DNA of 64,000 nucleotides, taken from contig JAFAYE010000001.1 of the NCBI GenBank assembly GCA_019240525.1, forward strand, positions 2,701,300 through 2,765,299. The letters run 5' to 3'. This document shows, piece after piece, positions 1-64,000 of this stretch. Made by a program: the position numbers and the translations under genes. Under the pieces are notes generated by a model. The model had not been told where the DNA came from. It ran no database searches and worked only from the letters and a program-made list of their open reading frames with translations. Within the stretch, counting starts at the first letter, position 1. Each line of letters opens with the position of its first letter. The stretch is from Candidatus Eremiobacterota bacterium (GTDB lineage Bacteria; Vulcanimicrobiota; Vulcanimicrobiia; Vulcanimicrobiales; Vulcanimicrobiaceae).

Positions 1-80
1 CTGCTTGATATAATCGTGACGCAGGCGGCGCGCGCAGTCCGCTTCAAGCCGCTAATCAAAGGGAGAGCGCGACGAAAGGT

Positions 81-563
81 ATGGGTCGAGAACGTCTTTG
101 CGCTGTCGCAATGCTGGCATTCGGGCTCGCATGCACACCAGCGGCATGGGCGCAGAGCGCAACAGATCCGATGACCTGGATGAACTTTCTCGTTGGGCAC
201 TGGACCTGCACGTCGGTGGCGGGCGGAAAAATGACAAGTTACACGACGGATTGGGAGCTTGTGCCAGGCGGGCGCTGGATGCGGGGCACGAACCGTTCGG
301 GCACGAGCGCGAGTGAAGATCTTGAGACATACGACCTTGCTACCAAGCAGTGGCGTACCGTCGATCTAGAACCCGACGGCAGCATGTCGGTCCTCGTTTC
401 CAGCCGCGGCGCAAGCGCGCAACGCATTGCCACACAATCGGTCTATCCCGATGACTCGCAGAGAGTGGCGTTCGAAAAGCAGAGCAACGATGAGTATAAA
501 CTGACCTTCGACTTCCTTATCAAGGGCAAGCACGCATTGTGGGAAGACCACTGCAGGAGATAA
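81..563 (+). CDS. Secreted DUF1579-like (lipocalin-type) protein
   Basis: This encodes a 160-residue protein with an N-terminal signal peptide; cleavage is likely after AWA near residue 24. The mature part has 'FLVGHWTCTS', then 'TDWELVPGGRWMRG' and 'YDLATKQWRTVDLEPDG', a pattern like DUF1579-type small beta-barrel proteins, where a 'G.W' motif opens the barrel. No catalytic residues are evident and its ligand is unknown. GGGAGA lies about 15 bases upstream of the ATG, rather far. It ends 10 bases before the first GloVer lipoprotein gene and may be co-transcribed with it. The family assignment rests on pattern resemblance only. Confidence 0.6.
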   Translation: MGRERLCAVAMLAFGLACTPAAWAQSATDPMTWMNFLVGHWTCTSVAGGKMTSYTTDWELVPGGRWMRGTNRSGTSASEDLETYDLATKQWRTVDLEPDGSMSVLVSSRGASAQRIATQSVYPDDSQRVAFEKQSNDEYKLTFDFLIKGKHALWEDHCRR

Positions 564-572
564 CACAAACGA

Positions 573-1934
573 ATGAAGACATCAGCTCGCATCAGTTACG
601 TACTAGGCTGCGTCACGTTGGCATTACTTACAGCGTGTGGCGCCCTTCGACAGGCTCAGGGTGACAGTGCCCTTCCACAGGCTCAGGGTGACAATGCCCT
701 TCGACAGGCTCAGGGTGACAGTACCCTTCCTCAGGCTCAGGGTGACATGCCCCTCGTCGCAGCGTCGAAGCATCGCGTCAATCGCGCGACTTCATATCAA
801 CTGATCTATAGCTTTCGTCCTCAAAAGAACGGTATTTATCCTGAAGCGGGATTGCTCGACGTCAACGGCACCTTGTATGGGACGACGGCGAGTGGGGGTC
901 TTTCGGGCAAGGGAACCGTCTATGGCATCGGCACGAGCGGCGTGCCCAAGGTGCTCTACCGATTCCGAGGTGGTTCCGACGGAAGCGAGCCGCAATCCGC
1001 ATTACTCAACGTGAACGGTACGCTGTACGGCACCACTGCCTACGGAGGTTCGTCCAACGCTGGAACGATCTATAGCATTAGTACTTCGGGAACCGAAAGT
1101 GTGGTGTACAGCTTCAAGGGAGGCGCCGATGGAGCTAACCCGGTCGCGGGTCTGGTCGATGTGAACGGCACGTTGTACGGCACGACTTCCGCCGGAGGCG
1201 GTTCGGGATGTTATGGCGGCGCCGGGTGCGGGACCGTATTCAGCGTCGGCGCGAGCGGCCAAGAGAGTGTTCTACACCGTTTCACCGGTGGCGCTGACGG
1301 CGCGGTGCCCGTGGCCGAGTTAATTGACGTCAACGGCGTGCTATACGGCACTACCGCGCAGGGCGGCAAGTGCGGGGGCAAGTCCGGCGACTGCGGGACG
1401 GTTTACACCATCACGCCGGCCGGTACGGAAAAGGTGCTCTATGCCTTTCGTGGGGGGACTGACGGGGAGGCGCCGACGGCGGGGTTGATCGATATGAACG
1501 GTACGCTTTATGGCACGACGTATCAAGGTGGTCAGAGCGGGTCGGATTGCGGCGGCAGTTGCGGCACGGTCTATCAAATCAGCCCGGCAGGAGCGGAAAA
1601 AGTCATCTACCGTTTTGCGGACGGCACCGACGGTGCGGCGCCGCAAGCCGAGTTGATAGCGGTGAACGGCGTGCTGTACGGCACGACGACCGGGGGCGGC
1701 GATGTCGGATCGTGCTTCCAGTTCCACGGCAACTGCGGAACCGTCTTTAGCGTAACCACCGCGGGCGTCGAGACGGTGCTGTATCGCTTCGTCGGTGGAA
1801 CCGACGGTTGGTCACCCCTGGCACCCTTGACGAATTTGAACGGCACGCTCTATGGAACGACGGTACACGGAGGAGTCCGCGACGTTTGCTGCCACACTTA
1901 CGGTTACGGCACGATTTTCTCAGTGTCGCCCTAA
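573..1934 (+). CDS. GloVer tandem-repeat lipoprotein 1
   Basis: The 453-residue product starts with a lipoprotein signal peptide ending in the lipobox LLTAC (Cys22). Residues 23 to about 58 are four copies of a 9-residue unit of the type ALRQAQGDS, encoded by a nucleotide repeat. Then come seven repeats of about 50 residues, each with a 'G-L-x-D-V-N-G-T-L-Y-G-T-T' strand followed by 'G-T-V-Y/F-x-I' and 'V-L-Y-R-F-x-G-G-x-D-G'. This matches the choice-of-anchor GloVer repeat family. Seven repeats suggest a seven-bladed beta-propeller on the cell surface. Some repeats carry paired cysteines ('SGCYGGAGCGTVF'). The function of such proteins is unknown. A close paralogue follows directly. Confidence 0.85.
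   Translation: MKTSARISYVLGCVTLALLTACGALRQAQGDSALPQAQGDNALRQAQGDSTLPQAQGDMPLVAASKHRVNRATSYQLIYSFRPQKNGIYPEAGLLDVNGTLYGTTASGGLSGKGTVYGIGTSGVPKVLYRFRGGSDGSEPQSALLNVNGTLYGTTAYGGSSNAGTIYSISTSGTESVVYSFKGGADGANPVAGLVDVNGTLYGTTSAGGGSGCYGGAGCGTVFSVGASGQESVLHRFTGGADGAVPVAELIDVNGVLYGTTAQGGKCGGKSGDCGTVYTITPAGTEKVLYAFRGGTDGEAPTAGLIDMNGTLYGTTYQGGQSGSDCGGSCGTVYQISPAGAEKVIYRFADGTDGAAPQAELIAVNGVLYGTTTGGGDVGSCFQFHGNCGTVFSVTTAGVETVLYRFVGGTDGWSPLAPLTNLNGTLYGTTVHGGVRDVCCHTYGYGTIFSVSP
643..747 (+). repeat. In-frame REP-like tandem repeat, four copies
   Basis: Four copies of a unit with core CTTCGACAGGCTCAGGGTGA stand head to tail at a 27-base period. Because 27 is a multiple of three, the reading frame of the host lipoprotein gene is kept and each copy adds nine residues (ALRQAQGDS or ALPQAQGDS). 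Copies differ by single bases, for example TTCGAC versus TTCCAC and TTCCTC. Confidence 0.9.
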
Positions 1935-1961
1935 AGATTTGGAATGGGAGGTTCAGTCGGT

Positions 1962-3344
1962 ATGAAGAGCTCAGATCGCATCAATTACGCACTAGGCTGC
2001 GTGGCATTGGCACTGTTTACGGGATGCGGCGCCCTTCGACAGGCTCAGGGTGACAGTGCCCTACCACAAGCTCAGGGTGACAGTGCCCTACCACAGGCTC
2101 AGGGTGACAGTGCTCTTCCACAGGCTCAGGGTGACAGCGCCCTTCGACAGGCTCAGGGTGACAGTGGCCTTCGACAGCCCTTCGACAAGCTCAGGGTGAC
2201 AAGTTATCGCGGCACCCCTGCGGCTTCATATCAACTGTTGTACAGCTTTCGCCCGCAGAAGGCCGGAACGCATCCCGTTGCGGGGTTGCTCGACGTACAC
2301 GGCGTGCTGTACGGAACGACGACACAAGGCGGACTAGGACATGGGACCGTTTACCGCGTCACGACGAGCGGCAAGCAGAAAGTTGTGTACCGTTTCCGAG
2401 GCGGCACCGACGGACAATACCCGCAATCGGGATTGCTGAACGTGAACGGTACGCTCTACGGCACGACATCAAAGGGAGGTACGTCCAACGCTGGAACCGT
2501 TTACAGCGTCACGACTTCCGGCACGGAGAACGTGCTGTATAGTTTTAAGGGCGGTTCCGACGGATACGATCCACTCGCCGGGTTAATCGACGTGAACGGC
2601 ACGTTGTACGGCACGACTTTTCAAGGCGGCGGGTCGGGATGCGATAGCAATCTTGGTTGCGGGACCGTTTTTAGCGTAACTACCAGCGGTCAAGAGAACG
2701 TGCTGTACCGTTTCTCCGGCGGCGCCGATGGAGCGGGCCCGAGGTCGGTATTGATCGACGTTAAGGGCGTGCTCTATGGCGCCACGGAATTAGGCGCTCA
2801 TTGCGGGACGGTCTTCAGCATCACCCCGGGCGGTGCGGAAAAAAGACTCTACGCCTTCAAAGGCGGGAGTGACGGGTGCTATCCCCAATCGGGATTGGTT
2901 AATGTAAACGGCATGCTGTACGGAACTACATCTGAAGGCGGCCAATCCGGCTCCGATTGCGGCGGCCCGTGCGGGACTGTTTATCGCATTAGCAGGAGTG
3001 GCGCAGAGAAGGTTATCTACAAATTTGCGGACGGCACGGATGGTGCGGCGCCGCACGCCGCCTTGACCCTAGTGAAGGGAGTGCTGTACGGCACGACCAC
3101 GGGCGGCGGCGAGGGCGGCCAGTGCTTCCTAATTAATGGCAACTGCGGCACGGTCTATAGTGTAACGACCGCCGGTGTCGAGACGGTGTTGTACCGCTTC
3201 GCCGGCGGAACCGACGGTTGGTACCCCGTTGCAGGTTTGGCCAACGTCGGCGGCACGCTGTATGGAACGACGTATTATGGCGGATATCGCGACGTTTGCT
3301 GCCACATCTACGGCTACGGAACGATCTTCTCGGTATCGCCCTGA
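1962..3344 (+). CDS. GloVer tandem-repeat lipoprotein 2
   Basis: This is a close paralogue of the preceding gene. I chose the ATG at 1962 because GGGAG lies about 11 bases upstream and the product then begins MKSSDRINYALGC, aligning with MKTSARISYVLGC of the neighbour; an ATG at 1944 would add six residues. The lipobox is LFTGC (Cys22). Residues 23 to about 78 are REP-encoded linker, longer than in the first copy and ending in a shifted unit (LRQPFDKLRVT). Seven GloVer repeats follow, one degenerate (LYGATELGA). The last 31 bases overlap the 3' end of a convergent lipoprotein gene. The pair looks like a recent duplication; the role is unknown. Confidence 0.85.
   Translation: MKSSDRINYALGCVALALFTGCGALRQAQGDSALPQAQGDSALPQAQGDSALPQAQGDSALRQAQGDSGLRQPFDKLRVTSYRGTPAASYQLLYSFRPQKAGTHPVAGLLDVHGVLYGTTTQGGLGHGTVYRVTTSGKQKVVYRFRGGTDGQYPQSGLLNVNGTLYGTTSKGGTSNAGTVYSVTTSGTENVLYSFKGGSDGYDPLAGLIDVNGTLYGTTFQGGGSGCDSNLGCGTVFSVTTSGQENVLYRFSGGADGAGPRSVLIDVKGVLYGATELGAHCGTVFSITPGGAEKRLYAFKGGSDGCYPQSGLVNVNGMLYGTTSEGGQSGSDCGGPCGTVYRISRSGAEKVIYKFADGTDGAAPHAALTLVKGVLYGTTTGGGEGGQCFLINGNCGTVYSVTTAGVETVLYRFAGGTDGWYPVAGLANVGGTLYGTTYYGGYRDVCCHIYGYGTIFSVSP
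2032..2201 (+). repeat. In-frame REP-like tandem repeat, five full plus two irregular copies
   Basis: Five 27-base units with the same core as the array at 643 are followed by a truncated unit (GCCTTCGACA) and a final unit whose phase is shifted, so that it reads LRQPFDKLRVT instead of LRQAQGDS. The gene stays open throughout. The array is longer and more irregular than its paralogous counterpart, so copy number has changed since the gene duplication. Confidence 0.9.
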
Positions 3345-4297
3345 ACTACGGAAAGCGTAGCGGCCACGGGGTACTCGAGGTGCGAGATAATTCTGGTGGG
3401 CGCACCGCCCGCCGGATAGGCGTAGAATTTTACGTCGTTCTTACAAGCATCGGGCGCCACGAGGATGCCGCCGGCAATATGAAACTGTAGAACGTCGCAG
3501 CTGCCCGTGAGCTGGGTGGTTCCGACAACCTGCCCGCTGCTGCCCGAGATCGAAACCTGATAGACCGCGGACGCGTCGGCTCCGCCGTAGCGCTGGTCGC
3601 CAAGCGCGAGATTCGTTCCAGCCCATTGAAGGCCGCCGGGAAAGCCGACCCGCTTATTGAGTTTGATGGTTTGAAATACCGAGCCGCCACTGGGCAACCT
3701 GGCGAGTTTGAATTTCCCGGCATCGATACCATCGAAGTAGAGATTTCCGGCGGTGTCGTATGCGCAGAAATAGACGAATGGAAGAAAACGATTCTGATAT
3801 TCTTTGGGTCGCCCCACGGCGCCGGCGAAGATCCACACGCCGCCGCCGCCATGCGGATTCCCAAGATCGGTAACGGCGAGGTTGCCGCTGGATGGATCGA
3901 CCGCGCAGCCATATAGATCGCCGGCACCTTGGATGATGTGCGTCGCGACCGGCTTCGTGCCGCCGTGTGCGTATTCAAGCACCTCTGAGGTGCCGGAGTT
4001 CACGATCCAAACGTTGCCGGCCGCGTCGTCGCAGACGCCGGCGGGCTGGCCGAGATTAGTCAGCGTACCGAGCTTACGGCCCTGCGGGTAGGAGTAGATG
4101 TGCGCAGTATGGGCGCCGCCGTCGGAGATATAGAGCAGTTTGCTCGGCGTCGCCGCGCGGCGCGCCTGTTGTTGCGGCGAGCGATCGGCATGCGTCGCGA
4201 GCGATGCCGGCGCGGACATCATTGACGCGTTACCGCTGCATGCCGTCAGCAGTGCGGCGTATGCGGCGAAGGGGCTGAGCCGAGTGTGCAGTTTCAT
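3314..4297 (-). CDS. Propeller-type (NHL-like) lipoprotein
   Basis: The 327-residue product begins MKLHTRLSPF and has the lipobox LLTAC (Cys20). The open frame runs back to 4390, but that extension is read through a REP-like repeat, so I start at 4297. After an Ala/Gln-rich linker come repeated 'LLYISDGGAHTAHIYSYPQG', 'PAGVCDDAAGNVWIVNSGTSEVLEYAHGG' and 'GCAVDPSSGNLAVTDLG' blades, the pattern of NHL/SMP-30-like propellers. It closely resembles the lipoprotein at 12513-13496 in layout and motifs. No catalytic residues are recognised. It converges on the second GloVer gene with a 31-base overlap of coding ends. Confidence 0.75.
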   Translation of the reverse strand: MKLHTRLSPFAAYAALLTACSGNASMMSAPASLATHADRSPQQQARRAATPSKLLYISDGGAHTAHIYSYPQGRKLGTLTNLGQPAGVCDDAAGNVWIVNSGTSEVLEYAHGGTKPVATHIIQGAGDLYGCAVDPSSGNLAVTDLGNPHGGGGVWIFAGAVGRPKEYQNRFLPFVYFCAYDTAGNLYFDGIDAGKFKLARLPSGGSVFQTIKLNKRVGFPGGLQWAGTNLALGDQRYGGADASAVYQVSISGSSGQVVGTTQLTGSCDVLQFHIAGGILVAPDACKNDVKFYAYPAGGAPTRIISHLEYPVAATLSVVQGDTEKIVP

Positions 4298-4365
4298 TGA
4301 AGCCTCGTCGGTTGACTTGACGGTTCTCTTCGCGTGTTCTTCGTGACCACGCTGCCTGGTATCCG

Positions 4366-4389
4366 CCCTTCGACAGGCTCGGGGTGACA
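4366..4389 (+). repeat. Single REP-like repeat copy upstream of phaB
   Basis: One copy of the repeat (CCCTTCGACAGGCTCGGGGT followed by GACA) lies in the gap between the lipoprotein gene and phaB, 33 bases before the phaB start. It has one difference from the core (CGGGG for CAGGG). It may contribute to the phaB leader transcript. Confidence 0.8.
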
Positions 4390-4422
4390 TGTCGCGTATT
4401 GTCCGCTCGGGAGGACCAGGCT

Positions 4423-5163
4423 GTGTTTGAAGGTCGAGTGGCGTTAGTAACCGGCGGGACGCGAGGCATCGGCGCGGCGATCACCGAGTCGCTGGCGGCG
4501 AGCGGCGCGTCGGTTGCGGCCGGATACAACCGCGGCAAAGAGAGCGCCGAAAAGTTCGCACATCAGATGGAGGAGAAAGGCGCCAAGGTTTCGGTGCATA
4601 CGGGGCGCGTCGACGACGTCGACGACTGCAACCGCGTGGTGAAAGAAGTGATGGATCGCTTCGGCCGGATCGATTTTCTCGTGAATAACGCGGGCATCAC
4701 GCTCGACAAGACCGTGCGCAAAATGACCAACGACGACTGGCATCAGGTGCTCGACGTTAACCTGTCGGGCGCTTTTCACATGACCAAAGCGGTACTCGAG
4801 CACATGATCGAGCGGGGGTCGGGGCGCATCGTCAACATTAGCTCGGTGATCGGCCAGATGGGCAACGTCGGACAGGCGAACTATGCGGCCTCGAAGGCCG
4901 GTCTGTTCGGGTTTACCAAGAGCCTCGCTCTCGAGATGGCCCAGCGAGGCATCACAGTTAATTGCGTGGCGCCCGGCTTCATCGCCACCGAGATGGTCTC
5001 AGCGATTCCGGAAGCGGCGCTCGCCAAGGTCGTCGAGCGAATTCCGCAGCGCCGCCTCGGCCGCCCCGACGAAGTCGCCCGCGTCGTCCGCTTTCTGCTA
5101 GAGGATGATTCGAGTTATATAACCGGTGCCGTTTTCGACGTCAACGGCGGTCTCGATATGTAG
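4423..5163 (+). CDS. phaB: Acetoacetyl-CoA reductase (PhaB, SDR family)
   Basis: PhaB reduces acetoacetyl-CoA to (R)-3-hydroxybutyryl-CoA with NADPH, supplying monomer for PHA synthesis in the cytoplasm. I start at GTG 4423 because GGGAGGA lies seven bases upstream; the 246-residue length is the family norm. The TGGTRGIG nucleotide-binding loop is at residues 10-17, NNAG at 88-91, and the catalytic Ser140, Tyr154 and Lys158 lie in 'NISSVIGQMGNVGQANYAASKAG'. The product ends in 'ITGAVFDVNGGLDM', typical of PhaB. It heads a run phaB, second SDR, phaC and XRE. FabG is the nearest alternative, but the PHA context and the QMGNVGQANY motif favour PhaB. Confidence 0.88.
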   Translation: MFEGRVALVTGGTRGIGAAITESLAASGASVAAGYNRGKESAEKFAHQMEEKGAKVSVHTGRVDDVDDCNRVVKEVMDRFGRIDFLVNNAGITLDKTVRKMTNDDWHQVLDVNLSGAFHMTKAVLEHMIERGSGRIVNISSVIGQMGNVGQANYAASKAGLFGFTKSLALEMAQRGITVNCVAPGFIATEMVSAIPEAALAKVVERIPQRRLGRPDEVARVVRFLLEDDSSYITGAVFDVNGGLDM

Positions 5164-5202
5164 CCTGGAGGCGAAGCGGCCGTTGTTGGGTAAATCTAGC
5201 GC

Positions 5203-5958
5203 GTGGATAGTTTACCTCTCAGTGAACGCGTGGGAATCGTCACCGGCGGCTCCCGTGGCATCGGCGGCGCAATAAGCAAGCTTCTGGCCGAGGACGGTGC
5301 GACCGTGGCGGTGCTCGGGTTGCCGGAGGATCGAAGCCGGGCCCAGAGTTTGGCCGCCCGCCTGAACGGGGCTGCGTCGCGCATTCACTTCTATGAAACC
5401 GACGTTTCCGTCTTCGAGCGGTGTCAGGAGGCCGTCGACGCCGTGCTCCGGCAGCACGGCCGAATCGACTTTCTTGTGAACAACGCGGGGATTACCCGCG
5501 ATCGCACCGTCAGAAAGATGTCCGTCCAGGAATGGGAAGCGGTTCTGAGCGTCAATCTCTCGGGGCCCTTTTTTATGATCAAGGCCGTGCTCGACACGAT
5601 GGTCGACCAAGGCTTCGGCCGGATCGTCAATATTAGCTCGGTCGTGGGGGAGAGCGGCAACTTCGGGCAGGCCAACTATGCGGCGGCGAAAGCCGGACTT
5701 CTCGGCCTGACGAAGACCGTCGCGCTCGAAGTTGCCAAGCGAGGCATCACCGTCAATGCGGTAGCGCCGGGATTCATCGATACGGAGATGACGCGCGCGA
5801 TGCCCTCGACCGCGATCGAGAGCGCGATCGAGCAGACCCCCGGCAACCGTCTGGGCCGACCCGACGAGGTGGCCGAGCTCGTTCGTTTTCTTCTCGATGA
5901 GAAATCGGGCTACATCACCGGCGCGGTGTACAATATCAACGGCGGCTGGTACATGTGA
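5203..5958 (+). CDS. Second PhaB/FabG-type SDR reductase
   Basis: This 251-residue short-chain dehydrogenase starts at GTG 5203, 39 bases after phaB. It has the TGGSRGIG loop at residues 14-21, NNAG at 93-96, and the Ser/Tyr159/Lys163 catalytic set in 'NISSVVGESGNFGQANYAAAKAG'. Its C-terminus, 'ITGAVYNINGGWYM', again resembles PhaB. It overlaps phaC by four bases (GTGA), so the two are likely translated together. It probably reduces 3-ketoacyl-CoA for PHA synthesis, perhaps with a chain-length or cofactor preference unlike the first reductase. Two reductases in tandem ahead of one synthase is a slightly unusual arrangement. Substrate is inferred from context. Confidence 0.8.
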   Translation: MDSLPLSERVGIVTGGSRGIGGAISKLLAEDGATVAVLGLPEDRSRAQSLAARLNGAASRIHFYETDVSVFERCQEAVDAVLRQHGRIDFLVNNAGITRDRTVRKMSVQEWEAVLSVNLSGPFFMIKAVLDTMVDQGFGRIVNISSVVGESGNFGQANYAAAKAGLLGLTKTVALEVAKRGITVNAVAPGFIDTEMTRAMPSTAIESAIEQTPGNRLGRPDEVAELVRFLLDEKSGYITGAVYNINGGWYM

Positions 5959-7709
5959 GCGTGAATGAAAAGATCGCCCCCGAAGAGCTGAGCTACGGGA
6001 TCGACGTTACCGGGGTCGATCCGGCGTCGCTGAGCGATGCGGTGCGGGCCGTGATCGCCGACATCATGATGGACCCGCTGCGCATGAGCACGTGGCTGAC
6101 CGGCTTTGCGCTGGCCGAGCAAAACGTCGGTCTGAACATGTTGCGCCGCTTGGGGAACGTGACGCCCTTTGGCGGCAATAACGGTTCCACGCAGCGCGAT
6201 AAGCGATTTGCGGAGCCCGAATGGAGCAGCAATCCGATTCTCGCCGGTTTAGTTGAAGATTATCAAGCGCGGACGCAGGCGGCGATGCAGCTCGTTGATT
6301 CGGCACGCCTGCCGGAAGCGACACGACGCAAAGCGCGCTTTGCAATGCAGCTGATGTGCGACGCCTTTGCCCCGAGCAACGTCCCATGGCTGAACCCCGG
6401 CGTCGTCAATGAGGCGACCGAGACCGGCGGCATGAGCTTAGTTCGAGGCTTGGAGAACTTCCTCGACGACGTTCGCAACAACGGCGGCTATCCCAAGCAG
6501 GTCGACAAGTCGGGATTCGAGTTAGGAAAGAACATCGCGTCCACGCCGGGACGTGTGGTGATGCGCAACGCGTTGATCGAGCTGATCGCGTACGAGCCGC
6601 AGACGCCGCAGGTACACGAGACGCCGCTGCTCTGCAGTCCGCCGTGGATCAACAAGTATTACATCATGGATTTGGCCCCCGGGCGCTCGTTCGTCGAGTG
6701 GGCGGTGCAACACGGCCATCAGACTTTTATGATCTCGTACCGCAATCCGGACGAATCGCTGTCGCATTATACGATGGACAACTACCTGCGCGAGGGTGTG
6801 TTGGCGGCGCTCGACGCGGTGCAGGAGCTTACCGGTGCGCCGCGCGTGAACCTTATGGCGCTCTGTTTGGGCGGGACGCTCGCACTGGTGACGCTCGCGT
6901 ATTTGGCGGCTCACAAGCAGGGCGATCGGATCGCGTCGGCCACGCTCACGAACACGCTGGTCGACTTCAGCATTCCCGGCGATCTCGGCGTCTTCACCGA
7001 CGAAGACACGATCGCGCGGCTCGAGCAGCGAATGCGCGAACGCGGCTATCTCGAGCCGGCGGAGATGGCGCGAACGTTCGATTGGATGCGGTCGAGCGAT
7101 CTGATCTGGAGCTACGTCGTCAATAATTGGTTCAAAGGCAAACAGCCATCCGCGTTCGACATTCTCGCTTGGAATAACGATTCGACTCGGATGCCGGTGG
7201 AGATGCATTCGCAGTACCTGCGCGCGTGTTACCTATACAACGCGATCGTGAAGCCTGGCGCTTTCGTGATCGACGACACGCCGATCGATTTAGGGGAGAT
7301 CAGGACGCCGCTTTACGTGTTGGGCGCCGAAAACGATCACATCGCCCCCTGGCGCGCGACGTATTTGACGACGCAACACGGCGGCGGCGAATCGAAATAC
7401 GTGCTCACCAACTCGGGCCATATCGCCGGCATCGTCAATCCGCCCGGATCGAAGAAGACCTGGCACTATACCAAGCCCGTGGCGCAGCGCGGCGAACGCG
7501 CCGACGACTGGCTGGAGACTGCCGATCGGCATAATGGTTCGTGGTGGGAAGATTGGGCGGTCTGGGCCGATGCGCACGCCGGCAAAATGCGCGCGCCGTA
7601 TCCCTTGCCCGAAGGCGAACCCGCTCCGGGGCAGTACGTGCGCAATCAGACGGGGCCGCAGTTTGAGGCCGAGGCGGTGAAGGACGGCAAAGTTGGAACA
7701 CGATCGTGA
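5955..7709 (+). CDS. phaC: Class I-type poly(3-hydroxyalkanoate) synthase
   Basis: PhaC polymerises (R)-3-hydroxyacyl-CoA into PHA at the granule surface. The product is 584 residues, the usual length for single-subunit class I/II enzymes. The N-terminal part has 'RFAEPEWSSNPI', a PhaC_N hallmark. The alpha/beta-hydrolase core has nucleophile Cys304 in ALCLGG, Asp463 in 'GAENDHIAPW' and His491 in 'NSGHIAG'; the spacings of 159 and 28 residues match the class I triad. The first lipase-box residue is Ala where Gly or Ser is usual. It starts at GTG 5955 inside the stop of the upstream reductase gene, and its own end overlaps the XRE gene by four bases. No phaE or phaR subunit gene adjoins it. 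Confidence 0.92.
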   Translation: MSVNEKIAPEELSYGIDVTGVDPASLSDAVRAVIADIMMDPLRMSTWLTGFALAEQNVGLNMLRRLGNVTPFGGNNGSTQRDKRFAEPEWSSNPILAGLVEDYQARTQAAMQLVDSARLPEATRRKARFAMQLMCDAFAPSNVPWLNPGVVNEATETGGMSLVRGLENFLDDVRNNGGYPKQVDKSGFELGKNIASTPGRVVMRNALIELIAYEPQTPQVHETPLLCSPPWINKYYIMDLAPGRSFVEWAVQHGHQTFMISYRNPDESLSHYTMDNYLREGVLAALDAVQELTGAPRVNLMALCLGGTLALVTLAYLAAHKQGDRIASATLTNTLVDFSIPGDLGVFTDEDTIARLEQRMRERGYLEPAEMARTFDWMRSSDLIWSYVVNNWFKGKQPSAFDILAWNNDSTRMPVEMHSQYLRACYLYNAIVKPGAFVIDDTPIDLGEIRTPLYVLGAENDHIAPWRATYLTTQHGGGESKYVLTNSGHIAGIVNPPGSKKTWHYTKPVAQRGERADDWLETADRHNGSWWEDWAVWADAHAGKMRAPYPLPEGEPAPGQYVRNQTGPQFEAEAVKDGKVGTRS

Positions 7710-8077
7710 GCGACGACGATAAGGGTGCCACCGGCAGCGCCTGGCGCAGCTTAGGCGATTTCATTCGCGGTCAACGGGAGCTGGCGAATCTTTCCATGCG
7801 TCAGCTCGCCGAAATCGCAAAGATTTCGAACCCGTATCTTAGTCAGGTCGAGCGGGGATTGTATAAACCGTCGGCCGACGTGCTGAAGAGCATCGCCAAC
7901 GCGCTGCATATTTCAGCGGAAACAATGTATTCTCAAGCCGGCTTGCTCGACGATTCGGGAACTCGCGACGAGAGCCACCACGGCGTCGAGCACGCGGTGA
8001 AACTCGACCCGCGGCTCACGACGGATCAAAAAGAAGCGATTATCAGGATTTACCGCAGCTTTATCGGCCGCGAGTAA
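7706..8077 (+). CDS. XRE-family HTH regulator of the PHA operon (inferred)
   Basis: The 123-residue protein has a Cro/C1-type helix-turn-helix at about residues 17-72 ('LGDFIRGQRELANLSMRQLAEIAKISNPYLSQVERG'), where the pattern S-x-R-x-L-A...S-x-P-Y-L-S-Q-V-E-R-G is typical. A short C-terminal part of about 45 residues has no known ligand domain. It starts at GTG 7706 within the phaC stop (GTGA overlap), so it is translated with the PHA genes. A role as a repressor or sensor for PHA or phasin genes is likely from position, but it is not homologous in layout to PhaR of Cupriavidus. It is convergent with the STAS gene. Confidence 0.8.
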   Translation: MSDDDKGATGSAWRSLGDFIRGQRELANLSMRQLAEIAKISNPYLSQVERGLYKPSADVLKSIANALHISAETMYSQAGLLDDSGTRDESHHGVEHAVKLDPRLTTDQKEAIIRIYRSFIGRE

Positions 8078-8079
8078 GC

Positions 8080-8376
8080 TCAGGCAGTTTCGTCGTTGAC
8101 GATTTGAAAGAGCTGCTCGAAGCTTACGAGCGTGAGGATCCGCTTCACGTTCTGGCTCGGGCCGACGAGCATGATTTTGTCGCTGCGGAGACGCGAGCGA
8201 AGAAGCGCTAGCTCACTGAGAAAGCTGGAATCAATGTAGGTAACGTCCCGCAGGTCGATGATCACCTGCGGACCTTCGGCGATCGAGCGAAAGAGCGCAC
8301 CGACCTCTTCCTTGCGCGAGAGGTCGTACTCGCCGTGAAGCTCGATTCGATTCTTCGAAAGCGCCGGATCGGGCAC
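8080..8376 (-). CDS. STAS-domain anti-sigma factor antagonist
   Basis: The product is a single STAS domain of 98 residues, like SpoIIAA/RsbV, which binds a partner anti-sigma kinase when its serine is dephosphorylated. The conserved site is 'DLRDVTYIDSSFLSEL', the second Ser of DSS being the usual phosphosite. The open frame extends to 8439, but those first 21 residues are read partly from a REP-like repeat. GTG 8376 is preceded by GGAGGGG about 12 bases away and fits the domain start, so I prefer it. An RsbW-like ATPase lies 1.6 kb away at 9978 and could be its partner; no sigma factor gene is adjacent. Confidence 0.8.
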   Translation of the reverse strand: MPDPALSKNRIELHGEYDLSRKEEVGALFRSIAEGPQVIIDLRDVTYIDSSFLSELALLRSRLRSDKIMLVGPSQNVKRILTLVSFEQLFQIVNDETA

Positions 8377-8422
8377 GCCCTTGAGATTCCCCTCCGACTG
8401 CGCGTACCCCGTTCGCCCCTCG

Positions 8423-8529
8423 CCCTTCGACAGGCTCATCCTTCGACAAGCTCAGCATGACAATGCTTCGACAAGCTCAGCATGACAATGAGCTCAGCAT
8501 GACAATGCTTCGACAGGCTCAGCATGACA
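8423..8529 (+). repeat. REP-like repeat cluster between STAS and phasin genes
   Basis: This intergenic cluster has about five copies of the same element, several truncated. Here the core reads CTTCGACAAGCTCAGCATGA, so the variant differs (GCATGACA for GGGTGACA) from the copies inside the lipoprotein genes. Copy spacing is irregular, about 17-26 bases. It ends six bases before the phasin promoter -35 box. Confidence 0.85.
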
Positions 8530-8534
8530 GGGTG

Positions 8535-8564
8535 TTGACAGGCACAGCGGGTGCTTGGTATACT
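8535..8564 (+). promoter_or_regulatory. Strong sigma70-type promoter for the phasin gene
   Basis: A perfect -35 box TTGACA (8535-8540) and a -10 box TATACT (8559-8564) are separated by 18 bases. The start of transcription would be near 8571, giving a leader of about 35 bases that contains the AAGGAGA ribosome-binding site of the phasin gene. Confidence 0.8.
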
Positions 8565-8605
8565 TAGCACAACAAAAGCTAGTGCAGAAGGAGACCAGGT
8601 TCCAA

Positions 8606-9007
8606 ATGGCCGTCAACGTTTCAGAGTATATGAACAAATTTCAGCAAGAGAGCCTCGCGGCGATCAAAGAGACCCAAGACGCGAGCCTCAAGGCGATGAG
8701 CTCGTTCCGCGACCTCGGCAAAGAGATCGCCGAGAAGCCGGGCACCATGCCCGCGTTCGAGAACATGCCGACGCCGACGCAACTCGTCGAGCTCTCGTTC
8801 GGATTCGCCGGCCAGCTCCTCGAGCTTCGCAAGGCCTACACGCTGCGCATCGCCGAGATGATGGTCGACGCGCAGAAGCAGACCGAGATGAACTTCAAGG
8901 CCGCCGCCAATGCCGCGAACGCGAACATGACGAACGCCGCGAATATCGCCAACAACCCCAACATGGCGAACAATCCCAACATGGGCAACAAGCCGTCGGG
9001 TAAGTAA
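8606..9007 (+). CDS. Phasin-family PHA granule protein
   Basis: Phasins coat PHA granules and control their size. The ATG at 8606 follows AAGGAGA with a 12-base gap and gives a 133-residue product. Residues 1-95 are amphipathic and helix-forming ('VSEYMNKFQQESLAAIKETQDASLKAMSSF', then 'LVELSFGFAGQLLELRKAYTLRIAEMMVDAQKQT'), the layout of Phasin_2-type proteins. The last 30 residues are a low-complexity tail built from Asn, Ala, Met and Pro (NNPNMANNPNMGNKPSGK). A strong promoter and a strong terminator flank the gene, so it is a single-gene unit expressed separately from phaBC, as is common for abundant phasins. Confidence 0.82.
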   Translation: MAVNVSEYMNKFQQESLAAIKETQDASLKAMSSFRDLGKEIAEKPGTMPAFENMPTPTQLVELSFGFAGQLLELRKAYTLRIAEMMVDAQKQTEMNFKAAANAANANMTNAANIANNPNMANNPNMGNKPSGK

Positions 9008-9026
9008 GCTTCCAAAAGCTTCAAGA

Positions 9027-9060
9027 GACCGCTCGCTTTACGCGAGCGGTCTTTATTTTT
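9027..9060 (+). terminator. Intrinsic terminator of the phasin gene
   Basis: A perfect 10-bp stem (GACCGCTCGC at 9027-9036 paired with GCGAGCGGTC at 9042-9051) with a five-base loop is followed by TTTATTTTT. It lies 19 bases after the phasin stop codon. Confidence 0.9.
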
Positions 9061-9080
9061 GCCCGGTCGAAGCTTGCGCG

Positions 9081-9938
9081 ATGAACGCTGCACCTTCAAT
9101 TTCGCTCGGGAACGAGCTTTCCGTTCGGCGCCTGGGTTTCGGCGCGATGCGCTTATGCGGACCCGGCGTTTGGGGCTGGCCGGCGGACCGCGCGAATGCC
9201 GTGCGCGTTCTGCGCCGCGCCGTTGAACTCGGCGTCAACTTTATCGATACTGCCGACGCCTATGGCCCGCACGTCAACGAAGAGCAAATTGCAGAGGCGC
9301 TCTATCCGTATCCCGATGACGTGGTCATTGCAACAAAGGGCGGTTGTACGCGGTCCGGCCCGGGCCAATGGGGGCGTGACGGACACCCGGCGCACCTCGA
9401 AGCGGCCTGCGAAGGAAGTTTGCGGCGGCTTCGCGTCGAGCGAATCGAGCTCTATCAGCTCCATGCGGTCGATCCACACGTTCCGCTCGAGGAGCAAGTG
9501 GGCACTCTGCGAGCGCTGCGCGATGCCGGTAAGATTCGATTCATCGGCCTATCCAACGTCGATCTGGATCAGCTGCAACGGGCCGAGCGCGTCGTTGAGA
9601 TCGCTTCGGTTCAGAACAATTACAACGTCGGTAATCGCATCAGCGAACCGGTGCTCGACTACTGCGTTAGCAAGAAGATCGCGTTTATTCCCTACTTTCC
9701 GCTCGATGGCGGCGATCTGGCCGCCGTCGAGGCTTTGACGCCGATTGCGCGCGCGCACGGCAAGTCGATTTGGCAGATCGGATTAGCGTGGCTGTTGGCG
9801 CACTCGCCCGTGACACTTCCGATTCCGGGAACGTCGTCGCCCGAGCACCTCGAGGAAAACGTGGACGCTGCCGCCGTGCGGCTGAGCGCGCAGGAGCTGG
9901 AAGCGCTCGAACGCGTCGCCACCGCAGCGTCACGCTGA
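9081..9938 (+). CDS. Aldo/keto reductase
   Basis: This 285-residue protein is a single TIM-barrel aldo/keto reductase. The catalytic set is visible: Asp and Tyr in 'FIDTADAYG', Lys in 'VIATKGG' and His in 'LYQLHAVD'. 'IPGTSSPEHLEENVDAA' is the NADPH-binding C-terminal signature. It resembles the YghZ/Tas side of the family, with an uncertain substrate. It stands alone between the phasin terminator and the ATPase gene, with no clear ribosome-binding site before the ATG. Confidence 0.85.
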   Translation: MNAAPSISLGNELSVRRLGFGAMRLCGPGVWGWPADRANAVRVLRRAVELGVNFIDTADAYGPHVNEEQIAEALYPYPDDVVIATKGGCTRSGPGQWGRDGHPAHLEAACEGSLRRLRVERIELYQLHAVDPHVPLEEQVGTLRALRDAGKIRFIGLSNVDLDQLQRAERVVEIASVQNNYNVGNRISEPVLDYCVSKKIAFIPYFPLDGGDLAAVEALTPIARAHGKSIWQIGLAWLLAHSPVTLPIPGTSSPEHLEENVDAAAVRLSAQELEALERVATAASR

Positions 9939-9977
9939 TTAAGGAACCCGAGCAAGCCAAACCGAACAGCACGGGTA

Positions 9978-10418
9978 GTGGCGGAGCAAAGCGTCGGCAC
10001 GTGGATCTGGCAGCGATTGCGGCCGCCGCGAGCGCGCAAGGCATGGGAGTTCGACCCTTGCTCGCCCGACATCGCCGCGCGCGTGCGTTCGGAGATTCGG
10101 CAAGTCTTGCAAAGGTGCGGTCGCGCGGATGCGATCGAGCGGCTCGATATCGTCTACGCCGAACTCGTGGCAAACTCAATCCGGCACGCCCCCGGCAAGG
10201 TGCAAGTGCAGCTCGAGTGTCCGCAAAGCGGCGGAGCAGTGGTCTTGCACGTGAAGGATCGTGGACCGGGCTACCATGCGATATCTCGGCTGCCTCTTGA
10301 CGTGCTGAGCGAAAGCGGGCGAGGCCTCTTCATCATTTCGATGTATTCCGATCGGTTCGTCGTGCGCCGCCGCCTGGGCGGCGGTAGCTACGCGCGCATC
10401 TGGCTGAATCCGCCGTAG
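9978..10418 (+). CDS. RsbW-like ATP-binding protein (anti-sigma kinase type)
   Basis: The 146-residue product is a lone GHKL ATPase domain. The N box is 'ELVANSIRHA', the G1 box 'KDRGPGYH' and the G2 box 'SGRGLFII'. There is no histidine-kinase dimerisation helix, so it fits the RsbW/SpoIIAB serine-kinase or anti-sigma group. It begins at GTG 9978 without a clear ribosome-binding site. The STAS antagonist gene at 8080-8376 is the natural partner by family. Its target, a sigma factor or other protein, is not encoded nearby. The PhzF gene begins two bases after its stop. Confidence 0.8.
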   Translation: MAEQSVGTWIWQRLRPPRARKAWEFDPCSPDIAARVRSEIRQVLQRCGRADAIERLDIVYAELVANSIRHAPGKVQVQLECPQSGGAVVLHVKDRGPGYHAISRLPLDVLSESGRGLFIISMYSDRFVVRRRLGGGSYARIWLNPP

Positions 10419-10420
10419 CG

Positions 10421-11302
10421 TTGGAACTGCAGTACCACGTCGTCGATGTCTTCACGACGACGCCCTTGCAAGGCAACGCGCTGGCCGTTTTTCCCGACGC
10501 GTCGGCGCTCGACGGCGCGACGATGCAACGCTTGGCGCGCGAGATGAATCTCTCGGAAACGACGTTCGTCCTTCCCAAGGAGTCTTCGGCCGACTCGATT
10601 CGGACGCGCATTTTTACGCCGGCATCGGAGCTGCCCTTTGCGGGACATCCGACGATCGGTACGGCCTACGTGATGCGTCGCATCGGAATCGTCTCCGGCG
10701 ATGCGAAAGCTTTTGCATTGCAAGAGAACGTGGGTCGCGTGCCCGTGCGCGTCGACGAGGGCGAGGATCCGATCCTATGGCTGACGACGCCGCCGATTCG
10801 CAAACTTGGCGAGTTCGGACGGGATCGTTGCGCAAAAGCGCTCTCACTCGGCCCCGGGCGGTTACTGCCAAGCGTGCCGTGCGAGATGCTCTCGGCCGGC
10901 AACCCGAATCTTTTCATTGCGCTTCGCGATCGCCAAGCCGTCGACGACGCTCGCGTCGACGACCGGGAGCTTTCAGATTTGCTCCGGCCATGCAAGTCGC
11001 CGACGTGCGTATTCGTGTTCGCGCCAACGAGCTCGGGCGCGTACTCGCGCATGTTCGCACCGGAGCTCGGCGTCGTGGAGGATCCCGCGACGGGCAGCGC
11101 GACCGGGCCGCTCGCGGTTTTCATGATGAAGCATGGGCTCGTGCCCGCCACCGACGGCACGCGGTTCGTCAGCGAGCAAGGCGTGAAGATGGGCCGCCGC
11201 AGCGTGCTGCACGTCCTGATCCGCGGCGAGCGCGGCAGCGAGGGAATCGAGGTGGGCGGCAACGTCGTGCACGTGGCCGAAGGGACCGTTCGGCTGCCGT
11301 AG
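10421..11302 (+). CDS. PhzF-family isomerase
   Basis: This 293-residue protein is of the PhzF/YddE family, which shares the diaminopimelate-epimerase fold. The N-terminal half has 'VDVFTTTPLQGNALAVF' and 'ETTFVLP', with Glu of 'SET' in the usual catalytic position; the motif 'ELPFAGHPTIGTAYVM' follows. The second half has 'VEDPATGSATGPLAVFMMKHG'. Most PhzF proteins outside phenazine clusters have unknown substrates, and there are no phenazine genes here. It starts with TTG two bases after the ATPase gene, so the two are probably co-transcribed. Confidence 0.85.
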   Translation: MELQYHVVDVFTTTPLQGNALAVFPDASALDGATMQRLAREMNLSETTFVLPKESSADSIRTRIFTPASELPFAGHPTIGTAYVMRRIGIVSGDAKAFALQENVGRVPVRVDEGEDPILWLTTPPIRKLGEFGRDRCAKALSLGPGRLLPSVPCEMLSAGNPNLFIALRDRQAVDDARVDDRELSDLLRPCKSPTCVFVFAPTSSGAYSRMFAPELGVVEDPATGSATGPLAVFMMKHGLVPATDGTRFVSEQGVKMGRRSVLHVLIRGERGSEGIEVGGNVVHVAEGTVRLP

Positions 11303-11350
11303 AACGGACTGCGCCTCACTTTTAGCCCCAATACATCGGAGGATTATTCT

Positions 11351-12361
11351 ATGCGAATAGACCGAGCGCTATTGACCGCGGCCACCGCGGTTGGCGCGGT
11401 CGCGTTACTCTCCGCCTGCTCGAGCGGCGGATCGTCTTCGGCAGGTTCGACGCTGCCGGGTTCGTCGTCGCTGGCCGTCGGGCGTGGGATCATATCGCCG
11501 ACGGGACTTTCGCCCCACGCTTTCGCGCACGCGCCATTGGTCGTCGTGAAGCGCTCTGCGAACGGTCACCGTCCGAAGGGCGGCGAGAAAGATCTCTTCG
11601 TTTCGAACTACGGCGCAACCGACATCGAAGTGCTTGCGAACAAAACGTGGAAGCCCGCCGGCACGATTACGAATGGAATCACCTGTCCGGACGGTAACTG
11701 GGTCGACGCGAAGGGCAATCTCTACGTTGCCAACTGCGATACCAGCGCGCCGACGGTCGTCGAATATGCGAAGGGCGCAAGCTCGCCGACCTTTACCTAC
11801 AGCAGCGGCATGACCGATCCCGTGGGCGTGACCACCGATTCGCACGGCAACGTGTACGAGTCTGACTTTGAAGGCGGAGCAGTTAACGAGTACGCGCAAG
11901 GCAGCAACACCGTTATCGCCAGTTGCAAGCCTCCGAACGGTTTGGTCGAAGCGGCCGCCGTCAGCAAGACCGGCGCCGTCTTCGTCGCCAGTGAAAACGG
12001 CGTCGTCGAATACGCCAAGGGCCTCAGTGGCTGCTCGGAGACGACGCTCGGCGTTACCACCGGTTTTGACGGCGGCATGGTGCTCGACAGAAAGAGCGAC
12101 CTGGTGTTGTGCGACCAGGACAACAATGTGGTCGACATCATCGCGCCGCCGTACAGCAGCGTGACGGGCACGATCAGCGCGGCGGATCCGCGTGCGGTCA
12201 CCGTGAACAAGAAGAACAATCAGGCGTACATCGCTAGCTACGGCGACGATGCAGTGTACGTCGATTCCTATCCCGCCGGTACCAACGAAGCAACGCTGGG
12301 GTCGGCCAACGGCATCGACTCGCCCGAATCGGCGGTTGACGGCCTGAACTACGTTCCGTAA
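11351..12361 (+). CDS. Propeller-type lipoprotein
   Basis: The 336-residue product has a lipoprotein signal with lipobox LLSAC (Cys23), then a Ser/Gly-rich linker. Five or six repeats follow, of the type 'DLFVSNYGATDIEVL', 'WVDAKGNLYVANCDTSAPTVVEYAKG' and 'GVTTDSHGNVYESDFEGGAVNEYAQG', like NHL/SMP-30 propellers. GGAGG stands about eight bases before the ATG. The gene has its own intrinsic terminator. It is one of four similar lipoproteins in the window; function unknown, probably extracytoplasmic binding or structural. Confidence 0.75.
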   Translation: MRIDRALLTAATAVGAVALLSACSSGGSSSAGSTLPGSSSLAVGRGIISPTGLSPHAFAHAPLVVVKRSANGHRPKGGEKDLFVSNYGATDIEVLANKTWKPAGTITNGITCPDGNWVDAKGNLYVANCDTSAPTVVEYAKGASSPTFTYSSGMTDPVGVTTDSHGNVYESDFEGGAVNEYAQGSNTVIASCKPPNGLVEAAAVSKTGAVFVASENGVVEYAKGLSGCSETTLGVTTGFDGGMVLDRKSDLVLCDQDNNVVDIIAPPYSSVTGTISAADPRAVTVNKKNNQAYIASYGDDAVYVDSYPAGTNEATLGSANGIDSPESAVDGLNYVP

Positions 12362-12399
12362 CCATGCCACGATCGCCCGGCCTGGGCGATTGGTTCGAA

Positions 12400-12430
12400 G
12401 GGCGCGTCGCAAGAGCGGCGCGCCCTTTTT
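12400..12430 (+). terminator. Intrinsic terminator
   Basis: The 11-bp stem GGGCGCGTCGC (12400-12410) pairs with GCGGCGCGCCC (12415-12425), with one G-T pair, around the loop AAGA, and is followed by TTTTT. It ends the lipoprotein transcript from 11351. Confidence 0.85.
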
Positions 12431-12512
12431 GTGAGCCGCCGACAGGGTGATCGTTGCCGGGAGAGTCGAAGTAATCAATGACCAGCGTCAACCTTCGCGA
12501 GGTACGGTAAGC

Positions 12513-13496
12513 ATGTTCAGCTTTCGTTTCCGCCGTCAAGCACTAGGAATCTGCGCGACCGCCTCAATGCTGGCGGCGTGCCAGGGATCGCAAAGCCAGT
12601 TCGGTGCGCCGCCAGCGTTGCCGCAAAGCCAGGCCGCGGCTAAAGGGTCGGGCGACCTCCTGTACGTCGGCGGCGCGCAGGATAAACATGGCGGCAAAAG
12701 CCGCGGCGCGCTGGCGGTCGTGACGTTTCCGGGCGGCAAGCCCGTCGCGACGATCGCGCTCGATGGTTACCCGACCGGCATCTGTTCGGATCGCTCGGGA
12801 AACGTCTGGGCAGTCGTCGGCGACGGGCACTCGTGGAACGTCTATGAGTATGCGCACGGCGGCACGACGCCGATTGCGAAAATTCACGTTCCGAATGCCG
12901 GCTACTACGTGGCAGATTGCGCGGTCGATCCGACGACCGGTGACCTCGCGGTGGTTGGAGGCGCCTACGACGGCAGCGGTGCGACCGCGTATGTCGATGT
13001 TTGGCACGGCGCTGCGCCGGGCAAGCCCGAACGCTTTCCGTTTTCGTTTAGCCCTTACGCGTGCGCGTACGACGACTCGGGCAATCTCTTTTTAGACGGC
13101 TATGTCGGCAGCACAATATTCTTCGAACTTGCCGAACTCGCGCAGGGGAGCAAATCGGTCACCAGCGTCAGCCTCGATAGGAATGCCGGCGGCTATCCCG
13201 GGGGCGTGCAATGGGATGGTACCTACGTTGACGTCATCGCGGTTTTGCGCGGCGGCTCGGCTATTCTTCGGGTCAGCGTTTCGGATTACAAAGGCCACGT
13301 CGTTGGTATCGTGCGACCGAAGGGTTTGGCGTATACGGGTTGGTTTGACATCGCCGGGAAAACGCTCGTTGGGGACAGCGGAGCCGGCGGACAGAGTTTG
13401 TCGTTATGGCCATATCCGGCCGGCGGCCAGCCTCTGCGAAAGCTCGATCATTTACAAATGACGGTGCGCGGCTTGACGATCTCGGTCGGCTCCTAG
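12513..13496 (+). CDS. Propeller-type lipoprotein (paralogue of 3314-4297)
   Basis: I start at ATG 12513, nine bases after GAGGT; the open frame extends upstream but without signal-peptide character. The 327-residue product has the lipobox MLAAC (Cys23). Blades such as 'PTGICSDRSGNVWAVVGD', 'NVYEYAHGGTTPIAKIHVP' and 'ADCAVDPTTGDLAVVGG' match those of the minus-strand lipoprotein at 3314-4297 ('CAVDPSSGNLAVTDLG', 'LEYAHGGTKPVATHI'), and the lengths are identical, so the two are paralogues. Its TAG stop shares the palindrome CTAG with the stop of the convergent gene at 13493. Function unknown. Confidence 0.75.
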   Translation: MFSFRFRRQALGICATASMLAACQGSQSQFGAPPALPQSQAAAKGSGDLLYVGGAQDKHGGKSRGALAVVTFPGGKPVATIALDGYPTGICSDRSGNVWAVVGDGHSWNVYEYAHGGTTPIAKIHVPNAGYYVADCAVDPTTGDLAVVGGAYDGSGATAYVDVWHGAAPGKPERFPFSFSPYACAYDDSGNLFLDGYVGSTIFFELAELAQGSKSVTSVSLDRNAGGYPGGVQWDGTYVDVIAVLRGGSAILRVSVSDYKGHVVGIVRPKGLAYTGWFDIAGKTLVGDSGAGGQSLSLWPYPAGGQPLRKLDHLQMTVRGLTISVGS

Positions 13497-13780
13497 CCGG
13501 GCGTCTGCGCGTCTTCCACAGCGTCTTCGATTTCGGCCTTCGTTTCTTTGGCCTCGTTGACGAGCTCGATCGACTGAATCGCTTCGGCACTATGGATCGC
13601 GGCAACGCGAACTTCGTTGGTGCCCAAAGCATCGTTAAAATCGGTCCACTCGATGGCGTAGGGCGCTTGGACCTTCACCTGCGCGGCGAAGCTTCCGATG
13701 AGTTTTCCGGCGAGGGTTTGGCCGTTGTAAACGATCTTCACGTTCTCGCCGACGAAGGGCTCGAGCTCGTCGTCGGTCAT
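13493..13780 (-). CDS. Small conserved-type hypothetical protein
   Basis: The 95-residue product begins MTDDELEPFVGENVKIVYNG at ATG 13780, which overlaps the stop of the upstream VOC gene (ATGA), so the two are translationally coupled. It is acidic at the C-terminus, and the middle ('GQTLAGKLIGSFAAQVKVQAPYAIEWTDFNDALG') looks like a small beta-barrel of the SH3 or Sm-like type. I do not recognise a named family. Its stop shares CTAG with the convergent lipoprotein gene. Confidence 0.6.
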   Translation of the reverse strand: MTDDELEPFVGENVKIVYNGQTLAGKLIGSFAAQVKVQAPYAIEWTDFNDALGTNEVRVAAIHSAEAIQSIELVNEAKETKAEIEDAVEDAQTPG

Positions 13781-14136
13781 TTGCGCTCGTGAACGCCGAA
13801 GGGATTTCCCTCGGGATCCATGCACCAGCCCGCAGCGCACTGCTCGCCACCGTAACGCCGCAACAGCTTTCCGCCAAGCTCTTCGGCGCGCGCGATAGCC
13901 GTGTCGATATTCGCGACGCCGAACACCGCGCCGCCGGATGGCTCCCGCTGCGCGTTTGGGTCCCTCGCGAGTGCAAATGTCGTGCCGTCGGGAAGATCGT
14001 ATTCGACGAAATACTCAGAATCGGCCGAACCGGCCGATAGCGAGAAGAGACCTTCGTAAAACGATCGCGCCCGCTTCATGTCGTCGACGAGAAACATGAA
14101 GAAATCCAAGCCGCGGAGCTTTGTCGTGTTGTCCAT
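13777..14136 (-). CDS. VOC/glyoxalase-family protein
   Basis: This vicinal-oxygen-chelate protein has 'LDFFMFLVDDMKRARSFYEGLF' at the start and 'GGEQCAAGWCMDPEGNPFGVHE' at the end, the two halves of a beta-alpha-beta-beta-beta module. Such single-module proteins bind a metal or small ligand; no substrate can be assigned. I start at ATG 14136 (119 residues, MDNTTKL); an in-frame ATG at 14190 would add 18 residues and neither start has a clear ribosome-binding site. It forms a two-gene unit with the small protein downstream. Confidence 0.75.
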   Translation of the reverse strand: MDNTTKLRGLDFFMFLVDDMKRARSFYEGLFSLSAGSADSEYFVEYDLPDGTTFALARDPNAQREPSGGAVFGVANIDTAIARAEELGGKLLRRYGGEQCAAGWCMDPEGNPFGVHERK

Positions 14137-14217
14137 GGTCTGGGCCGGTTCCGGCCTTGAGCGGAGCGATTCCTGCGTGGTTGCAACCATCGCTCGCGGG
14201 TGCGCGGTCTGAAGTGC

Positions 14218-14616
14218 ATGCGAAATTTTGCGAATGTAGTAACGGCGGCGTTGCGGCCGTCGCTGACGACGGTGGGTCTGCTTGCTGCCATTGCGACGCA
14301 GACCAGCTCGGTGTTGGCGGGGACGAGCGGCGGAATGGGCGGCGTGATTACCGATGCAAAGACGGGAACGCCGATTGCCGGCGTCCGCGTTCAGCTAACC
14401 TCGGCGTCGCAGACCGCTACGACGACCACCGATAGTCACGGCCATTACATCGCCTTTGCTTTGGCGCCCGACAATTATACGCTGACGTTTGAGAAGACGG
14501 GTTACGATACAAAATCCGTCACCGATCTTCTGGTCGAGGCCGACCAAACAGAAGTGTACGATTTCGAACTCTCGCCCGCATCGGCATCGGCATCGCCGCC
14601 GCTCCGATCGCCGTAA
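14218..14616 (+). CDS. Secreted protein with carboxypeptidase-regulatory-like domain
   Basis: The 132-residue product (from ATG 14218; GTG 14200 is an alternative) has an N-terminal hydrophobic signal segment ending near 'SSVLAG'. Residues 38-118 form one CarboxypepD_reg-like beta-sandwich: 'GGVITDAKTGTPIAGVRVQLTS', 'TTTDSHGHYIAFALAPDNYTLTFEKTGY' and 'VEADQTEVYDFELSP'. The Ser/Ala/Pro-rich tail may be a spacer. Such domains are often extracellular adhesion or accessory modules. A 37-residue lipoprotein-like gene begins at the very next base after its stop. Confidence 0.75.
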   Translation: MRNFANVVTAALRPSLTTVGLLAAIATQTSSVLAGTSGGMGGVITDAKTGTPIAGVRVQLTSASQTATTTTDSHGHYIAFALAPDNYTLTFEKTGYDTKSVTDLLVEADQTEVYDFELSPASASASPPLRSP

Positions 14617-14730
14617 ATGTTTGTTTTCTTTAGCAATCGACTAGGCTGCGCAGCATCGCTGCTCGTCAGCCTCGCTGCCACGCTCTTTTTATTTGTCGCG
14701 TGCGGCGGCTTGCATTATTTAGGACACTGA
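14617..14730 (+). CDS. Very small lipoprotein-like peptide
   Basis: An ATG follows the stop codon of the preceding gene without a gap and opens a 37-residue frame. The product has Arg near the N-terminus, a hydrophobic stretch (AASLLVSLAATLFLFVAC) and ends CGGLHYLGH, so a lipobox-like LFVAC would give a nine-residue mature lipopeptide. The layout is like entericidin-type micro-lipoproteins. Translation would depend on reinitiation after the upstream gene, since there is no separate ribosome-binding site. Its reality is inferred from layout only. Confidence 0.4.
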   Translation: MFVFFSNRLGCAASLLVSLAATLFLFVACGGLHYLGH

Positions 14731-14750
14731 CGTCTGCGGTTTGGGCGCTT

Positions 14751-15674
14751 TTAGGGCTTGGGCGCTGGGCTCAACGCGGCTCCTCTGGCGGTACCGGCTA
14801 CGGTCTTGAGGAGTGCCCCATCGGGATAAGTTAGTACCGATAAGCCGTTGTATTGCTGGGGGACGTAAATCAAGTTTTCTTTGCTATTGAGCGCGCTGCG
14901 CTCCGGCGAACCGACTGAAATCGACGACGAGGGCTCCGACGCGCCGGGCGGATAGATGCGGATGACTCCCGCTCCGAAGTCAGAGATAACGATGTCGCCA
15001 TGCTCGTCGATCAAAACTCCGGCGGGCGACGAGAGACCTGCTAGTTGCAGGTTCGTCCCGGCGCCAGTCATATTCGCGTACTCGACGACGGCAGCAGTGG
15101 ACCCACTGCTGAGCCCTGCGGCGTATACGTTATTTTTTGCATCGATGCCGACGCCGATGACCAATCGAATCGCAGGGTTGGTGAGGCGCTCGTAGGGCTT
15201 GACCGCACCCGGCTTGTACACGTCGACTCCGCCATCGAGGTCACCCGCGGCGACGTAACCATTGGAAGCCACCGCCACGTCGTCGGGGCCGTCCGACTCG
15301 TCGAGAGTGAGCGCAGCCTTCGTCGTGCCTGTCTTGTAAATGGTTATCGTGTCGTATCCGTAGTTAGTAACGTAAAGCTGGCCTTTTTTGTCGGTCGTAA
15401 TTCCTTCCGGTTCGTCGACGCCGTCGGTGATCTGCGCCGTCAGTGTGTATTTCGGAAGCGAATAGACGTTAATCAAATTGCCGCTCGTATCCGCAACGTA
15501 CAGTAGTTGCGCTTTTTTCTTCTTGCTGGGCGAGATCTCGCCGAGCGTGTGCTGCTGCGCCCCTTGCTGTAGGCGTGAGCTCGGACTTGCGATGTTTAGT
15601 GAGTTATTCGAAGAGCATGCGGCAAGAAGTACGGCCGACAACGTGAAAGCGAAAAGCGACGACGATGTACGCAT
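14751..15674 (-). CDS. Propeller-type (NHL-like) lipoprotein
   Basis: The ATG at 15674 is preceded by GGAGGAG about six bases away, giving a 307-residue product with lipobox LLAAC (Cys20). A Lys-rich linker leads into repeats such as 'LLYVADTSGNLINVYSLP', 'PEGITTDKKGQLYVTNYGYDTITIYKTG' and 'VGIDAKNNVYAAGLSSGSTAAVVEY', typical of NHL/SMP-30 propellers. It belongs to the same loose family as the lipoproteins at 3314, 11351 and 12513. Function is unknown; surface or periplasmic location is inferred from the lipobox. Confidence 0.75.
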   Translation of the reverse strand: MRTSSSLFAFTLSAVLLAACSSNNSLNIASPSSRLQQGAQQHTLGEISPSKKKKAQLLYVADTSGNLINVYSLPKYTLTAQITDGVDEPEGITTDKKGQLYVTNYGYDTITIYKTGTTKAALTLDESDGPDDVAVASNGYVAAGDLDGGVDVYKPGAVKPYERLTNPAIRLVIGVGIDAKNNVYAAGLSSGSTAAVVEYANMTGAGTNLQLAGLSSPAGVLIDEHGDIVISDFGAGVIRIYPPGASEPSSSISVGSPERSALNSKENLIYVPQQYNGLSVLTYPDGALLKTVAGTARGAALSPAPKP

Positions 15675-15905
15675 AACGTCTCCTCCAATATGGAGCAAGT
15701 GCGCCTATGGCTATGCTTTCGGCTCTTGTTTGCTGCTTTAGCCCTCTCCTTTGCGGAGAGCCGTCTTTGCGCAAGGATCGCCCCTGAGTTGATGTTCGGT
15801 GACTGGGAAGCGAGTGCGCGCGAGAGGATTCCCTTGGAAGTCCTGCGCAGAGGTCGTGGAGATGTTCTCAAGCTTGTAGGCAATAGCTATGAAGGGGTCT
15901 AGCTC

Positions 15906-16658
15906 ATGAAGTCAGCGGTTTGGGCCTTCGCCGCGCTCGTTATGCTGCCGGCTTTTGCTGCAGTTGCATTCGCCGATTCACCCGGCGGGCCGTTGCTCAT
16001 AAACAAGTCGGGGACGTATCGAGATGGGGGCGTCTGGATATATCGCACGGCGGCCGGGTTGTACAGCTTGGGTCCGGCAGTCACAGGCACTAACGAAACA
16101 CTCGTCATGCCGTCGCCGTCGCCAGAGGCGGGTGGTGCGCTCGTTGGCGTGGAGATAATAAGACATCCGTTTGACACGCTTGGCTATCCAATGCGGATTG
16201 CGCTCGTGGAAAAGCTCTTTGCAGCTTCCTATCAGATTGCCATTAACGCGAGCAGCAACGGCGATATTTGGAAGTACGAATATGGCGATCCGGTTGTGAA
16301 TGAAAGCCCCATCAACGGGAAAAGCGGAGCTGCGTTTAAGACATGGGGTCCCTTTCATGCAGATGCAGTTCCGATCGCCCAAGCGCCCGAGCCGGAGATT
16401 CAGGCTGCATTTGACTTCGCCAAAGGCGTGTTGAACTCCATTGGCAACTTGCCCTCCGTTCAAAAAAATCTGGGCAACTACGGTGTCTTGTTCGTTGATG
16501 ACGGCAGCATCGTCTGGGTTGAGTTTGGCCCACGCTTTGGTGCAGGCGAAGCCCCTCACCTCGGGTGCCAGACACAACTTGGTCGCGATATGGTGTTCGG
16601 ATATGACAAGAAACAATCTGGCGCAGGCACATCAGGCAAGTTCCTGCAGTGCTTTTAA
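15906..16658 (+). CDS. Secreted hypothetical protein
   Basis: The 250-residue product has a clear signal peptide (MKSAVWAFAALVMLPAFAAVAFA, cleavage near residue 23) and AAGGGG eight bases before the ATG. The mature chain has few cysteines (one in 'HLGCQTQLG' and one at the very end, 'FLQCF'), which could form a disulfide. I do not recognise a family. It is followed after 40 bases by a second small secreted protein. Confidence 0.6.
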   Translation: MKSAVWAFAALVMLPAFAAVAFADSPGGPLLINKSGTYRDGGVWIYRTAAGLYSLGPAVTGTNETLVMPSPSPEAGGALVGVEIIRHPFDTLGYPMRIALVEKLFAASYQIAINASSNGDIWKYEYGDPVVNESPINGKSGAAFKTWGPFHADAVPIAQAPEPEIQAAFDFAKGVLNSIGNLPSVQKNLGNYGVLFVDDGSIVWVEFGPRFGAGEAPHLGCQTQLGRDMVFGYDKKQSGAGTSGKFLQCF

Positions 16659-16698
16659 GGCTTTGTACCATTCTCGAGCCCTCGCGCAGCCGTAGTCT

Positions 16699-17061
16699 AT
16701 GACGTTCGCGGTCATGTTTGCACTGCTATTGGGCCACGCTACGGCTCCTCCGTCAGCTTCCGCCGGCGCGTGCCCACCAATGCCAGTGAGACGAATAAGA
16801 CCCACGGGTTACGACCCTGAATGGCGAGGCGCCCCTGACAAGTGGTGTACGGGCATCGCCTGCGTTAACGTTGAGGTAGTTGTCACGGTCAATCCCGATG
16901 GCACCGTGAAGAGCGCTGTGGAACGAGGCTCATGGGGAGACGAAACGGATCACGCCGTTGTGAAGGCCGCGCTGAACAGCAAATACATTCCTGCAACCAC
17001 CAACTGCAAGCCTGTCGAAGGTATTTATATTTTTCGGGAACTGCTCACGCGTATAGATTAG
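16699..17061 (+). CDS. Small secreted TonB-C-like protein
   Basis: This 120-residue protein has a short signal segment (MTFAVMFALLLGHATA) and a C-terminal domain 'VEVVVTVNPDGTVKSAVERGSWGDETDHAVVKAALNSKYIPATTNCKPVEGIYIFRELLTRI', whose pattern (V-x-V-x-x-D-G-x-V...A-x-x-A-L...Y-x-P-A...G-x-x) matches the TonB C-terminal fold. It lacks a membrane-anchored Pro-rich linker, so it is not a conventional TonB. Two cysteines ('DKWCTGIACVN') may form a disulfide. Function unknown. Confidence 0.6.
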   Translation: MTFAVMFALLLGHATAPPSASAGACPPMPVRRIRPTGYDPEWRGAPDKWCTGIACVNVEVVVTVNPDGTVKSAVERGSWGDETDHAVVKAALNSKYIPATTNCKPVEGIYIFRELLTRID

Positions 17062-17435
17062 GCTAGTTTGTCTTCCTGTGCTGCTAATAGCATCTCTCGC
17101 AGAGGCGTACGTGCACGGCCGCGAACTGCCCCCGGCTGAAAGCGCTCGCGCCATGCCTGGCGCGGCCGAAGTCCGCAGGGCCAATCAGAAAGCCCAAAGG
17201 GTCCAACCTTAAGGCTTTCATAATTGCCGCTGCGTCATGTGTGCCATATGAGGCACGTTGATCATGTTGTTGCTGACGACGAAGCCGCAGCATACGAACC
17301 GGGGAAGCCTAAAAAAATAGGACGCGGCACCCGCAGACAAGCCACCAGTCGGCGGGAGTGTTATAATATCTTCATTCTTCAACCGGCGCGCCGGTCGGCA
17401 TTCTCATCGATTAGCCATTCGACGAGGGGGTGTAC
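17062..17435 (+). other. Gene-poor gap, 374 bases
   Basis: No convincing gene is seen. Open frames here lack ribosome-binding sites and recognisable protein patterns. A TATAAT at 17362-17367 is a possible -10 box for the lipoprotein at 17436, but I see no good -35 box at the expected distance. Base composition drops locally near 17300-17410. Confidence 0.5.
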
Positions 17436-17972
17436 ATGAAAGGTCTCGTTCGTTTGCAGCATTTGGCTGTGGCCGTCGTCATGGTGACGGCAGCCTGCAG
17501 TGCGGCGCAGAACGTTTCGCCGAACGTTGGCGTCAGTTCAAACGCTCCTTTAGGAGCGAGTCATATAATTTCCAACCACGGCGGCAAGTTTAGCGCCGCG
17601 TACACCGGGACGTATAGCAAGTCTGGAGACTGTTCTGCTGAGGCTTTCTTTGATTATGAAGGCAATGGAAACGCAAAGTTCTTGCACTCGAGCAGCGAGC
17701 AGCTTTCGCTGACTTGGTATTGCTTCAGTCCGAATGTGATCGGCTCAGCGACCTTGACGAGCGTTCGACATCCGGGCGATAGCATAACGGCGAAGGTCAG
17801 TAGTACGGATTTTAAATCTCCTTGCTACGGCTTCACCATGTCGTTCATGGTCACCGGTGGCACCGGTCGATTTCAGCATGCTTCGGGTAGCGGCACCATG
17901 GTTGTGAAGAGGCTAGGCAGGAAATGCATTTACTCGTACAGCGACAAATGGAGCGGAACGCTGAAGTTTTAA
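17436..17972 (+). CDS. Lipoprotein of unknown function
   Basis: I start at ATG 17436, five bases after GAGGGGG. The 178-residue product has the lipobox VTAAC (Cys22). The mature part, with 'FSAAYTGTYSKSGDCSAEAFFDYEGNGNAKFLHSSSEQ' and 'FMVTGGTGRFQHASGSGTMVVKRLG', looks like a small beta-barrel; the 'GGTGRFxxASGSG' turn is common in proteins of allene-oxide-cyclase-like or dirigent-like fold. Three or four internal cysteines could form disulfides. No function can be assigned. A tRNA-Val gene follows on the opposite strand. Confidence 0.6.
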   Translation: MKGLVRLQHLAVAVVMVTAACSAAQNVSPNVGVSSNAPLGASHIISNHGGKFSAAYTGTYSKSGDCSAEAFFDYEGNGNAKFLHSSSEQLSLTWYCFSPNVIGSATLTSVRHPGDSITAKVSSTDFKSPCYGFTMSFMVTGGTGRFQHASGSGTMVVKRLGRKCIYSYSDKWSGTLKF

Positions 17973-18007
17973 CGGAGCGTCAAACCCCTGGCCTAACGAC
18001 GTGAAAA

Positions 18008-18082
18008 TGGTGGGCGGTACATGGATTGAACATGTGACCTCTTCCGTGTCAAGGAAGCGCTCTCCCACTGAGCTAACCGCCC
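18008..18082 (-). tRNA. tRNA-Val(GAC)
   Basis: Reading the minus strand gives a 75-base cloverleaf beginning GGGCGGTTAGCTCAG with a seven-pair acceptor stem (GGGCGGT/ACCGCCC). The anticodon loop is TTGACAC, so the anticodon is GAC (Val). The CCA end is encoded (18008-18010). Confidence 0.95.
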
Positions 18083-18143
18083 GTGTCAACGAAGCCGGCA
18101 ACAACTTCGAAATTCTCGCCGTTGAACCTTCATACCGGTGCGT

Positions 18144-18172
18144 TTGACAAGCCTCCTTCGCCGTGGTAAGGT
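18144..18172 (+). promoter_or_regulatory. Sigma70-type promoter of the leader-peptide unit
   Basis: A perfect TTGACA (18144-18149) and TAAGGT (18167-18172) are 17 bases apart. Transcription would start near 18179, about 30 bases ahead of the leader ATG, with the AGGAGG ribosome-binding site in between. Confidence 0.65.
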
Positions 18173-18207
18173 TGCGGCTATTCACTCGCTCGTCAATAGG
18201 AGGCACG

Positions 18208-18288
18208 ATGAATAATTTGCGTCAGTTCACCTCCGCCGCGCCGCAAAACGGTGTCGGTTCGACGTGGCTTTGGCCTTTGTCTTTCTAA
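18208..18288 (+). CDS. 26-residue peptide, candidate leader peptide
   Basis: A perfect AGGAGG (18198-18203), four bases before ATG 18208, opens a 26-codon frame starting MNNLRQFTSA and ending TWLWPLSF. The two Trp codons (18265-18267 and 18271-18273) lie near the end. Five bases after the stop is a small hairpin (18294-18299 with 18303-18308) and then an intrinsic terminator at 18322. Promoter, short leader, near-terminal Trp codons and terminator are the layout of an amino-acid attenuator; a free-standing small peptide gene is the alternative. No trp gene follows: the next gene is a 65-residue protein of unknown role at 18388. Confidence 0.55.
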   Translation: MNNLRQFTSAAPQNGVGSTWLWPLSF

Positions 18289-18321
18289 AGCGGGCTCGCA
18301 TAGCGAGCGATTCGAGAGACG

Positions 18322-18356
18322 AGGCCTCCGCGATCGAAACGGGGGCCTTTTTATTT
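18322..18356 (+). terminator. Intrinsic terminator / candidate attenuator
   Basis: AGGCCTCCG (18322-18330) pairs with CGGGGGCCT (18340-18348) over nine pairs, one of them T-G, with a nine-base loop, followed by TTTTATTT. The AGGCC of its 5' arm could alternatively pair with GGCCT at 18272-18276, inside the second Trp and Pro codons of the leader frame. Confidence 0.75.
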
Positions 18357-18387
18357 CCGCTCAAACTTAATCACAACGAGGTGAATC

Positions 18388-18585
18388 GTGGAACTTTGGC
18401 TCGAGGCCGAAATTCGGATTCGCCGTGAAGATGCGCTCGAAAGCGCTCGCCGCAGACGGCTCTTGGGCCGCGACGCCGGCGGACGTAGTCGAACGGTTCG
18501 CATCGGAATCGCCAATAGTGCGCAGGCGATCAGCGATGCACTGGCTGCGGTGGCGCGCAGCTTGCGAAACGGCGAAGCCGCATGA
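18388..18585 (+). CDS. Small basic protein downstream of the attenuator
   Basis: A GTG start at 18388 is five bases after GAGGT. The 65-residue product begins MELWLEAEIRIRREDALESA, is rich in Arg and Ala, and is predicted largely helical, with no signal peptide and no recognised domain. It ends five bases before the convergent TPR gene. Its position behind the leader-peptide terminator suggests expression by readthrough. Whether it is a true gene is uncertain, but the ribosome-binding site and context support it. Confidence 0.45.
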   Translation: MELWLEAEIRIRREDALESARRRRLLGRDAGGRSRTVRIGIANSAQAISDALAAVARSLRNGEAA

Positions 18586-18589
18586 TCGG

Positions 18590-20125
18590 CTACGGAAGGG
18601 CGTCGGCAGCGTTTGTGTCGGCGCCCTTCCACGTTTGTGCGAACGAGTCATCGCTCGCCGTGGCTTGGGCGCGCCTGCCCGATGCGCTCAACGCGCGTGC
18701 AAGGCCGTAAAGCGCCCGCGGGTCGTTGGGATACGCGGCAAGAGCCGCGGTAAATGCCTCGATCGCGCTCCCTGCATCTCCGTGTTCGAGCCGAATTGTT
18801 CCCAGTGCTTCATCCGCGGGAATCAGCGGGATGAGTTCGCCGCTGAAATTTGCCCGCTGATTCGCACGGCTCGCATCGATCCAGGCTTCGGCCTCGGCTT
18901 CGTGTCCGCGGGCTTCGGCAAGCTCCGCGAGCAGCAGCGCGGGCATATATCCGTCCGTCGTCTTGTCGCTGCGAAGTCTCGCCGCCATCGTTTCGGCCTC
19001 ACCGATGCGGCCTAAGTGCAAAGCCGCCAAGCCGCGAACGCTCAAAGCGGAAAATTCGTCGTTGCTTGCGGCATATGCGGCTTCATAGCGTCCGAAGCGC
19101 AGCGCGGTAATCGCATCGAAATTCGTCCCGAAGGCGACGCTCATGCGCTGACTCCAGCGCTGCGCCTGCGTGTAGTTTCCCAGCATCATTGCAGCCGAAT
19201 AGCCGACCGCGACGTCGTGCTTCGCATAGTGCTGAACGTGGGCTGACGTGGCATCGGCCGCGGTGAGCTGCGCCATCAGTTGGTACGCGCGCTCGCTGGA
19301 GTTGAGCGCGCGGGCATAGTTTCCGGTCTCAATCCAATAGTGCGCCGGCATGTGGGCCAAGTGCTCGGCTTCTGCACTCCACGCTTCTGCGTCGAGCCGT
19401 TCCGCGCATGGGCGTGCCGGCGCACGATTGGGCGCGAGATCGTAGAGATGGATGCAAAGGTGATTCGCCATAACGTTTTGCGCATCGTCGCTAAGCACGC
19501 CTTCGATCAATCGGAGCGCTTGCTGCGTCTCGTCACTCGCCGGTGCTTCCGCATTCCATTCTAGTCCGCCATGCTCCATGAGCGCTTCTGCCGCGAGCAA
19601 CTCGGCGTTTTCATCGCGCGAGGTTTGCGCAAACGCAAGCATGGCGTGTCGGTACGCGGCGTCGTCACGCGTATGGTCCGCGAACGTGCCCTGATAGCGC
19701 AATGCCATGATTTCGATGAAGCGCCGTTCTAGCGGCGATGCGGTTCGGGCGCTCGCCGACGCTTTGCGGATCGCCACTGCGGCGACGGCGAAGCGGTCTT
19801 CGGCAACCGGTGTGTTCAAATCAGGCCCTTGCGCGAGCGCGATTCCCCAGAACGCCATGGCTAGCTGCGGATCGAACGCTGCGGCTTGGGCAAAACTGCG
19901 CTGTGCGTCGTCGCCGTCGTACGCATAATAAAGGAAAAGGCCGCGATCGAACGCTGCTTGGGCTTGCGAAACGCTTGTCGTTACCTCCAGGTGCACCGGC
20001 CTCGTCGGCGGCGTCGCGGCAAGGACGACTGCGAGCAGAAGCACGTGGGGCTTTTTCAACCGTTGCCGCGTCGGTTCCGCGCTGGACAGCCCTTCCGCTG
20101 TAGGGTACGATACCGTTTTGTCCAA
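18590..20125 (-). CDS. Exported TPR-repeat protein
   Basis: The 511-residue product starts at TTG 20125 (no ATG is available; the ribosome-binding site is weak). A hydrophobic segment at residues 26-40 (HVLLLAVVLAATPP) is a likely signal or anchor. From about residue 50 on there are helical repeats with TPR character ('AAFDRGLFLYYAYDGDDAQRSFAQAAAFDPQLAMAFWGIALAQ', 'GDAGSAIEAFTAALAAYPNDPRALYGLARALSASGR'). The region 'HLCIHLYDLAPNRAPARPCAERLDAEAW...HMPAHYWIETGNYARALNSSERA' is typical of a group of uncharacterised TPR proteins in soil bacteria. It probably scaffolds protein contacts outside the cytoplasm. Its 5' end lies just upstream of the divergent tRNA cluster. Confidence 0.75.
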   Translation of the reverse strand: MDKTVSYPTAEGLSSAEPTRQRLKKPHVLLLAVVLAATPPTRPVHLEVTTSVSQAQAAFDRGLFLYYAYDGDDAQRSFAQAAAFDPQLAMAFWGIALAQGPDLNTPVAEDRFAVAAVAIRKASASARTASPLERRFIEIMALRYQGTFADHTRDDAAYRHAMLAFAQTSRDENAELLAAEALMEHGGLEWNAEAPASDETQQALRLIEGVLSDDAQNVMANHLCIHLYDLAPNRAPARPCAERLDAEAWSAEAEHLAHMPAHYWIETGNYARALNSSERAYQLMAQLTAADATSAHVQHYAKHDVAVGYSAAMMLGNYTQAQRWSQRMSVAFGTNFDAITALRFGRYEAAYAASNDEFSALSVRGLAALHLGRIGEAETMAARLRSDKTTDGYMPALLLAELAEARGHEAEAEAWIDASRANQRANFSGELIPLIPADEALGTIRLEHGDAGSAIEAFTAALAAYPNDPRALYGLARALSASGRRAQATASDDSFAQTWKGADTNAADALP

Positions 20126-20142
20126 GGATCCGACACCGGTTT

Positions 20143-20217
20143 GGGCGCGTAGCTCAGCGGGAGAGCATCCGCTTCACACGCGGGCGGTCGCTGGTTCGAT
20201 TCCAGCCGTGCCCACCA
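20143..20217 (+). tRNA. tRNA-Val(CAC)
   Basis: The 75-base cloverleaf begins GGGCGCGTAGCTCAG; the acceptor stem has one G-T pair. The anticodon loop TTCACAC gives CAC (Val). CCA is encoded. It is the first of three tandem tRNA genes. Confidence 0.93.
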
Positions 20218-20239
20218 TTGATCGGCGGTTGGCGGCCTT

Positions 20240-20316
20240 GGCGCTGTAGCTCAGTTGGTTAGAGCGTCGCCCTGTCACGGCGAAGGTCGTGGGTTCGAGC
20301 CCCATCAGCGTCGCCA
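20240..20316 (+). tRNA. tRNA-Asp(GTC)
   Basis: The 77-base cloverleaf begins GGCGCTGTAGCTCAGTTGG; the anticodon loop CTGTCAC gives GTC (Asp). The discriminator is G and CCA is encoded. Confidence 0.95.
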
Positions 20317-20360
20317 GCTTCGGTCGAGCGCATCGGCGACGGTGCGCTCGACATCGTCGA

Positions 20361-20433
20361 GCCAAGGTAGCTCAGTCGGTAGAGCACGCGCCTGAAAAGC
20401 GCGGTGTCGCCAGTTCGATTCTGGCCCTTGGCA
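20361..20433 (+). tRNA. tRNA-Phe(GAA)
   Basis: The 73-base cloverleaf begins GCCAAGGTAGCTCAG with acceptor stem GCCAAGG/CCTTGGC. The anticodon loop CTGAAAA gives GAA (Phe). Unlike its neighbours it has no encoded CCA (the next bases are CGC), so the end must be added enzymatically. Confidence 0.94.
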
Positions 20434-20446
20434 CGCTCTGCGCAAG

Positions 20447-20473
20447 GAGGTCTCGCCGGCGCGGCGAGACCTC
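20447..20473. terminator. Perfect 12-bp hairpin between convergent transcripts
   Basis: GAGGTCTCGCCG (20447-20458) pairs exactly with CGGCGAGACCTC (20462-20473) around the loop GCG. It lies between the tRNA-Phe gene and the convergent dienelactone hydrolase gene. There is no T run on either side, so it may act as a weak bidirectional terminator or a 3'-end stabiliser. Confidence 0.55.
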
Positions 20474-20490
20474 GCGCGGCATCGCGGCAG

Positions 20491-21177
20491 CTAGTCGCGC
20501 AACGTGCGATCGAAGAACTCCACCGTGCGCCGCCACGCCGCTTCAGCGGCTTCCCGATCGTAATGTCCCAGGCCGGCGTCGCCGGGCTCCCCGGTATTGT
20601 AGAATCCGTGCTCCGCGTCGTAGGAGTAGAACTCGGGCTGCTTTTCCGCGGCCTTGAGCTTGCGCTCGATTTCGGCAACGGTCTGCGGCGTGGCGAAAGT
20701 ATCTTGACGTGCCCAGTGGCCTTGAATCGGAACGGAGATCTTGGCGGGGTCCCCGGTTTCGGGCGGCGGAGCGCCATACCACGTGCTCACGGCATCGAAA
20801 GAATTGCCGTGCATAACGCTCAGCATCGCCAGCGCGCCGCCCATGCAGAAGCCCATCACGCCCACTCGCCGTGCCCCTCGCTCGCGCAAATAACGCGATG
20901 CGCCGACCACGTCCTGAGTTGCCGCGTCGCCAAAATCCAGCCCTTCCATCAAATGATTCGCCTCATTGCCTACGGCGGCCGTGCGTCCACGAAACAAATC
21001 GGGAACGAGAACGTTGAAATTGTGCGACGCGAGCCGGTCGGCGGTTGCCTTGAAGCGCTCGTCCACTCCCCACCATTCTTCAATGAGGACGATTCCGGGA
21101 GCGTTCGCCGCGGCTTCTGCGTAATATCCGGGCGCATTCTGGCCGTCCGGACGCGTAAACTCGACCATCGAACCCAT
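20491..21177 (-). CDS. Dienelactone hydrolase-family protein
   Basis: The 228-residue product is an alpha/beta hydrolase of the DLH family. The nucleophile is Cys in 'GVMGFCMGG', the acid is Asp in 'GHWARQD' and the base His in 'YDAEHGFYN', the Cys-Asp-His triad of the family. 'GIVLIEEWWGVDERFKATADRLASHNFNVLVPDLFRG' is the usual N-terminal pattern. I choose ATG 21177, which shares its A with the TGA stop of the upstream DUF5069 gene (TGATG), indicating coupling. The natural substrate is probably a lactone or ester; no aromatic-degradation genes adjoin it. Confidence 0.85.
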   Translation of the reverse strand: MGSMVEFTRPDGQNAPGYYAEAAANAPGIVLIEEWWGVDERFKATADRLASHNFNVLVPDLFRGRTAAVGNEANHLMEGLDFGDAATQDVVGASRYLRERGARRVGVMGFCMGGALAMLSVMHGNSFDAVSTWYGAPPPETGDPAKISVPIQGHWARQDTFATPQTVAEIERKLKAAEKQPEFYSYDAEHGFYNTGEPGDAGLGHYDREAAEAAWRRTVEFFDRTLRD

Positions 21178-21536
21178 CAGCGATGCTCGACGACGCCGGT
21201 CTCTTCGGCATCTTGTCGATCCAGATTCTCGGTTCGCTCGTTTGTGAGCCATTCGTTGGCGGCGCGAATGTCTTCGGGGCGAACGCGTTCGCGCAGCCAC
21301 GCATAGAGGGCCTCATCGGTAGGATGACGGCGCAGCGCATCGTCGAATTCGTCAACGGTGATGCGCCAGCGTTCCATCATGCCTTGGTCCATCGGGCACG
21401 GATAAATGTAGTCGTGTATGGTTCCGGCGGCGGCGGCGCGCCCTTTGTCGGATGCGCGAAGCAGCCATAACGCGTCTCCAATCGCTTCACGCCCTCGGCG
21501 CGGAAAGGTCTCTCCATCGCGAAAATCAGTCGGCAT
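21177..21536 (-). CDS. DUF5069-domain protein
   Basis: The 119-residue product starts at ATG 21536 (MPTDFRDGETFPRRGREAIG). It has 'FPRRGREAIGDALWLLRASDKGRAAAAGTIHDYIYPCPMDQGMMERW', closely following the DUF5069 signature (Y-x-Y-P-C-P-M-D). The family is of unknown function and is known mainly from Acidobacteria, Verrucomicrobia and relatives. It is coupled to the dienelactone hydrolase gene through a TGATG overlap, so the two may act together. Confidence 0.8.
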   Translation of the reverse strand: MPTDFRDGETFPRRGREAIGDALWLLRASDKGRAAAAGTIHDYIYPCPMDQGMMERWRITVDEFDDALRRHPTDEALYAWLRERVRPEDIRAANEWLTNERTENLDRQDAEETGVVEHR

Positions 21537-21598
21537 GCACCGTATAATGCCGCTCACCCTCAGCGGGTTGCGACCTCGAGCCAGCGAACGCTGGCTTC

Positions 21599-22309
21599 GT
21601 GAGCGAACAACAATCGCCGCCGGACTCGACCTTACCGCGACACGAGGCGCGATGGCATGCGTCGATAGCGGTTCTGGGAGCAATGCTGCTCTACGTCACA
21701 CTCCCCCCGCGGCTGACGATCGGCCCAACCTGGGTGGCGCCCGCGCTTGTCCTGGCCATGCTTATTCCGCTCTCGATTTTTGCGCCGCACCGTCACATCG
21801 AAACGCGTCGTTCGCGGTTTGCGAGCATCACCTTGATCGCCATCGTGAACTTTTTCAATCTTGCCTCGGTCTTGCTGCTCGTTGCCTCGTTCTTTCGCCC
21901 CGAACGAGGCGCGTTGCATCAGCCGGGATTCCTACTGCGAACCGGTTCGCAAATTTGGTTCACCAACATTCTCGTCTTTGCGCTCTGGTACTGGGAGCTG
22001 GATAGCGACGGTCCGGATGCGCGCGCCCACGTGGCCGCGGCAACGGATTTCCAGAACGCCGATTTTCTCTTTCCGCAGATGCAGATGACCATCGCCGGCG
22101 GCGGCGTGAAATCGAACTGTATCGATCCGCTCTGGAAGCCGCAATTCTTCGACTATTTTTATCTCGCGTTCACGACCGCGACGGCGTTCAGTCCGTGCGA
22201 CGTCCTGCCGCTGAGCCGCTGGGCAAAAGCGCTCATGACCGCCCAAGCGCTGATCTCGCTCATCACGATCGCGATCGTTTTGGCTCGCGCCATCAGCCTG
22301 ATATCGTAG
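21599..22309 (+). CDS. Polytopic membrane protein of unknown function
   Basis: The 236-residue product starts at GTG 21599. It has about five membrane segments: residues 20-36, 43-62, 75-98, 118-132 and 210-235. The part 'FFDYFYLAFTTATAFSPCDVLPLSRWAKALMTAQALISLITIAIVLARAISLI' resembles the pore-proximal region of DUF1345-type and two-TM ion-channel-like proteins. No selectivity filter is evident, so a channel role is only a possibility. It is divergent from the DUF5069 gene, with 62 bases between them. Confidence 0.65.
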   Translation: MSEQQSPPDSTLPRHEARWHASIAVLGAMLLYVTLPPRLTIGPTWVAPALVLAMLIPLSIFAPHRHIETRRSRFASITLIAIVNFFNLASVLLLVASFFRPERGALHQPGFLLRTGSQIWFTNILVFALWYWELDSDGPDARAHVAAATDFQNADFLFPQMQMTIAGGGVKSNCIDPLWKPQFFDYFYLAFTTATAFSPCDVLPLSRWAKALMTAQALISLITIAIVLARAISLIS

Positions 22310-22392
22310 TCGTCGGGCTCCCCAACCGAGCGCACGAATTCGGTGTTGTAGGATGGGGTATGGATCTACGCGAACCCGGAGCCTCGCATTGG

Positions 22393-22466
22393 GCGGGTAT
22401 GATGTAATGGCAGCCTGCGACCTTCCCAAGGTTGATGCGTGGGTTCGATTCCCACTACCCGCTCCA
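22393..22466 (+). tRNA. tRNA-Gly(CCC)
   Basis: The 74-base cloverleaf begins GCGGGTATGATGTAATGG with acceptor stem GCGGGTA/TACCCGC. The anticodon loop TTCCCAA gives CCC (Gly). CCA is encoded. Confidence 0.92.
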
Positions 22467-22486
22467 GCGAGAACGTCTCGCGTTTT
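22467..22486 (+). terminator. Short hairpin with T run between two tRNA genes
   Basis: GCGAGA (22467-22472) pairs with TCTCGC (22476-22481) and is followed by GTTTT. It abuts the CCA end of tRNA-Gly and could be a weak terminator or a processing signal. Confidence 0.4.
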
Positions 22487-22488
22487 AA

Positions 22489-22563
22489 GGCGACGTAGCC
22501 AAGTGGTAAGGCAGGGCTCTGCAAAAGCCCCATTCGGCAGTTCAAATCTGCCCGTCGCCTCCA
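22489..22563 (+). tRNA. tRNA-Cys(GCA)
   Basis: The 75-base cloverleaf begins GGCGACGTAGCCAAG with acceptor stem GGCGACG/CGTCGCC. The anticodon loop CTGCAAA gives GCA (Cys). CCA is encoded. The panE start codon lies only 13 bases downstream. Confidence 0.95.
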
Positions 22564-22576
22564 ACACCTTCGCGTG

Positions 22577-23527
22577 ATGCGCATCGGCGTCGTCGGTGCG
22601 GGCGCCATCGGCGGATTCCTGGCAGCGGCGCTCGCTCGCGCCGGAGCTCACGTGTCGGTCGTGGCCCGCGGCGCGCACCTCGAAGCGATCGCGCGCGAGG
22701 GCCTGCGCGTAACCAGCGACCTGGGTGATTTCAACGCGCAGGTCGAGGCCGCCGACGATGTGCGGCGGCTCGGCGAAGTGGACGTGCTGCTGCTCACGTT
22801 TAAGGCCCATCAGTGGCCGGGTGTTCGCTCGCAGCTCGCACGATTTGCGGCAACCGACGTTTCGGTTGTTACACTCCAAAACGGGTTGCCGTTTTGGTAC
22901 GTTCGCGAGCCACCGCTGCAGAGCGTCGATCCCGGTGGCGCAATCGGACGCCTCTTCGACGACGATCGTATCGTCGGCGCCGTCGTACACGTCTCGGGCA
23001 CAATACTCGCTCCCGGGGTCGTTAAGCAGAGCGGCGGCCTGCGATACGTACTCGGCGCGCCCGGCGGCGGCGACAGCGACCGGGTGAAGAACCTTGCGCG
23101 GCTCTTCCGCAGCGCCGGACTTGCGCCCGAGATCGACCGCAACATTCGCGCGACCGTTTGGCTCAAGCTGGTCAACAATGCGGGACTCAATCCGGCGAGC
23201 GTCCTTTATCGGATGACGATCAAACCAATGCTCGCGGATTCGGGCGTGCGTGCGCACGTTCACGAACTCATGACCGAAGCGATGTGCGTTGGTGAGGCCA
23301 TGGGTGTTGTTTCCGGCGTTGCCGTGGACGAACGCATCGCCTACGCGGCGCGCCTGGCGGACGTGAAAACGTCGATGCTGCAAGATTACGAACACGGTCG
23401 TTCGCTCGAGCTCGAGCCGATTTTGGGCGCCGTTATCGAGCTTGGCGAACGTCACGGCGTCGCCGTTCCCCGGCTTCGCGAGGCGTACCGACGCTTGTCG
23501 CGCGTTCCGTCGGCATCGCTGCGGTGA
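22577..23527 (+). CDS. panE: 2-dehydropantoate 2-reductase (ketopantoate reductase)
   Basis: The enzyme reduces ketopantoate to pantoate with NADPH in pantothenate and CoA synthesis. The product is 316 residues from ATG 22577; an adjoining GTG 22574 is possible. It begins MRIGVVGAGAIGGFLAAALA, the dinucleotide-binding loop. 'VTLQNGLPF' and the C-terminal ApbA_C domain ('TVWLKLVNNAGLNPASVLYRMT', with the catalytic Lys in W-x-K, then 'TSMLQDYEHGRSLELEPILGAV') are all present. It overlaps recG by four bases (GTGA). Several family members act on other 2-keto acids, but the signatures here are standard; coaD, later in the same pathway, is 8 kb downstream. Confidence 0.85.
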   Translation: MRIGVVGAGAIGGFLAAALARAGAHVSVVARGAHLEAIAREGLRVTSDLGDFNAQVEAADDVRRLGEVDVLLLTFKAHQWPGVRSQLARFAATDVSVVTLQNGLPFWYVREPPLQSVDPGGAIGRLFDDDRIVGAVVHVSGTILAPGVVKQSGGLRYVLGAPGGGDSDRVKNLARLFRSAGLAPEIDRNIRATVWLKLVNNAGLNPASVLYRMTIKPMLADSGVRAHVHELMTEAMCVGEAMGVVSGVAVDERIAYAARLADVKTSMLQDYEHGRSLELEPILGAVIELGERHGVAVPRLREAYRRLSRVPSASLR

Positions 23528-25596
23528 TCGCGCACCTTCGAAGACCGGCCGACATCGCCAGCCTGAGCGGCGTTGGGCCGAAGACGGCACAGCTCTTCGC
23601 CGACCTTGGGATCGAAACGGCAGCGGCGCTGCTCGAGTACTTGCCTTTTCGCTACGACGATCTGCGCTTCGCGACGCCCGCGATGCAGCTCGGCCTTACC
23701 GGCGGCGAAGAGAATGCCGTCGGACACGTCATTGAAGTGAAGGAACGACGCGTGCGCGGTTTAGAGATCGTCGAACTTCGCATGCGCGATGCCACGGGCG
23801 CGAACTTCACTGCGAAGTGGATCGGCCGCAATCGGTACGTCTACGGACGCTTTCGCGAAGGCATGCGCCTCTTCGTGCGCGGGCGCGTCGAACGCACGTT
23901 ATCGGGTGCAACGGTGAACGTGTCGCAGTACGCCCAACTTACGGAAGACGAGCAGTATCACGGCGAGCTCGTGCCGATTTATCGCGCATCGAGGGAGCTC
24001 GCTAGCCGCAAAATCGCCTCGGTCATCAAGAAAAATCTCGCGCGGCTGATTGCCGAGGCGCCGGCGGATCCGCTGCCCCCGTCGCTTGCGGCGACGCGGG
24101 AGTACGGATCGCTGGACGAGGCGTTTCGCGCGGTTCACGCGCCTCGCACACCCGAAGAGGCGGAGCGAGCGCGCCAACGGTTCGTTTTTACGGAGTTCCT
24201 GCTGTTGGCGACGGCGGCGCAGATGCGACGCGCGCACCGCGAGCGCGATCACGATGCCGAGGCATTACGGGTGCCGCCCGACTTACTCGAGCAGCTCGAG
24301 CGCACGCTGCCTTTCGCATTGACGGGCGCGCAACGGCGCGTCATCGTCGAGATTTGGAACGACATGAGTCGCGACGTGCCGATGAATCGGCTGTTGCAGG
24401 GCGATGTCGGCAGCGGCAAAACACTCGTTGCCGCCGCTGCGGTGCTGCTCGCGGCGCACAATGGGATGCAATCGGCGTTGATGGCGCCCACCGAACTGCT
24501 CGCTTGGCAGCATGCCGCCCGACTCGCCCCGCTCTTGCTGCCCTTCGGGGTTACGTTGGAGGCCGTCTTTGGCAGTCAAAGCGGGCGGGCGCGCGCAGCC
24601 GCACTCGATAGGCTTGCCGGCGGTGAGGCGTCGGTGGCGGTGGGAACGCACGCCTTGCTGACCCAGGGCGTCGAGTTCAATCGCCTTGGGCTGGTTATCA
24701 TCGACGAGCAGCACCGCTTCGGGGTCGAGCAGCGCGCGCGGCTCCGCGCCAAAGGCATTTCACCGCACACGATTCACATGACGGCAACGCCAATTCCGCG
24801 CACGCTCGCTCAGTCGGTCTATGCCGACCTCGATCTGTCTATTATTGACGAGCTGCCTGCAGGGCGCACGCCGATTGAAACCTTTGCAGTGCGCGCCAGC
24901 CGCCTCCCGCGCGTCTACGAGTTCGTGCGAAAGAATGTCGCGGCCGGTCATCAGGCATACATCGTCGCGCCGGCAATTGATGAAGGTGATGGAATGCTCA
25001 CGAGCGTCGTTGCCGAAGCGGAGCGACTCAAGAACGACGTTTTCCCCGATTTGCGGCTCGGCTTGTTGCACGGGCGCCTTTCGGCTCGGGAGAAGGAGGA
25101 GATCATGCGACGATTCATAGCTCGCGAGCTCGACGCGCTCGTTTCGACAACGGTCGTCGAAGTTGGTGTCGACGTTCCGAATGCCACGGCCATGGTCGTG
25201 TTGGACGCTCAACGCTACGGCCTGGCGCAACTGCATCAACTGCGCGGACGGGTCGGTCGTGCGTCGGCGAAGTCGTACTGCATTCTGGTCTATCCCGACG
25301 ACGCCGTCGAGCGAGAACGGCTGGAAATTTTGACGCAATCTACCGATGGCTTCAAAATCGCCGACGAGGACTTGCGCCTTCGTGGACCCGGTCAGTTTGC
25401 GGGGACGATGCAGTCGGGCGGAGCAGAACTTCGCTTTGGCGATCTGCTGCACGACGTTGAAATCTACCGTGCGGCCAAAGTCGCGGCCGAACGAATCGTC
25501 GCCGCCGATCCACAACTTACGCGCCACGAGCATTCGGGCTTGCGACAAGCACTGGAGAGCCAACCCAGCACGCACGCGCTGTTGGTGTCGTCATGA
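23524..25596 (+). CDS. recG: ATP-dependent DNA helicase RecG
   Basis: RecG remodels stalled replication forks and Holliday junctions. The 690-residue product has an N-terminal wedge/OB region ('LEYLPFRYDDLRF', about residues 1-180), Walker A GDVGSGKT, the DEAD-like motif 'IIDEQHRFGVEQR', 'MTATPIPRTLA', and motif VI 'QLRGRVGRA'; the C-terminal 'FKIADEDLRLRGPGQFAGTMQSG' (TRG region) is diagnostic. It starts at GTG 23524 inside the panE stop and overlaps the peptidase gene by four bases (ATGA). Length is typical. Confidence 0.95.
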   Translation: MIAHLRRPADIASLSGVGPKTAQLFADLGIETAAALLEYLPFRYDDLRFATPAMQLGLTGGEENAVGHVIEVKERRVRGLEIVELRMRDATGANFTAKWIGRNRYVYGRFREGMRLFVRGRVERTLSGATVNVSQYAQLTEDEQYHGELVPIYRASRELASRKIASVIKKNLARLIAEAPADPLPPSLAATREYGSLDEAFRAVHAPRTPEEAERARQRFVFTEFLLLATAAQMRRAHRERDHDAEALRVPPDLLEQLERTLPFALTGAQRRVIVEIWNDMSRDVPMNRLLQGDVGSGKTLVAAAAVLLAAHNGMQSALMAPTELLAWQHAARLAPLLLPFGVTLEAVFGSQSGRARAAALDRLAGGEASVAVGTHALLTQGVEFNRLGLVIIDEQHRFGVEQRARLRAKGISPHTIHMTATPIPRTLAQSVYADLDLSIIDELPAGRTPIETFAVRASRLPRVYEFVRKNVAAGHQAYIVAPAIDEGDGMLTSVVAEAERLKNDVFPDLRLGLLHGRLSAREKEEIMRRFIARELDALVSTTVVEVGVDVPNATAMVVLDAQRYGLAQLHQLRGRVGRASAKSYCILVYPDDAVERERLEILTQSTDGFKIADEDLRLRGPGQFAGTMQSGGAELRFGDLLHDVEIYRAAKVAAERIVAADPQLTRHEHSGLRQALESQPSTHALLVSS

Positions 25597-28250
25597 AACT
25601 GAGCGCGATGGCAGCATTCGCCGCGACGTTGTTCGCGTTCGGTCGCGGCCTGCCCGCAGGTGCGGCGCCGTCCGATGTTGCCCGCGCGACCCTCCGCAAC
25701 GGATTGCGCGTGGTCGTCGTGCGCGATCCGTTGGCACCCGTCGCGACGGCGATGATGAACTACGAGGTCGGTTCGGACGAACAATGGATCCCTGGGCTGG
25801 CGCATGCGACCGAGCACATGATGTTTCGCGGCAGCGCGACGCTCTCGTCGTCCCAGCTCATGGAAGCCGTCGGCGTTACCGGCGGCGACTTTGACGCCGA
25901 CACGATGCCGACGGCAACACAGTATTTTTTCACCGTTCCTTCGGCCTATCTCGATATCGCGCTTCGAGCCGAACGTTCGCGCGCAACCGGTCTGTTGATG
26001 TCGTCCGATCAATGGAACCAGGAGCGCGGCGCGATCACTCAGGAGGTCCAGCAGGATAACAGCTCCGCATTCTACCGGCTCTTCGTCAAGATGCAGGACC
26101 GCCTCATCGGGCGCACGCCGTACGCGAAGAATACGCTCGGTACGGTCGAAGATTTTGCCAAGAACGTTACGAGCGCCCAACTGTTGAAATTCTACAACAC
26201 TTGGTACCATCCCAATAACGCCGTCTACGTCATTGCCGGCGACGTCGACCCAAACCAGACGATTGAAAAAGTACTCGGGATCTTCGGCGACCTCCGCTCG
26301 GCGAAGCTGCCCGCGCGAATACCGTTTCACCTCGGCCCGTTGCGGCCGGCGCTCTATCACGACGTGAGCGATCAGGCCTTTACGGCCGTCGCGCTGGGTT
26401 ATCGCTTTCCCGGCTATGAGAGTCCGCAGTATGCGGCGGGTCAAATTTTGAGCGACGTCCTCTCCAGTCAGCGTAGTGCATTCGGTGGTCTCGCCTATAC
26501 GGGAAAGGCACTTGGAACGCAATTCGTAACGCAGACGTATCCGAAGGTCGGCATCGCCATCGCGTTCGGTGCGGTCCCCGTGTCGACGCCGCCCCAGACC
26601 ATAGACCGAGAGCTGCGCGCCATTCTCGAGGAATATAAGAAGAGCGGCGTGCCGGTCGATTTGGTCGAGACGGCGAAGCTGCGTGAGATTTCGCAGCTCG
26701 AGTTCAACGCGAACTCGATCGAAGGTCTGGCATCCGAATGGAGTCAGGCGGTGGCGGTTCAAGGTCTTGCCTCCCCCGATGCAATGATCGCGCAGTACGC
26801 TCGCGTCACCGTTGCCGACGTGAACGCTGTGCTGCGACGATATCTCGACAACGATCGGGTGGTCGCGGCGTATGCCGTACCAAAGAACAACGGCTTAGTC
26901 TCGGCCGGCGGCGGTTCGATGGCGAAAGAGAACAATGAGATTCCGCCGAGCAAGCACGAACCGCTGCCGGATTGGGCGCAGCGAGTGCTCGATAATTTAC
27001 GCGTGCCCGACCAGACGTTGGCACCAGCAGATATGCGGCTCGCCAACGGGATCCGCCTCATTGTCCAACCCGAACAAATCACACATACGGTCGTCGTCGA
27101 CGGCGGAATTCTCAACAACGCGCAGCTTCAAGCGCCGCCCGGAATGGAAGGCGTCGACGACGTGACCGCGGCGCTGCTTCCGTACGGGACAACGACCTAC
27201 GGTCGCATCGCGTTGCAAAGCGAGCTCGATAAAATCGCTGCCGATACCACAGCCGGTACCGAATTCGGATTGGACGTGCTCTCGGCGCACTTCGACCGCG
27301 GCGTGCAGTTGCTGGCCGACGAGGAGCTACATCCGGCATTCCATCAAGCCGATTTCGAGATCGTTCGCGAGCAGACGGCCGGGGAGCTTCTCGGCGCGAT
27401 GTCCTCACCGGATCATCTCGCCGACGTGGCGCTGAACAAGGCGCTCTATCCGCTGGGTGATCCGTTGCAGCGTTTCGCGACACCGAAGAGCGTCGACGGA
27501 CTGAATCTCAATGACGTCAAGTCATGGTATAACCGAGCCTACCGCCCGGATCTCACAACCATCGTCGTCATCGGCGATACGACGCCGCAAGCCGCGAGAA
27601 GTATCTTTGAAAAGTACTTCGGGTCGTGGAGAGCGCAGGGCCCCAAACCGAACGTGGAGCTGCAACCCGTGCCGCTCAACGCCCCAAGCCAGGCGACCGT
27701 TCCGGCGACGGGGCGCGTACAATCGTCGGTACGCTTGGTCGAAACGCTTGCGCTCGTACGCGCTGATCCTCAATGGGCGCAGCTCGCGCTCGCCAACACC
27801 GTACTCACCGGCGGTTTCTACTCGTCGCTGCTCTATCACGACCTGCGTGAGGTTCACGGCTACGCGTATTCGGTCGAAAGCCGGGTTTCGGCCGATCGCG
27901 TTCGCGCAACGTTTGGCATCGAGTACGGTTGTGATCCGCAGAACATTCTGGCGGCACAGGCGCAAGTGGCCGCCGTGCTCGCCCAGCTCCAGCGACAGCC
28001 AATCGATCCAGACCGGCTCCTGCGGGCGAAGGCGCTGCTCATGGGAGAAGTGCCGATTCGCGAAGCGAGTTACGACGGCGTGACCGCGCAGTTGTTGCGT
28101 TACGCGAGTCTCGACTTGCCGCTGAATCAAAACGTCATCGACGCGCAGGCGGAACTTTCCGCCACGGGAGCGAGCGTCCAGGCGGCCTTGGGCAGGTACG
28201 TACGGCCAAACGGCTTCGTCCGCGTGGTCACGGGCCCCGGACCGCCATAA
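25593..28250 (+). CDS. M16 (pitrilysin-type) zinc peptidase, exported
   Basis: This 885-residue protein begins with a signal-like segment (residues 1-25) and carries two M16 halves. The first has the inverted zinc motif H71-x-x-E74-H75 in 'HATEHMMFRG' with the downstream Glu expected near residue 150. The second half (about 480-885) lacks HxxEH and is the usual inactive partner ('YSSLLYHDLREVHGYAYSVES' matches its C-terminal signature). M16 enzymes of this two-domain layout degrade oligopeptides, here probably in the periplasm. The ATGA overlap with recG implies co-translation, although the two functions are unrelated. Confidence 0.88.
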   Translation: MKLSAMAAFAATLFAFGRGLPAGAAPSDVARATLRNGLRVVVVRDPLAPVATAMMNYEVGSDEQWIPGLAHATEHMMFRGSATLSSSQLMEAVGVTGGDFDADTMPTATQYFFTVPSAYLDIALRAERSRATGLLMSSDQWNQERGAITQEVQQDNSSAFYRLFVKMQDRLIGRTPYAKNTLGTVEDFAKNVTSAQLLKFYNTWYHPNNAVYVIAGDVDPNQTIEKVLGIFGDLRSAKLPARIPFHLGPLRPALYHDVSDQAFTAVALGYRFPGYESPQYAAGQILSDVLSSQRSAFGGLAYTGKALGTQFVTQTYPKVGIAIAFGAVPVSTPPQTIDRELRAILEEYKKSGVPVDLVETAKLREISQLEFNANSIEGLASEWSQAVAVQGLASPDAMIAQYARVTVADVNAVLRRYLDNDRVVAAYAVPKNNGLVSAGGGSMAKENNEIPPSKHEPLPDWAQRVLDNLRVPDQTLAPADMRLANGIRLIVQPEQITHTVVVDGGILNNAQLQAPPGMEGVDDVTAALLPYGTTTYGRIALQSELDKIAADTTAGTEFGLDVLSAHFDRGVQLLADEELHPAFHQADFEIVREQTAGELLGAMSSPDHLADVALNKALYPLGDPLQRFATPKSVDGLNLNDVKSWYNRAYRPDLTTIVVIGDTTPQAARSIFEKYFGSWRAQGPKPNVELQPVPLNAPSQATVPATGRVQSSVRLVETLALVRADPQWAQLALANTVLTGGFYSSLLYHDLREVHGYAYSVESRVSADRVRATFGIEYGCDPQNILAAQAQVAAVLAQLQRQPIDPDRLLRAKALLMGEVPIREASYDGVTAQLLRYASLDLPLNQNVIDAQAELSATGASVQAALGRYVRPNGFVRVVTGPGPP

Positions 28251-28296
28251 TGCGTCCTTAAGGGCCGAGCCGGGACGGCGTCGAACGCGCCCGCAG

Positions 28297-28998
28297 ATGG
28301 ACGCCGTCCGCGCGATCGGTTTTGATATTGACCACACGCTTGCGATCGATAATCGCCTCGAACGCGTGGCCTTCTTGCGCCTGCTCGAAGCGATCCTCGA
28401 TGAAGGCGCCAAGACGGTCGGCACGTTGGCCGACGAGATCGCGAGCATCGACGATCTGCTGGCGCGCCAACGGCGCGGCGAGTTTTCTATCGATGACGCC
28501 GTACGGTACTTCGTCACGCAGAGGGATCTGGAGCCGTCCGATCGGCACGTCGTCGCTTTTCGGAGCAGCGCCGTGGAGATGGTCGATGAGTTCGTCGTCG
28601 CGCTTCCCGGGGTGCGAACCACGCTCGAAACGATTCGCGGGCGCGATATCGCGGTCGCCGTCTTGACCAACGGCTGGAATCCGCTGCAGGCCCGAAAAGC
28701 TGCGAAAGTAGGATTCCAGGGTCCCGTCCTCGTGAGCAGCGAGATCGGCGAACAGAAGCCCTCCGCCGGCGCCTTTGAAAGACTGAGCGAGCGGCTTGGC
28801 GTGGCACCGACGGCGACGTGGTATGTGGGGGATGACCCCAGCGTCGACGTCGCCGGCGCACAAGGGGTCGGCATGCGCGCGGTTTGGCTCGATTGGGAGC
28901 ACAAGGAGTACCCGGTCGACCTGCGCGGGCCCGACCGCACCATCAGAAACTTCCCGGATCTGCTCGAGATCCTGACCCCGGAGATGCCAGTGAGATGA
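28297..28998 (+). CDS. HAD-family hydrolase
   Basis: The 233-residue product starts MDAVRAIGFDIDHTLAIDN, motif I with both catalytic aspartates (DIDHT). Motif II is 'VLTNGWNP', motif III Lys is in 'GEQKPSAGAF', and motif IV is 'WYVGDDPSVDVAGAQGVGMRAVWLDW'. A helical cap (about residues 15-95) is of the C1 type, as in phosphoglycolate-phosphatase-like enzymes. The substrate is unknown. It overlaps the DUF885 gene by four bases (ATGA). Confidence 0.85.
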   Translation: MDAVRAIGFDIDHTLAIDNRLERVAFLRLLEAILDEGAKTVGTLADEIASIDDLLARQRRGEFSIDDAVRYFVTQRDLEPSDRHVVAFRSSAVEMVDEFVVALPGVRTTLETIRGRDIAVAVLTNGWNPLQARKAAKVGFQGPVLVSSEIGEQKPSAGAFERLSERLGVAPTATWYVGDDPSVDVAGAQGVGMRAVWLDWEHKEYPVDLRGPDRTIRNFPDLLEILTPEMPVR

Positions 28999-30743
28999 TG
29001 CGCCACTTGCTCGCATTGCTCTGCCTTATCGGCGCGCTGCTCGGCGCCGGACCGTCGCCGGCGTCCACACCGTCGCCTACATCCACATACGAAGAGCGGC
29101 TCACTGCGCTCGAACGCAGTTATACGTTTTGGTCGTACGAGCAGAATCCAACGTCCGCGACCGATGCGGGAATTCATACCTACGACAACCGGCTGGCCGA
29201 TTATTCAGCGGTCACGCAATCCGCCCAAATGGCCAAGCTTCGGGCCTATCGCAACCTGTTGGCCGCTCTGCAGCCTCCCGCCGGCGCCAGCCCCCACGCG
29301 CGCGTCGACTATTTGCTGATCCGTTCGAATCTCGAAGGGGATTGGTGGGGTCGCACCGTGTTGCGCGGGCTTGCGCGAAATCCGAGCATTTACGAAGGTG
29401 AGTGCAGCAACGGGATCTTCTCGATCGTTAAGCGGCCGTACGCAAGCGACGAGATCCGGGTCCGCGCCGCAATCGCTCGTCTGCGCGCGTGTCCGGGCGT
29501 GCTCGCGCAGGGGCGCCTCAACCTAACCCAGACGGTCCGTGAGTTCGCAGAGATTGCCTCGGAAGACATTCGCGATGGTGACTCGCTCTACACTACGACC
29601 CTCGACGAGGTCGCCCGCGATACATCGGAGGGTACGCGACGCGATCTCGCGCAGGCGCGATCGGTCGCGCTAACGGCGCTGCACTCCTATCGAGCGTGGC
29701 TCGACACGAATATGACGAGATTTCGCCCCGGCGGTTTCGCCGTGGGCCGCAAAGAGTATCAGTGGTATCTAACGCGCGTGTTGATGCTTCCATACGACGC
29801 GAATCAAGTGGCCGCCATCGGACGGCTGGAACTGGCGCGCGACCGCGCGCTGGAGACGTGGGAAGCGGCGCGCGACGCGGTGCTTGCGTCGCCGTCGCCG
29901 GCACCGACCTTCGCGTCGAAGGCCGCGTTCTTATCGTATTACGAGCGAAGTCTCGCCAAGCTCATCGCGTTTATTAACCTGCATCAGATCGTCACGATCC
30001 CGCCGTATATCGGCCCGTTTCACATCGTCGAAGTGCCCAAGGCTCTGGCCGCTACCTATCCCGGTGGTTTCATGAATCCGCCCGGGATGTTCTCCGCCGA
30101 TCCGCAAGGCTTTTATTTCGTTCCGGATTTCAGCGCCAGCAACCAAAGCTTCTTCGTGCAGCAAGCGCGTCAATCGGTGCTGCCGTTGCTGGGACACGAG
30201 GGAATCCCCGGGCACTTCATGCAGTTCACGTACGCGTATCACAACCCCGACTTCATTCGCCACGTTCAGGGAGACGGCGTCTTCGCCGAGGGCTGGGCGT
30301 TCTACGGGGAGGAAATGCTGATGCGTGAAGGACTTTATGACGATGATCCGGGAGCCCGGCGTCAGGTGCTTCATCTGATGCGCCATCGCGCCACCCGGAT
30401 CGGCGTCGACGTAGGCCTCGCCACCGGCGCGATGTCGTTGCCGCAAGCCATCGCATATTTTATGAAGAACGCCGGCATCGATTACGTGACGGCGCGCGGC
30501 GAAGCGACGCGCTTCGCGATGGATCCCGGACAGGCGATCGACTATCTCGTCGGAAAAACGCAAATTGAAACGCTCATGGGCCTGGTCGAAGACCGCGAAG
30601 GAGCCGCTTTCAACCAACGCAGTTTCCACGACCGCCTCCTCTCCTATGGCACGGTGCCGTACTCTACCATTCGTTACGAATGGCTCGGTGACGACAGCTG
30701 GCTACGTCCAGCGCTGCGTCCGCTAGGGCCGGCAAACTTTTAA
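28995..30743 (+). CDS. DUF885-family exported metal-dependent peptidase-like protein
   Basis: I start at ATG 28995, which overlaps the HAD stop (ATGA); an upstream in-frame start would add a long basic stretch. The 582-residue product has a signal peptide (residues 1-21) and belongs to DUF885, a family distantly related to M3/M32-like metallopeptidases. The key motif is 'LLGHEGIPGHFMQFTYAYHNP', where H-E-x-x-P-G-H supplies the zinc ligands; 'FAEGWAFYGEEMLMREG' gives the next Glu. It probably cleaves peptides outside the cytoplasm, like the M16 enzyme upstream, though esterase activity is also reported for relatives. Confidence 0.82.
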   Translation: MMRHLLALLCLIGALLGAGPSPASTPSPTSTYEERLTALERSYTFWSYEQNPTSATDAGIHTYDNRLADYSAVTQSAQMAKLRAYRNLLAALQPPAGASPHARVDYLLIRSNLEGDWWGRTVLRGLARNPSIYEGECSNGIFSIVKRPYASDEIRVRAAIARLRACPGVLAQGRLNLTQTVREFAEIASEDIRDGDSLYTTTLDEVARDTSEGTRRDLAQARSVALTALHSYRAWLDTNMTRFRPGGFAVGRKEYQWYLTRVLMLPYDANQVAAIGRLELARDRALETWEAARDAVLASPSPAPTFASKAAFLSYYERSLAKLIAFINLHQIVTIPPYIGPFHIVEVPKALAATYPGGFMNPPGMFSADPQGFYFVPDFSASNQSFFVQQARQSVLPLLGHEGIPGHFMQFTYAYHNPDFIRHVQGDGVFAEGWAFYGEEMLMREGLYDDDPGARRQVLHLMRHRATRIGVDVGLATGAMSLPQAIAYFMKNAGIDYVTARGEATRFAMDPGQAIDYLVGKTQIETLMGLVEDREGAAFNQRSFHDRLLSYGTVPYSTIRYEWLGDDSWLRPALRPLGPANF

Positions 30744-30744
30744 G

Positions 30745-31290
30745 ATGCCGCGGATAACCGGCGGCTCGCTGAACAGCCGAAAATTGCGCTCGCCGAAGGG
30801 CGCGCAGGTGCGCCCCACGCCGGGTCGTGTGAAGGAGTCGCTGTTCGCGATTCTGATGCAACGGCTCGACGGCGCGCGCGTGCTCGATCTCTTTGCCGGG
30901 ACCGGCGCAATCGGGTTCGAGGCGGCATCGCGGGGCGCCTCGCGCGTGGTATCGGTCGAAGGCCAGCGCGAAGTGGCCCGCGCTATCGAAGAGGCGGTAA
31001 AGAATCTCGGTATCGATCGTGTCGTAACGGTCTTTCCTGCGCCCGCGGAACGCGCGCTCTACCGATTGGAAGGCCCGTTCGACATCGTTTACCTCGATCC
31101 ACCGTACGCCGACCCCGTGCCGCTGCAGCTATTTCGTCTTCTGCGCGAACGTCAACTGCTCGCGCCCGACGCGCTTGTCGTGTACGAACACGCAGCGAAG
31201 CGAATCTTGCCCGATATACCCGGGTTTCGTTCCGTACGCGAAGAAGTGTACGGCGATGTCGCACTCGCCTTCTTGGCGGCGGAATCTTGA
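30745..31290 (+). CDS. rsmD: 16S rRNA (guanine-966-N2)-methyltransferase RsmD
   Basis: RsmD methylates G966 of 16S rRNA with S-adenosylmethionine. The 181-residue product starts MPRITGGSLNSRKL, followed by 'RPTPGRVKESLFAIL', the SAM-binding motif 'VLDLFAGTGAIGFEAASRGA' and the catalytic motif 'DIVYLDPPYAD'. It begins one base after the DUF885 stop and is followed by coaD, the standard rsmD-coaD order. Confidence 0.92.
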   Translation: MPRITGGSLNSRKLRSPKGAQVRPTPGRVKESLFAILMQRLDGARVLDLFAGTGAIGFEAASRGASRVVSVEGQREVARAIEEAVKNLGIDRVVTVFPAPAERALYRLEGPFDIVYLDPPYADPVPLQLFRLLRERQLLAPDALVVYEHAAKRILPDIPGFRSVREEVYGDVALAFLAAES

Positions 31291-31304
31291 CCAACGGTAG
31301 TCTG

Positions 31305-31802
31305 ATGCGCGTAACGCGTGCTGTCTATCCCGGATCTTTCGACCCGCCGACGAACGGTCATCTCGACGTTATCGAGCGAGCCGCCCGATGTTTCGGCGAG
31401 CTTGTCGTCGCCATCGTCGTTAACCCTCAAAAGCGCGCGCCGATGTTTTCGCTCGAAGATCGCGAGCAAATGCTCAAAACCTGCGTCGCCGCGATGGACA
31501 ACGTGCGCGTCGAGCATTTCCGCGGTCTGCTCGCCGATTACGTTCGCGCCGCCGCCGCCGCCGTGATCGTCAAAGGCCTGCGGGTCGTCTCAGATTTCGA
31601 GAGCGAAATGTCGGCCGCGCTCATGAACCGCTCGCTCTCCGACGTTGACACGCTATTCCTGATGTCGGATCAGAAGTATTCGTTCGTGAGCTCGAGCCTC
31701 GTCAAAGAGGTCTTTTTTCTTGGTGGGGACGTCGCGGCGCTCGTCCCCGAGCCGGTACTTCGCGTCATGGCGGAGAAGCGCACACACTTGCAACGGAGGT
31801 AG
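31305..31802 (+). CDS. coaD: Phosphopantetheine adenylyltransferase
   Basis: CoaD transfers AMP to 4'-phosphopantetheine, the penultimate step of CoA synthesis. I start at ATG 31305 because 'MRVTRAVYPGSFDPPTNGHLDVI' aligns with the family start; the frame is open back to TTG 31287. The T/S-x-G-H nucleotidyltransferase motif is 'PPTNGH' and the second signature 'YSFVSSSLVKEV' is intact. The 165-residue length is typical. The next gene's ribosome-binding site, GGAGGT, lies within its last codons. Confidence 0.93.
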   Translation: MRVTRAVYPGSFDPPTNGHLDVIERAARCFGELVVAIVVNPQKRAPMFSLEDREQMLKTCVAAMDNVRVEHFRGLLADYVRAAAAAVIVKGLRVVSDFESEMSAALMNRSLSDVDTLFLMSDQKYSFVSSSLVKEVFFLGGDVAALVPEPVLRVMAEKRTHLQRR

Positions 31803-31804
31803 TC

Positions 31805-32350
31805 ATGTCGGTCTATCGCGTTTTGGACAAGCTCGAGGCCTACGTTCACGAAGGAACGTGGCTGCCCGCCGGATACCGTATTCTCTCGGAAGAACGGTTG
31901 CTCGAGCTGCTCGAAAAAATACGAGCGTCGCTGCCCGAAGAAGTCGGGCGAGCGAAGGTGATCGCGAAGGACCACGAGCGGATGCTGCGCGTCGCCCAAG
32001 AGAAGGCGCAGGCGATCGTTGACGAGGCCGCAAGCAAACACGACGAGTTGCTTGACGAAAACGAAATCGTGGCCCGGGCCCGCACGACGGCTGACGTCGT
32101 CTTGCGTGAGGCTGAAGAACGAGCGCGGACCATTCGCGAGGGCGCCGACCGTTACGCGGCCGACGTTCTCAGCGAGATGGAGAACCGCCTGGGAGGTGCG
32201 CTCGGCGCAGTCCGAAAGGGTCGCGAACTGCTCGAAAAGCCGCGTCAAGTTCCCGATCAGCCGCTCGCCGATGCGGCCGCGAAGAGCAAGCGTGCGGCGT
32301 TCGATATGCAGACGGCCGCCGAGGAAACGGCGGCCCTGGAGTCAGTCTAG
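31805..32350 (+). CDS. SepIVA/DivIVA-like coiled-coil protein
   Basis: GGAGGT stands four bases before the ATG. The 181-residue product starts 'MSVYRVLDKLEAYVHEGTWLP', followed by 'LSEERLLELLEKIRASLPEEVGRAKVIAKDHERMLRVAQEKAQAIVDEA', a long amphipathic coiled coil rich in Ala, Glu and Arg. The short N-terminal domain plus coiled coil next to coaD is the layout of actinobacterial SepIVA, which has a role in envelope growth, and of YlmI/ATPase-like proteins in other phyla. The assignment is by pattern and neighbourhood; a structural role at the cell envelope or division site is inferred. Confidence 0.6.
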   Translation: MSVYRVLDKLEAYVHEGTWLPAGYRILSEERLLELLEKIRASLPEEVGRAKVIAKDHERMLRVAQEKAQAIVDEAASKHDELLDENEIVARARTTADVVLREAEERARTIREGADRYAADVLSEMENRLGGALGAVRKGRELLEKPRQVPDQPLADAAAKSKRAAFDMQTAAEETAALESV

Positions 32351-32378
32351 CTTGGGGCCGGTTGGGTACAGAACCAAG

Positions 32379-32795
32379 ATGAAGCAGACAGCACTAGTTT
32401 TGCTCTTGGCAGCGGCGGCGTCGGGCCCGGCGCTCGCCGAGCAGCCCGGCGGAATCGCGGGAACCGTTGTCGACGCCAGGACGAACCAGCCCGTCGCGCA
32501 CGCGCAGCTTTACTACTATCGTGCCCCCTATCGTGAGAACGGCCCGAACAGAATTATGTCGGTGCAGAGCAATAGCCGTGGATTCTTCAGCGACATTACC
32601 CTGGAGCCGGGACGTTACGTCATTATGGCGCGGTTCGGTAACGCGGTTGAAGGCTGCGCGCTCGATGACGTCATCTCCGGCGAAGTCGCGCGCGTACGCC
32701 TAGAGATCGGTCACAATACGCTGATGTGCAGTGGGCCGCGCTTTCATCCGGCGATGGTCGACCCGAACGCCAGCGCTGACGTCTACCGAATCTAA
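32379..32795 (+). CDS. Secreted carboxypeptidase-regulatory-like protein
   Basis: The product from ATG 32379 has 138 residues, with a signal peptide (MKQTALVLLLAAAASGPALAE, cleavage after ALA). One beta-sandwich domain follows: 'GGIAGTVVDARTNQPVAHAQLYYYRAPY', 'SVQSNSRGFFSDITLEPGRYVIMARF', typical of CarboxypepD_reg/SdrD-B-like modules. Two cysteines ('EGCALDD' and 'LMCSGP') may pair. It is similar in kind to the protein at 14218. Function unknown. It is convergent with the Crp-family gene. Confidence 0.7.
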   Translation: MKQTALVLLLAAAASGPALAEQPGGIAGTVVDARTNQPVAHAQLYYYRAPYRENGPNRIMSVQSNSRGFFSDITLEPGRYVIMARFGNAVEGCALDDVISGEVARVRLEIGHNTLMCSGPRFHPAMVDPNASADVYRI

Positions 32796-32801
32796 GTCCG
32801 G

Positions 32802-33749
32802 CTAAACCGGCGGCGCCTGCACGTTGTGGGCGAAGGCCTCCAATCGGGCGCGGTCGATGGCCCGCACGCGGCCGCGGTCGAGCTCGAGCGCGCCGGAATT
32901 TTTGAGGCGCAGCAAAGCCCGCGCGGCCATGTCGCGCACGGTTCCGGCGGCTGCGGCAATTTGCGCTTGGGAAAGATTTTCGACGCCGGGAAGGCCCCGC
33001 GCCATTCCGACGGACGTACGGGCGTAGCCAAGCAAAAACTTTGCCACGCGTTGCAGCACATGAGCGAAGGCGAGATCGGCAATGGTATCGATCGAACGAC
33101 GGCGCGCTTGTGACGAGGCAATGAGAAACCCAAGCGCCAGCTCCGCATCGTTGCGCGCTGCGTGGATCAGGGCTTCGCTCGGGAGGGTCACAACCGTTGC
33201 ATCGGTCAGCGCCTCGGCGCGCGTCGTCGCGCCGCCGCTATCGAACGTTCCACTCTCGTTAAGCGTATCGTGCGTCAGACGTTCGCCGATCGTGTGCGTT
33301 TTGCCGTCGGGCGAGAGCAAGGTGTAGATGACCTTGCCACTCTTCACGATGCCGAGATACGGCCACGTCTCGCCTTCGTCAAAGATGGTGTCCCCGGCGC
33401 GATAGGTCCGTTCGCCCAATTGCGCGGCAAGCTCTTTGATCGTGCTCGCTTTGGCCGCCGTAAAGGCCGGAACGTGCGTGAGGAAGGTTTCGCCGTCGGC
33501 ATTTTCGTCGATACGTTCGAGGCGGACGGTCCAGCGATTTCCGCCGAGATTGCGGGAATCCCAAGAAAAGCGGCCCGGGCGAAGCTGCGCCATTTCATTG
33601 CGTAGCGCGCGCGGATCGGTCTCTTCGTTGATCTCGAGCGCATTGCCGATCCCGAGCTTGTCGAAGGCGTCGATGATCTGCTCGGTCTTGGTTGCGGGCG
33701 CAAGCGACCGGGCGTCGAGCGTCACGGCCGCTGATCGATTGATCGGCAT
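32802..33749 (-). CDS. DUF2249-Crp/Fnr fusion transcription regulator
   Basis: The 315-residue protein has three parts. Residues 8-80 form a DUF2249 domain ('LDARSLAPATKTEQIIDAFDKLGIGNALEINEETDPRALRNEM', then 'FSWDSRNLGGNRWTVRLERI'). Residues 95-215 are a cyclic-nucleotide-binding beta-roll ('RTYRAGDTIFDEGETWPYLGIVKSGKVIYTLLSPDGK'), without an obvious cAMP phosphate-binding Arg/Ser pair. Residues 235-310 are a Crp-type winged HTH ('NLSQAQIAAAAGTVRDMAARALLRLKNSGALELDRGRVRAID'). No N-terminal cysteine set for an iron-sulfur cluster is present. DUF2249 is often linked to redox or nitrogen-oxide biology, so an effector other than cAMP is likely. It is divergent from the thiolase gene. Confidence 0.8.
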   Translation of the reverse strand: MPINRSAAVTLDARSLAPATKTEQIIDAFDKLGIGNALEINEETDPRALRNEMAQLRPGRFSWDSRNLGGNRWTVRLERIDENADGETFLTHVPAFTAAKASTIKELAAQLGERTYRAGDTIFDEGETWPYLGIVKSGKVIYTLLSPDGKTHTIGERLTHDTLNESGTFDSGGATTRAEALTDATVVTLPSEALIHAARNDAELALGFLIASSQARRRSIDTIADLAFAHVLQRVAKFLLGYARTSVGMARGLPGVENLSQAQIAAAAGTVRDMAARALLRLKNSGALELDRGRVRAIDRARLEAFAHNVQAPPV

Positions 33750-33751
33750 AC

Positions 33752-33770
33752 CTTCATCACCTTAGTGAAG
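33752..33770. promoter_or_regulatory. Inverted repeat, candidate operator of the Crp-family gene
   Basis: CTTCA (33752-33756) and TGAAG (33766-33770) form an inverted repeat with a nine-base centre, which itself contains TCAC-N4-GTGA. It lies within 21 bases of the start codon of the divergent Crp-family gene and could be an autoregulatory site. The match to Crp or Fnr consensus half-sites is only partial. Confidence 0.3.
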
Positions 33771-33826
33771 CCGCTTTTCCGCGCCTGCCGGAAGCGCGTG
33801 TGCGCGCGCGGAATACTCGGCACGAT

Positions 33827-35029
33827 ATGAATGGCTCGATCAAGGATAACGATGTCGTCGTCATCGCCGGAGCGCGAACCCCCTTCGGGAACCTTGGCGG
33901 TGCGCTCTCGGAGCTGACGGCCACCGATCTCGCCGTCGTTGCCGCCGAAGCGGCCATTGCGCGCAGCGGAGTCCCTCCCGAGAAAATTGACGAAATCGTC
34001 TTCGGCAACGTCATTCAGACGAGCGCCGACGCTATTTATCTGGCGCGTCACGTCGGTTTGCGCGCCGGCGTTCCCGTCGGCGTCCCGGCCCTTATCGTCA
34101 ACCGCCTTTGCGGATCGGGACTTCAGGCAATCCTTTCGGCCGCACAATCGCTGGCGCTGGGAACGGCCAGCTACGCGCTGGCGGGTGGAACCGAAAACAT
34201 GAGCCAAGCGCCGCACGTCGTTCGCGGCGCGCGCAAAGGCTTTCATCTCGGGCAGAACGTCGCATTCGAAGATTCCCTGTGGACTGCGTTGACCGATTCG
34301 TACGGTAACACGCCGATGGCAATCACCGCGGAGAACCTCGCCAAGAAGTATGGAGTCTCGCGCGCGGAGTGCGACGAGTTTGCGCTGACGAGCCAAGAGC
34401 GCGCACTGGCGAGCCAAGAGAACGGATTCTTCGCTGAGGAGATCGCTGCCGTCGAGGTGCCGGGGCCGAAAGGCACGACCGTGCGCGTCGAAAAGGATGA
34501 AGGGCCGCGCCAAGGATTGACGATGGAGAAGCTGGCAAAACTCTCGGCTCGTTTCGCGAAAGATGGCGTCGTGACGCCGGGCAATGCCAGCGGCATCACC
34601 GACGGCGCCGCGGCAATCGTGCTGACGACGGCGCGCCAAGCCAAGGCCGACGGTCTGACCTCGATGGGACGCATCGTTTCGGGCAGCGTCGTCGGCGTTG
34701 ACCCATCGATCATGGGAATAGGGCCGGCCTTTTCGATTCCCAAGGCGCTCGAACGCGGTGGCGTCGCGATGCGCGATTTGGCGGTGATGGAGATCAACGA
34801 AGCGTTCGCCCCGCAAGTTCTCGCGTGTCTGCGCGAGTTAGGCGAGAGCGGCGAGAAACTCAATCCACACGGCGGTGCGATCGCGCTCGGCCATCCGCTC
34901 GGTGCGTCGGGAGCTAGGCTCGCGTTGACGACGCTTCACGAGCTGCGTGCGCGCGGCGGAGGTTACGGGATCGCCTCGGCTTGCATCGGCGGAGGCCAAG
35001 GCATCGCGGCACTCTTCGCGTTGGAATAG
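33827..35029 (+). CDS. Acetyl-CoA acetyltransferase (thiolase)
   Basis: Thiolase joins two acetyl-CoA into acetoacetyl-CoA, or cleaves 3-ketoacyl-CoA. I start at ATG 33827 (MNGSIKDNDVVVIAGARTPFG); the product has 400 residues. The nucleophile is Cys95 in 'VNRLCGSGLQA', the His is in 'NEAFAPQVLA...NPHGGAIALGHPLGASGAR' and the second Cys is in 'ASACIGGGQG'. All three thiolase signatures are intact. No phaA lies in the PHA cluster 26 kb away, so this gene is a candidate to feed it, though fatty-acid oxidation with the nearby enoyl-CoA hydratase is equally possible. Confidence 0.88.
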   Translation: MNGSIKDNDVVVIAGARTPFGNLGGALSELTATDLAVVAAEAAIARSGVPPEKIDEIVFGNVIQTSADAIYLARHVGLRAGVPVGVPALIVNRLCGSGLQAILSAAQSLALGTASYALAGGTENMSQAPHVVRGARKGFHLGQNVAFEDSLWTALTDSYGNTPMAITAENLAKKYGVSRAECDEFALTSQERALASQENGFFAEEIAAVEVPGPKGTTVRVEKDEGPRQGLTMEKLAKLSARFAKDGVVTPGNASGITDGAAAIVLTTARQAKADGLTSMGRIVSGSVVGVDPSIMGIGPAFSIPKALERGGVAMRDLAVMEINEAFAPQVLACLRELGESGEKLNPHGGAIALGHPLGASGARLALTTLHELRARGGGYGIASACIGGGQGIAALFALE

Positions 35030-35516
35030 AGTCTTCGATGCGATCGCGCTCTGCGCGATCGGCTTCGCGCTGTGGAAAATCTTCATCGCGCCGCGCTCTC
35101 TGAGCGCGCCGGGTGCGCATCCGGCGCCCCACGCCGTTTACGAACGTCTCGACGGCGCTGCGTTCCGACTCGCTAGCGAACGTGGTCGCGTCGTCTTTCT
35201 CGACTTTTACGCGAGCTGGTGCGAACCGTGCAAGATCGAACTACCATTGGTCGAACGCTGGGCGCGCAAAAATCCCGGTGCCCTCGTCGTGCCCGTCGAC
35301 GTCGGTGAGCCGCGCACCGTCGCTGCCGATTTCGCGCGGCGTTATGGGTTGCGCGGCATCGTTCTCGATTCGAAGAGCAGCGCACCGGCTTTATTCGGCG
35401 TGCAGGGCTTCCCGACAATCGTCGTCATCGACCGCGAAGGCGACGTTCGCGCGAAATGGGAGGGCCTCAATCCCGCGATTGGCTTAGCGATGACCAACGC
35501 GAAGAACCATCTCTAA
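34947..35516 (+). CDS. Membrane-anchored thioredoxin-like protein
   Basis: The product is an anchored TlpA/ResA-like thioredoxin: a membrane segment (about residues 32-47, 'AIALCAIGFALWKIF') is followed by a thioredoxin fold with CxxC in 'LDFYASWCEPCKIELPLVERWA' and the cis-Pro in 'GVQGFPTIVVIDREG'. It probably reduces periplasmic disulfides. The start is uncertain: GTG 34947 is the only usable in-frame start, giving 189 residues but overlapping the thiolase gene by 83 bases; no ATG, GTG or TTG occurs between the thiolase stop and the membrane segment. Confidence 0.75.
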   Translation: MRAAEVTGSPRLASAEAKASRHSSRWNRVFDAIALCAIGFALWKIFIAPRSLSAPGAHPAPHAVYERLDGAAFRLASERGRVVFLDFYASWCEPCKIELPLVERWARKNPGALVVPVDVGEPRTVAADFARRYGLRGIVLDSKSSAPALFGVQGFPTIVVIDREGDVRAKWEGLNPAIGLAMTNAKNHL

Positions 35517-35523
35517 AAGCGCG

Positions 35524-36309
35524 TCACTTTCCTTGCCACTTCGGCTTGCGCTTTTCGAGAAACGCGCCGGTGCCTTCTTTGATATCGTCGGTGTCGACGA
35601 GCGTCCCAAACTCCAATGCCTCGACCTCGAGCGCGTCATCTATTGAGAGATGGCCTGCGTTGTTGATGACACGTTTGCATGCCGCGATGGCGAGGGGTGC
35701 CTTCGAGGCGATAACGTTCGCGATGCGGGTCGCCTCGTTCACGACGTCCGCCGCGGGCACGACGCGTTGAACCAGACCAATGCGCAGTGCTTCCTGGGCG
35801 CCGATGATCTCGCCCGTCAAACACAAATACATTGCCATTCCTTTACCGACCCGTCGCGTCAGCCGCGCCGTGCCGCCGTATCCGGGAATCAGTCCGAGGT
35901 TCACTTCGGGTTGGCCGAACTTTGCGTTCTCGCCGGCGACGATCACGTCTCCGGCCATCGCGAGCTCGCAGCCTCCGCCGAGCGCAAAGCCATTGACGGC
36001 CATGATCACGGGCTTGCTCATGCGCTCGATCTGCCGGGTGAGGGCCTGACCGCTGCGCGATTGCGCGGCGCCGTGATGCGCCGATGCAAGCTCGTTAAGC
36101 TCGCCGATGTCGGCACCGGCAGCAAATGCTTTTTCACCGGATCCCGTGATGACGACGGCGCGCACGCGTTCGTCGTGCTCCAGCTCGGCCAGCGCCGCAG
36201 AGACTTCTCTTAGCAGCTTCGTGCGCAGCGCGTTGAGGACGTTGGGACGGTTGAACGTGATGATACCGATTGGATCGTCGATCGCGACGAGAATATCTTC
36301 AAATGGCAT
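35524..36309 (-). CDS. Enoyl-CoA hydratase/isomerase-family protein
   Basis: The 261-residue product from ATG 36309 (MPFEDILVAIDDPIGIITFNRPNVLNAL) is a crotonase-fold enzyme that hydrates 2-enoyl-CoA. The oxyanion-hole loops are 'AFAAGADIGEL' and 'GFALGGGCELAMAGD'; the two catalytic Glu positions lie in 'ENAKFGQPEVNLGLIPGYGG'. AAGG lies about seven bases upstream. The open frame extends further upstream, but without family character and across the phoU promoter. Together with the thiolase it could take part in fatty-acid or butyrate-type metabolism. It is divergent from phoU. Confidence 0.88.
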   Translation of the reverse strand: MPFEDILVAIDDPIGIITFNRPNVLNALRTKLLREVSAALAELEHDERVRAVVITGSGEKAFAAGADIGELNELASAHHGAAQSRSGQALTRQIERMSKPVIMAVNGFALGGGCELAMAGDVIVAGENAKFGQPEVNLGLIPGYGGTARLTRRVGKGMAMYLCLTGEIIGAQEALRIGLVQRVVPAADVVNEATRIANVIASKAPLAIAACKRVINNAGHLSIDDALEVEALEFGTLVDTDDIKEGTGAFLEKRKPKWQGK

Positions 36310-36354
36310 TGTGAACCTTATGATTTGATAAAGGCTGCAGGTTCCTTCGTTCCG

Positions 36355-36383
36355 TTGCAGGGAAGTGCCCTTTGGCTTATACT
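36355..36383 (+). promoter_or_regulatory. Promoter for phoU
   Basis: TTGCAG (36355-36360) and TATACT (36378-36383) are 17 bases apart. The start of transcription would be near 36390, with the GGGGAGGTG ribosome-binding site at 36399-36407. Confidence 0.55.
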
Positions 36384-36410
36384 GGGAGCGATTTTCGCGG
36401 GGAGGTGACG

Positions 36411-37052
36411 GTGGCAGTTCGGACGGCGTATCACGAGGCTTTGGAGGCAACGCGGCTCGACGTCGTGCGCCTCGGAGCACTCGTCGGCGACGCGATTCGC
36501 GTGGCGGTGGATGCACTGAATAGCCGCGATGCTTCGGCAGGCGCGCGCGTCGTTGCCGGCGATGACGTTGTCGACGATCTGCGGCGCCGCGTCGAAGCCC
36601 ACTGCATCGAACTGATCTGGCGCCAGCAGCCGGTTGCCGGCGAGCTGCGAGAGATTGCGGCAATGCTCGAAATCGCCACGGATCTGGAGCGCGTCGGCGA
36701 CTATGCCGTCGACATCTCGAAGAATGCCATCAAGCTCTCCGACCAGCCGATGCGCCCGCAGCGCGTCGAGATCGATCGCATCGCCGGTGTGGCGCATGCA
36801 TTGCTGGTCGATGCAATGCGCGCCTACACCGAACGCGACGCGCGATTGGCGAGTCAGGTCATCGACCGCGACGACGAAGTCGACAAACTCTACAAGCGCA
36901 GTATCAAACTTTTACAGGAGGAGATGCGCGGCGATCCGGAGATCATTCGTCCCGGCACGCGTTACCTTTTCGTGCTGGCCTCCCTCGAACGGGTCGGCGA
37001 CCGTGCCGGCAACATTGCCTGGCATACGAAGGACATGATCGGCGCCGAGTGA
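36411..37052 (+). CDS. phoU: PhoU-family phosphate signalling protein
   Basis: PhoU proteins link the phosphate transporter to the PhoR kinase. The 213-residue product starts at GTG 36411, shortly after GGGGAGG. It has the two three-helix repeats of the family, each with an E/D-x-x-x-D metal motif: 'ELREIAAMLEIATDLERVGDYAVDISKNAI' and 'TRYLFVLASLERVGDRAGNIAWHTKDMI'. No pst or phoR gene adjoins it. It overlaps the aminotransferase gene by four bases (GTGA). Confidence 0.88.
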   Translation: MAVRTAYHEALEATRLDVVRLGALVGDAIRVAVDALNSRDASAGARVVAGDDVVDDLRRRVEAHCIELIWRQQPVAGELREIAAMLEIATDLERVGDYAVDISKNAIKLSDQPMRPQRVEIDRIAGVAHALLVDAMRAYTERDARLASQVIDRDDEVDKLYKRSIKLLQEEMRGDPEIIRPGTRYLFVLASLERVGDRAGNIAWHTKDMIGAE

Positions 37053-38197
37053 GCACGCCGCTCCCACGCAGCGAGTTCGCGGTAACGCGGCGTTACGCGT
37101 ACCTCAATCACGCCGCCGCCGGAGTTCTACCGCTTTCGAGCGTTAGCGCGATCGAATCGTTCGTGCGGGAGCACGCGGAAGCCGGCGTGTTGGGAACCTA
37201 CCCGTACGATGCCCGCATGCCCGAATATCGAGAACGGATCGGGCGCTTTATCGGCGCTAGCGGAAGCGACATCGCGATTCTCTCCAATACCAGCGCGGCC
37301 GCGGCTACGATTGCCGCGGGCCTGGAATGGTCTGCGGGCGACGAAGTGCTTCTCTGCGATAACGAGTTTCCGGCAAATTCGATTCCCTGGATTGCGCTGC
37401 GCCGGCGCGGTGTCGACGTGCGGCTGCTCGAAACGTCGCGCGAACGCCTCACGCCCGACCTGTTGCGGCGCGAGATTTCGGCGCGAACACGCTTGGTCAC
37501 CGTTTCGTGGATTTCATATGCCGACGGGTATCGACACGATCTCAAACGCCTTGCAAGCGTCGCGCACGCCGCCGGCGCGCAATTTTGCGTCGACGCCATT
37601 CAAGGTCTGGGCGCGTTCCCAATGGATGTTCGAGACGTCGACGCGGATGCGGTCTTCGCGGGGGCGTCAAAGTGGCTCTTGGGATTGCACGGGGTGGCCG
37701 TATTATATTTGCATCGGCGCTTTGCGGAACGGCTGCAGCTTGCGATGCCTGGGTGGCGTTCGGTGCAAGACATGTGGGATTTCCACAATTATCGGCAGTC
37801 CTTCTCCGGCGATGCGCTGCGATTCGAATCGGGAACGCCGAACGTCATCGGAACGCTCTCGCTCGTCGGTGCCATCGAACTGCTCGAGGGAAGCGGCCAA
37901 GCCGCCATCGCCGCTCACGTGCTCGCTTTGACCGATCGCCTTTGTGACGGCCTCCGGCGGCTCGGGGCAGAGATTGCCACGATTCGCGCGTCGGAAGTCT
38001 CGTCGGGCATCGTCACGTTCGCACTTCCGGGCTGCGACAGCCTCGAGCTTGGAAAACACTTGGAACGGAACGGCATCGTAACGACCTGCCGCCCGAGTGG
38101 CATACGCGTGTCGCCGCACGGGTATAACACGGCGGATGAGATCGATCGGCTGTTGGAAGTCATTTCCTTGATGTCTACAAAGACGGCGATGGTGTAG
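37049..38197 (+). CDS. Class V aminotransferase (cysteine desulfurase-like)
   Basis: The 382-residue product is a fold-type I PLP enzyme of class V. The Schiff-base Lys is in 'DAVFAGASKWLLGLHG'; 'VDAIQGLGAFPMDV' holds the PLP-binding Asp and Gln and 'YLNHAAAGVLP' opens the chain. There is no catalytic-loop Cys of the SufS or IscS type that I can see; 'FALPGCDSLEL' is not in the usual place. An isopenicillin-N-epimerase-like or racemase/lyase role is therefore as likely as desulfurase. It starts at GTG 37049 overlapping phoU. Confidence 0.8.
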   Translation: MSTPLPRSEFAVTRRYAYLNHAAAGVLPLSSVSAIESFVREHAEAGVLGTYPYDARMPEYRERIGRFIGASGSDIAILSNTSAAAATIAAGLEWSAGDEVLLCDNEFPANSIPWIALRRRGVDVRLLETSRERLTPDLLRREISARTRLVTVSWISYADGYRHDLKRLASVAHAAGAQFCVDAIQGLGAFPMDVRDVDADAVFAGASKWLLGLHGVAVLYLHRRFAERLQLAMPGWRSVQDMWDFHNYRQSFSGDALRFESGTPNVIGTLSLVGAIELLEGSGQAAIAAHVLALTDRLCDGLRRLGAEIATIRASEVSSGIVTFALPGCDSLELGKHLERNGIVTTCRPSGIRVSPHGYNTADEIDRLLEVISLMSTKTAMV

Positions 38198-38202
38198 AAG
38201 GG

Positions 38203-38862
38203 ATGTTACCGGCAATTCTGCTTGGCGCCGTCGTTGGAACGACGCCGTTTCCCTTACCGGCAACCTATCGCTACGCTGCGTCGTTAGCCGCTCAGCGAAT
38301 CGGTGAATGGACCGTCAGCGTCAAATCGGCGAGCGCGGGCACCGAAGTCGATGAAAACTCATCGGCTTCGTTCGTCGGCATGCAAGTCTCGGCTGTAGCC
38401 TCACTGATGCTGGGGCCGGATCTGGCTCCGGCAAAGTACATCGGCAGCTATCATATGTCAATGCAGAATCCGAGTGTGAGCGTGACGCTCACGTCGCAAG
38501 ACGCCAATGTGGTGGGAGCGTTCGCTCCGCAACCGCAACACGTGACGCTTGCGGCCGGCACACATCATTTCGTCGTGATCGAGCCGGGACTGCTCGCGGG
38601 ACTCTTCGCATTGCCGGCGCAGCTGGCGGCGTGGAAAGAAAACTCATTGACCTGGATCACGCCGGCTACCGCGCAATCAGCGGTATTGGCTGTCGGCGGC
38701 GCGATCACGACGCCGCGTCCGCCCGGCGTACCGCCGCAAGACCTAGTGATTTCGGTCGAACGTCCGATGCCTGTGACGATATGGTACGACCCTGCGACCT
38801 TCGTTCCCGACGAAGTCGTCGTTCCATCGCAGAACGCGACGCTTACGCGCGAACGACCCTAA
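38203..38862 (+). CDS. Hypothetical exported protein
   Basis: The 219-residue product starts MLPAILLGAVVGTTPFPLP, a short signal-like segment, five bases after the aminotransferase stop. The rest is rich in beta-strand patterns ('YRYAASLAAQRIGEWTVSVKSASAGTEVDENSSASF', 'YHMSMQNPSVSVTLTSQDANVVG') without a family I know. It converges on the histidine phosphatase gene with a 20-base overlap of coding ends. Confidence 0.55.
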   Translation: MLPAILLGAVVGTTPFPLPATYRYAASLAAQRIGEWTVSVKSASAGTEVDENSSASFVGMQVSAVASLMLGPDLAPAKYIGSYHMSMQNPSVSVTLTSQDANVVGAFAPQPQHVTLAAGTHHFVVIEPGLLAGLFALPAQLAAWKENSLTWITPATAQSAVLAVGGAITTPRPPGVPPQDLVISVERPMPVTIWYDPATFVPDEVVVPSQNATLTRERP

Positions 38863-39379
38863 ACTCCCCGGGCTCGAGTTGGCTGACCTGCCGCGAGCCG
38901 AGCGGAAGATCCCGCAGGAGGCGTTCGAGTATTCCCAGCGACAAGCGGTGACCGATCACCAGCATACCGTCTGCGTGGCGTAGACTGTCGGCAATAGGTC
39001 GCAGGCGCTGTGCGGCGTCTTCGATACTCTCGCCGCCCGGCGGCCGAAACCCGACCGGATCGCGCCGCCGTTCGGCAAGAAGTTCGGGCGCATGTTCCTC
39101 GGCCCATTGCAGCGTTCGGCCCTCCCACGAACCGAAGTCGACTTCGCGCAGCGCCGGCTCGATCGCGAAGGGTAAGGCAGGCGCCACGAGCGCACGCGTC
39201 TCCAGACAACGATGCAACGGACTGACGATGCATTGCCGCAGCTCGAACCGCTGCAGGGCATCGGCGACGCGCTCGCATTGCAGCCGGCCGTGGGCGCCGA
39301 GCGACGGGTTTGAATTCGAAAGGAAGCGTTTTGTGAGGTTTGGTTCGGTCGCACCGTGACGGCAGAGAACGAGATAAAT
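38843..39379 (-). CDS. Histidine phosphatase (phosphoglycerate-mutase superfamily), start unusual
   Basis: This frame has the complete family pattern: 'IYLVLCRHGATEPN' with catalytic RHG at 39361-39353, then 'CIVSPLHRCLETRA', 'REVDFGSWEGRTL' and 'MLVIGHRLSLG' with the second catalytic His. The frame is open from a TAA at 39458-39460, but contains no ATG, GTG or TTG before RHG. ATT at 39379, 20 bases after the stop of the upstream ATP-grasp-like gene, is the best-placed start and would give 178 residues. The first standard start in frame (TTG 39217) would remove the catalytic motif. Substrate unknown; an indel upstream is the alternative. Confidence 0.65.
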   Translation of the reverse strand: MYLVLCRHGATEPNLTKRFLSNSNPSLGAHGRLQCERVADALQRFELRQCIVSPLHRCLETRALVAPALPFAIEPALREVDFGSWEGRTLQWAEEHAPELLAERRRDPVGFRPPGGESIEDAAQRLRPIADSLRHADGMLVIGHRLSLGILERLLRDLPLGSRQVSQLEPGEFRVVRA

Positions 39380-39399
39380 GGCGTACCGTCTTCTAACGC

Positions 39400-40827
39400 C
39401 TACGCAACGCGAATCGACGAGGTCATCACGGCATCGCTCATGCCGTGGATCAAGCGTTTATCCGCCGGTGCTATGGTAGCCAGCACCCCTCCGAGCACAA
39501 CGCTCTCCTCCCCTGTGACGAAATAGTAGGGACAGAGGCGTACGCGACCTTCGTATTCGCGAATTTCGTCGCGGTCGCGATCGTAGTAGCGTTGCTTCAC
39601 GAGTTTGCCCTTATGGAATCGCTGGAGAATCCAGGGCGTGCGATCGAACGAGGCGAGCGCCGTGTCGATCGCCGCGGCCCACTCGTCGCGGGTGAGATCG
39701 TCGCCGATTTTGACGCCGCGCGAACCCCAGGCGAGCTCCGAGAAGCCCGATGGCTTGACGACGTAAGAGCGCTCGCTCTTGGGCAACGCGATGAGTTGCC
39801 GGAAATCGGAAATCGGCGCACCGCCGGCTTCGAGACCGGCGATCGTTCCGTGCGGCGGCAGCGGTCGAGGATCGATGACCCACGTTTTCGGAAAGAAACG
39901 TGCAAGGCGCTCGAATCGCTCCTTACCAAGCTCCGCGCTCCAGAGGGACGCGAGCGCGTGGTGATGCAGCAACGCAAAGGCGAGTTTCTCTTCGAGCGAC
40001 GCCTTCGGCGCCGGAGTCATGCGCACGCGATTGCGGCGCGCCGCATACAGCATCAGTTCTTGCTTGGGAACGTTGAAGAGATCGAAGAGTTCGAAGTTGC
40101 GATAGAGTGCATCGAGGCGAGACTCGCGGCCGTCATCGTGACGGATAAAGAGCCCATCCTCGGTGAACGTGACCTCCTCGGGGCGTCGCAACCATGCGTC
40201 GGCGAGCCCCAAGCGGCGGATTGCATCGGCAAGCCACGACATTTCGTTGCGATAATCGGCGGACTCGTCGGAAACGACGATTGCGACGGTTGGATACTCG
40301 ATGCCGGTGATGTGGCGCATCAGTGCGGCAAAACCGATCGGTATGCCGTCGGCACCCCCGAAGCTCTCCATTCCGAGTTGGCAATACGCCTCGCTCATCG
40401 CGCCCACAAAGCCCATTCCACCGGGAACGCTGTCGAGCTCGGTCGCCACGAACCCGTCCGCGGTGAGAATCAGGTCTGGCCGAATAACCCCCGGCACGTC
40501 TTGCTTGAAGCGATTCTGGCGTGACAGCTTGACGATTTGCTCGGGCTTCCCGCGATCGAGATATTCGGCGATGAACGCCGGCGCGGTGCCGCGCGCGCTA
40601 CGATTATAAAGATTGTTCAGCGCGCGATAGAAGGCGAGGAGGTCGGTTCCAAGTTTTTCAATGGCTTCGGCTTGTTCTGCTGAGAGTGCGAACGGCTCGG
40701 GGCTGACGCGCCAGGCTATGCGTTCCTTTTCATCTTCGACGCGGAAGAGCCCCGGAGGTATTGCTTCGTATAAGTGATGCGCTTGCTCGCGAGCCGTGAG
40801 ATTCGGGATCGTTGCCGTACAAGGCAT
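39400..40827 (-). CDS. ATP-grasp-like protein of unknown substrate
   Basis: The 475-residue product starts at ATG 40827. 'VPGVIRPDLILTADGFVATELDSVPGGMGFVG' resembles the metal-binding E-x-N/D region of circularly permuted ATP-grasp enzymes (glutathionylspermidine-synthase-like), and 'SYVVKPSGFSELAWGSRGVKIGDD' resembles an ATP-grasp Lys/Gly loop. It therefore probably makes an amide or peptide bond using ATP, but I cannot name the substrates. No membrane segment or signal peptide. The histidine phosphatase frame follows 20 bases downstream and is likely coupled to it. Confidence 0.55.
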   Translation of the reverse strand: MPCTATIPNLTAREQAHHLYEAIPPGLFRVEDEKERIAWRVSPEPFALSAEQAEAIEKLGTDLLAFYRALNNLYNRSARGTAPAFIAEYLDRGKPEQIVKLSRQNRFKQDVPGVIRPDLILTADGFVATELDSVPGGMGFVGAMSEAYCQLGMESFGGADGIPIGFAALMRHITGIEYPTVAIVVSDESADYRNEMSWLADAIRRLGLADAWLRRPEEVTFTEDGLFIRHDDGRESRLDALYRNFELFDLFNVPKQELMLYAARRNRVRMTPAPKASLEEKLAFALLHHHALASLWSAELGKERFERLARFFPKTWVIDPRPLPPHGTIAGLEAGGAPISDFRQLIALPKSERSYVVKPSGFSELAWGSRGVKIGDDLTRDEWAAAIDTALASFDRTPWILQRFHKGKLVKQRYYDRDRDEIREYEGRVRLCPYYFVTGEESVVLGGVLATIAPADKRLIHGMSDAVMTSSIRVA

Positions 40828-40957
40828 AGCGAAGAAAAGGCCTCTCTATCGACAGCCGTCGGGAACCTTGGAACTGTTGAAGGCTATGTAGCGCCGCCGC
40901 ATACGCTCTCCTAGAGTACCCAAGTTGCGGCCGCGGTTGCACACGCCGCGCCATGAG

Positions 40958-41344
40958 TCACTTGATGGTGATCGCTCCGGGCGTCAGGAGGGCGCCTTCG
41001 ACCCGTACGAGCCCTCCGGAGTAGGCGAGGGTCAGGTGAAGGGTTCCGCGCAATCCGACCTTGGCCAAATCCAAGTTCTCGAGAATGCGCGAAACCGGCT
41101 CCCCGTCGATGAAATGGAGCTCGGTCGAGCGGCGCAGCATCCCCCCCGGCGCGGAATAGGTTTCGGTTACGGGAACGATGATCTCTTGAGCGCCATTGCC
41201 GCGGGCCGGACCACTGACGCAGTAGCCGATCGTCACGGAGGTGGCCTGGATGCTGAGTATCTCCTGCGTACACGACGTGGCGCCGTATGCCTTCGGAACG
41301 GTGCTCGCGGCCACGACGATGAAGATCGTCAGCGCTCGTCTCAT
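40958..41344 (-). CDS. Small secreted protein of unknown function
   Basis: I start at ATG 41344, giving 128 residues with a signal peptide (MRRALTIFIVVAASTVPKAYGA). The mature part has two cysteines ('SCTQEILSIQATSVTIGYCVSG') that may pair and a beta-rich remainder ('LHLTLAYSGGLVRVEGALLTPGAITIK'). The frame is open upstream but that part lacks signal character. I do not recognise a family. It is divergent from moaD with a 64-base gap. Confidence 0.55.
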   Translation of the reverse strand: MRRALTIFIVVAASTVPKAYGATSCTQEILSIQATSVTIGYCVSGPARGNGAQEIIVPVTETYSAPGGMLRRSTELHFIDGEPVSRILENLDLAKVGLRGTLHLTLAYSGGLVRVEGALLTPGAITIK

Positions 41345-41408
41345 GAATAAATCTACGAAGCTTACTTCGGTACGAACGTGCGCTCTACCCGTCGAAAGAG
41401 TCTGCATC

Positions 41409-41654
41409 ATGCGAATCCACGTTCTGGCTTTCGCGCGTCTGCGCGAAATTCTCGGCAGCGGCGAACGATGCCTCGAGTTGCCGGTCGGTGCCCGCGCTAG
41501 CGATGCGTGGCAGCTTCTCTGCCACGAGCACGAGCGACTCGAAAGCGAACGCGCTTCGACGAGGGTCGCGCGCAACGGCCGAATGGTTTCGTTCGACGAG
41601 GCGTTGCGCGACGGCGACGAGCTCGCGTTGCTGCCACCGGTCGGCGGAGGCTAG
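41409..41654 (+). CDS. moaD: Molybdopterin synthase small subunit (ubiquitin-like MoaD)
   Basis: MoaD carries sulfur as a C-terminal thiocarboxylate for molybdopterin synthesis. The 81-residue product from ATG 41409 starts 'MRIHVLAFARLREILGSGERCLELPVGARASDAW' and ends 'DGDELALLPPVGGG', with the Gly-Gly tail that is adenylated by MoeB. It is followed two bases later by moaE, the second subunit. The MoeB-like activating enzyme is encoded at 42819. Confidence 0.92.
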   Translation: MRIHVLAFARLREILGSGERCLELPVGARASDAWQLLCHEHERLESERASTRVARNGRMVSFDEALRDGDELALLPPVGGG

Positions 41655-41656
41655 CG

Positions 41657-42070
41657 ATGTTTCGGATCGTTGGCGAGCCGATCGACCCGCGTGCGCTCGA
41701 GGCCGTAATCGGCGGTTCTGACGGCGGCGTTACAACGTTCCTTGGCGTCGTACGTGGCGATGGCGAGGGCGGCCGCGCGGTTCGCGCGCTGTGGTACGAA
41801 GCCTTCGAGGGGATGGCCCTGCGTGAGTTCGAGGCGATCGGCGCCGAAGCGCGCCATCGTTTCGGTGACGTACGTCTTGCAATCGTCCATCGAATCGGCG
41901 AAATCCGGGTCGGCGATGTATCGGTTGCCGTTCTTGCCGCCGCGCCGCACCGCGCCGCCGCCTTCGATGCCTGTCGCTACGCAATCGACGAGCTCAAGCG
42001 CCGCGCCCCGATCTGGAAAAAGGAGCATTACCTCGAGGGAGATTCGGAGTGGAGGCCGACTCGTGCTTAG
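41657..42070 (+). CDS. moaE: Molybdopterin synthase large subunit
   Basis: MoaE converts cyclic pyranopterin phosphate to molybdopterin using MoaD thiocarboxylate. I start at ATG 41657, six bases after GGAGG; the 137-residue product has 'GGVTTFLGVVRGDGEGGRAVRALWYEAFEGMALREFEAIG', 'VHRIGEIRVGDVSVAVLAAAPHRAAAFDACRYAIDELKRRAPIWKKEHYLEG', where the K-K-E motif and Arg are catalytic. It overlaps the next gene by about 22 bases if that starts at GTG 42049. Confidence 0.93.
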   Translation: MFRIVGEPIDPRALEAVIGGSDGGVTTFLGVVRGDGEGGRAVRALWYEAFEGMALREFEAIGAEARHRFGDVRLAIVHRIGEIRVGDVSVAVLAAAPHRAAAFDACRYAIDELKRRAPIWKKEHYLEGDSEWRPTRA

Positions 42071-42822
42071 AAATCGTTGCTGCAGTGGCTAACGTCGAAC
42101 TCTTTCGCGTCGAAGCACAATTTAATCCAGTAGCGGTGCTCTGGTATAAACCGCGACGTCCGCGCGGCGTTTGCATCGTCGCCGGCCACGGTTATTCGTC
42201 GAGCAAACAGAATCTGGATTTCCTTTGCTCTTTTTTGGCCAGCCACGGCTTTGGCATGTACAATTTCGATTTTCCGGGTCACAAGCTTGGTGCCAGCGGC
42301 GGCGAGTTGCGCGGCGTCGACGACTGCACGGATGCGATGACGGCCGTGGTGCGTTTCGCACGCGAGCGCGGCGACGCGCTTGCCTATACGATGGGCCACA
42401 GTATGGGCGGAATGACGGCGATCTTTACCGCCGCCCTCGATCCCGACGTGGCCGGAACGATTGCTATTGCTACCGGTTATGGAAGACCGAGCTCGTTGGC
42501 GACCTTGCAAAGAGTTGGCGTTGCCGACTTCCGGTCATCGTACGTGGTGGGGGTGACCTTACCGGAACTGGTTAAAGACGTCGATCGCCGCTACGAGGAA
42601 CTGTTAAAGCACCTCGAAGGACGCCCGGCACTCTACGTTGCCGCGAATCGCGACGCGATGGTTAGTCCTACGAGCGTGCAAGAGCTGTACGATCGCGCCC
42701 CCGATCCAAAGTCCTTCGCAACGATCGAGAGCGATCACACGTACGCCGCCGAGCATTCGCGCGCGACGGTTCTTGAATGGCTCAACGGGCGCCACGCGCC
42801 GATGGCAATGGAAACCGCGTGA
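42049..42822 (+). CDS. Alpha/beta hydrolase
   Basis: The 257-residue product has the nucleophile Ser in 'YTMGHSMGGMTAIF', the oxyanion region 'VAGHGYSSSKQNLDFLCSFLASHGFGMYNFDFPGHKLG', the Asp in 'YVAANRDAMVSP' and the His in 'IESDHTYAAEH', a full triad. It resembles acyl-aminoacyl-peptidase-like and lysophospholipase-like hydrolases; the substrate is unknown. Starts at GTG 42049 (overlapping moaE) or GTG 42085 are both possible. It sits between moaE and the MoeB-like gene, overlapping the latter by four bases. Confidence 0.8.
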   Translation: MEADSCLEIVAAVANVELFRVEAQFNPVAVLWYKPRRPRGVCIVAGHGYSSSKQNLDFLCSFLASHGFGMYNFDFPGHKLGASGGELRGVDDCTDAMTAVVRFARERGDALAYTMGHSMGGMTAIFTAALDPDVAGTIAIATGYGRPSSLATLQRVGVADFRSSYVVGVTLPELVKDVDRRYEELLKHLEGRPALYVAANRDAMVSPTSVQELYDRAPDPKSFATIESDHTYAAEHSRATVLEWLNGRHAPMAMETA

Positions 42823-43925
42823 ACGCCCGCGAACGCCGGCGCTACAGCCGGCACCTCTTAATTCCTGAAATCGGCCTGGCGGGCCAGGAGCGTCTTGCCG
42901 CCTCCCGCGTGCTCGTCGTCGGCGCGGGCGGTTTGGGATCACCCGCGTTGCAATATCTTGCGGCTGCCGGCGTGGGACGCATCGGCGTCGTTGACGACGA
43001 CGTCGTCGATGAGACAAACCTGCAGCGCCAGACGATCTTCGGAGAGGCCGATGTGGGCAAGAAGAAAGCGCTCGTTGCCGCGCGGCGGCTGGAGGCGCTT
43101 AATTCGCTCGTTGCCATCGACGCGTATCCGCTGCGCTTGGATGCGAGCAATGCGCGAGAGCTCGTGCGCCTTTACGATGTTGTCCTGGACTGTACCGACC
43201 GTTTCCCCACGCGCTATCTTATCAACGACGCGTGCTTCGCCGAGCGTCGGGCGGACGTTTACGGGTCGATCTTTCGCTTCGATGGTCAGGTCAGCGTCTT
43301 TCGCGCGCCGGCCGGTCCCTGCTATCGTTGCCTCTATCCCGAGCCGCCGCCGGTCGCGAGCCGGCCGACCTGCTCCGAGGGCGGCGTCTTGGGGGCGCTC
43401 GCCGGAATCGTCGGCGCATGGCAGGCGAACGAGGCGCTCAAGCTTCTCGCCGGTTTCGGCGACACGCTCACTGGGCGACTCATGTTGATCGATGCCGCCG
43501 GAGCGCGAGTTCGCGAGGTGCGCTTCGAGCGCGATCCGTCTTGCTCGCTCTGCAGCCGGCCATCGGCCGAGGTAACGATCGAGACCGCGCTTTACGATGA
43601 CGAAGCGGCCGTATCACACGTTGCCGAGATGGATGCCGACGAACTCGAGAGGGCGCTGCGCGACGCGCAACTGCTCGACGTGCGCGAACCGCACGAAGCA
43701 GTGCTCGGCTCTATCGACGGAGCGATTCAAATACCAGCGTCGGAGCTTGAATCGCGAATGCACGAACTCGACACCGCGACGCGCTACGTCGTTGCCTGTC
43801 GCGTAGGAGCGAAGTCCCTCTGGGCCGTTGCCCGCTTGCAAGATGCGGGTTTTGCTCGCCTCGTCCATTTGCGCGGCGGGTTACTAGCGTACGCCGCGCG
43901 ACACGAAGAATTCGATTTTTTTTGA
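42819..43925 (+). CDS. moeB: MoeB/ThiF-type E1 adenylyltransferase with C-terminal rhodanese
   Basis: The enzyme adenylates the C-terminal Gly of MoaD-like proteins and can pass sulfur through its rhodanese domain. GTG 42819 lies inside the upstream stop (GTGA) and gives 368 residues. 'RRYSRHLLIPEIGLAGQERLAASRVLVVGAGGLGSPALQYLAAAGVGRIGVVDDDVVDETNLQRQTIF' is the Rossmann and Arg-finger region; zinc cysteines are in 'CYRCLYPE' and 'CSLCSR'. The rhodanese domain (about residues 265-365) has Cys in 'YVVACRVGAKS'. This fusion resembles MOCS3 and MoeZ. Its placement with moaD/moaE supports molybdopterin synthesis; a ThiS role cannot be excluded. Confidence 0.88.
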   Translation: MNARERRRYSRHLLIPEIGLAGQERLAASRVLVVGAGGLGSPALQYLAAAGVGRIGVVDDDVVDETNLQRQTIFGEADVGKKKALVAARRLEALNSLVAIDAYPLRLDASNARELVRLYDVVLDCTDRFPTRYLINDACFAERRADVYGSIFRFDGQVSVFRAPAGPCYRCLYPEPPPVASRPTCSEGGVLGALAGIVGAWQANEALKLLAGFGDTLTGRLMLIDAAGARVREVRFERDPSCSLCSRPSAEVTIETALYDDEAAVSHVAEMDADELERALRDAQLLDVREPHEAVLGSIDGAIQIPASELESRMHELDTATRYVVACRVGAKSLWAVARLQDAGFARLVHLRGGLLAYAARHEEFDFF

Positions 43926-43931
43926 TCGCCG

Positions 43932-44783
43932 ATGAAGACAAAACCCTTCGGAACGACCGGCGCCGATTTGCCGGTTCTCGGCCAAGGCACTTGGAATATG
44001 CCGGAAGCCGGCGCGCGACGCAAGCAAGCACAGAGCGCGATTCGCCGCGGCATCGAGCTTGGAATGGTCCATATCGATACCGCAGAGATGTACGGAGCGG
44101 GACGAGTCGAGGAGTTGGTCGGTGAGGCGATCCGCGGCATCGCGCGCGAGCGGCTCTTCATCGCGACGAAGGTCTTGCCGAGCAATGCGACTTACCACGG
44201 CACGCTTGCGGCAGCGGAGCGAAGCCTGCGGCGATTGGGCTGCGACTACCTCGACCTCTATCTCTTACATTGGCCCAGTCCGCATCCGCTGGGTGAAACG
44301 ATGCGGGCGTTTGACGCACTCGTGCAACAGGGCAAAACGCGCTTTGTGGGTGTGAGCAACTTCGATACTCATGAAATGCTCGAGGCCGCGGAGCATCTGC
44401 GCGCCGCACCTCTGGCTTGTAATCAAGTGCTCTATCATCTTTGCGAACGCGGCATCGAGCACGAGCTGATTCCGGCCGCGCGGCGAGCCCGAATTGCGAT
44501 CGTAGCCTACACCCCGTTCGGGCGCGGAGGCTTCCTGCGTGCCGGCAGCGGCGGGCTCGATACGCTTCAACGGGTCGCTGCGAAGCACGGTGCAAGCGTG
44601 CGGCAAGTGGCGCTTGCATTTTTGACTCGCGATCCGAACCTTTTTGCGATTGCGAAAGCCGCGCGCATGGAACACGTCGAAGAAAACGCACGTGCGGGAT
44701 CTCTCGAGCTCGATCCACAGGACGTCGCCGAAATCGACGCGGCCTATCCCCGGCCCGCGCCGGGACCGTTAGCAATGCTATGA
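43932..44783 (+). CDS. Aldo/keto reductase
   Basis: The 283-residue product shows the family tetrad: Asp and Tyr in 'HIDTAEMYG', Lys in 'FIATKVLPS' and His in 'LYLLHWPSPHPL'. 'TRFVGVSNFDTHEM' and 'ACNQVLYHLCERGIEHELIPAAR' are typical of 2,5-diketo-gluconate-reductase-like members. Substrate unknown. It overlaps queG by four bases (ATGA). Confidence 0.86.
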   Translation: MKTKPFGTTGADLPVLGQGTWNMPEAGARRKQAQSAIRRGIELGMVHIDTAEMYGAGRVEELVGEAIRGIARERLFIATKVLPSNATYHGTLAAAERSLRRLGCDYLDLYLLHWPSPHPLGETMRAFDALVQQGKTRFVGVSNFDTHEMLEAAEHLRAAPLACNQVLYHLCERGIEHELIPAARRARIAIVAYTPFGRGGFLRAGSGGLDTLQRVAAKHGASVRQVALAFLTRDPNLFAIAKAARMEHVEENARAGSLELDPQDVAEIDAAYPRPAPGPLAML

Positions 44784-45910
44784 CCCTCCCTATGCCGGTC
44801 ATCAAGGAACGTGCGGTGCGGACGGCACTCGATCTGGGTGCGGGCGCAGTGCGCGTTGCTTCCGCATCGCCCGATGAGCCGAGCCGAGAACGTATGGATG
44901 CGGCTTTTGCGCGCGGCGACTTCGTTACGTGGGGATACGACGGCGCGTACGCCAATCGCGCGAGCAATCCAGCGACCTTGCTCGAGAACGCGCGAAGCAT
45001 TCTCTGCATCGCCGTCCCCTACGCGACTCCCGCGCCCGCGCAAATTCCGCTCCGCGGCCGCGTTTCGAACTATGCCTGGTCGGCGGATTACCATCGGCGC
45101 CTTGGCGAGTTACTCCGCTCGACCGCCGCAGTCATCGATGACGCCGCCGGTGCCCCAGTGACCGCGATCGCATGCGACACCAAGCCATTGGCCGAGCGGG
45201 CCTTTGCGGCGCGTGCGGGGCTAGGATGGATTGGCAAGCACACCAATCTCATCACGCCGGGATTGGGGTCGTTCGTTTTTCTCGGCGAAATCGCGACGAC
45301 GCTCGACCTTCCCGCCGACCCGCCGCTGCGAAAGAGTTGCGGTGCGTGCGCGCGGTGCAGCGAAGCGTGTCCGACTGGCGCGCTGCGCGGCGACTATACG
45401 ATCGATGCCGCGCGCTGCATCTCCGATCTCACGCAGCGCGTCGACGGCATTCCGGTGGCATTGCGTCCGCTCGTCGGCGATTGGGTATGGGGATGCGACA
45501 TCTGCCAGCAGGTCTGCCCCCCGACCGCCGCCTCGCCGCAGAGTGCGGGGGAGTCGTGGGCGCCGCTCGACAGCCGTACCGCGCGTCCGTCGCTCGTAGC
45601 GTTGCTAACGCTCCGGAGTGCCGAATTTAAGCGTCGCTATCGCAAAACGGCGATGGGATGGCGCGGCGCGGCGGTGCTTCGCCGCAACGCCGCCGTTGCG
45701 CTCGGCAATTCGCTCGATCGGTCGACGGTCGGTGCTCTCAGCGAGAGCCTCGACCGCGATCCGAACCCGATGGTCCGAGGACACGTCGCCTGGGCGCTTG
45801 GAAGAATTGGCTCCCCTCCGGCCTTTACCGCCCTGCGAAGGCGGTACGCGGTGGAACACGACGGCGCCGTGCGCGCCGAGATCGCCGCAGCGCTCGAGCC
45901 GGCGACATGA
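44780..45910 (+). CDS. queG: Epoxyqueuosine reductase
   Basis: QueG reduces epoxyqueuosine to queuosine in tRNA using cobalamin and two [4Fe-4S] clusters. From ATG 44780 the product has 376 residues. The middle has 'FAARAGLGWIGKHTNLITPGLGSFVFLGEI', and the ferredoxin part 'SCGACARCSEACPTGAL' plus 'WGCDICQQVCP' supplies the cluster cysteines. The C-terminus has HEAT-like repeats ('DPNPMVRGHVAWALGRIGSPPAFTALRRR'), as in longer QueG forms. It overlaps both neighbours by four bases. Confidence 0.92.
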   Translation: MTLPMPVIKERAVRTALDLGAGAVRVASASPDEPSRERMDAAFARGDFVTWGYDGAYANRASNPATLLENARSILCIAVPYATPAPAQIPLRGRVSNYAWSADYHRRLGELLRSTAAVIDDAAGAPVTAIACDTKPLAERAFAARAGLGWIGKHTNLITPGLGSFVFLGEIATTLDLPADPPLRKSCGACARCSEACPTGALRGDYTIDAARCISDLTQRVDGIPVALRPLVGDWVWGCDICQQVCPPTAASPQSAGESWAPLDSRTARPSLVALLTLRSAEFKRRYRKTAMGWRGAAVLRRNAAVALGNSLDRSTVGALSESLDRDPNPMVRGHVAWALGRIGSPPAFTALRRRYAVEHDGAVRAEIAAALEPAT

Positions 45911-46488
45911 CATTACTCGCAGCCGCGACGGCCGCAGCATTGCTCTCGCGCATGACCGCAGTCAATCCGAATCTGCATTCGTTCACAGCCACGCTTCGGG
46001 CGCATGTGGCGATGCGGTCGTTCCCTTTTCTCGCTGCCGACCTCGTCGGGACCTACTATTACAAGGAACCGGACAAAAACAAAGTCTCGTTCAGCAGCGG
46101 GGTGCCGGTAATTGCTGCGCAGTTCGACAAGCTCTACGCGCACATCGAGCCGCCGTCACAGTGGCACGATCTCTATGAGATCACCTTGGTCTCCGACGAT
46201 GGGAAAACCGCGCGTTTCAAACTCGTTCCGCGTAAGCGAGGTAACGTTGCGTCAATCGATGCGAACGTTGACGACAAAGACGCATCGGTGACCTGGCGGC
46301 GTTGGAACTACGAGAACGGCGGCTACGCGGAGATGACCGATCGCTACGGGCGCATTGGCGAAAACCTCGTCGTCGAGTCGCAGACGGGTCACGTCGAGGA
46401 GCCCGGATACACGGCCGACATTACATCGACGATCGGCGATTACAAGATCAACCCGCCGCTTTCCGACAGCCTCTTTTCGAGCCCATGA
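45907..46488 (+). CDS. LolA-like exported protein
   Basis: The 193-residue product begins with a weak signal-like segment and continues 'LLSRMTAVNPNLHSFTATLRAHVAMRSFPFLAADLVGTYYYKEPDKNKVSFSSG', then many short beta-strands, the pattern of LolA/LppX-fold outer-membrane lipoprotein carriers. Sequence support is modest. It overlaps queG and moaA (ATGA on each side), so it is co-translated with genes of unrelated pathways. Confidence 0.55.
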   Translation: MTLLAAATAAALLSRMTAVNPNLHSFTATLRAHVAMRSFPFLAADLVGTYYYKEPDKNKVSFSSGVPVIAAQFDKLYAHIEPPSQWHDLYEITLVSDDGKTARFKLVPRKRGNVASIDANVDDKDASVTWRRWNYENGGYAEMTDRYGRIGENLVVESQTGHVEEPGYTADITSTIGDYKINPPLSDSLFSSP

Positions 46489-47480
46489 CGGCCATTTCGC
46501 TCATCGACGGCTTTAGCCGGCCGATCACGTACCTCCGGATTTCAGTCACCGACAAATGCAATCTGCGCTGCATTTATTGTATGCCCGAGGGTGGGCTGCC
46601 GTGGCTGGGCCGAGAAGAGATCCTCACTTACGAAGAGATTGCCGGCATCGTCGCCGCGGCCGCTTCGGTGGGCGTGCGTTCGATTCGCCTCACCGGAGGC
46701 GAGCCGCTCGTGCGCCGTAACCTCAGCCGGCTCGTCGCGCAGATTAGTTCTACCGCCGGCATTGACGACGTCGCGCTCTCCACCAACGGTCTTCTTTTAG
46801 AGGCACAACTCGCGGAGCTCAGCGCGGCCGGACTGCGGCGGATCAATCTTTCGCTCGATACGCTTCGTGAGGACCGATTTGAAGCGATCGCGCGCCGGCC
46901 CGGGCTCGCTTGCGTCTTGCGCGCGATCGATGCGGCGATTGCCGCAGGTCTGACGCCGGTGAAAATCAATTGCGTCGTTATGCGCGGCCGAAACGACGAC
47001 GAGCTCGTCGATTTCGCCGAGCTCACCCGCGAGCGTCCGATCTTCGTGCGCTTTATCGAGCTGATGCCGGTTGATGAGAACCTCGACTTGCAGCGCCAGG
47101 CGTATATTTCGTCGGACGAGATCCTCCAGCGAATCGCTGCTCGCGAAGGGCTCCTACCGGTTCGCGGGCCTTCGGGGAACGGTCCGGCGCGCTATTTTGC
47201 ATTCCCCGGCGCCGCCGGCGCCGTGGGCGTGATCAGCCCGCTCTCGCATGACTACTGCGAGACGTGCAATCGCGTGCGCTTGACCGCCGACGGGCGGTTA
47301 CGCCTATGTCTGTTTGGCGACCACGCGCTCGATTTGAGAACGCCGCTCCGTGCAGGTGCGACAACGGCGCAAATCGCCGATCTCTTGCGCTCGGCGATGC
47401 TGATCAAGCCCGAACGCCACCACCTTCGGCTTGGCGAGAGCAGCTCGCGAATGCGGGCGTTCTCGGAGATCGGCGGCTAG
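46485..47480 (+). CDS. moaA: GTP 3',8-cyclase
   Basis: MoaA is a radical-SAM enzyme that begins molybdopterin synthesis from GTP. From ATG 46485 the product has 331 residues. The SAM cluster cysteines are C25-x3-C29-x2-C32 ('CNLRCIYC'); the second cluster is in 'CETCNRVRLTADGRLRLC'; 'RLTGGEPLVRRN' is the SAM-binding strand; and the C-terminus ends in Gly-Gly ('FSEIGG'), which is needed for catalysis. No moaC is seen in this window, so that step must be encoded elsewhere. Confidence 0.94.
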   Translation: MTAISLIDGFSRPITYLRISVTDKCNLRCIYCMPEGGLPWLGREEILTYEEIAGIVAAAASVGVRSIRLTGGEPLVRRNLSRLVAQISSTAGIDDVALSTNGLLLEAQLAELSAAGLRRINLSLDTLREDRFEAIARRPGLACVLRAIDAAIAAGLTPVKINCVVMRGRNDDELVDFAELTRERPIFVRFIELMPVDENLDLQRQAYISSDEILQRIAAREGLLPVRGPSGNGPARYFAFPGAAGAVGVISPLSHDYCETCNRVRLTADGRLRLCLFGDHALDLRTPLRAGATTAQIADLLRSAMLIKPERHHLRLGESSSRMRAFSEIGG

Positions 47481-47532
47481 CGGCCTCCAAAGGCCCGCGA
47501 ACCGAAATGTCACAAGCCGACCGAGCGAGCCG

Positions 47533-48066
47533 TTGAAAAAAGACGTGGAGGCCTGCGGTCAAGTCGATCCTAATGCAATAGCGCAGGCGCGCTGCGAGTC
47601 GCTCGTGCTGGAATATCAGACGAAACTCGCCCGTTATCTTCGCCGCATGGTGGGGGAGGCGGAGGCCGCTTTAGATCTTACGCAAGAAGTTTTTCTCTCT
47701 GCCTACCGTATGCTTTCGGCCGATCCGTCGCGCGAGCTCAATGCCGGTTGGCTCTATCGCGCGGCCACCAATGCCGGCATTTCCTTTCTGCGGCGCAAGA
47801 AAATCTTGCGGATTCTGCCGCTCGATCGTGAGATCGACGCAAGCACCTGGCGCGTGGACGAGCGCAGCGCGGCCTCGCTCGACCTTCAGGCGGCGCTCGG
47901 GCGTTTGCCGTCGGAGCAATCCTCAGCGCTGCTGTTGACGAGTTACGCCGGTTACTCGTCGGCGGAAGCAGCCGCGATCTTGGGGACTACGGCGGACGCC
48001 GTGCGCCAACGCGTTTGCCGGGCGATGCGCGTGCTGCGAAGCGTGATGAAGGAGAACGTGGAATGA
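47533..48066 (+). CDS. ECF-type RNA polymerase sigma factor
   Basis: The product has region 2 at about residues 22-85 ('LVLEYQTKLARYLRRMVGEAEAALDLTQEVFLSAYRML...GWLYRAATNAGISFLRRKK') and region 4 at about 115-170 ('ALGRLPSEQSSALLLTSYAGYSSAEAAAILGTTADAVRQRVCRAMRVLRSVM'). The start is uncertain: TTG 47533 gives 177 residues, GTG 47545 is another choice, and neither has a clear ribosome-binding site. It overlaps the anti-sigma gene by four bases (ATGA), the usual pairing. Confidence 0.87.
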   Translation: MKKDVEACGQVDPNAIAQARCESLVLEYQTKLARYLRRMVGEAEAALDLTQEVFLSAYRMLSADPSRELNAGWLYRAATNAGISFLRRKKILRILPLDREIDASTWRVDERSAASLDLQAALGRLPSEQSSALLLTSYAGYSSAEAAAILGTTADAVRQRVCRAMRVLRSVMKENVE

Positions 48067-48656
48067 TGACGGGCCGCTCTGATTGCGCGAAGCTCGAGAC
48101 GCTCGCGGGCGCGATCGCGCTCGGCGAAGCAAGCGACAGCGAGCGCGACGCGTATCGAAAGCACGTCGCGCGATGCCCTCGCTGTCTGAGCGATTTCGGG
48201 GGCGAACGCGAAATCGAGCGCATCATGAATTCCGTGGCGCTTTCACGCGACCAAGAACGTTGGGAACCCGATTTGCGCGCCAATATCCTGCGCCCGCGCA
48301 CGCCCAGCGTGGGCTGGCTCTGGGCGGGAGCAGTAACCGCCACCGTGCTGGCGATCGTCGCGGCCACGACGACTCCGCCGTCGCCTCCGCTTGCAACGAC
48401 TCCCGCAATTTCCGCGCGAGAAGTGCGGGCGCTCGCGGGGCTGGGCACGCAAGGTGTGGTGCCCCGAGAAGGCCGTGCCGAATCGCTTTCCGTCGGCGAG
48501 GCGACGTATTCGACGGCGTTCGATATCAGCGTCGACCAACGAGGCATTCCCCTCCACTGCACGATTACGAGAAGCTCCGGCCTGCGCGCGCTCGACCAAT
48601 CCGCCTGTCAGGCGGCAATGCGCGGACGTTACCCGCGGCGCCCGCAGCAACGATAG
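48063..48656 (+). CDS. Zinc-finger anti-sigma factor with TonB-C-like tail
   Basis: The 197-residue product carries the ZAS motif H34-x3-C38-x2-C41 ('HVARCPRC') at the N-terminus, which binds the ECF sigma factor. One membrane segment lies at about residues 80-97 ('SVGWLWAGAVTATVLAIVAATT'). The exported C-terminal part ends 'YSTAFDISVDQRGIPLHCTITRSSGLRALDQSACQAAMRGRYPR', which matches the TonB C-terminal fold. A sensory role for this outer domain is inferred. It overlaps the sigma gene and is followed by a GC-rich hairpin. Confidence 0.8.
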   Translation: MMTGRSDCAKLETLAGAIALGEASDSERDAYRKHVARCPRCLSDFGGEREIERIMNSVALSRDQERWEPDLRANILRPRTPSVGWLWAGAVTATVLAIVAATTTPPSPPLATTPAISAREVRALAGLGTQGVVPREGRAESLSVGEATYSTAFDISVDQRGIPLHCTITRSSGLRALDQSACQAAMRGRYPRRPQQR

Positions 48657-48686
48657 AGACCGCGCCGTTCTCTGACTAAAAGCATA

Positions 48687-48706
48687 GGCGCGCGTCGGAG
48701 CGCGCC
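48687..48706. other. GC-rich hairpin before the photolyase gene
   Basis: GGCGCGC (48687-48693) pairs with GCGCGCC (48700-48706) around a six-base loop. It lies between the anti-sigma stop and the photolyase start. On the plus strand no T run follows, so it is a weak terminator at best. Confidence 0.35.
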
Positions 48707-48720
48707 CGAATCGGCCCGCA

Positions 48721-50151
48721 ATGAGCGCACGGCCTTTCATCTATCGTTTTACCAAAGACCTGCGCCTCGACGATCACGCCGGTTTAGCGGCAGCGGCGGC
48801 GCGCGGTCCGATTCTGCCGCTCTTGGTGATCGACGATGCTCTGCACGCTCGTCTCAAAATCTCACCGCGACGAGCGGCGTTTTTTTGTGCGTGCGTCGCG
48901 GCGCTCGATAGAGAACTACGCGAACGTGGAAGCGCGCTGATCGTACGCCGAGGAGCCTCGTGGCCGGCAGCGAGGCGACTTGCACGTGAGGTCGATGCGG
49001 CTGGAGTTGTTTGGAGCGCCGCCTACGACGCCGCCGCGATGGAGCGGGATCAAAAGCTGCAAGCGCGCTTGGAAGAGGCCGGTCTGGAAGCCTCGATCGT
49101 GCACGATGCGGCGGCGGTCGCTCCGGAGGAGACCGCGGCGGCGCGCAGCGGCGCCGGTCTTGGGTATCGAGCGTTTGCACCCTACTTCGAAGCGTGGTCC
49201 GAGCTGCCGATTGCCTCACACGAGCAACCGCTCTTGCTGCGTTTTGCCGTGCCTGACGTGGAGAGCGAGCCGCTGCCCGTGCCTGAAGAGTTCGACGCTC
49301 TGTCGCAGAGCGTGGAGGGCGGCTCCGCTGCCGCGCGGCGCTGCTTCGAACGATTCCTGCGCGAAGACGCCGCCCAGTACGCGATTGCCGCGACGGTGCC
49401 GGCCGAGGATCGCACGTCTCATCTTTGCGCTCACCTTTCATATGGGACGATTTCCGTGCGGACCATCGTGCGCGCGGTGCGCGAGCGTATCGGCAATCCA
49501 TTCGCACTAAGCGAGGAACGAGTCTCGCTGCGCCTCTTTTTGCGTGCGCTGGCGCATCGCGACTTTTTCTTGCAGCTGGCGTGGTTTCACCCGCGCGTCG
49601 CGGACGAACCGTTGCAAGAGAAGATGAGCGCCTTCAGCTGGGCGCGGTCGCATCGTGTGCTTGAAGCATGGCTTGCCGGCAGGACGGGCTATCCGCTGGT
49701 CGATGCTGGAATTGCGCAGTTGCATGCGGTGGGCTGGATGCATCCGCACGTGCGCGCGGTTGCTGCTTCATGGCTCTGCTTCGACCTCGGAGTCGATTGG
49801 CGCATCGGCCGCGACGAATGGGATCGCTGGCTGATCGAGGACGATCCGGCCCTCGCGACCGGAAATTGGCAGTGGATCGCGGGCGTCGGTGCCGATATGG
49901 CACAGTATCCGCGCATATACAATCCTGAAAAACAACGGCGTCGCTACGACCCGGCCGGTCGTTACGTGCGCCGGTGGATTCCGGAACTGCGTGACGTTCC
50001 GATCGATGCTTCGTACGAACGGCAAGCCGATTCGCCGCAACTCACCCTCGCGCTCGACGCGGGCCGTCCGTATCCACGGCCCGTGGTCGATCATGCCGTT
50101 GCGGCGCGGGCGTTCTTAACGCGTTATCGCGACTTTGCCGGTGTGCGCTAG
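48721..50151 (+). CDS. phr: Deoxyribodipyrimidine photolyase (cryptochrome/photolyase family)
   Basis: Photolyase repairs UV-induced pyrimidine dimers using light. The 476-residue product has an N-terminal antenna-binding domain ('FIYRFTKDLRLDDHAGLAAAAARGPILPLLVIDD') and a C-terminal FAD-binding helical domain ('RLFLRALAHRDFFLQLAWFHP', 'TGYPLVDAGIAQLHAVGWMHPHVRAVAASWLCFDLGVDWRIGRDEWDRWLIEDDPALATGNWQWIAGVGAD...PRIYNPEKQ'). The N-W-Q-W and D-P-x-x-x-G-N patterns are typical of class I photolyases. Its TAG stop lies in CTAG shared with the stop of the convergent gene. Confidence 0.9.
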   Translation: MSARPFIYRFTKDLRLDDHAGLAAAAARGPILPLLVIDDALHARLKISPRRAAFFCACVAALDRELRERGSALIVRRGASWPAARRLAREVDAAGVVWSAAYDAAAMERDQKLQARLEEAGLEASIVHDAAAVAPEETAAARSGAGLGYRAFAPYFEAWSELPIASHEQPLLLRFAVPDVESEPLPVPEEFDALSQSVEGGSAAARRCFERFLREDAAQYAIAATVPAEDRTSHLCAHLSYGTISVRTIVRAVRERIGNPFALSEERVSLRLFLRALAHRDFFLQLAWFHPRVADEPLQEKMSAFSWARSHRVLEAWLAGRTGYPLVDAGIAQLHAVGWMHPHVRAVAASWLCFDLGVDWRIGRDEWDRWLIEDDPALATGNWQWIAGVGADMAQYPRIYNPEKQRRRYDPAGRYVRRWIPELRDVPIDASYERQADSPQLTLALDAGRPYPRPVVDHAVAARAFLTRYRDFAGVR

Positions 50152-50714
50152 TCGGCGGCACCCTTGGGAAAGCGTTCGTCGAGCCAACTGGTAACCACCG
50201 GTATACGGACGTCGTCGCCATTCCATGTCTTGATGCCGTAGTAAACGCTGGCGACCAGAAAGAGCGGCGCGAGCAGCGGCACGAGTACCCAGGCCGAGAA
50301 GCCGAGGAACGGCACCTGCGCGATGAGCGAGAGTAAACCCCAGAAGCCGAAGAATCCGAGGTTGAAACCCAGCGCCTGAAACGCCTGCCGGCGCAGATGA
50401 CGCGACTGCTTTCGATCGAGGAGCGAAAGCAGCGCGAGCGGCCATAGCGGATAACCGAGCGCAACCAAAGCGCGCGATTCGACGGGATCGTCGGCCACCG
50501 TGACCGATGCCGGGCCGCGAACGCTCGCCGGCGCAGGGCGGGGCGGCACCGAACCGGCGATTTGTTGGCGCGTCGCCGTGGCCGCTTCGACTTTCGCGGC
50601 GAGTCGACAACTCGGACAGCTGCCGCGTTCGTCGCGGCAGGTCGCACAGATCGACTTTCCGCAATCGGTGCACCGCGCGACCGACGGGACGTTCGAGTGA
50701 AAGTAGCAGTCCAT
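50148..50714 (-). CDS. B-box-like zinc finger / DUF4870 membrane protein
   Basis: The 188-residue product has an N-terminal zinc finger with paired cysteines ('CYFHSNVPSVARCTDCGKSICATCRDERGSCPSCRLA'), of the B-box/DUF-type seen in membrane proteins. It then has three hydrophobic segments (about residues 85-104, 117-133 and 140-160) in a DUF4870-like region ('LRRQAFQALGFNLGFFGFWGLLSLIAQVP'). Function unknown. It converges on the photolyase gene and shares the palindromic CTAG stop. Confidence 0.7.
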   Translation of the reverse strand: MDCYFHSNVPSVARCTDCGKSICATCRDERGSCPSCRLAAKVEAATATRQQIAGSVPPRPAPASVRGPASVTVADDPVESRALVALGYPLWPLALLSLLDRKQSRHLRRQAFQALGFNLGFFGFWGLLSLIAQVPFLGFSAWVLVPLLAPLFLVASVYYGIKTWNGDDVRIPVVTSWLDERFPKGAAD

Positions 50715-50813
50715 GAACTTCAGCGCACTCCTCTTCCGGTTCTTGTCACCATCACGTACCGGAACGCGCTCGGGGAGGTTTCATCGCGCGGCGGCGGCAA
50801 GACCGTGCCGCCG

Positions 50814-52580
50814 ATGAGCCGCCGCTCGATTCTCATTCGCTTGGCGCGCGAGGCGCGCCCATATTATCCTCGCCTATCGACCGCCATGGCCATGGGCGTT
50901 TTGGCGGGCATCCTGTCGATCGTCCCCCCACTCGCCTTTCGTATCATCATCAACCAAGTTCTCGTGCCGCCCCCCGGACACGTGGCGGATTTGCGAGCGC
51001 TCTACCTGGCGTTGGGAATCACGTCGGTCGCCCTAGTCCTGGCCAACGCCGCCATCTACGGCCAAACGTACCTGACGGCTTGGAGCGGGCAAAACTTGGT
51101 GGCGCGCTTGCGAGTGCGGCTTTTCGACCGCCTGCTCAATTTGCCGCTCGGTGAATTCGACAAGTGGCGTCCCGGCGAATTGATAGCGCGCTTTTCGACC
51201 GACTTGCAAATCATGATCGACGCCGTCAGCGTTTCCGTGCCGCAGCTCGTCGTCGCACTCGCGACCTTCATATCGTCCTTTGCGACCATGGTGTATCTCG
51301 ATTGGCTCCTGACGATCTCGCTCGTACTCCTTGCGCCGATCATCTCGCTCGCCGTTTCAAACTTTCAGCGTCTCATCTCCGCGAGCACACATCGCGCACA
51401 GCAACGAATTGCCGATCTCACGGCCAACCTCTCCGAGATCCTTGGGGGACATCGCGTCGTGAAATCGTTCGGAAGCGAATCGTATGAAGTAGCGCGATTT
51501 CGTTCCCGAAACGAAGACTTTTTCGGCGCGTACATGAAGCTCACGCAGTTCATCCAGACTCAGCCGTTGGTCGTTTCGACCATTATGGTCGCCGCCGTCG
51601 TCGGAATAATGTGGCTCTCGGTGCGCGAAGTGCTGGTCGGTCGCCTCGATACCGGCAAAGTCTTTATGTATTGGGGACTCCTCGTCAACTTGATGAACCC
51701 GATGAATCGCGTTGCGGCATTCTTCGGCGATATCAGCAAGGCGATCGTGGGCGCCGGCCGCGTCTTCGAACTGCTCGATCTTCCGGTTGAGGTGCGCAAC
51801 CCGCCCGGTGCGGTTGCGCTCTCCTCGGTGCGTGGCCGCATCGAGTATGCCGGCGTGACCTTCCGCTATAAAGCGGCCGAACGCCCCGCACTGCACGACG
51901 TCAACGCGACGATCGAGGCAGGCGAAGTTGTGGCGTTAGTCGGCCCGTCGGGCGCTGGAAAAACGACGCTTGTCAATCTGGTGCCGCGCTTCTATGCGCC
52001 CCAGGAAGGGCGCGTCTTGCTCGACGGGATCGACATTGCGACACTTCGCCTTTCCGACCTCCGCTCGGCAATAGCGATCGTTCCGCAGGACGTTCAGCTT
52101 TTTCGCGGCTCGATCCTGAACAACATTCGCTACGGACGAATCGATGCCAGCGACGACGAGGTGCGCGCGGCGGCGCGCGATGCGAACGTCGACGAGTACG
52201 TGCAGTCCTTCCCCGACGGGTACGCCACGCAAGTCGGAGAACGGGGCGTGCGGCTTTCCGGAGGGGAACGTCAGCGCATAGCAATTGCGCGCGCGGTTTT
52301 ACGCGATCCGCGAATCTTGATTCTCGACGAAGCCACCAGCGCGCTCGACAGCCACTCCGAGGCGATGATCGAGGAGGCTCTCGATCGCCTTTTGCCTGGT
52401 CGCACGACGCTCATCATTGCCCACCGGCTTTCGACGGTGCGGCGCGCGCACAAGGTACTCTTCATCGAAGCCGGACGCGTGATCGAAATCGGCACGCACG
52501 ACGAGCTCTTAGCAAGGGGAGGCGCGTACGCACGGCTGCACGCCGCTCAGTTCTCGCATCTTGGAACATCAAGCGTGTGA
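50814..52580 (+). CDS. ABC exporter, fused permease and ATPase (MsbA-like)
   Basis: From ATG 50814 (GTG 50805 is possible) the product has 588 residues. Six membrane segments occupy residues 20-310, followed by one ATPase domain with Walker A 'VGPSGAGKTT', the signature 'VRLSGGERQR', Walker B 'ILILDEAT' and the H loop 'IIAHRLST'. Such half-transporters export lipids, lipooligosaccharides or drugs as dimers; the MsbA-like assignment is by general layout. The open frame extends upstream across the 5' end of the divergent zinc-finger gene, but without membrane-protein character. Confidence 0.87.
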   Translation: MSRRSILIRLAREARPYYPRLSTAMAMGVLAGILSIVPPLAFRIIINQVLVPPPGHVADLRALYLALGITSVALVLANAAIYGQTYLTAWSGQNLVARLRVRLFDRLLNLPLGEFDKWRPGELIARFSTDLQIMIDAVSVSVPQLVVALATFISSFATMVYLDWLLTISLVLLAPIISLAVSNFQRLISASTHRAQQRIADLTANLSEILGGHRVVKSFGSESYEVARFRSRNEDFFGAYMKLTQFIQTQPLVVSTIMVAAVVGIMWLSVREVLVGRLDTGKVFMYWGLLVNLMNPMNRVAAFFGDISKAIVGAGRVFELLDLPVEVRNPPGAVALSSVRGRIEYAGVTFRYKAAERPALHDVNATIEAGEVVALVGPSGAGKTTLVNLVPRFYAPQEGRVLLDGIDIATLRLSDLRSAIAIVPQDVQLFRGSILNNIRYGRIDASDDEVRAAARDANVDEYVQSFPDGYATQVGERGVRLSGGERQRIAIARAVLRDPRILILDEATSALDSHSEAMIEEALDRLLPGRTTLIIAHRLSTVRRAHKVLFIEAGRVIEIGTHDELLARGGAYARLHAAQFSHLGTSSV

Positions 52581-52604
52581 TAAAAGTAGCAATCGCCGCG
52601 CGAC

Positions 52605-52664
52605 GTGACGACCCGCCCAAGGTCTCGGGGCCGGAGACCCACAATAAGGCCCCCGGTACGTCAC
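52605..52664 (+). other. Structured leader before cysC (candidate RNA element)
   Basis: The 103-base gap upstream of cysC has nested inverted repeats. GTGACG (52605-52610) can pair with CGTCAC (52659-52664), enclosing the hairpin GGTCTC (52621-52626) with GAGACC (52634-52639). The hairpin loop GGGGCC could also pair with GGCCCC at 52648-52653. It ends about 20 bases before the TTG start of cysC. I do not recognise it as a known riboswitch class, and no T run follows. Confidence 0.35.
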
Positions 52665-52683
52665 CTCCAGAAAGGAACTTCAG

Positions 52684-53265
52684 TTGAAGCAGGGATTCAC
52701 CGTGTGGCTCACCGGTCTCTCCGGCGCGGGTAAAAGCACGATTGCCGAGCGCCTCGCACCCGAGCTGGCCGCGCGCGGTTGCAGCGTCGAAGTGCTCGAC
52801 GGCGACGAAGTCCGTACGCACCTCTCCAAAGGTCTGGGATTCAGCCGCGAAGATCGCGATATCAATATCGGACGCATCTCCTTCGTCGCTTCGCTCTTGG
52901 TCAAACACGGCGCCGCCGTGATTACCGCAGCGATCTCACCGTACGCTCAAGCGCGAGGCGAGGCGCGAAAGCGAATCGGAAAAGCACAGTTCGTCGAAGT
53001 ATTCGTGCGCTGCTCGTTGGACGAACTCGTACGCCGCGACGTCAAAGGACTTTATAAGAAAGCGATCGCCGGCGAGCTGCAGCACTTTACGGGGGTCTCG
53101 GATCCTTACGAAGCTCCCGAAAATCCGGACGTGACCGTGGATAGCGAGACGGAGTCGATTGAAGAAAGCGTCGGAAAAATTCTGACCGAGCTCAAGCGAC
53201 GCGGTTATTTGCCGACCGACGCTTCGGCGACGGTGCGGACGAGCTCCGCCGAGGGAGTACGATGA
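52684..53265 (+). CDS. cysC: Adenylyl-sulfate kinase
   Basis: CysC phosphorylates APS to PAPS in sulfate activation. The 193-residue product starts at TTG 52684, preceded by AAAGGAA. Walker A is 'GLSGAGKST' (residues 11-19); '[44 protein letters not shown]' and '[27 protein letters not shown]' are the APS-binding and lid signatures. It overlaps sat by four bases (ATGA). Confidence 0.92.
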
Positions 53266-54407
53266 TCGCTCCTCACGGCGGCGAGCTCGTCAATCGATTG
53301 GCCGACTCTGCGCAAGCCGAACTGGAGTTGCGCGAGGCGAGCAAAGGACTTCGCGGTCTGACGCTCACGGGTCGGGAGCTCAACGATCTTGCTCTCATCG
53401 CCATCGGCGCCTGCAGCCCGCTTACCGGGTTCATGACTCGCAAGGACTACGAGCCGGTCGTGACGTCCATGCGTTTAGCCAACGGTTTGCCATGGAGCAT
53501 CCCAGTCGTACTGGCGGTTGACCGCGAGCAAGCTCCGAGCATTGGCACGCGCGCCGCACTTTACGATAGCGAGGGAGACCTTCGCGGGCTCATCGACGTC
53601 GAGGATGTTTTCGAGTACGACAAGCGACGCGAGGCGAACAACGTTTATCGCACGGAGGATGAGAAGCATCCCGGCGTCGCCGCGCTCTACGAGCGTAAAG
53701 ACGTGCTGGTCGGCGGACCGGTGCGCGTGCTTGGGCGCGAACGCAACAGCGAGAGTCTTTCGCCGCTTGAGACGCGCGCCGAGTTCGAGCGCCGCGGTTG
53801 GAACACGATCGTCGGTTTCCAAACTCGAAATCCGGTGCATCGCGCTCACGAATACATTCAGAAGTGCGCGCTCGAAATCGTGGACGGATTGCTCCTCCAT
53901 CCGCTCGTCGGCGAGACAAAGGGCGACGATATCCCCGCCGACGTGCGCATGCGTTGCTATCGAACGTTGCTGGAAAACTACTATCCCTCGGATCGAGTGC
54001 TGCTGAGCACGCTACCAGCGGCAATGCGATATGCCGGCCCGCGCGAAGCAATTTTTCACGCCATGATTCGCAAGAACTATGGATGCACGCATTTCATCGT
54101 CGGACGCGACCACGCCGGCGTCGGGAGCTACTACGGCACGTACGACGCGCAGAAGATCTTCGCGGAGTTCGATCCTGCCGAATTGGGGATCGTGCCGCTC
54201 AAATTCGAAAACAGCTTCTATTGTCGCCGTTGTCAGCAGATGGGCTCCCAGAAGACCTGCAGCCACGATGCCGAGCACCACGTTTCCTTGAGTGGCACGA
54301 AAGTGCGGGAGATGCTCCGAGCCGGACAGCTGCCGCCGCCCGAGTTTTCACGGCCGGAGGTCGCGGCAATCCTCATCGAGGCTTCGCGCGAACCCGCGTC
54401 GGCATAA
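53262..54407 (+). CDS. sat: Sulfate adenylyltransferase (ATP sulfurylase)
   Basis: Sat forms APS from sulfate and ATP. The 381-residue product has the catalytic motif '[20 protein letters not shown]' (Q-x-R-N-x-x-H-x-x-H), '[19 protein letters not shown]' and '[27 protein letters not shown]', standard for the single-chain (dissimilatory-like, also assimilatory) enzyme. A Cys cluster in '[18 protein letters not shown]' is the zinc site seen in some bacterial Sat proteins. It follows cysC; together they make PAPS, for assimilation or sulfation. Confidence 0.93.
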
Positions 54408-54434
54408 GCGAAGGCGACCGAACCGTCGCACCCG

Positions 54435-54474
54435 AAGGAGGGGAGCTTCTAGCTCCATGGCCAGCCAAGGAGGG
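54435..54474 (+). promoter_or_regulatory. csrA leader with hairpin and two GGA-type ribosome-binding sites
   Basis: AAGGAGGGG at 54435-54443 precedes the hairpin GGAGCT-TCT-AGCTCC (54442-54456), which partly covers it. A second AAGGAGGG (54467-54474) lies six bases before ATG 54481. GGA in or near hairpin loops is the CsrA-binding feature, so autoregulation is plausible. Confidence 0.4.
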
Positions 54475-54480
54475 CCTTCC

Positions 54481-54720
54481 ATGCTCGTGCTTAGCCGCAA
54501 GGCAAATCAATCTATCATGATCGGCGACGACATTCGCATTCTCGTCGTTGGTCTCGACCGCGATCAAGTGAAGTTAGGCATCGAGGCGCCCCGCCATGTG
54601 CCGGTGCACCGTTTTGAAATCTTCGCTGAAATTCATCGCGGCGCTGCAAGCGCGACGCTGCAGCCGGTAGGAAAAGCGGCGGCCGAAGCGGATATAATCC
54701 GCGATACAGACCGTAACTAA
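54481..54720 (+). CDS. csrA: Carbon storage regulator CsrA
   Basis: CsrA is a small RNA-binding regulator of translation. I start at ATG 54481, which has the best ribosome-binding site; an in-frame ATG at 54457 would add eight residues. The 79-residue product begins 'MLVLSRKANQSIMIGDDIRILVVGLDRDQVKLGIEAPRHVPVHRFEIF', the full CsrA core, with Arg6 and the C-terminal RNA-contact region ('VPVHRFEI') intact. The last 25 residues form a low-similarity tail. No flagellar or fliW gene is near. Confidence 0.92.
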   Translation: MLVLSRKANQSIMIGDDIRILVVGLDRDQVKLGIEAPRHVPVHRFEIFAEIHRGAASATLQPVGKAAAEADIIRDTDRN

Positions 54721-54856
54721 CCTCTAGCGACATTAGCGCCCCATCGCCAGGGGGATAACCGTCGCGCCTAGAATGTTGACCTAGGTTCACATATAATCCG
54801 CATTACCGCTATGCTGAGGCTCCCATTGACCAAAGATTTGAGGCCATGACCACGCC

Positions 54857-55645
54857 ATGAATATCAACTGGAGTTACACGCTCGTCGGATTTATCGTGGG
54901 GACGTGCATGGCGTATAGCGGCGTCGGCGCCGGCGCCATTACCACGCCGTTACTGATCTTTCTGGGAGTCGGGAGCAACACCGCGATCGGTTCGGATCTG
55001 CTCTTTGCCCTCGGTACCAAGATCGTTGCGATGGGCACGCACCTTCATAAACGAACCGTGCAGTTTTCTGTTTTGTGGCGGCTGTCCATCGGGGGATTAC
55101 CGGGCGCCATCATCGGCGTGACGATCAGCGCCTACATGCACAAGCACTTGGATATCAATCAGCTCAATGGGATTTTGAAGGTCGCCGTTGCGATCGCGCT
55201 GCTGCTCTCGGCGGCCGGCATTATCCTCAATCGCAGGCTCTCGGCCGACACCGCTGCGCGTACGAACCACGTTCCGACCTTGCAACTCGCCGTCACCGGA
55301 TTCTTCGTGGGCGTCTGCGTCAGCATTACGTCCATCGGCGCGGGCTCGTTGACGCTTCCGCTGTTGCTCGTCGCCGCGCCGAGCGTTGCCCTGCGTCGCC
55401 TCGTCGGGACGGACTTGGCCTTCGCAGTCGTCGTCTTGGTGCCGTCGCTCATCGGACATTGGAAGATCGGCGACGTCAATACGGGCATTGCCGCGTCGCT
55501 GCTGATCGGCTCGATTCCCGGCGTCTTTCTGGGTACGCACTTTGTATCCAGACTCCCCGAACGGTGGTTCCGGGGGGCGCTCGCCGGCGTTCTCGTCGTC
55601 GTTGCGCTGGCGCTATTGCCGATTCTGCCGCACCCGAAAGGCTAG
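54857..55645 (+). CDS. TSUP-family (TauE/SafE) transporter
   Basis: The 262-residue product has about eight hydrophobic segments in two similar halves. Each half opens with the family pattern: 'VGFIVGTCMAYSGVGAGAITTPLLIFLGV' and 'VTGFFVGVCVSITSIGAGSLTLPLLLV'. TSUP members export sulfite or sulfonates or import sulfate-like anions. Its position after cysC-sat suggests a sulfur anion. A TATAAT at 54792-54797 may be its -10 box. Its last 33 bases overlap the end of the convergent rmlA gene. Confidence 0.82.
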   Translation: MNINWSYTLVGFIVGTCMAYSGVGAGAITTPLLIFLGVGSNTAIGSDLLFALGTKIVAMGTHLHKRTVQFSVLWRLSIGGLPGAIIGVTISAYMHKHLDINQLNGILKVAVAIALLLSAAGIILNRRLSADTAARTNHVPTLQLAVTGFFVGVCVSITSIGAGSLTLPLLLVAAPSVALRRLVGTDLAFAVVVLVPSLIGHWKIGDVNTGIAASLLIGSIPGVFLGTHFVSRLPERWFRGALAGVLVVVALALLPILPHPKG

Positions 55646-56344
55646 CTCGCCAGCGCGAAAAAGGCTATCGAAGGTGCCGGCGTCACTCCAGGCACCTTCG
55701 AGTATGTCGTAGCGAAGCTCGCCCTCGCGGATGTAGCGGTTGTGAACGTCGGCGATTTCGAGCTCGCCGCGCTGCGACGGCGTTAGCGTTCGAATGTAGT
55801 CGAAAACGCGCCCATCGAACATATAGACGCCGGTAACCGCGTAGCGGCTCTTCGGATGGGCTGGTTTTTCTTCGACCGCGACGATCCGTTCGCCGTCGAA
55901 CGTGGGGACGCCGAAGCGTCCCGCGTCGTCAACTTCTTTGAGCAAAATGCGCGCGCCCGTCTGCTGCGCCTCGAATCTCGCAACGTGCGGGCCAATGTCG
56001 TCCTCCAAAATGTTATCGCCCAGCGCGACCACGATGGGTTCACCGTGGGCGAAATCCTCGCAGAGTCGTAGGGCGTCGGCAATACCGCGCTCGCCCTCTT
56101 GATAGGCGTAATAGATGCTCTGCAGCCCCAGCTCCGCGCCGTTGCCGAGAAGGCGCAGAAAGTCCCCGGCTGAGTTGCCTCCCGTCACCAGCATGACTTC
56201 CCTGACGCCGGCGCGCTGCAACGTTTCCAGGGGATAATAGATCATCGGCCGGTCGTACACCGGCAAAAGATGTTTGTTTGTGACCTTCGTGAGTGGTCGC
56301 AAGCGCGAACCGAGTCCGCCTGCGAGGACGATGCCCCTGGTCAT
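55613..56344 (-). CDS. rmlA: Glucose-1-phosphate thymidylyltransferase (short RmlA form)
   Basis: RmlA makes dTDP-glucose for rhamnose and related deoxysugars. ATG 56344 overlaps the rmlB stop (ATGA) and gives 243 residues, shorter than the common 290-residue form, which has an extra regulatory C-terminal part. '[42 protein letters not shown]' is the nucleotide-binding start, 'GDNILEDDI' has the catalytic Asp, and 'VEEKPAHPKSRYAVTGVYMFD' and 'WSDAGTFDSL' complete the fold. It is in an operon with rmlB; rmlC and rmlD are not in the window. Confidence 0.88.
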   Translation of the reverse strand: MTRGIVLAGGLGSRLRPLTKVTNKHLLPVYDRPMIYYPLETLQRAGVREVMLVTGGNSAGDFLRLLGNGAELGLQSIYYAYQEGERGIADALRLCEDFAHGEPIVVALGDNILEDDIGPHVARFEAQQTGARILLKEVDDAGRFGVPTFDGERIVAVEEKPAHPKSRYAVTGVYMFDGRVFDYIRTLTPSQRGELEIADVHNRYIREGELRYDILEGAWSDAGTFDSLFRAGELAFRVRQNRQ

Positions 56345-57312
56345 GGGGCGCACTCTTGCGTTTGCGAGCGCCACCACGTTGGGTTACCGCGATACCATTG
56401 CACGGTCGCAGCGAGGCCGTCGTCGAACGCGATCCGTGGAGTCCATCCCAGGGCGCGGAGTTTCTTCGAATTGACGGCATAGCGGCGATCGTGGCCGGGC
56501 CGGTCGGCAACGTGCTGCACGTGGGTTTCCATCGAGCGACCGCAGAACCCGACGATCGCACGTGTGAGTTCGACGTTTGTTTTGGGAGTCTCCGCCGAGA
56601 TGTTGTAGACGGCGCCGATCTCGCCGTGTTCGAGGACGTGCAAGATTGCGCGTGCGTGGTCCTCGACGTGCAGCCAATCGCGAATCTGGAGGCCGTCACC
56701 GTAGAGCGGGACCGGACGGTCGTCGAGCAGGTTGGTTATGAAGAGCGGCACGATTTTTTCCGGATACTGAAACGGGCCGTACGTATTGCTTCCCCGCGTG
56801 ATGAGTACGGGCGAGTCGTAGGTTGCGCGATACGCAAGAACGAGGAGATCGCCGGCGGCCTTGCTGGCAGCGTACGGGCTGCGCGGCCGAAGCGGATCGC
56901 TCTCGAGCGACTCACCTCGTGCCACGTGCCCGTAGACTTCGTCGGTGGAAACTTGGAGATAGCGCGCCACGGCGCACTTGCGGGCCTCCTGCAGCAAGAC
57001 GTGGGTACCCAGAGTATCGGTGCGCAAGAAAGCTTCCGGGTCGACGATCGAACGGTCGACGTGCGTCTCCGCGGCGAAGTTGATAATTGCATCGGCACCG
57101 GGGAGCGTCTCCCCGACGATGTCCGGATCGCAGATGTTGCCTCTGACGAAGCGATAGCGCGGATTCCCATCCAAATCGCGCAGGTTCTCCGGGTTTCCGG
57201 CATAGGTGACGGCATCGAGGTTAACGATTTCCAGCGCCGGTCGCTCGCGCAGAGCCAGACGAATGAAATGGGAGCCGATAAACCCTAGCCCCCCGGTGAC
57301 GAGCCAGCGCAT
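56341..57312 (-). CDS. rmlB: dTDP-glucose 4,6-dehydratase
   Basis: RmlB forms dTDP-4-keto-6-deoxyglucose from dTDP-glucose with bound NAD. From ATG 57312 the product has 323 residues. It starts '[18 protein letters not shown]' (G-x-x-G-x-x-G), with '[11 protein letters not shown]', the catalytic T-D-E in 'VSTDEVYG' and Y-x-x-x-K in '[11 protein letters not shown]'. '[13 protein letters not shown]' and '[21 protein letters not shown]' are typical C-terminal marks. Its start is 27 bases from the divergent rpsB promoter -35 box. Confidence 0.9.
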
Positions 57313-57338
57313 GCTGCGCGCTTCGGCGGCCACGGTCC

Positions 57339-57367
57339 TTGGAGCCTTCGGCCGCCCGTGCTATAAT
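57339..57367 (+). promoter_or_regulatory. Promoter of the rpsB operon
   Basis: TTGGAG (57339-57344) and a perfect TATAAT (57362-57367) are 17 bases apart. The transcript would begin near 57374 and carry a leader of about 105 bases before rpsB. That leader holds a 25-codon frame (57396-57473) ending eight bases short of the rpsB start. Confidence 0.7.
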
Positions 57368-57478
57368 CGCGCGGCTGTCTATCACTTCACCCCGCATGGA
57401 AGCGAGGTGGCGATGGCTCCACGACACGACCGCGAGGCCAGGGAAGGGGCGCGGCCGGGGGCCAGAAAGGTAAAACCT

Positions 57479-58249
57479 ATGACCGTTGTCAGCATGCGGG
57501 AGCTCTTGGAAGCGGGCGTCCATTTTGGCCATCAAACGCGCCGATGGAACCCGAAAATGAAGCCGTATATATTTCAAGAGCGGAACGGCATCTACATTAT
57601 CGATCTCGCCCTTACCGTCCAGCGATTGCGTGAAACGTACGACGTCGTCAAGCAACTGGCGCGCGAGGGCCGGGTCATTCTCTTCGTTGGCACGAAGAAA
57701 CAGGCGCAAGACGTTGTTCGTGAGGAAGCGGAACGCGCCGGCACGTTTTTCATCAATCAACGCTGGCTCGGGGGAACGCTGACGAACTTCTCCACGATCC
57801 AGAAACGCATCGCCCGACTGCGCGAGCTCGAGAACATGAAGATGCAAGGCGACTTCGATCGCCTGCCCAAGAAAGAAGTCGCGAGGCTTCAGGACGAGAT
57901 GAATCGCCTCGAGCGCTTCCTGGGCGGCATCAAAGATATGCATCGCTTACCCGACGCGATCTTCGTCGTCGACCCCAAAAAAGAGCGCATCGCGGTGCTG
58001 GAGGCGCGCAAGCTGAAGATCCCGATCATCGCGGTGATCGACACGAACTGCGATCCCGATGAGATTGATTATCCGATCCCGGGCAACGACGACGCCATTC
58101 GCGCCGTCAAGCTCATGGTCGGCAAGATCGCCGACGCGATCATCGAGGGAAGGACGGAGAGCGAGAGTGCGTACGACCAGGGCGAGTACGACGGGTCGGC
58201 GCAGGCGTACGAAGAGATGCCGACCACGATGGCGGAGGCGGGGCTTTGA
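57479..58249 (+). CDS. rpsB: 30S ribosomal protein S2
   Basis: From ATG 57479, eight bases after AAAGG, the 256-residue product begins '[43 protein letters not shown]', the usual S2 start. '[15 protein letters not shown]' and '[52 protein letters not shown]' follow. An in-frame ATG at 57413 with GAGGTG in front would add 22 residues, but the added part is not conserved in S2. It is the first gene of a conserved operon and overlaps tsf by four bases (TTGA). Confidence 0.96.
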
Positions 58250-58845
58250 TCTCCTATCAACCCAAGCCGGAAGAAATCAAAGCCTTGCGTGAAGAGACGA
58301 GCGCGCCGATGATGGATTGCCGCCGCGCGTTGCTCGATGCAGCCGGTGACGTTGAGCGCGCGAAAGCGCTGCTGCTGGAGCGCGGCGCGGCGCAAGCGGC
58401 AAAGAAGTCCGAGCGTACCGCCGATGAAGGGCTGGTCAGCAGCTATATCCATGCGGGCGGCAAGATTGGCGTTCTCGTTGAGGTCAACAGCGAAACCGAC
58501 TTTGTCGCCCGGAATCCGAAATTCGGTGAGCTCGCGCGCGACATCGCAATGCACGTGGCCGCAATGTCGCCACAGTATCTCGATCGCGAGAGCGTCCCGC
58601 CGGAGGTCGTCGAGCGCTTGCGCGAGGAGTTCGCTGCCTCCGTCCCCGCCGGTAAAGCGCCGGAGGTGGCCCAGCGAATCGTGGAGGGAAAACTCGGGAA
58701 GTGGTACGAGGAGCACTGTCTGCTCGACCAGGCCTTCGTCAAGGACGACACGATGAGCGTCGGCGAGTTGATCTATCGATCTGTCGGCGCGCTTGGGGAA
58801 AAGATACGCGTGCGCCGGTTTGCGCGATACGCCCTTGGTGAGTGA
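58246..58845 (+). CDS. tsf: Elongation factor Ts
   Basis: EF-Ts exchanges GDP for GTP on EF-Tu. The 199-residue product starts at TTG 58246 and is of the short form found in several phyla. '[37 protein letters not shown]' is the UBA-like domain; '[27 protein letters not shown]' is the core signature with the T-D-F-V finger. It overlaps pyrH by eight bases. Confidence 0.95.
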
Positions 58846-59593
58846 ACTCGGTGGGCCGCGCTTCGCGCGCGTGCTGCTCAAGATTTCGGGCGAGGCCTTC
58901 AGCGCCGACGGCGCCGGTCTAGACGTGAACACGACGCGGGTCATGGCCGACCAAATTGCCGAGGTTCGGCGCGCCGGCGTCTCGATAGCGATCGTCGTCG
59001 GCGGCGGAAATATCTGGCGGGGCAAAGTTCACGAGGAAGCTGGAATGGAGCGCGCAACTGCCGACTACATGGGCATGCTCGCGACCGTGATCAACGCGCT
59101 GGCATTGCAAGACGCGCTCGAGCGCATGGGGGTCGCCTCTCGCGTGCAAACGGCAATCGCGATGCATCAGATCGCCGAGCCGTATATCCGCCGCCGGGCA
59201 ATTCGCCATTTGGAGAAAGGCCGGGTCGTGATCTTCGCAGCCGGTACCGGAAATCCGTATTTCACCACCGATACGACGGCCGCACTACGCGCGGTCGAAG
59301 TGAATGCCGAGGCCATCCTTAAGGCCACCAAGGTCGACGGAATCTATACCGCCGATCCCAAGAAAGATCCGCTCGCGACGCGCTTCGAGCGCCTGGACTA
59401 TATGGATGTGCTCCAGCGCGGATTAGAAGTGATGGACTCGACGTCGATGGCGTTGTGTATGGATAACGCGCTGCCGGTGATCGTTTTCGATATGGCGGTC
59501 CCCGGTAATATTCGCCGCGTGATTTGGGGTGAGGCGATCGGGACCTACGTTGGACGGCGCGAGGCGGCGCCGGCCGGAGGCGCACGAGCGTGA
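58838..59593 (+). CDS. pyrH: UMP kinase
   Basis: PyrH phosphorylates UMP to UDP. From GTG 58838 (eight-base overlap with tsf) the product has 251 residues. '[12 protein letters not shown]' holds the phosphate-binding Lys and Gly, '[11 protein letters not shown]' is next, and '[31 protein letters not shown]' is the family signature. A TTG at 58835 is also possible. Position between tsf and frr is standard. Confidence 0.94.
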
Positions 59594-60147
59594 ACGATGC
59601 ATACTTTAAGGAAGTCGAGTCGCGGATGCACAAGTGCGTCGAAGCGACCCGAAACGAATTTGCGTCAATACGCACCGGGCGCGCCATTCCGTCGCTGCTC
59701 GACCGGATTGTTGTCGAAGCCTACGGTCAACCGGCTCCGCTCAAGCAGGTCGCCGGCGTCTCGACGCCCGACGCCCGCACACTTTTGATTACCGCATGGG
59801 ATAAGAGCGTCGTGCCGGCGATTCGTAAGGCAATCGAAAAGAGCGATCTGGGCTTGACGCCCAATGTCGACGGCTCCGCGATTCGCCTCGCAATTCCGGC
59901 GCTCAACGAAGAGCGTCGCAAAGATCTCGCCAAGCTGGTAAAAAAGAAAGCCGAAGATGGACGGATCGCCGTGCGCAACGTTCGTCACCGGACGCACGAC
60001 GAGCTGCGCGCCCAGTTGAAGACGCACGAGATCACCGAAGACGACAACAAACGTATGCAAGAGTCGCTCCAACGGCTCACGGACAAGTACGTCAAAGAGA
60101 TCGACGGGCTCGTCGCGGCAAAAGAAAAAGAGATCATGGAAGTGTGA
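59590..60147 (+). CDS. frr: Ribosome recycling factor
   Basis: RRF splits post-termination ribosomes with EF-G. GTG 59590 overlaps the pyrH stop (GTGA). The 185-residue product has '[111 protein letters not shown]', the complete family pattern. It overlaps the next small gene by four bases. Confidence 0.96.
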
Positions 60148-60344
60148 GCGACGACCTCACGCTCCTGCCCGAGGTCGAGGCACGGCGTCGTCTTCAGGGA
60201 CGGCGAATTCGTCTGCAGCTTCTCGCTCCGTACGGCTCCCCAATGGGCTGCGGGACTTTGCGCGTGCTTCGCCTGAAGATGACCGACGAAAGCCCCGATG
60301 CCGAAGTTGAAATGACCGTCGGTTACGAGGCCTATCACTTGTGA
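60144..60344 (+). CDS. Small hypothetical protein inside the frr-uppS interval
   Basis: This 66-residue protein starts at GTG 60144 within the frr stop and ends within the uppS start (GTGA on both sides), so it is translated as part of the operon. It begins '[45 protein letters not shown]' and ends 'AEVEMTVGYEAYHL'; it is charged, probably beta-rich and has no signal or membrane segment. I do not recognise it. The same interval in most bacteria has no gene. Confidence 0.7.
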   Translation: MSDDLTLLPEVEARRRLQGRRIRLQLLAPYGSPMGCGTLRVLRLKMTDESPDAEVEMTVGYEAYHL

Positions 60345-61084
60345 CCATCTCGCTCGCTGCGGGCGCACGTCCCGCGCTCGATCTAGCTGGCATGCCACGG
60401 CACGTTGCCATCATCATGGACGGCAACCGCCGCTGGGCAAAAGAGCGCTGCTTGCCGGCGATCGAGGGGCACCGCCGCGGAATGATCGCCCTGCGGCGCG
60501 TGACCCGCGCCGCGAGCGATTTCGGAATCGGGGCGTTGACCGTTTACGGATTCTCGACTGAGAACTGGAACCGCGACGCGCACGAGATCTCGCTGCTCTT
60601 CGAGCTTTGCGTCTACTTCGCTCGCAACGAGCTCATCGAGCTGCGGCGAAACAACGTTCGCGTCAAGGTTATCGGCGAGTGGGAATCACTGCCCGGGGCG
60701 CCGCGCGGCGCGCTTGCCGAGTTGCAAGCGCAAACGGAGGGCAATACCGGGCTTCTGCTCAACCTCGCCGTCAACTATAGTTCGCATGCCGAGCTCGAAC
60801 GGGCGGTTCGCGCCATCGCCCGCGATGTGGCCAACGGGAAGGTAGCGCCCGAAAATATCGACGAAGCGCTGATCGCGCGGCATCTCTACACGGCCGGTCT
60901 TCCCGAGCTCGACCTCTTGATCCGGCCAGGCGGAGAACAACGGCTCTCGAACTTCATGCTGTACCAGGCTGCATACGCCGAGCTCGTTATGACCGACGTT
61001 TACTGGCCGGACTTCTCGAAGGATGATTTCGTACGAGCGTTGATCGTTTTTCAGCAGCGGGAACGGCGCTTCGGCGGGACTTGA
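60341..61084 (+). CDS. uppS: Isoprenyl (undecaprenyl) diphosphate synthase
   Basis: UppS makes the cis-polyprenyl diphosphate carrier for cell-wall synthesis. The 247-residue product has 'RHVAIIMDGNRRWAKERCLPAIEGHRRGMIALRR' with catalytic Asp and the G-N-R-R-W motif, 'TVYGFSTENWNR', and the C-terminal 'LPELDLLIRPGGEQRLSNFMLYQAAYAELVMTDVYWPDF'. It starts at GTG 60341 and overlaps cdsA (TTGA). Confidence 0.95.
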   Translation: MTISLAAGARPALDLAGMPRHVAIIMDGNRRWAKERCLPAIEGHRRGMIALRRVTRAASDFGIGALTVYGFSTENWNRDAHEISLLFELCVYFARNELIELRRNNVRVKVIGEWESLPGAPRGALAELQAQTEGNTGLLLNLAVNYSSHAELERAVRAIARDVANGKVAPENIDEALIARHLYTAGLPELDLLIRPGGEQRLSNFMLYQAAYAELVMTDVYWPDFSKDDFVRALIVFQQRERRFGGT

Positions 61085-61881
61085 CGGAGCGCCGAATCGT
61101 CGTCGGCCTGATCGTCGCCGCGATCGGCCTGTTGTGCGTCGTTCTCCCGTGGACTTTTTATCTGCTGATCCTGGCGATCGGCCTGGCGAGCATTTATGAA
61201 TTCAACTTTCTCTGCGCGATCAAAGGTCAACCGCTAGAGTATCCGGTCGCGCTCTTGGGGGTCTGCGCCTACGTCGCGATGGCCGTTTTCGGGCTGCTCC
61301 ACAAGTGGGAAGGAGTGCTGCTTGCCGGAATCGCGATCGTCGCCTTCGCCATCGGCATGTACGGCGAGGAGAAAGGTTACTTTGCCCGCACTGCCTACAC
61401 GCTGCTCGCCGTTCTCTACATCGGGAAGCTCCTCACGTATTTCGTGTTCATCCGTCAGATCCAGGGCGACGGCATGGCGCTCACGTTCTACGTCATCGTG
61501 ATCATTGCGTTGACCGACACTTTCGGCATGGTGGTCGGCTCGGCTTTCGGCCGCCATGGGCTGACTAAAATATCCCCGAAGAAGACGGTGGAGGGGTCGG
61601 TGGGATCGCTGACGATCGTTACGCTCGTTGCGACGGCCGCGGCGTGGATTCCCCAGCTTCACATTGTTTGGTGGCAAGGGGCGGCACTTGGAGTTACAAC
61701 GAGCGTCGCGGCGCAAATCGGCGACCTCGTCGAATCGGCGTTCAAGCGCGACGCCGGTGTGAAGGACGCCGGCGCCATGATCCAAGGGCACGGCGGCGTT
61801 CTCGATCGCTTTGATTCCTATTTGCTTGGCGGCGTGACGTTCTTCGCGACATTGCATATCGTGGGGATATTGCAGGTTTGA
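61081..61881 (+). CDS. cdsA: Phosphatidate cytidylyltransferase
   Basis: CdsA makes CDP-diacylglycerol for phospholipid synthesis in the membrane. The 266-residue product starts at TTG 61081 and has about seven membrane segments. The signature is in the last third: 'SPKKTVEGSVGSLTIVT' then 'AAQIGDLVESAFKRDAGVKDAGAMIQGHGGVLDRFDSYLLGG', matching the S-x27-K-R-x3-K-D-x5-P/Q-G-H-G-G-x2-D-R-x-D pattern. It overlaps dxr by four bases. Confidence 0.93.
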   Translation: MTERRIVVGLIVAAIGLLCVVLPWTFYLLILAIGLASIYEFNFLCAIKGQPLEYPVALLGVCAYVAMAVFGLLHKWEGVLLAGIAIVAFAIGMYGEEKGYFARTAYTLLAVLYIGKLLTYFVFIRQIQGDGMALTFYVIVIIALTDTFGMVVGSAFGRHGLTKISPKKTVEGSVGSLTIVTLVATAAAWIPQLHIVWWQGAALGVTTSVAAQIGDLVESAFKRDAGVKDAGAMIQGHGGVLDRFDSYLLGGVTFFATLHIVGILQV

Positions 61882-63026
61882 CCGGCGGCAAACGCGTTGC
61901 GATCTTGGGCTCCACGGGTTCGATCGGAACGCAGGCGCTCGAGGTTATCGCAGAGCACCCCAGCGAATTTCAAGTGGTGGGTTTGGCCGCGGGCCGCAAC
62001 GTCACGCTGCTGACCGAACAGGCGCACAGATTCGGGGCGAAAGTTACGAGTTCGTCGGCCGACGGTTTGGCTGGACTGCATCGCGTTGCCGCGGAGAGCG
62101 ACGCCGAAATCGTCCTTGCCGCCACCGACGGATCGGTTGCATTCGAAGCGATATTTGCTGCGGTAGAACGCGGCATCGACGTCGCCGTCGCGAACAAGGA
62201 ACTCGTCGTAGCGGCGGGTGCGCTCTTAGTGGAAGCGGCGCGGACCGGCGGCGCGCGCCTTCTCCCCGTCGATAGCGAGCACAGCGCGATCTTTCAGTGC
62301 CTTCTTGGCGAGGAACGATCGAGTGTCGCGGCAATCCTGCTGACCGCCTCCGGTGGACCGTTCCGCCAAACCCCGCGCGAAGCGATGGAGCGCGCCGACG
62401 TCGCGGCAGCGCTCGCGCATCCGACCTGGCGCATGGGGACGAAGAATACGATCGACTCGGCGACGATGATGAACAAAGGCCTCGAAGTCATCGAGGCGAG
62501 TCGCCTCTTCGGATTCGAGGGCGACCGGATTGGAATCGTCGTTCATCCGCAATCGGTCGCCCACGGCTTCGTCGTCTTTCGCGATGGCAGCGTCAAATCG
62601 CAGCTAGCGGCGCCCGACATGCGAGTTCCGATTGGCTACGCGCTGAGTTATCCCAAGCGGTTGGGCGCGCCAAACTTCGCTCACGATAACGTTCTCAAGA
62701 CGTTGGGTGCGAAAGACGGCGAAGCGACGTTATGCTACGAATTCGAAGCACCCGATTTCGACCGCTTTCCATGCATTCGCCTCGCCTACGAAGCACTGGC
62801 CGCCGGAGGAACTCAGCCCGCCGTCCTCTCGGCTGCAAACGAAGTCGCCGTTCACGCCTTTGTCGACGGCAAAATTGCATTTGGCCGAATTGCCGAGGTG
62901 ATCGAGGGGGCGATGAATCGCGTTGCCTCGGGAGAGCTGAGCCTGCCTGGGGTAAGAAAAGCCGACGGCGAGGCGCGCAAAGCCGCCGGAGAGATAGTCG
63001 AAGCCATCGAAAGACCCAAACGTTGA
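61878..63026 (+). CDS. dxr: 1-deoxy-D-xylulose-5-phosphate reductoisomerase
   Basis: Dxr is the second step of the MEP isoprenoid pathway and supplies precursor for UppS. The 382-residue product starts at TTG 61878 with 'KRVAILGSTGSIGTQALEVI' (NADPH loop), 'ANKELVVAAGALL', 'LLPVDSEHSAIFQCL' (metal site), 'LTASGGPFR' and 'NKGLEVIEA'. The length is typical. It overlaps rseP by four bases (TTGA). Confidence 0.95.
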   Translation: MTGGKRVAILGSTGSIGTQALEVIAEHPSEFQVVGLAAGRNVTLLTEQAHRFGAKVTSSSADGLAGLHRVAAESDAEIVLAATDGSVAFEAIFAAVERGIDVAVANKELVVAAGALLVEAARTGGARLLPVDSEHSAIFQCLLGEERSSVAAILLTASGGPFRQTPREAMERADVAAALAHPTWRMGTKNTIDSATMMNKGLEVIEASRLFGFEGDRIGIVVHPQSVAHGFVVFRDGSVKSQLAAPDMRVPIGYALSYPKRLGAPNFAHDNVLKTLGAKDGEATLCYEFEAPDFDRFPCIRLAYEALAAGGTQPAVLSAANEVAVHAFVDGKIAFGRIAEVIEGAMNRVASGELSLPGVRKADGEARKAAGEIVEAIERPKR

Positions 63027-64000
63027 ATTTGCTAGCCGTCGTCACCCTCATAGGGGTCGAGAAGGTCGTCACCTTTTTGGTGATGCTCTCGGTCTTAATC
63101 GTGCTTCACGAGCTCGGGCATTTCGTGCTCGCGCGCCGCAACGGGGTGCGGGTCAATGAGTTTGCGGTCGGGTTTGGCCCAAAGGTCCTGGCCTGGACCA
63201 GTCCGCGGACCGGGACCCTGTACACGCTGCGGGCGTTGCCGATCGGCGGATTCTGCGCGATGGAGGGCGAGGACAACAAGATCTCCGAGGCCCAACAACA
63301 GCGCGACTTTCATGCCGGCGCGGAGCCGAGGGAGAATAACTTCCAAGCCAAACCGCCGTGGCGTCGTCTCGCCATCGTGCTCGCCGGTCCGCTCTCGAAC
63401 TTTTTGCTCAGCTATGCAATCCTTCTCATCGGCGCGCTGGCATTCGGCGTGGCGAGCGAGAAGGCGAACCAAGCGGTTGTCGGTGAGATTCTGCCCCGCT
63501 CACCGGCGGCGATCGCCGGGATTCGCCCGGGCGATCGAATTGTGGCGATCGATAACGTTACCGTGACGTCAGGCAAAATGCTGGTCGATACGATCCATCG
63601 GGGCCTGGGTCGGCGGCTCGACCTTGTCTACGAACGTAACGGTATTCGAAGCGAAATCTACGTCGCGCCCCGACCCTGCCCCGCGCAGGTCGGCAAGAAC
63701 TTCGGCTGCATCGGCTTTTCCCCCGTTCCCGCGTACGTGCGCGTTGGCTTTGGCGCGGCAATACAACAGAGCGCCGACGAATTCGTCGCGATCGCGAGCC
63801 AAACATTCGGCGGCATCGCCTTGCTCGCAACGCAGTTCGCGAAATACGCGCCCCAGATCGCCGGCCCGATCGGTATGGGTCAAGTGGCCGCGACGGTGCA
63901 AGATTGGGGATGGGGACCATACTTTTCACTCGCTGCGACCATCTCGTTTGCGCTCGGGCTCTTCAACTTATTGCCGATTCCGGCGCTCGATGGCGGGCGC
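63023..64000 (+). CDS. rseP: Site-2 protease RseP/RasP, 3' end outside the window
   Basis: This intramembrane zinc metalloprotease cleaves membrane-bound anti-sigma factors and signal peptides. The frame opens at TTG 63023 and runs to the window end (326 codons). The zinc motif H-E-x-x-H is in 'LIVLHELGHFVLARR' within the first membrane segment; a PDZ domain follows ('VVGEILPRSPAAIAGIRPGDRIVAIDNVTV'); and the second catalytic motif is 'LLPIPALDGGR' at the very edge. The protein continues past 64000, so the C-terminus is unseen. An ECF/anti-sigma pair is encoded 15 kb upstream. Confidence 0.93.
   Translation, partial: MNLLAVVTLIGVEKVVTFLVMLSVLIVLHELGHFVLARRNGVRVNEFAVGFGPKVLAWTSPRTGTLYTLRALPIGGFCAMEGEDNKISEAQQQRDFHAGAEPRENNFQAKPPWRRLAIVLAGPLSNFLLSYAILLIGALAFGVASEKANQAVVGEILPRSPAAIAGIRPGDRIVAIDNVTVTSGKMLVDTIHRGLGRRLDLVYERNGIRSEIYVAPRPCPAQVGKNFGCIGFSPVPAYVRVGFGAAIQQSADEFVAIASQTFGGIALLATQFAKYAPQIAGPIGMGQVAATVQDWGWGPYFSLAATISFALGLFNLLPIPALDGGR

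Follow-up and report, generated by a model that had tools for sequence, protein, structure and literature searches.

Architecture of the locus

The unit described here lies on the plus strand of the window (the whole stretch of 64,000 nucleotides that was analysed, from Candidatus Eremiobacterota), where it runs from a promoter at 18144–18172 to the end of a small gene at 18585. The promoter consists of TTGACA (18144–18149), a 17-nt spacer and TAAGGT (18167–18172); the latter is preceded by TG and belongs to an extended −10 element, TGGTAAGGT. About 30 nt from the transcript start begins a leader ORF of 26 codons plus stop (MNNLRQFTSAAPQNGVGSTWLWPLSF, 18208–18288), which has the Shine-Dalgarno sequence AGGAGG (18198–18203) in front of its ATG at 18208, encodes a peptide with the C-terminal end TWLWPLSF and closes with TAA at 18286–18288. 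Within this frame lies a hairpin, P1 (CGCCG-CAAAA-CGGTG, 18239–18253), and beyond it an intrinsic terminator (18321–18352), whose arms GAGGCCTCCG (18321–18330) and CGGGGGCCTT (18340–18349) are followed by a T run to 18352. The small gene (18388–18585) starts with GTG, has its own ribosome-binding site, GAGGTG (18378–18383), and encodes 65 residues, 13 of them Arg and none Lys. A consensus scanner missed the promoter, because its −10 hexamer matches TATAAT at only three of six positions, and the terminator, because its loop of 9 nucleotides exceeds the scanner's limit of 8. Direct reading and scripts nevertheless located the promoter, AGGAGG, 26-codon frame, small hairpin (18294–18308), terminator and 65-codon gene exactly where a previous sequence-only reading of this DNA had placed them, and the tRNA-Val gene that it had reported upstream on the other strand is a tRNA-Val(GAC) at 18008–18082 (minus strand).

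Downstream, a convergent gene for a TPR-repeat protein (18590–20125, minus strand) presents its 3′ end next after the small gene in many relatives as well; this synteny is conserved, but the TPR gene, being encoded on the opposite strand, does not belong to the leader/small-gene unit. A second inverted repeat (GGAAGGGCG/CGCCCTTCC, 18594–18630, not assigned to a strand), located between the small gene and the convergent TPR gene, recurs in most loci of the same genus.

Conservation and distribution of the unit

Compared with 60 relatives, 471 bases of the unit have clear matches (E 1e-8 or better) in 13 other genomes, 11 of which are from the same genus. With a sequence profile, the small protein is detected in 28 of the 149 genomes of the phylum, all from a single family, with the two or three weakest hits being doubtful. 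The same order of elements (extended −10 promoter of the form TGnTAnnnT, strong Shine-Dalgarno sequence, leader frame, GC-rich terminator and small gene) is found in 26 homologous loci, in three of which the promoter is cut off or unmatched by the search pattern; wherever it was located, TTTGAC(A)...TGnTAnnnT is conserved. All 26 loci, that is, those with upstream sequence, have a leader frame of 26–46 codons, in nearly every case with a GGAG-type site before the start codon, and in nearly all of them the terminator stem starts 21–36 nt past the leader stop codon. Equivalent terminator stems of 8–12 bp with a T-rich tail occur in 25/26 loci (one stem was not called correctly), and a clear terminator precedes the small gene by 32–48 nt in 25 of the 26. 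In an alignment of relatives, conservation extends to the promoter, the ribosome-binding site, the terminator, the start of the small gene and the second inverted repeat.

A model of the leader RNA recovers the same layout in further genera (L088, L091, L092, L124 and L125), and in a second family of the class (L094); the small proteins of the five loci from further genera are too divergent for detection by sequence search. Protein searches with two of the divergent small proteins add more second-family loci, as well as L114. Weak matches to the RNA model at L089, L095–L097, L122, L123 and L126 were rejected as ordinary terminators or coding sequence. When the window is searched against Rfam (release 15, gathering score), it matches tRNAs only and the leader is unmatched.

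Some features vary between loci. Four of them (L045, L048, L050 and L053) have a conserved AAGGAGG 11–12 nt before the ATG, a longer spacing than usual, and this motif looks kept for more than start-codon spacing. In L099 and L100, the leader frame starts very near the promoter and has no visible Shine-Dalgarno sequence, so that it is possibly a leaderless uORF. At L111 and L112, second-family genomes carry extra copies of a gene for a related small Arg-rich protein, and these copies lack the leader/terminator layout.

Selection on the leader frame and the small protein

The two reading frames differ in how they have diverged. In a comparison of 11 sequences from the genus, the leader frame has its differences spread evenly over codon positions 1, 2 and 3 (581/516/538), with 871 nonsynonymous and 146 synonymous codon differences, whereas those in the 65-aa gene concentrate at the third position (894/734/1371). 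By this comparison the leader is kept as a translatable frame and not for its peptide sequence, and the 65-aa protein, unlike the leader peptide, is under protein-type selection. The terminal TWLWPLSF of the window represents a local variation on ...STCxGPSE..., a pattern that for the most part mirrors the RNA motif GGACCTTCGG.

The small protein, 20% Arg, has no match in Pfam or NCBIfam, and Pfam likewise has none for its divergent relatives. Identity with DUF1127 (PF06568) was considered and rejected, since there is no Pfam match and a genome scan with PF06568 misses the locus. AlphaFold models the protein as a single long helix (pLDDT 79.5), less confidently in its middle part, and the divergent relatives share a first helix rich in R-x-R-R and a hydrophobic last helix. 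Our guess is that it is a stress factor whose target is RNA, ribosomes or a partner protein.

A covarying antiterminator overlaps the leader frame and the terminator

The last leader codons, GGCCTTTGTCTTTCT (18272–18286), can pair with AGAGACGAGGCC (18315–18326), which overlaps the 5′ arm of the terminator, to form an antiterminator that encloses an apical hairpin predicted by folding (GCTCGC-ATA-GCGAGC, 18294–18308). In the minimum-energy fold of the whole window leader, this pairing replaces the terminator, and its core is the complementarity of GGCCT near the leader end to AGGCC of the terminator arm, which had been pointed out from the sequence.

Two analyses support the pairing. Duplexes between each leader end and its own terminator region, evaluated without any structure-fitted alignment, average −26.8 kcal/mol natively and −22.2 (sd 0.72) when partners are permuted; none of 20,000 permutations is as good, either overall or within the genus alone, and 9/20,000 are as good outside the genus. 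The first half of the leader, used as a control segment in the same test, gives no signal. In an alignment of 28 model-aligned sequences (A4), which was fitted to the tested structure and thus leans toward it, 88% of cells are paired and 10/14 antiterminator pairs have two-sided changes, compared with a mean of 4.6 such pairs in shuffles (0/500 as good). All 5 pairs of P1 also have changes on both sides among 28 sequences. RNAalifold on a plain alignment recovers the terminator and a short hairpin, GGGTC/GGACC, and not the antiterminator. This hairpin, in which no two-sided change was seen, could be a weak anti-antiterminator; a stable one was not found in the leader.

Ribosome position is predicted to set termination

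Terminator probability was computed with ribosome footprints masked, on the assumptions of a 28-nt footprint and equilibrium folding. For the window, it is 0.03 in the free RNA, 0.00 with a ribosome at the start codon or at codons 6–12, 0.87 at codon 15, 0.95–0.96 at codons 18–24 and 0.98 at the stop codon, and most same-genus loci respond similarly. The footprint dependence implies that the gene should be off during translation and on when translation stalls or is absent; termination is predicted to require a ribosome that gets past about codon 15, with failure at any earlier step, initiation included, giving read-through. Dinucleotide shuffling of the leader from start codon to terminator raises the terminator probability of the window to 0.86 (0/100 shuffles as low as native) and the mean over 14 loci from 0.10 to 0.84, which indicates that the native sequence is tuned to oppose the terminator.

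Ten of 25 loci, mostly divergent ones, favour the terminator at equilibrium even as free RNA, and on this model their switch would have to be kinetic or differ from the one proposed. Such loci may switch kinetically, since in 24/25 loci the 5′ arm has already paired with upstream sequence (probability >0.5) when the 3′ arm of the terminator is yet to be transcribed. In some loci, upstream pairing of the arm falls only partly after ribosome passage.

A probable ribosome-mediated transcription attenuator

The unit is most probably a ribosome-mediated transcription attenuator that couples the gene for the 65-aa Arg-rich protein inversely to translation. Three features of such a device are present: by sequence, a short and apparently translatable leader ORF with a ribosome-binding site between promoter and gene; an intrinsic terminator between leader ORF and gene; and, by covariation and folding, an antiterminator that overlaps both the leader ORF and the 5′ arm of the terminator. 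The suggestion of an attenuator before the small gene, already made from the letters of the DNA, thus gains support from the conserved layout, the covarying antiterminator, the contrast between an unselected leader peptide and a selected small protein, and the folding, with the position of the ribosome predicted to set termination and the direction of the switch following from the folding models. In the proposed mechanism, the strong promoter would yield an RNA in which a strong ribosome-binding site precedes the leader frame. If this frame were not translated, or if a ribosome stalled before about codon 13, the last leader codons would pair with a stretch that starts just upstream of the 5′ arm of the terminator and overlaps it, and the resulting antiterminator would block termination and let RNA polymerase enter the small gene. 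A ribosome that had moved past about codon 15, as far as the stop, would cover the 5′ strand of the antiterminator; the terminator would then form and transcription would end near 18350. As no codon is conserved upstream, a general failure of translation (ribosome shortage, antibiotics or general tRNA starvation), not the lack of one amino acid, is the simplest signal, and we infer that this is what is sensed and that the small protein acts in the corresponding stress.

Three other explanations were weighed against this one. The sequence-only reading had noted a fit to amino-acid attenuation, by which starvation for Trp, or for another amino acid of the leader, would stall the ribosome and turn the small gene on; the general architecture fits, and two Trp codons do lie near the end of the window leader. 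These codons, however, are unique to the window among the 11 same-genus leaders, the leaders share no conserved run of codons, and a biosynthetic gene follows in no locus, the window having the 65-aa gene and then the convergent TPR gene. Moreover, these Trp codons fall in the antiterminator strand or next to it, and a ribosome that stalls there should by prediction favour the terminator (0.95–0.96 at codons 18–24); we regard this explanation as extremely unlikely. It is also very unlikely that the locus holds two independent small genes, or a leader-encoded small RNA or functional peptide, parted from the next gene by an ordinary terminator. The strong promoter, Shine-Dalgarno sequence and terminator would alone yield a free-standing short transcript, but the even spread of differences over the codon positions speaks against a functional form of the free-standing expressed peptide that had been envisaged as the alternative, and the covariation of the 3′ leader codons with the terminator arm and the restoration of the terminator by leader shuffling are at odds with independent genes.

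Autoregulation, in which the small Arg-rich protein or another trans factor would bind the leader and set the balance between antiterminator and terminator, leaving leader translation secondary, agrees with a small basic product (13 Arg of 65) and a covarying RNA structure. It is nonetheless unlikely, as the RNA layout persists across genera whose small proteins have diverged greatly, and as the 26 loci keep the leader frame and its strong Shine-Dalgarno sequence without selection on the peptide, which speaks for a role of translation as such.

Comparison with known systems

Attenuators of the trp/ilv type combine a leader peptide with overlapping antiterminator and terminator structures, and the position of the ribosome decides between them; the unit described here resembles them in these respects, the role of the ribosome being predicted. 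Corynebacterium ilvBNC is an example of such a leader-peptide attenuator (PMC11857589). The present unit differs in having neither conserved regulatory codons nor a biosynthetic gene, and in that the free RNA of the window is predicted to give read-through, not termination.

Intrinsic terminator/antiterminator logic is also shared with Bacillus subtilis vmlR and related antibiotic-resistance attenuators, in which a uORF precedes a mutually exclusive antiterminator and intrinsic terminator, expression is on when translation is hindered, and the peptide sequence of the uORF can vary (PMC9226507). In vmlR, the uORF has three codons and is embedded in an anti-antiterminator, and the controlled gene encodes an ABCF resistance protein (PMC9226507), whereas no stable anti-antiterminator was found for the window unit, whose product is a small Arg-rich protein.

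The closest tested parallel seems to be the duf1127_1 leader of Sinorhizobium meliloti, where a uORF of 29 aa starts 30 nt from the transcript start and precedes a gene for a small Arg-rich protein, uORF translation keeps that gene off without a specific amino acid being sensed, and tetracycline and chloramphenicol induce it (PMC12218461). The window matches this in its 26-aa leader about 30 nt from the transcript start and in the small Arg-rich protein downstream, and would also match it in that leader translation keeps the gene off with no particular amino acid being sensed. For the S. meliloti system, however, a Rho-dependent route is presumed, which involves C-rich elements in the early part of the uORF, and the second half of the uORF can be scrambled (PMC12218461); in the window, it is pairing of the last uORF codons that counteracts an intrinsic terminator, and by Pfam the small protein is not DUF1127. 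This shared logic, if the window unit does sense translation in general, seems to have arisen independently.

The unit is real and conserved, and as far as the libraries searched show it would be a ribosome-mediated attenuator not described before; no earlier attenuator RNA family was found in this phylum by the library search. It is possible, if on balance doubtful, that it represents an RNA sensor of failing translation which is class-wide, does not depend on the peptide and has as its output a fast-evolving family of small, helical, Arg-rich proteins, perhaps a stress factor that is peculiar to Eremiobacterota and directed at ribosomes or RNA. The unit would add an attenuator RNA family absent from the Rfam release searched and a small-protein family unmatched by any library searched. 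Should it sense translation in general, it would point to a small protein made when ribosomes fail, and give a handle on stress physiology in a poorly studied, almost uncultured phylum that is abundant in soil.

With regard to genomic context, the unit adjoins tRNA-Val in the window and in some relatives, and in two other genera (L092 and L125) an apparent SRP RNA gene, judged by eye, lies just downstream of the small gene; the unit shows a tendency to adjoin genes for stable RNAs.
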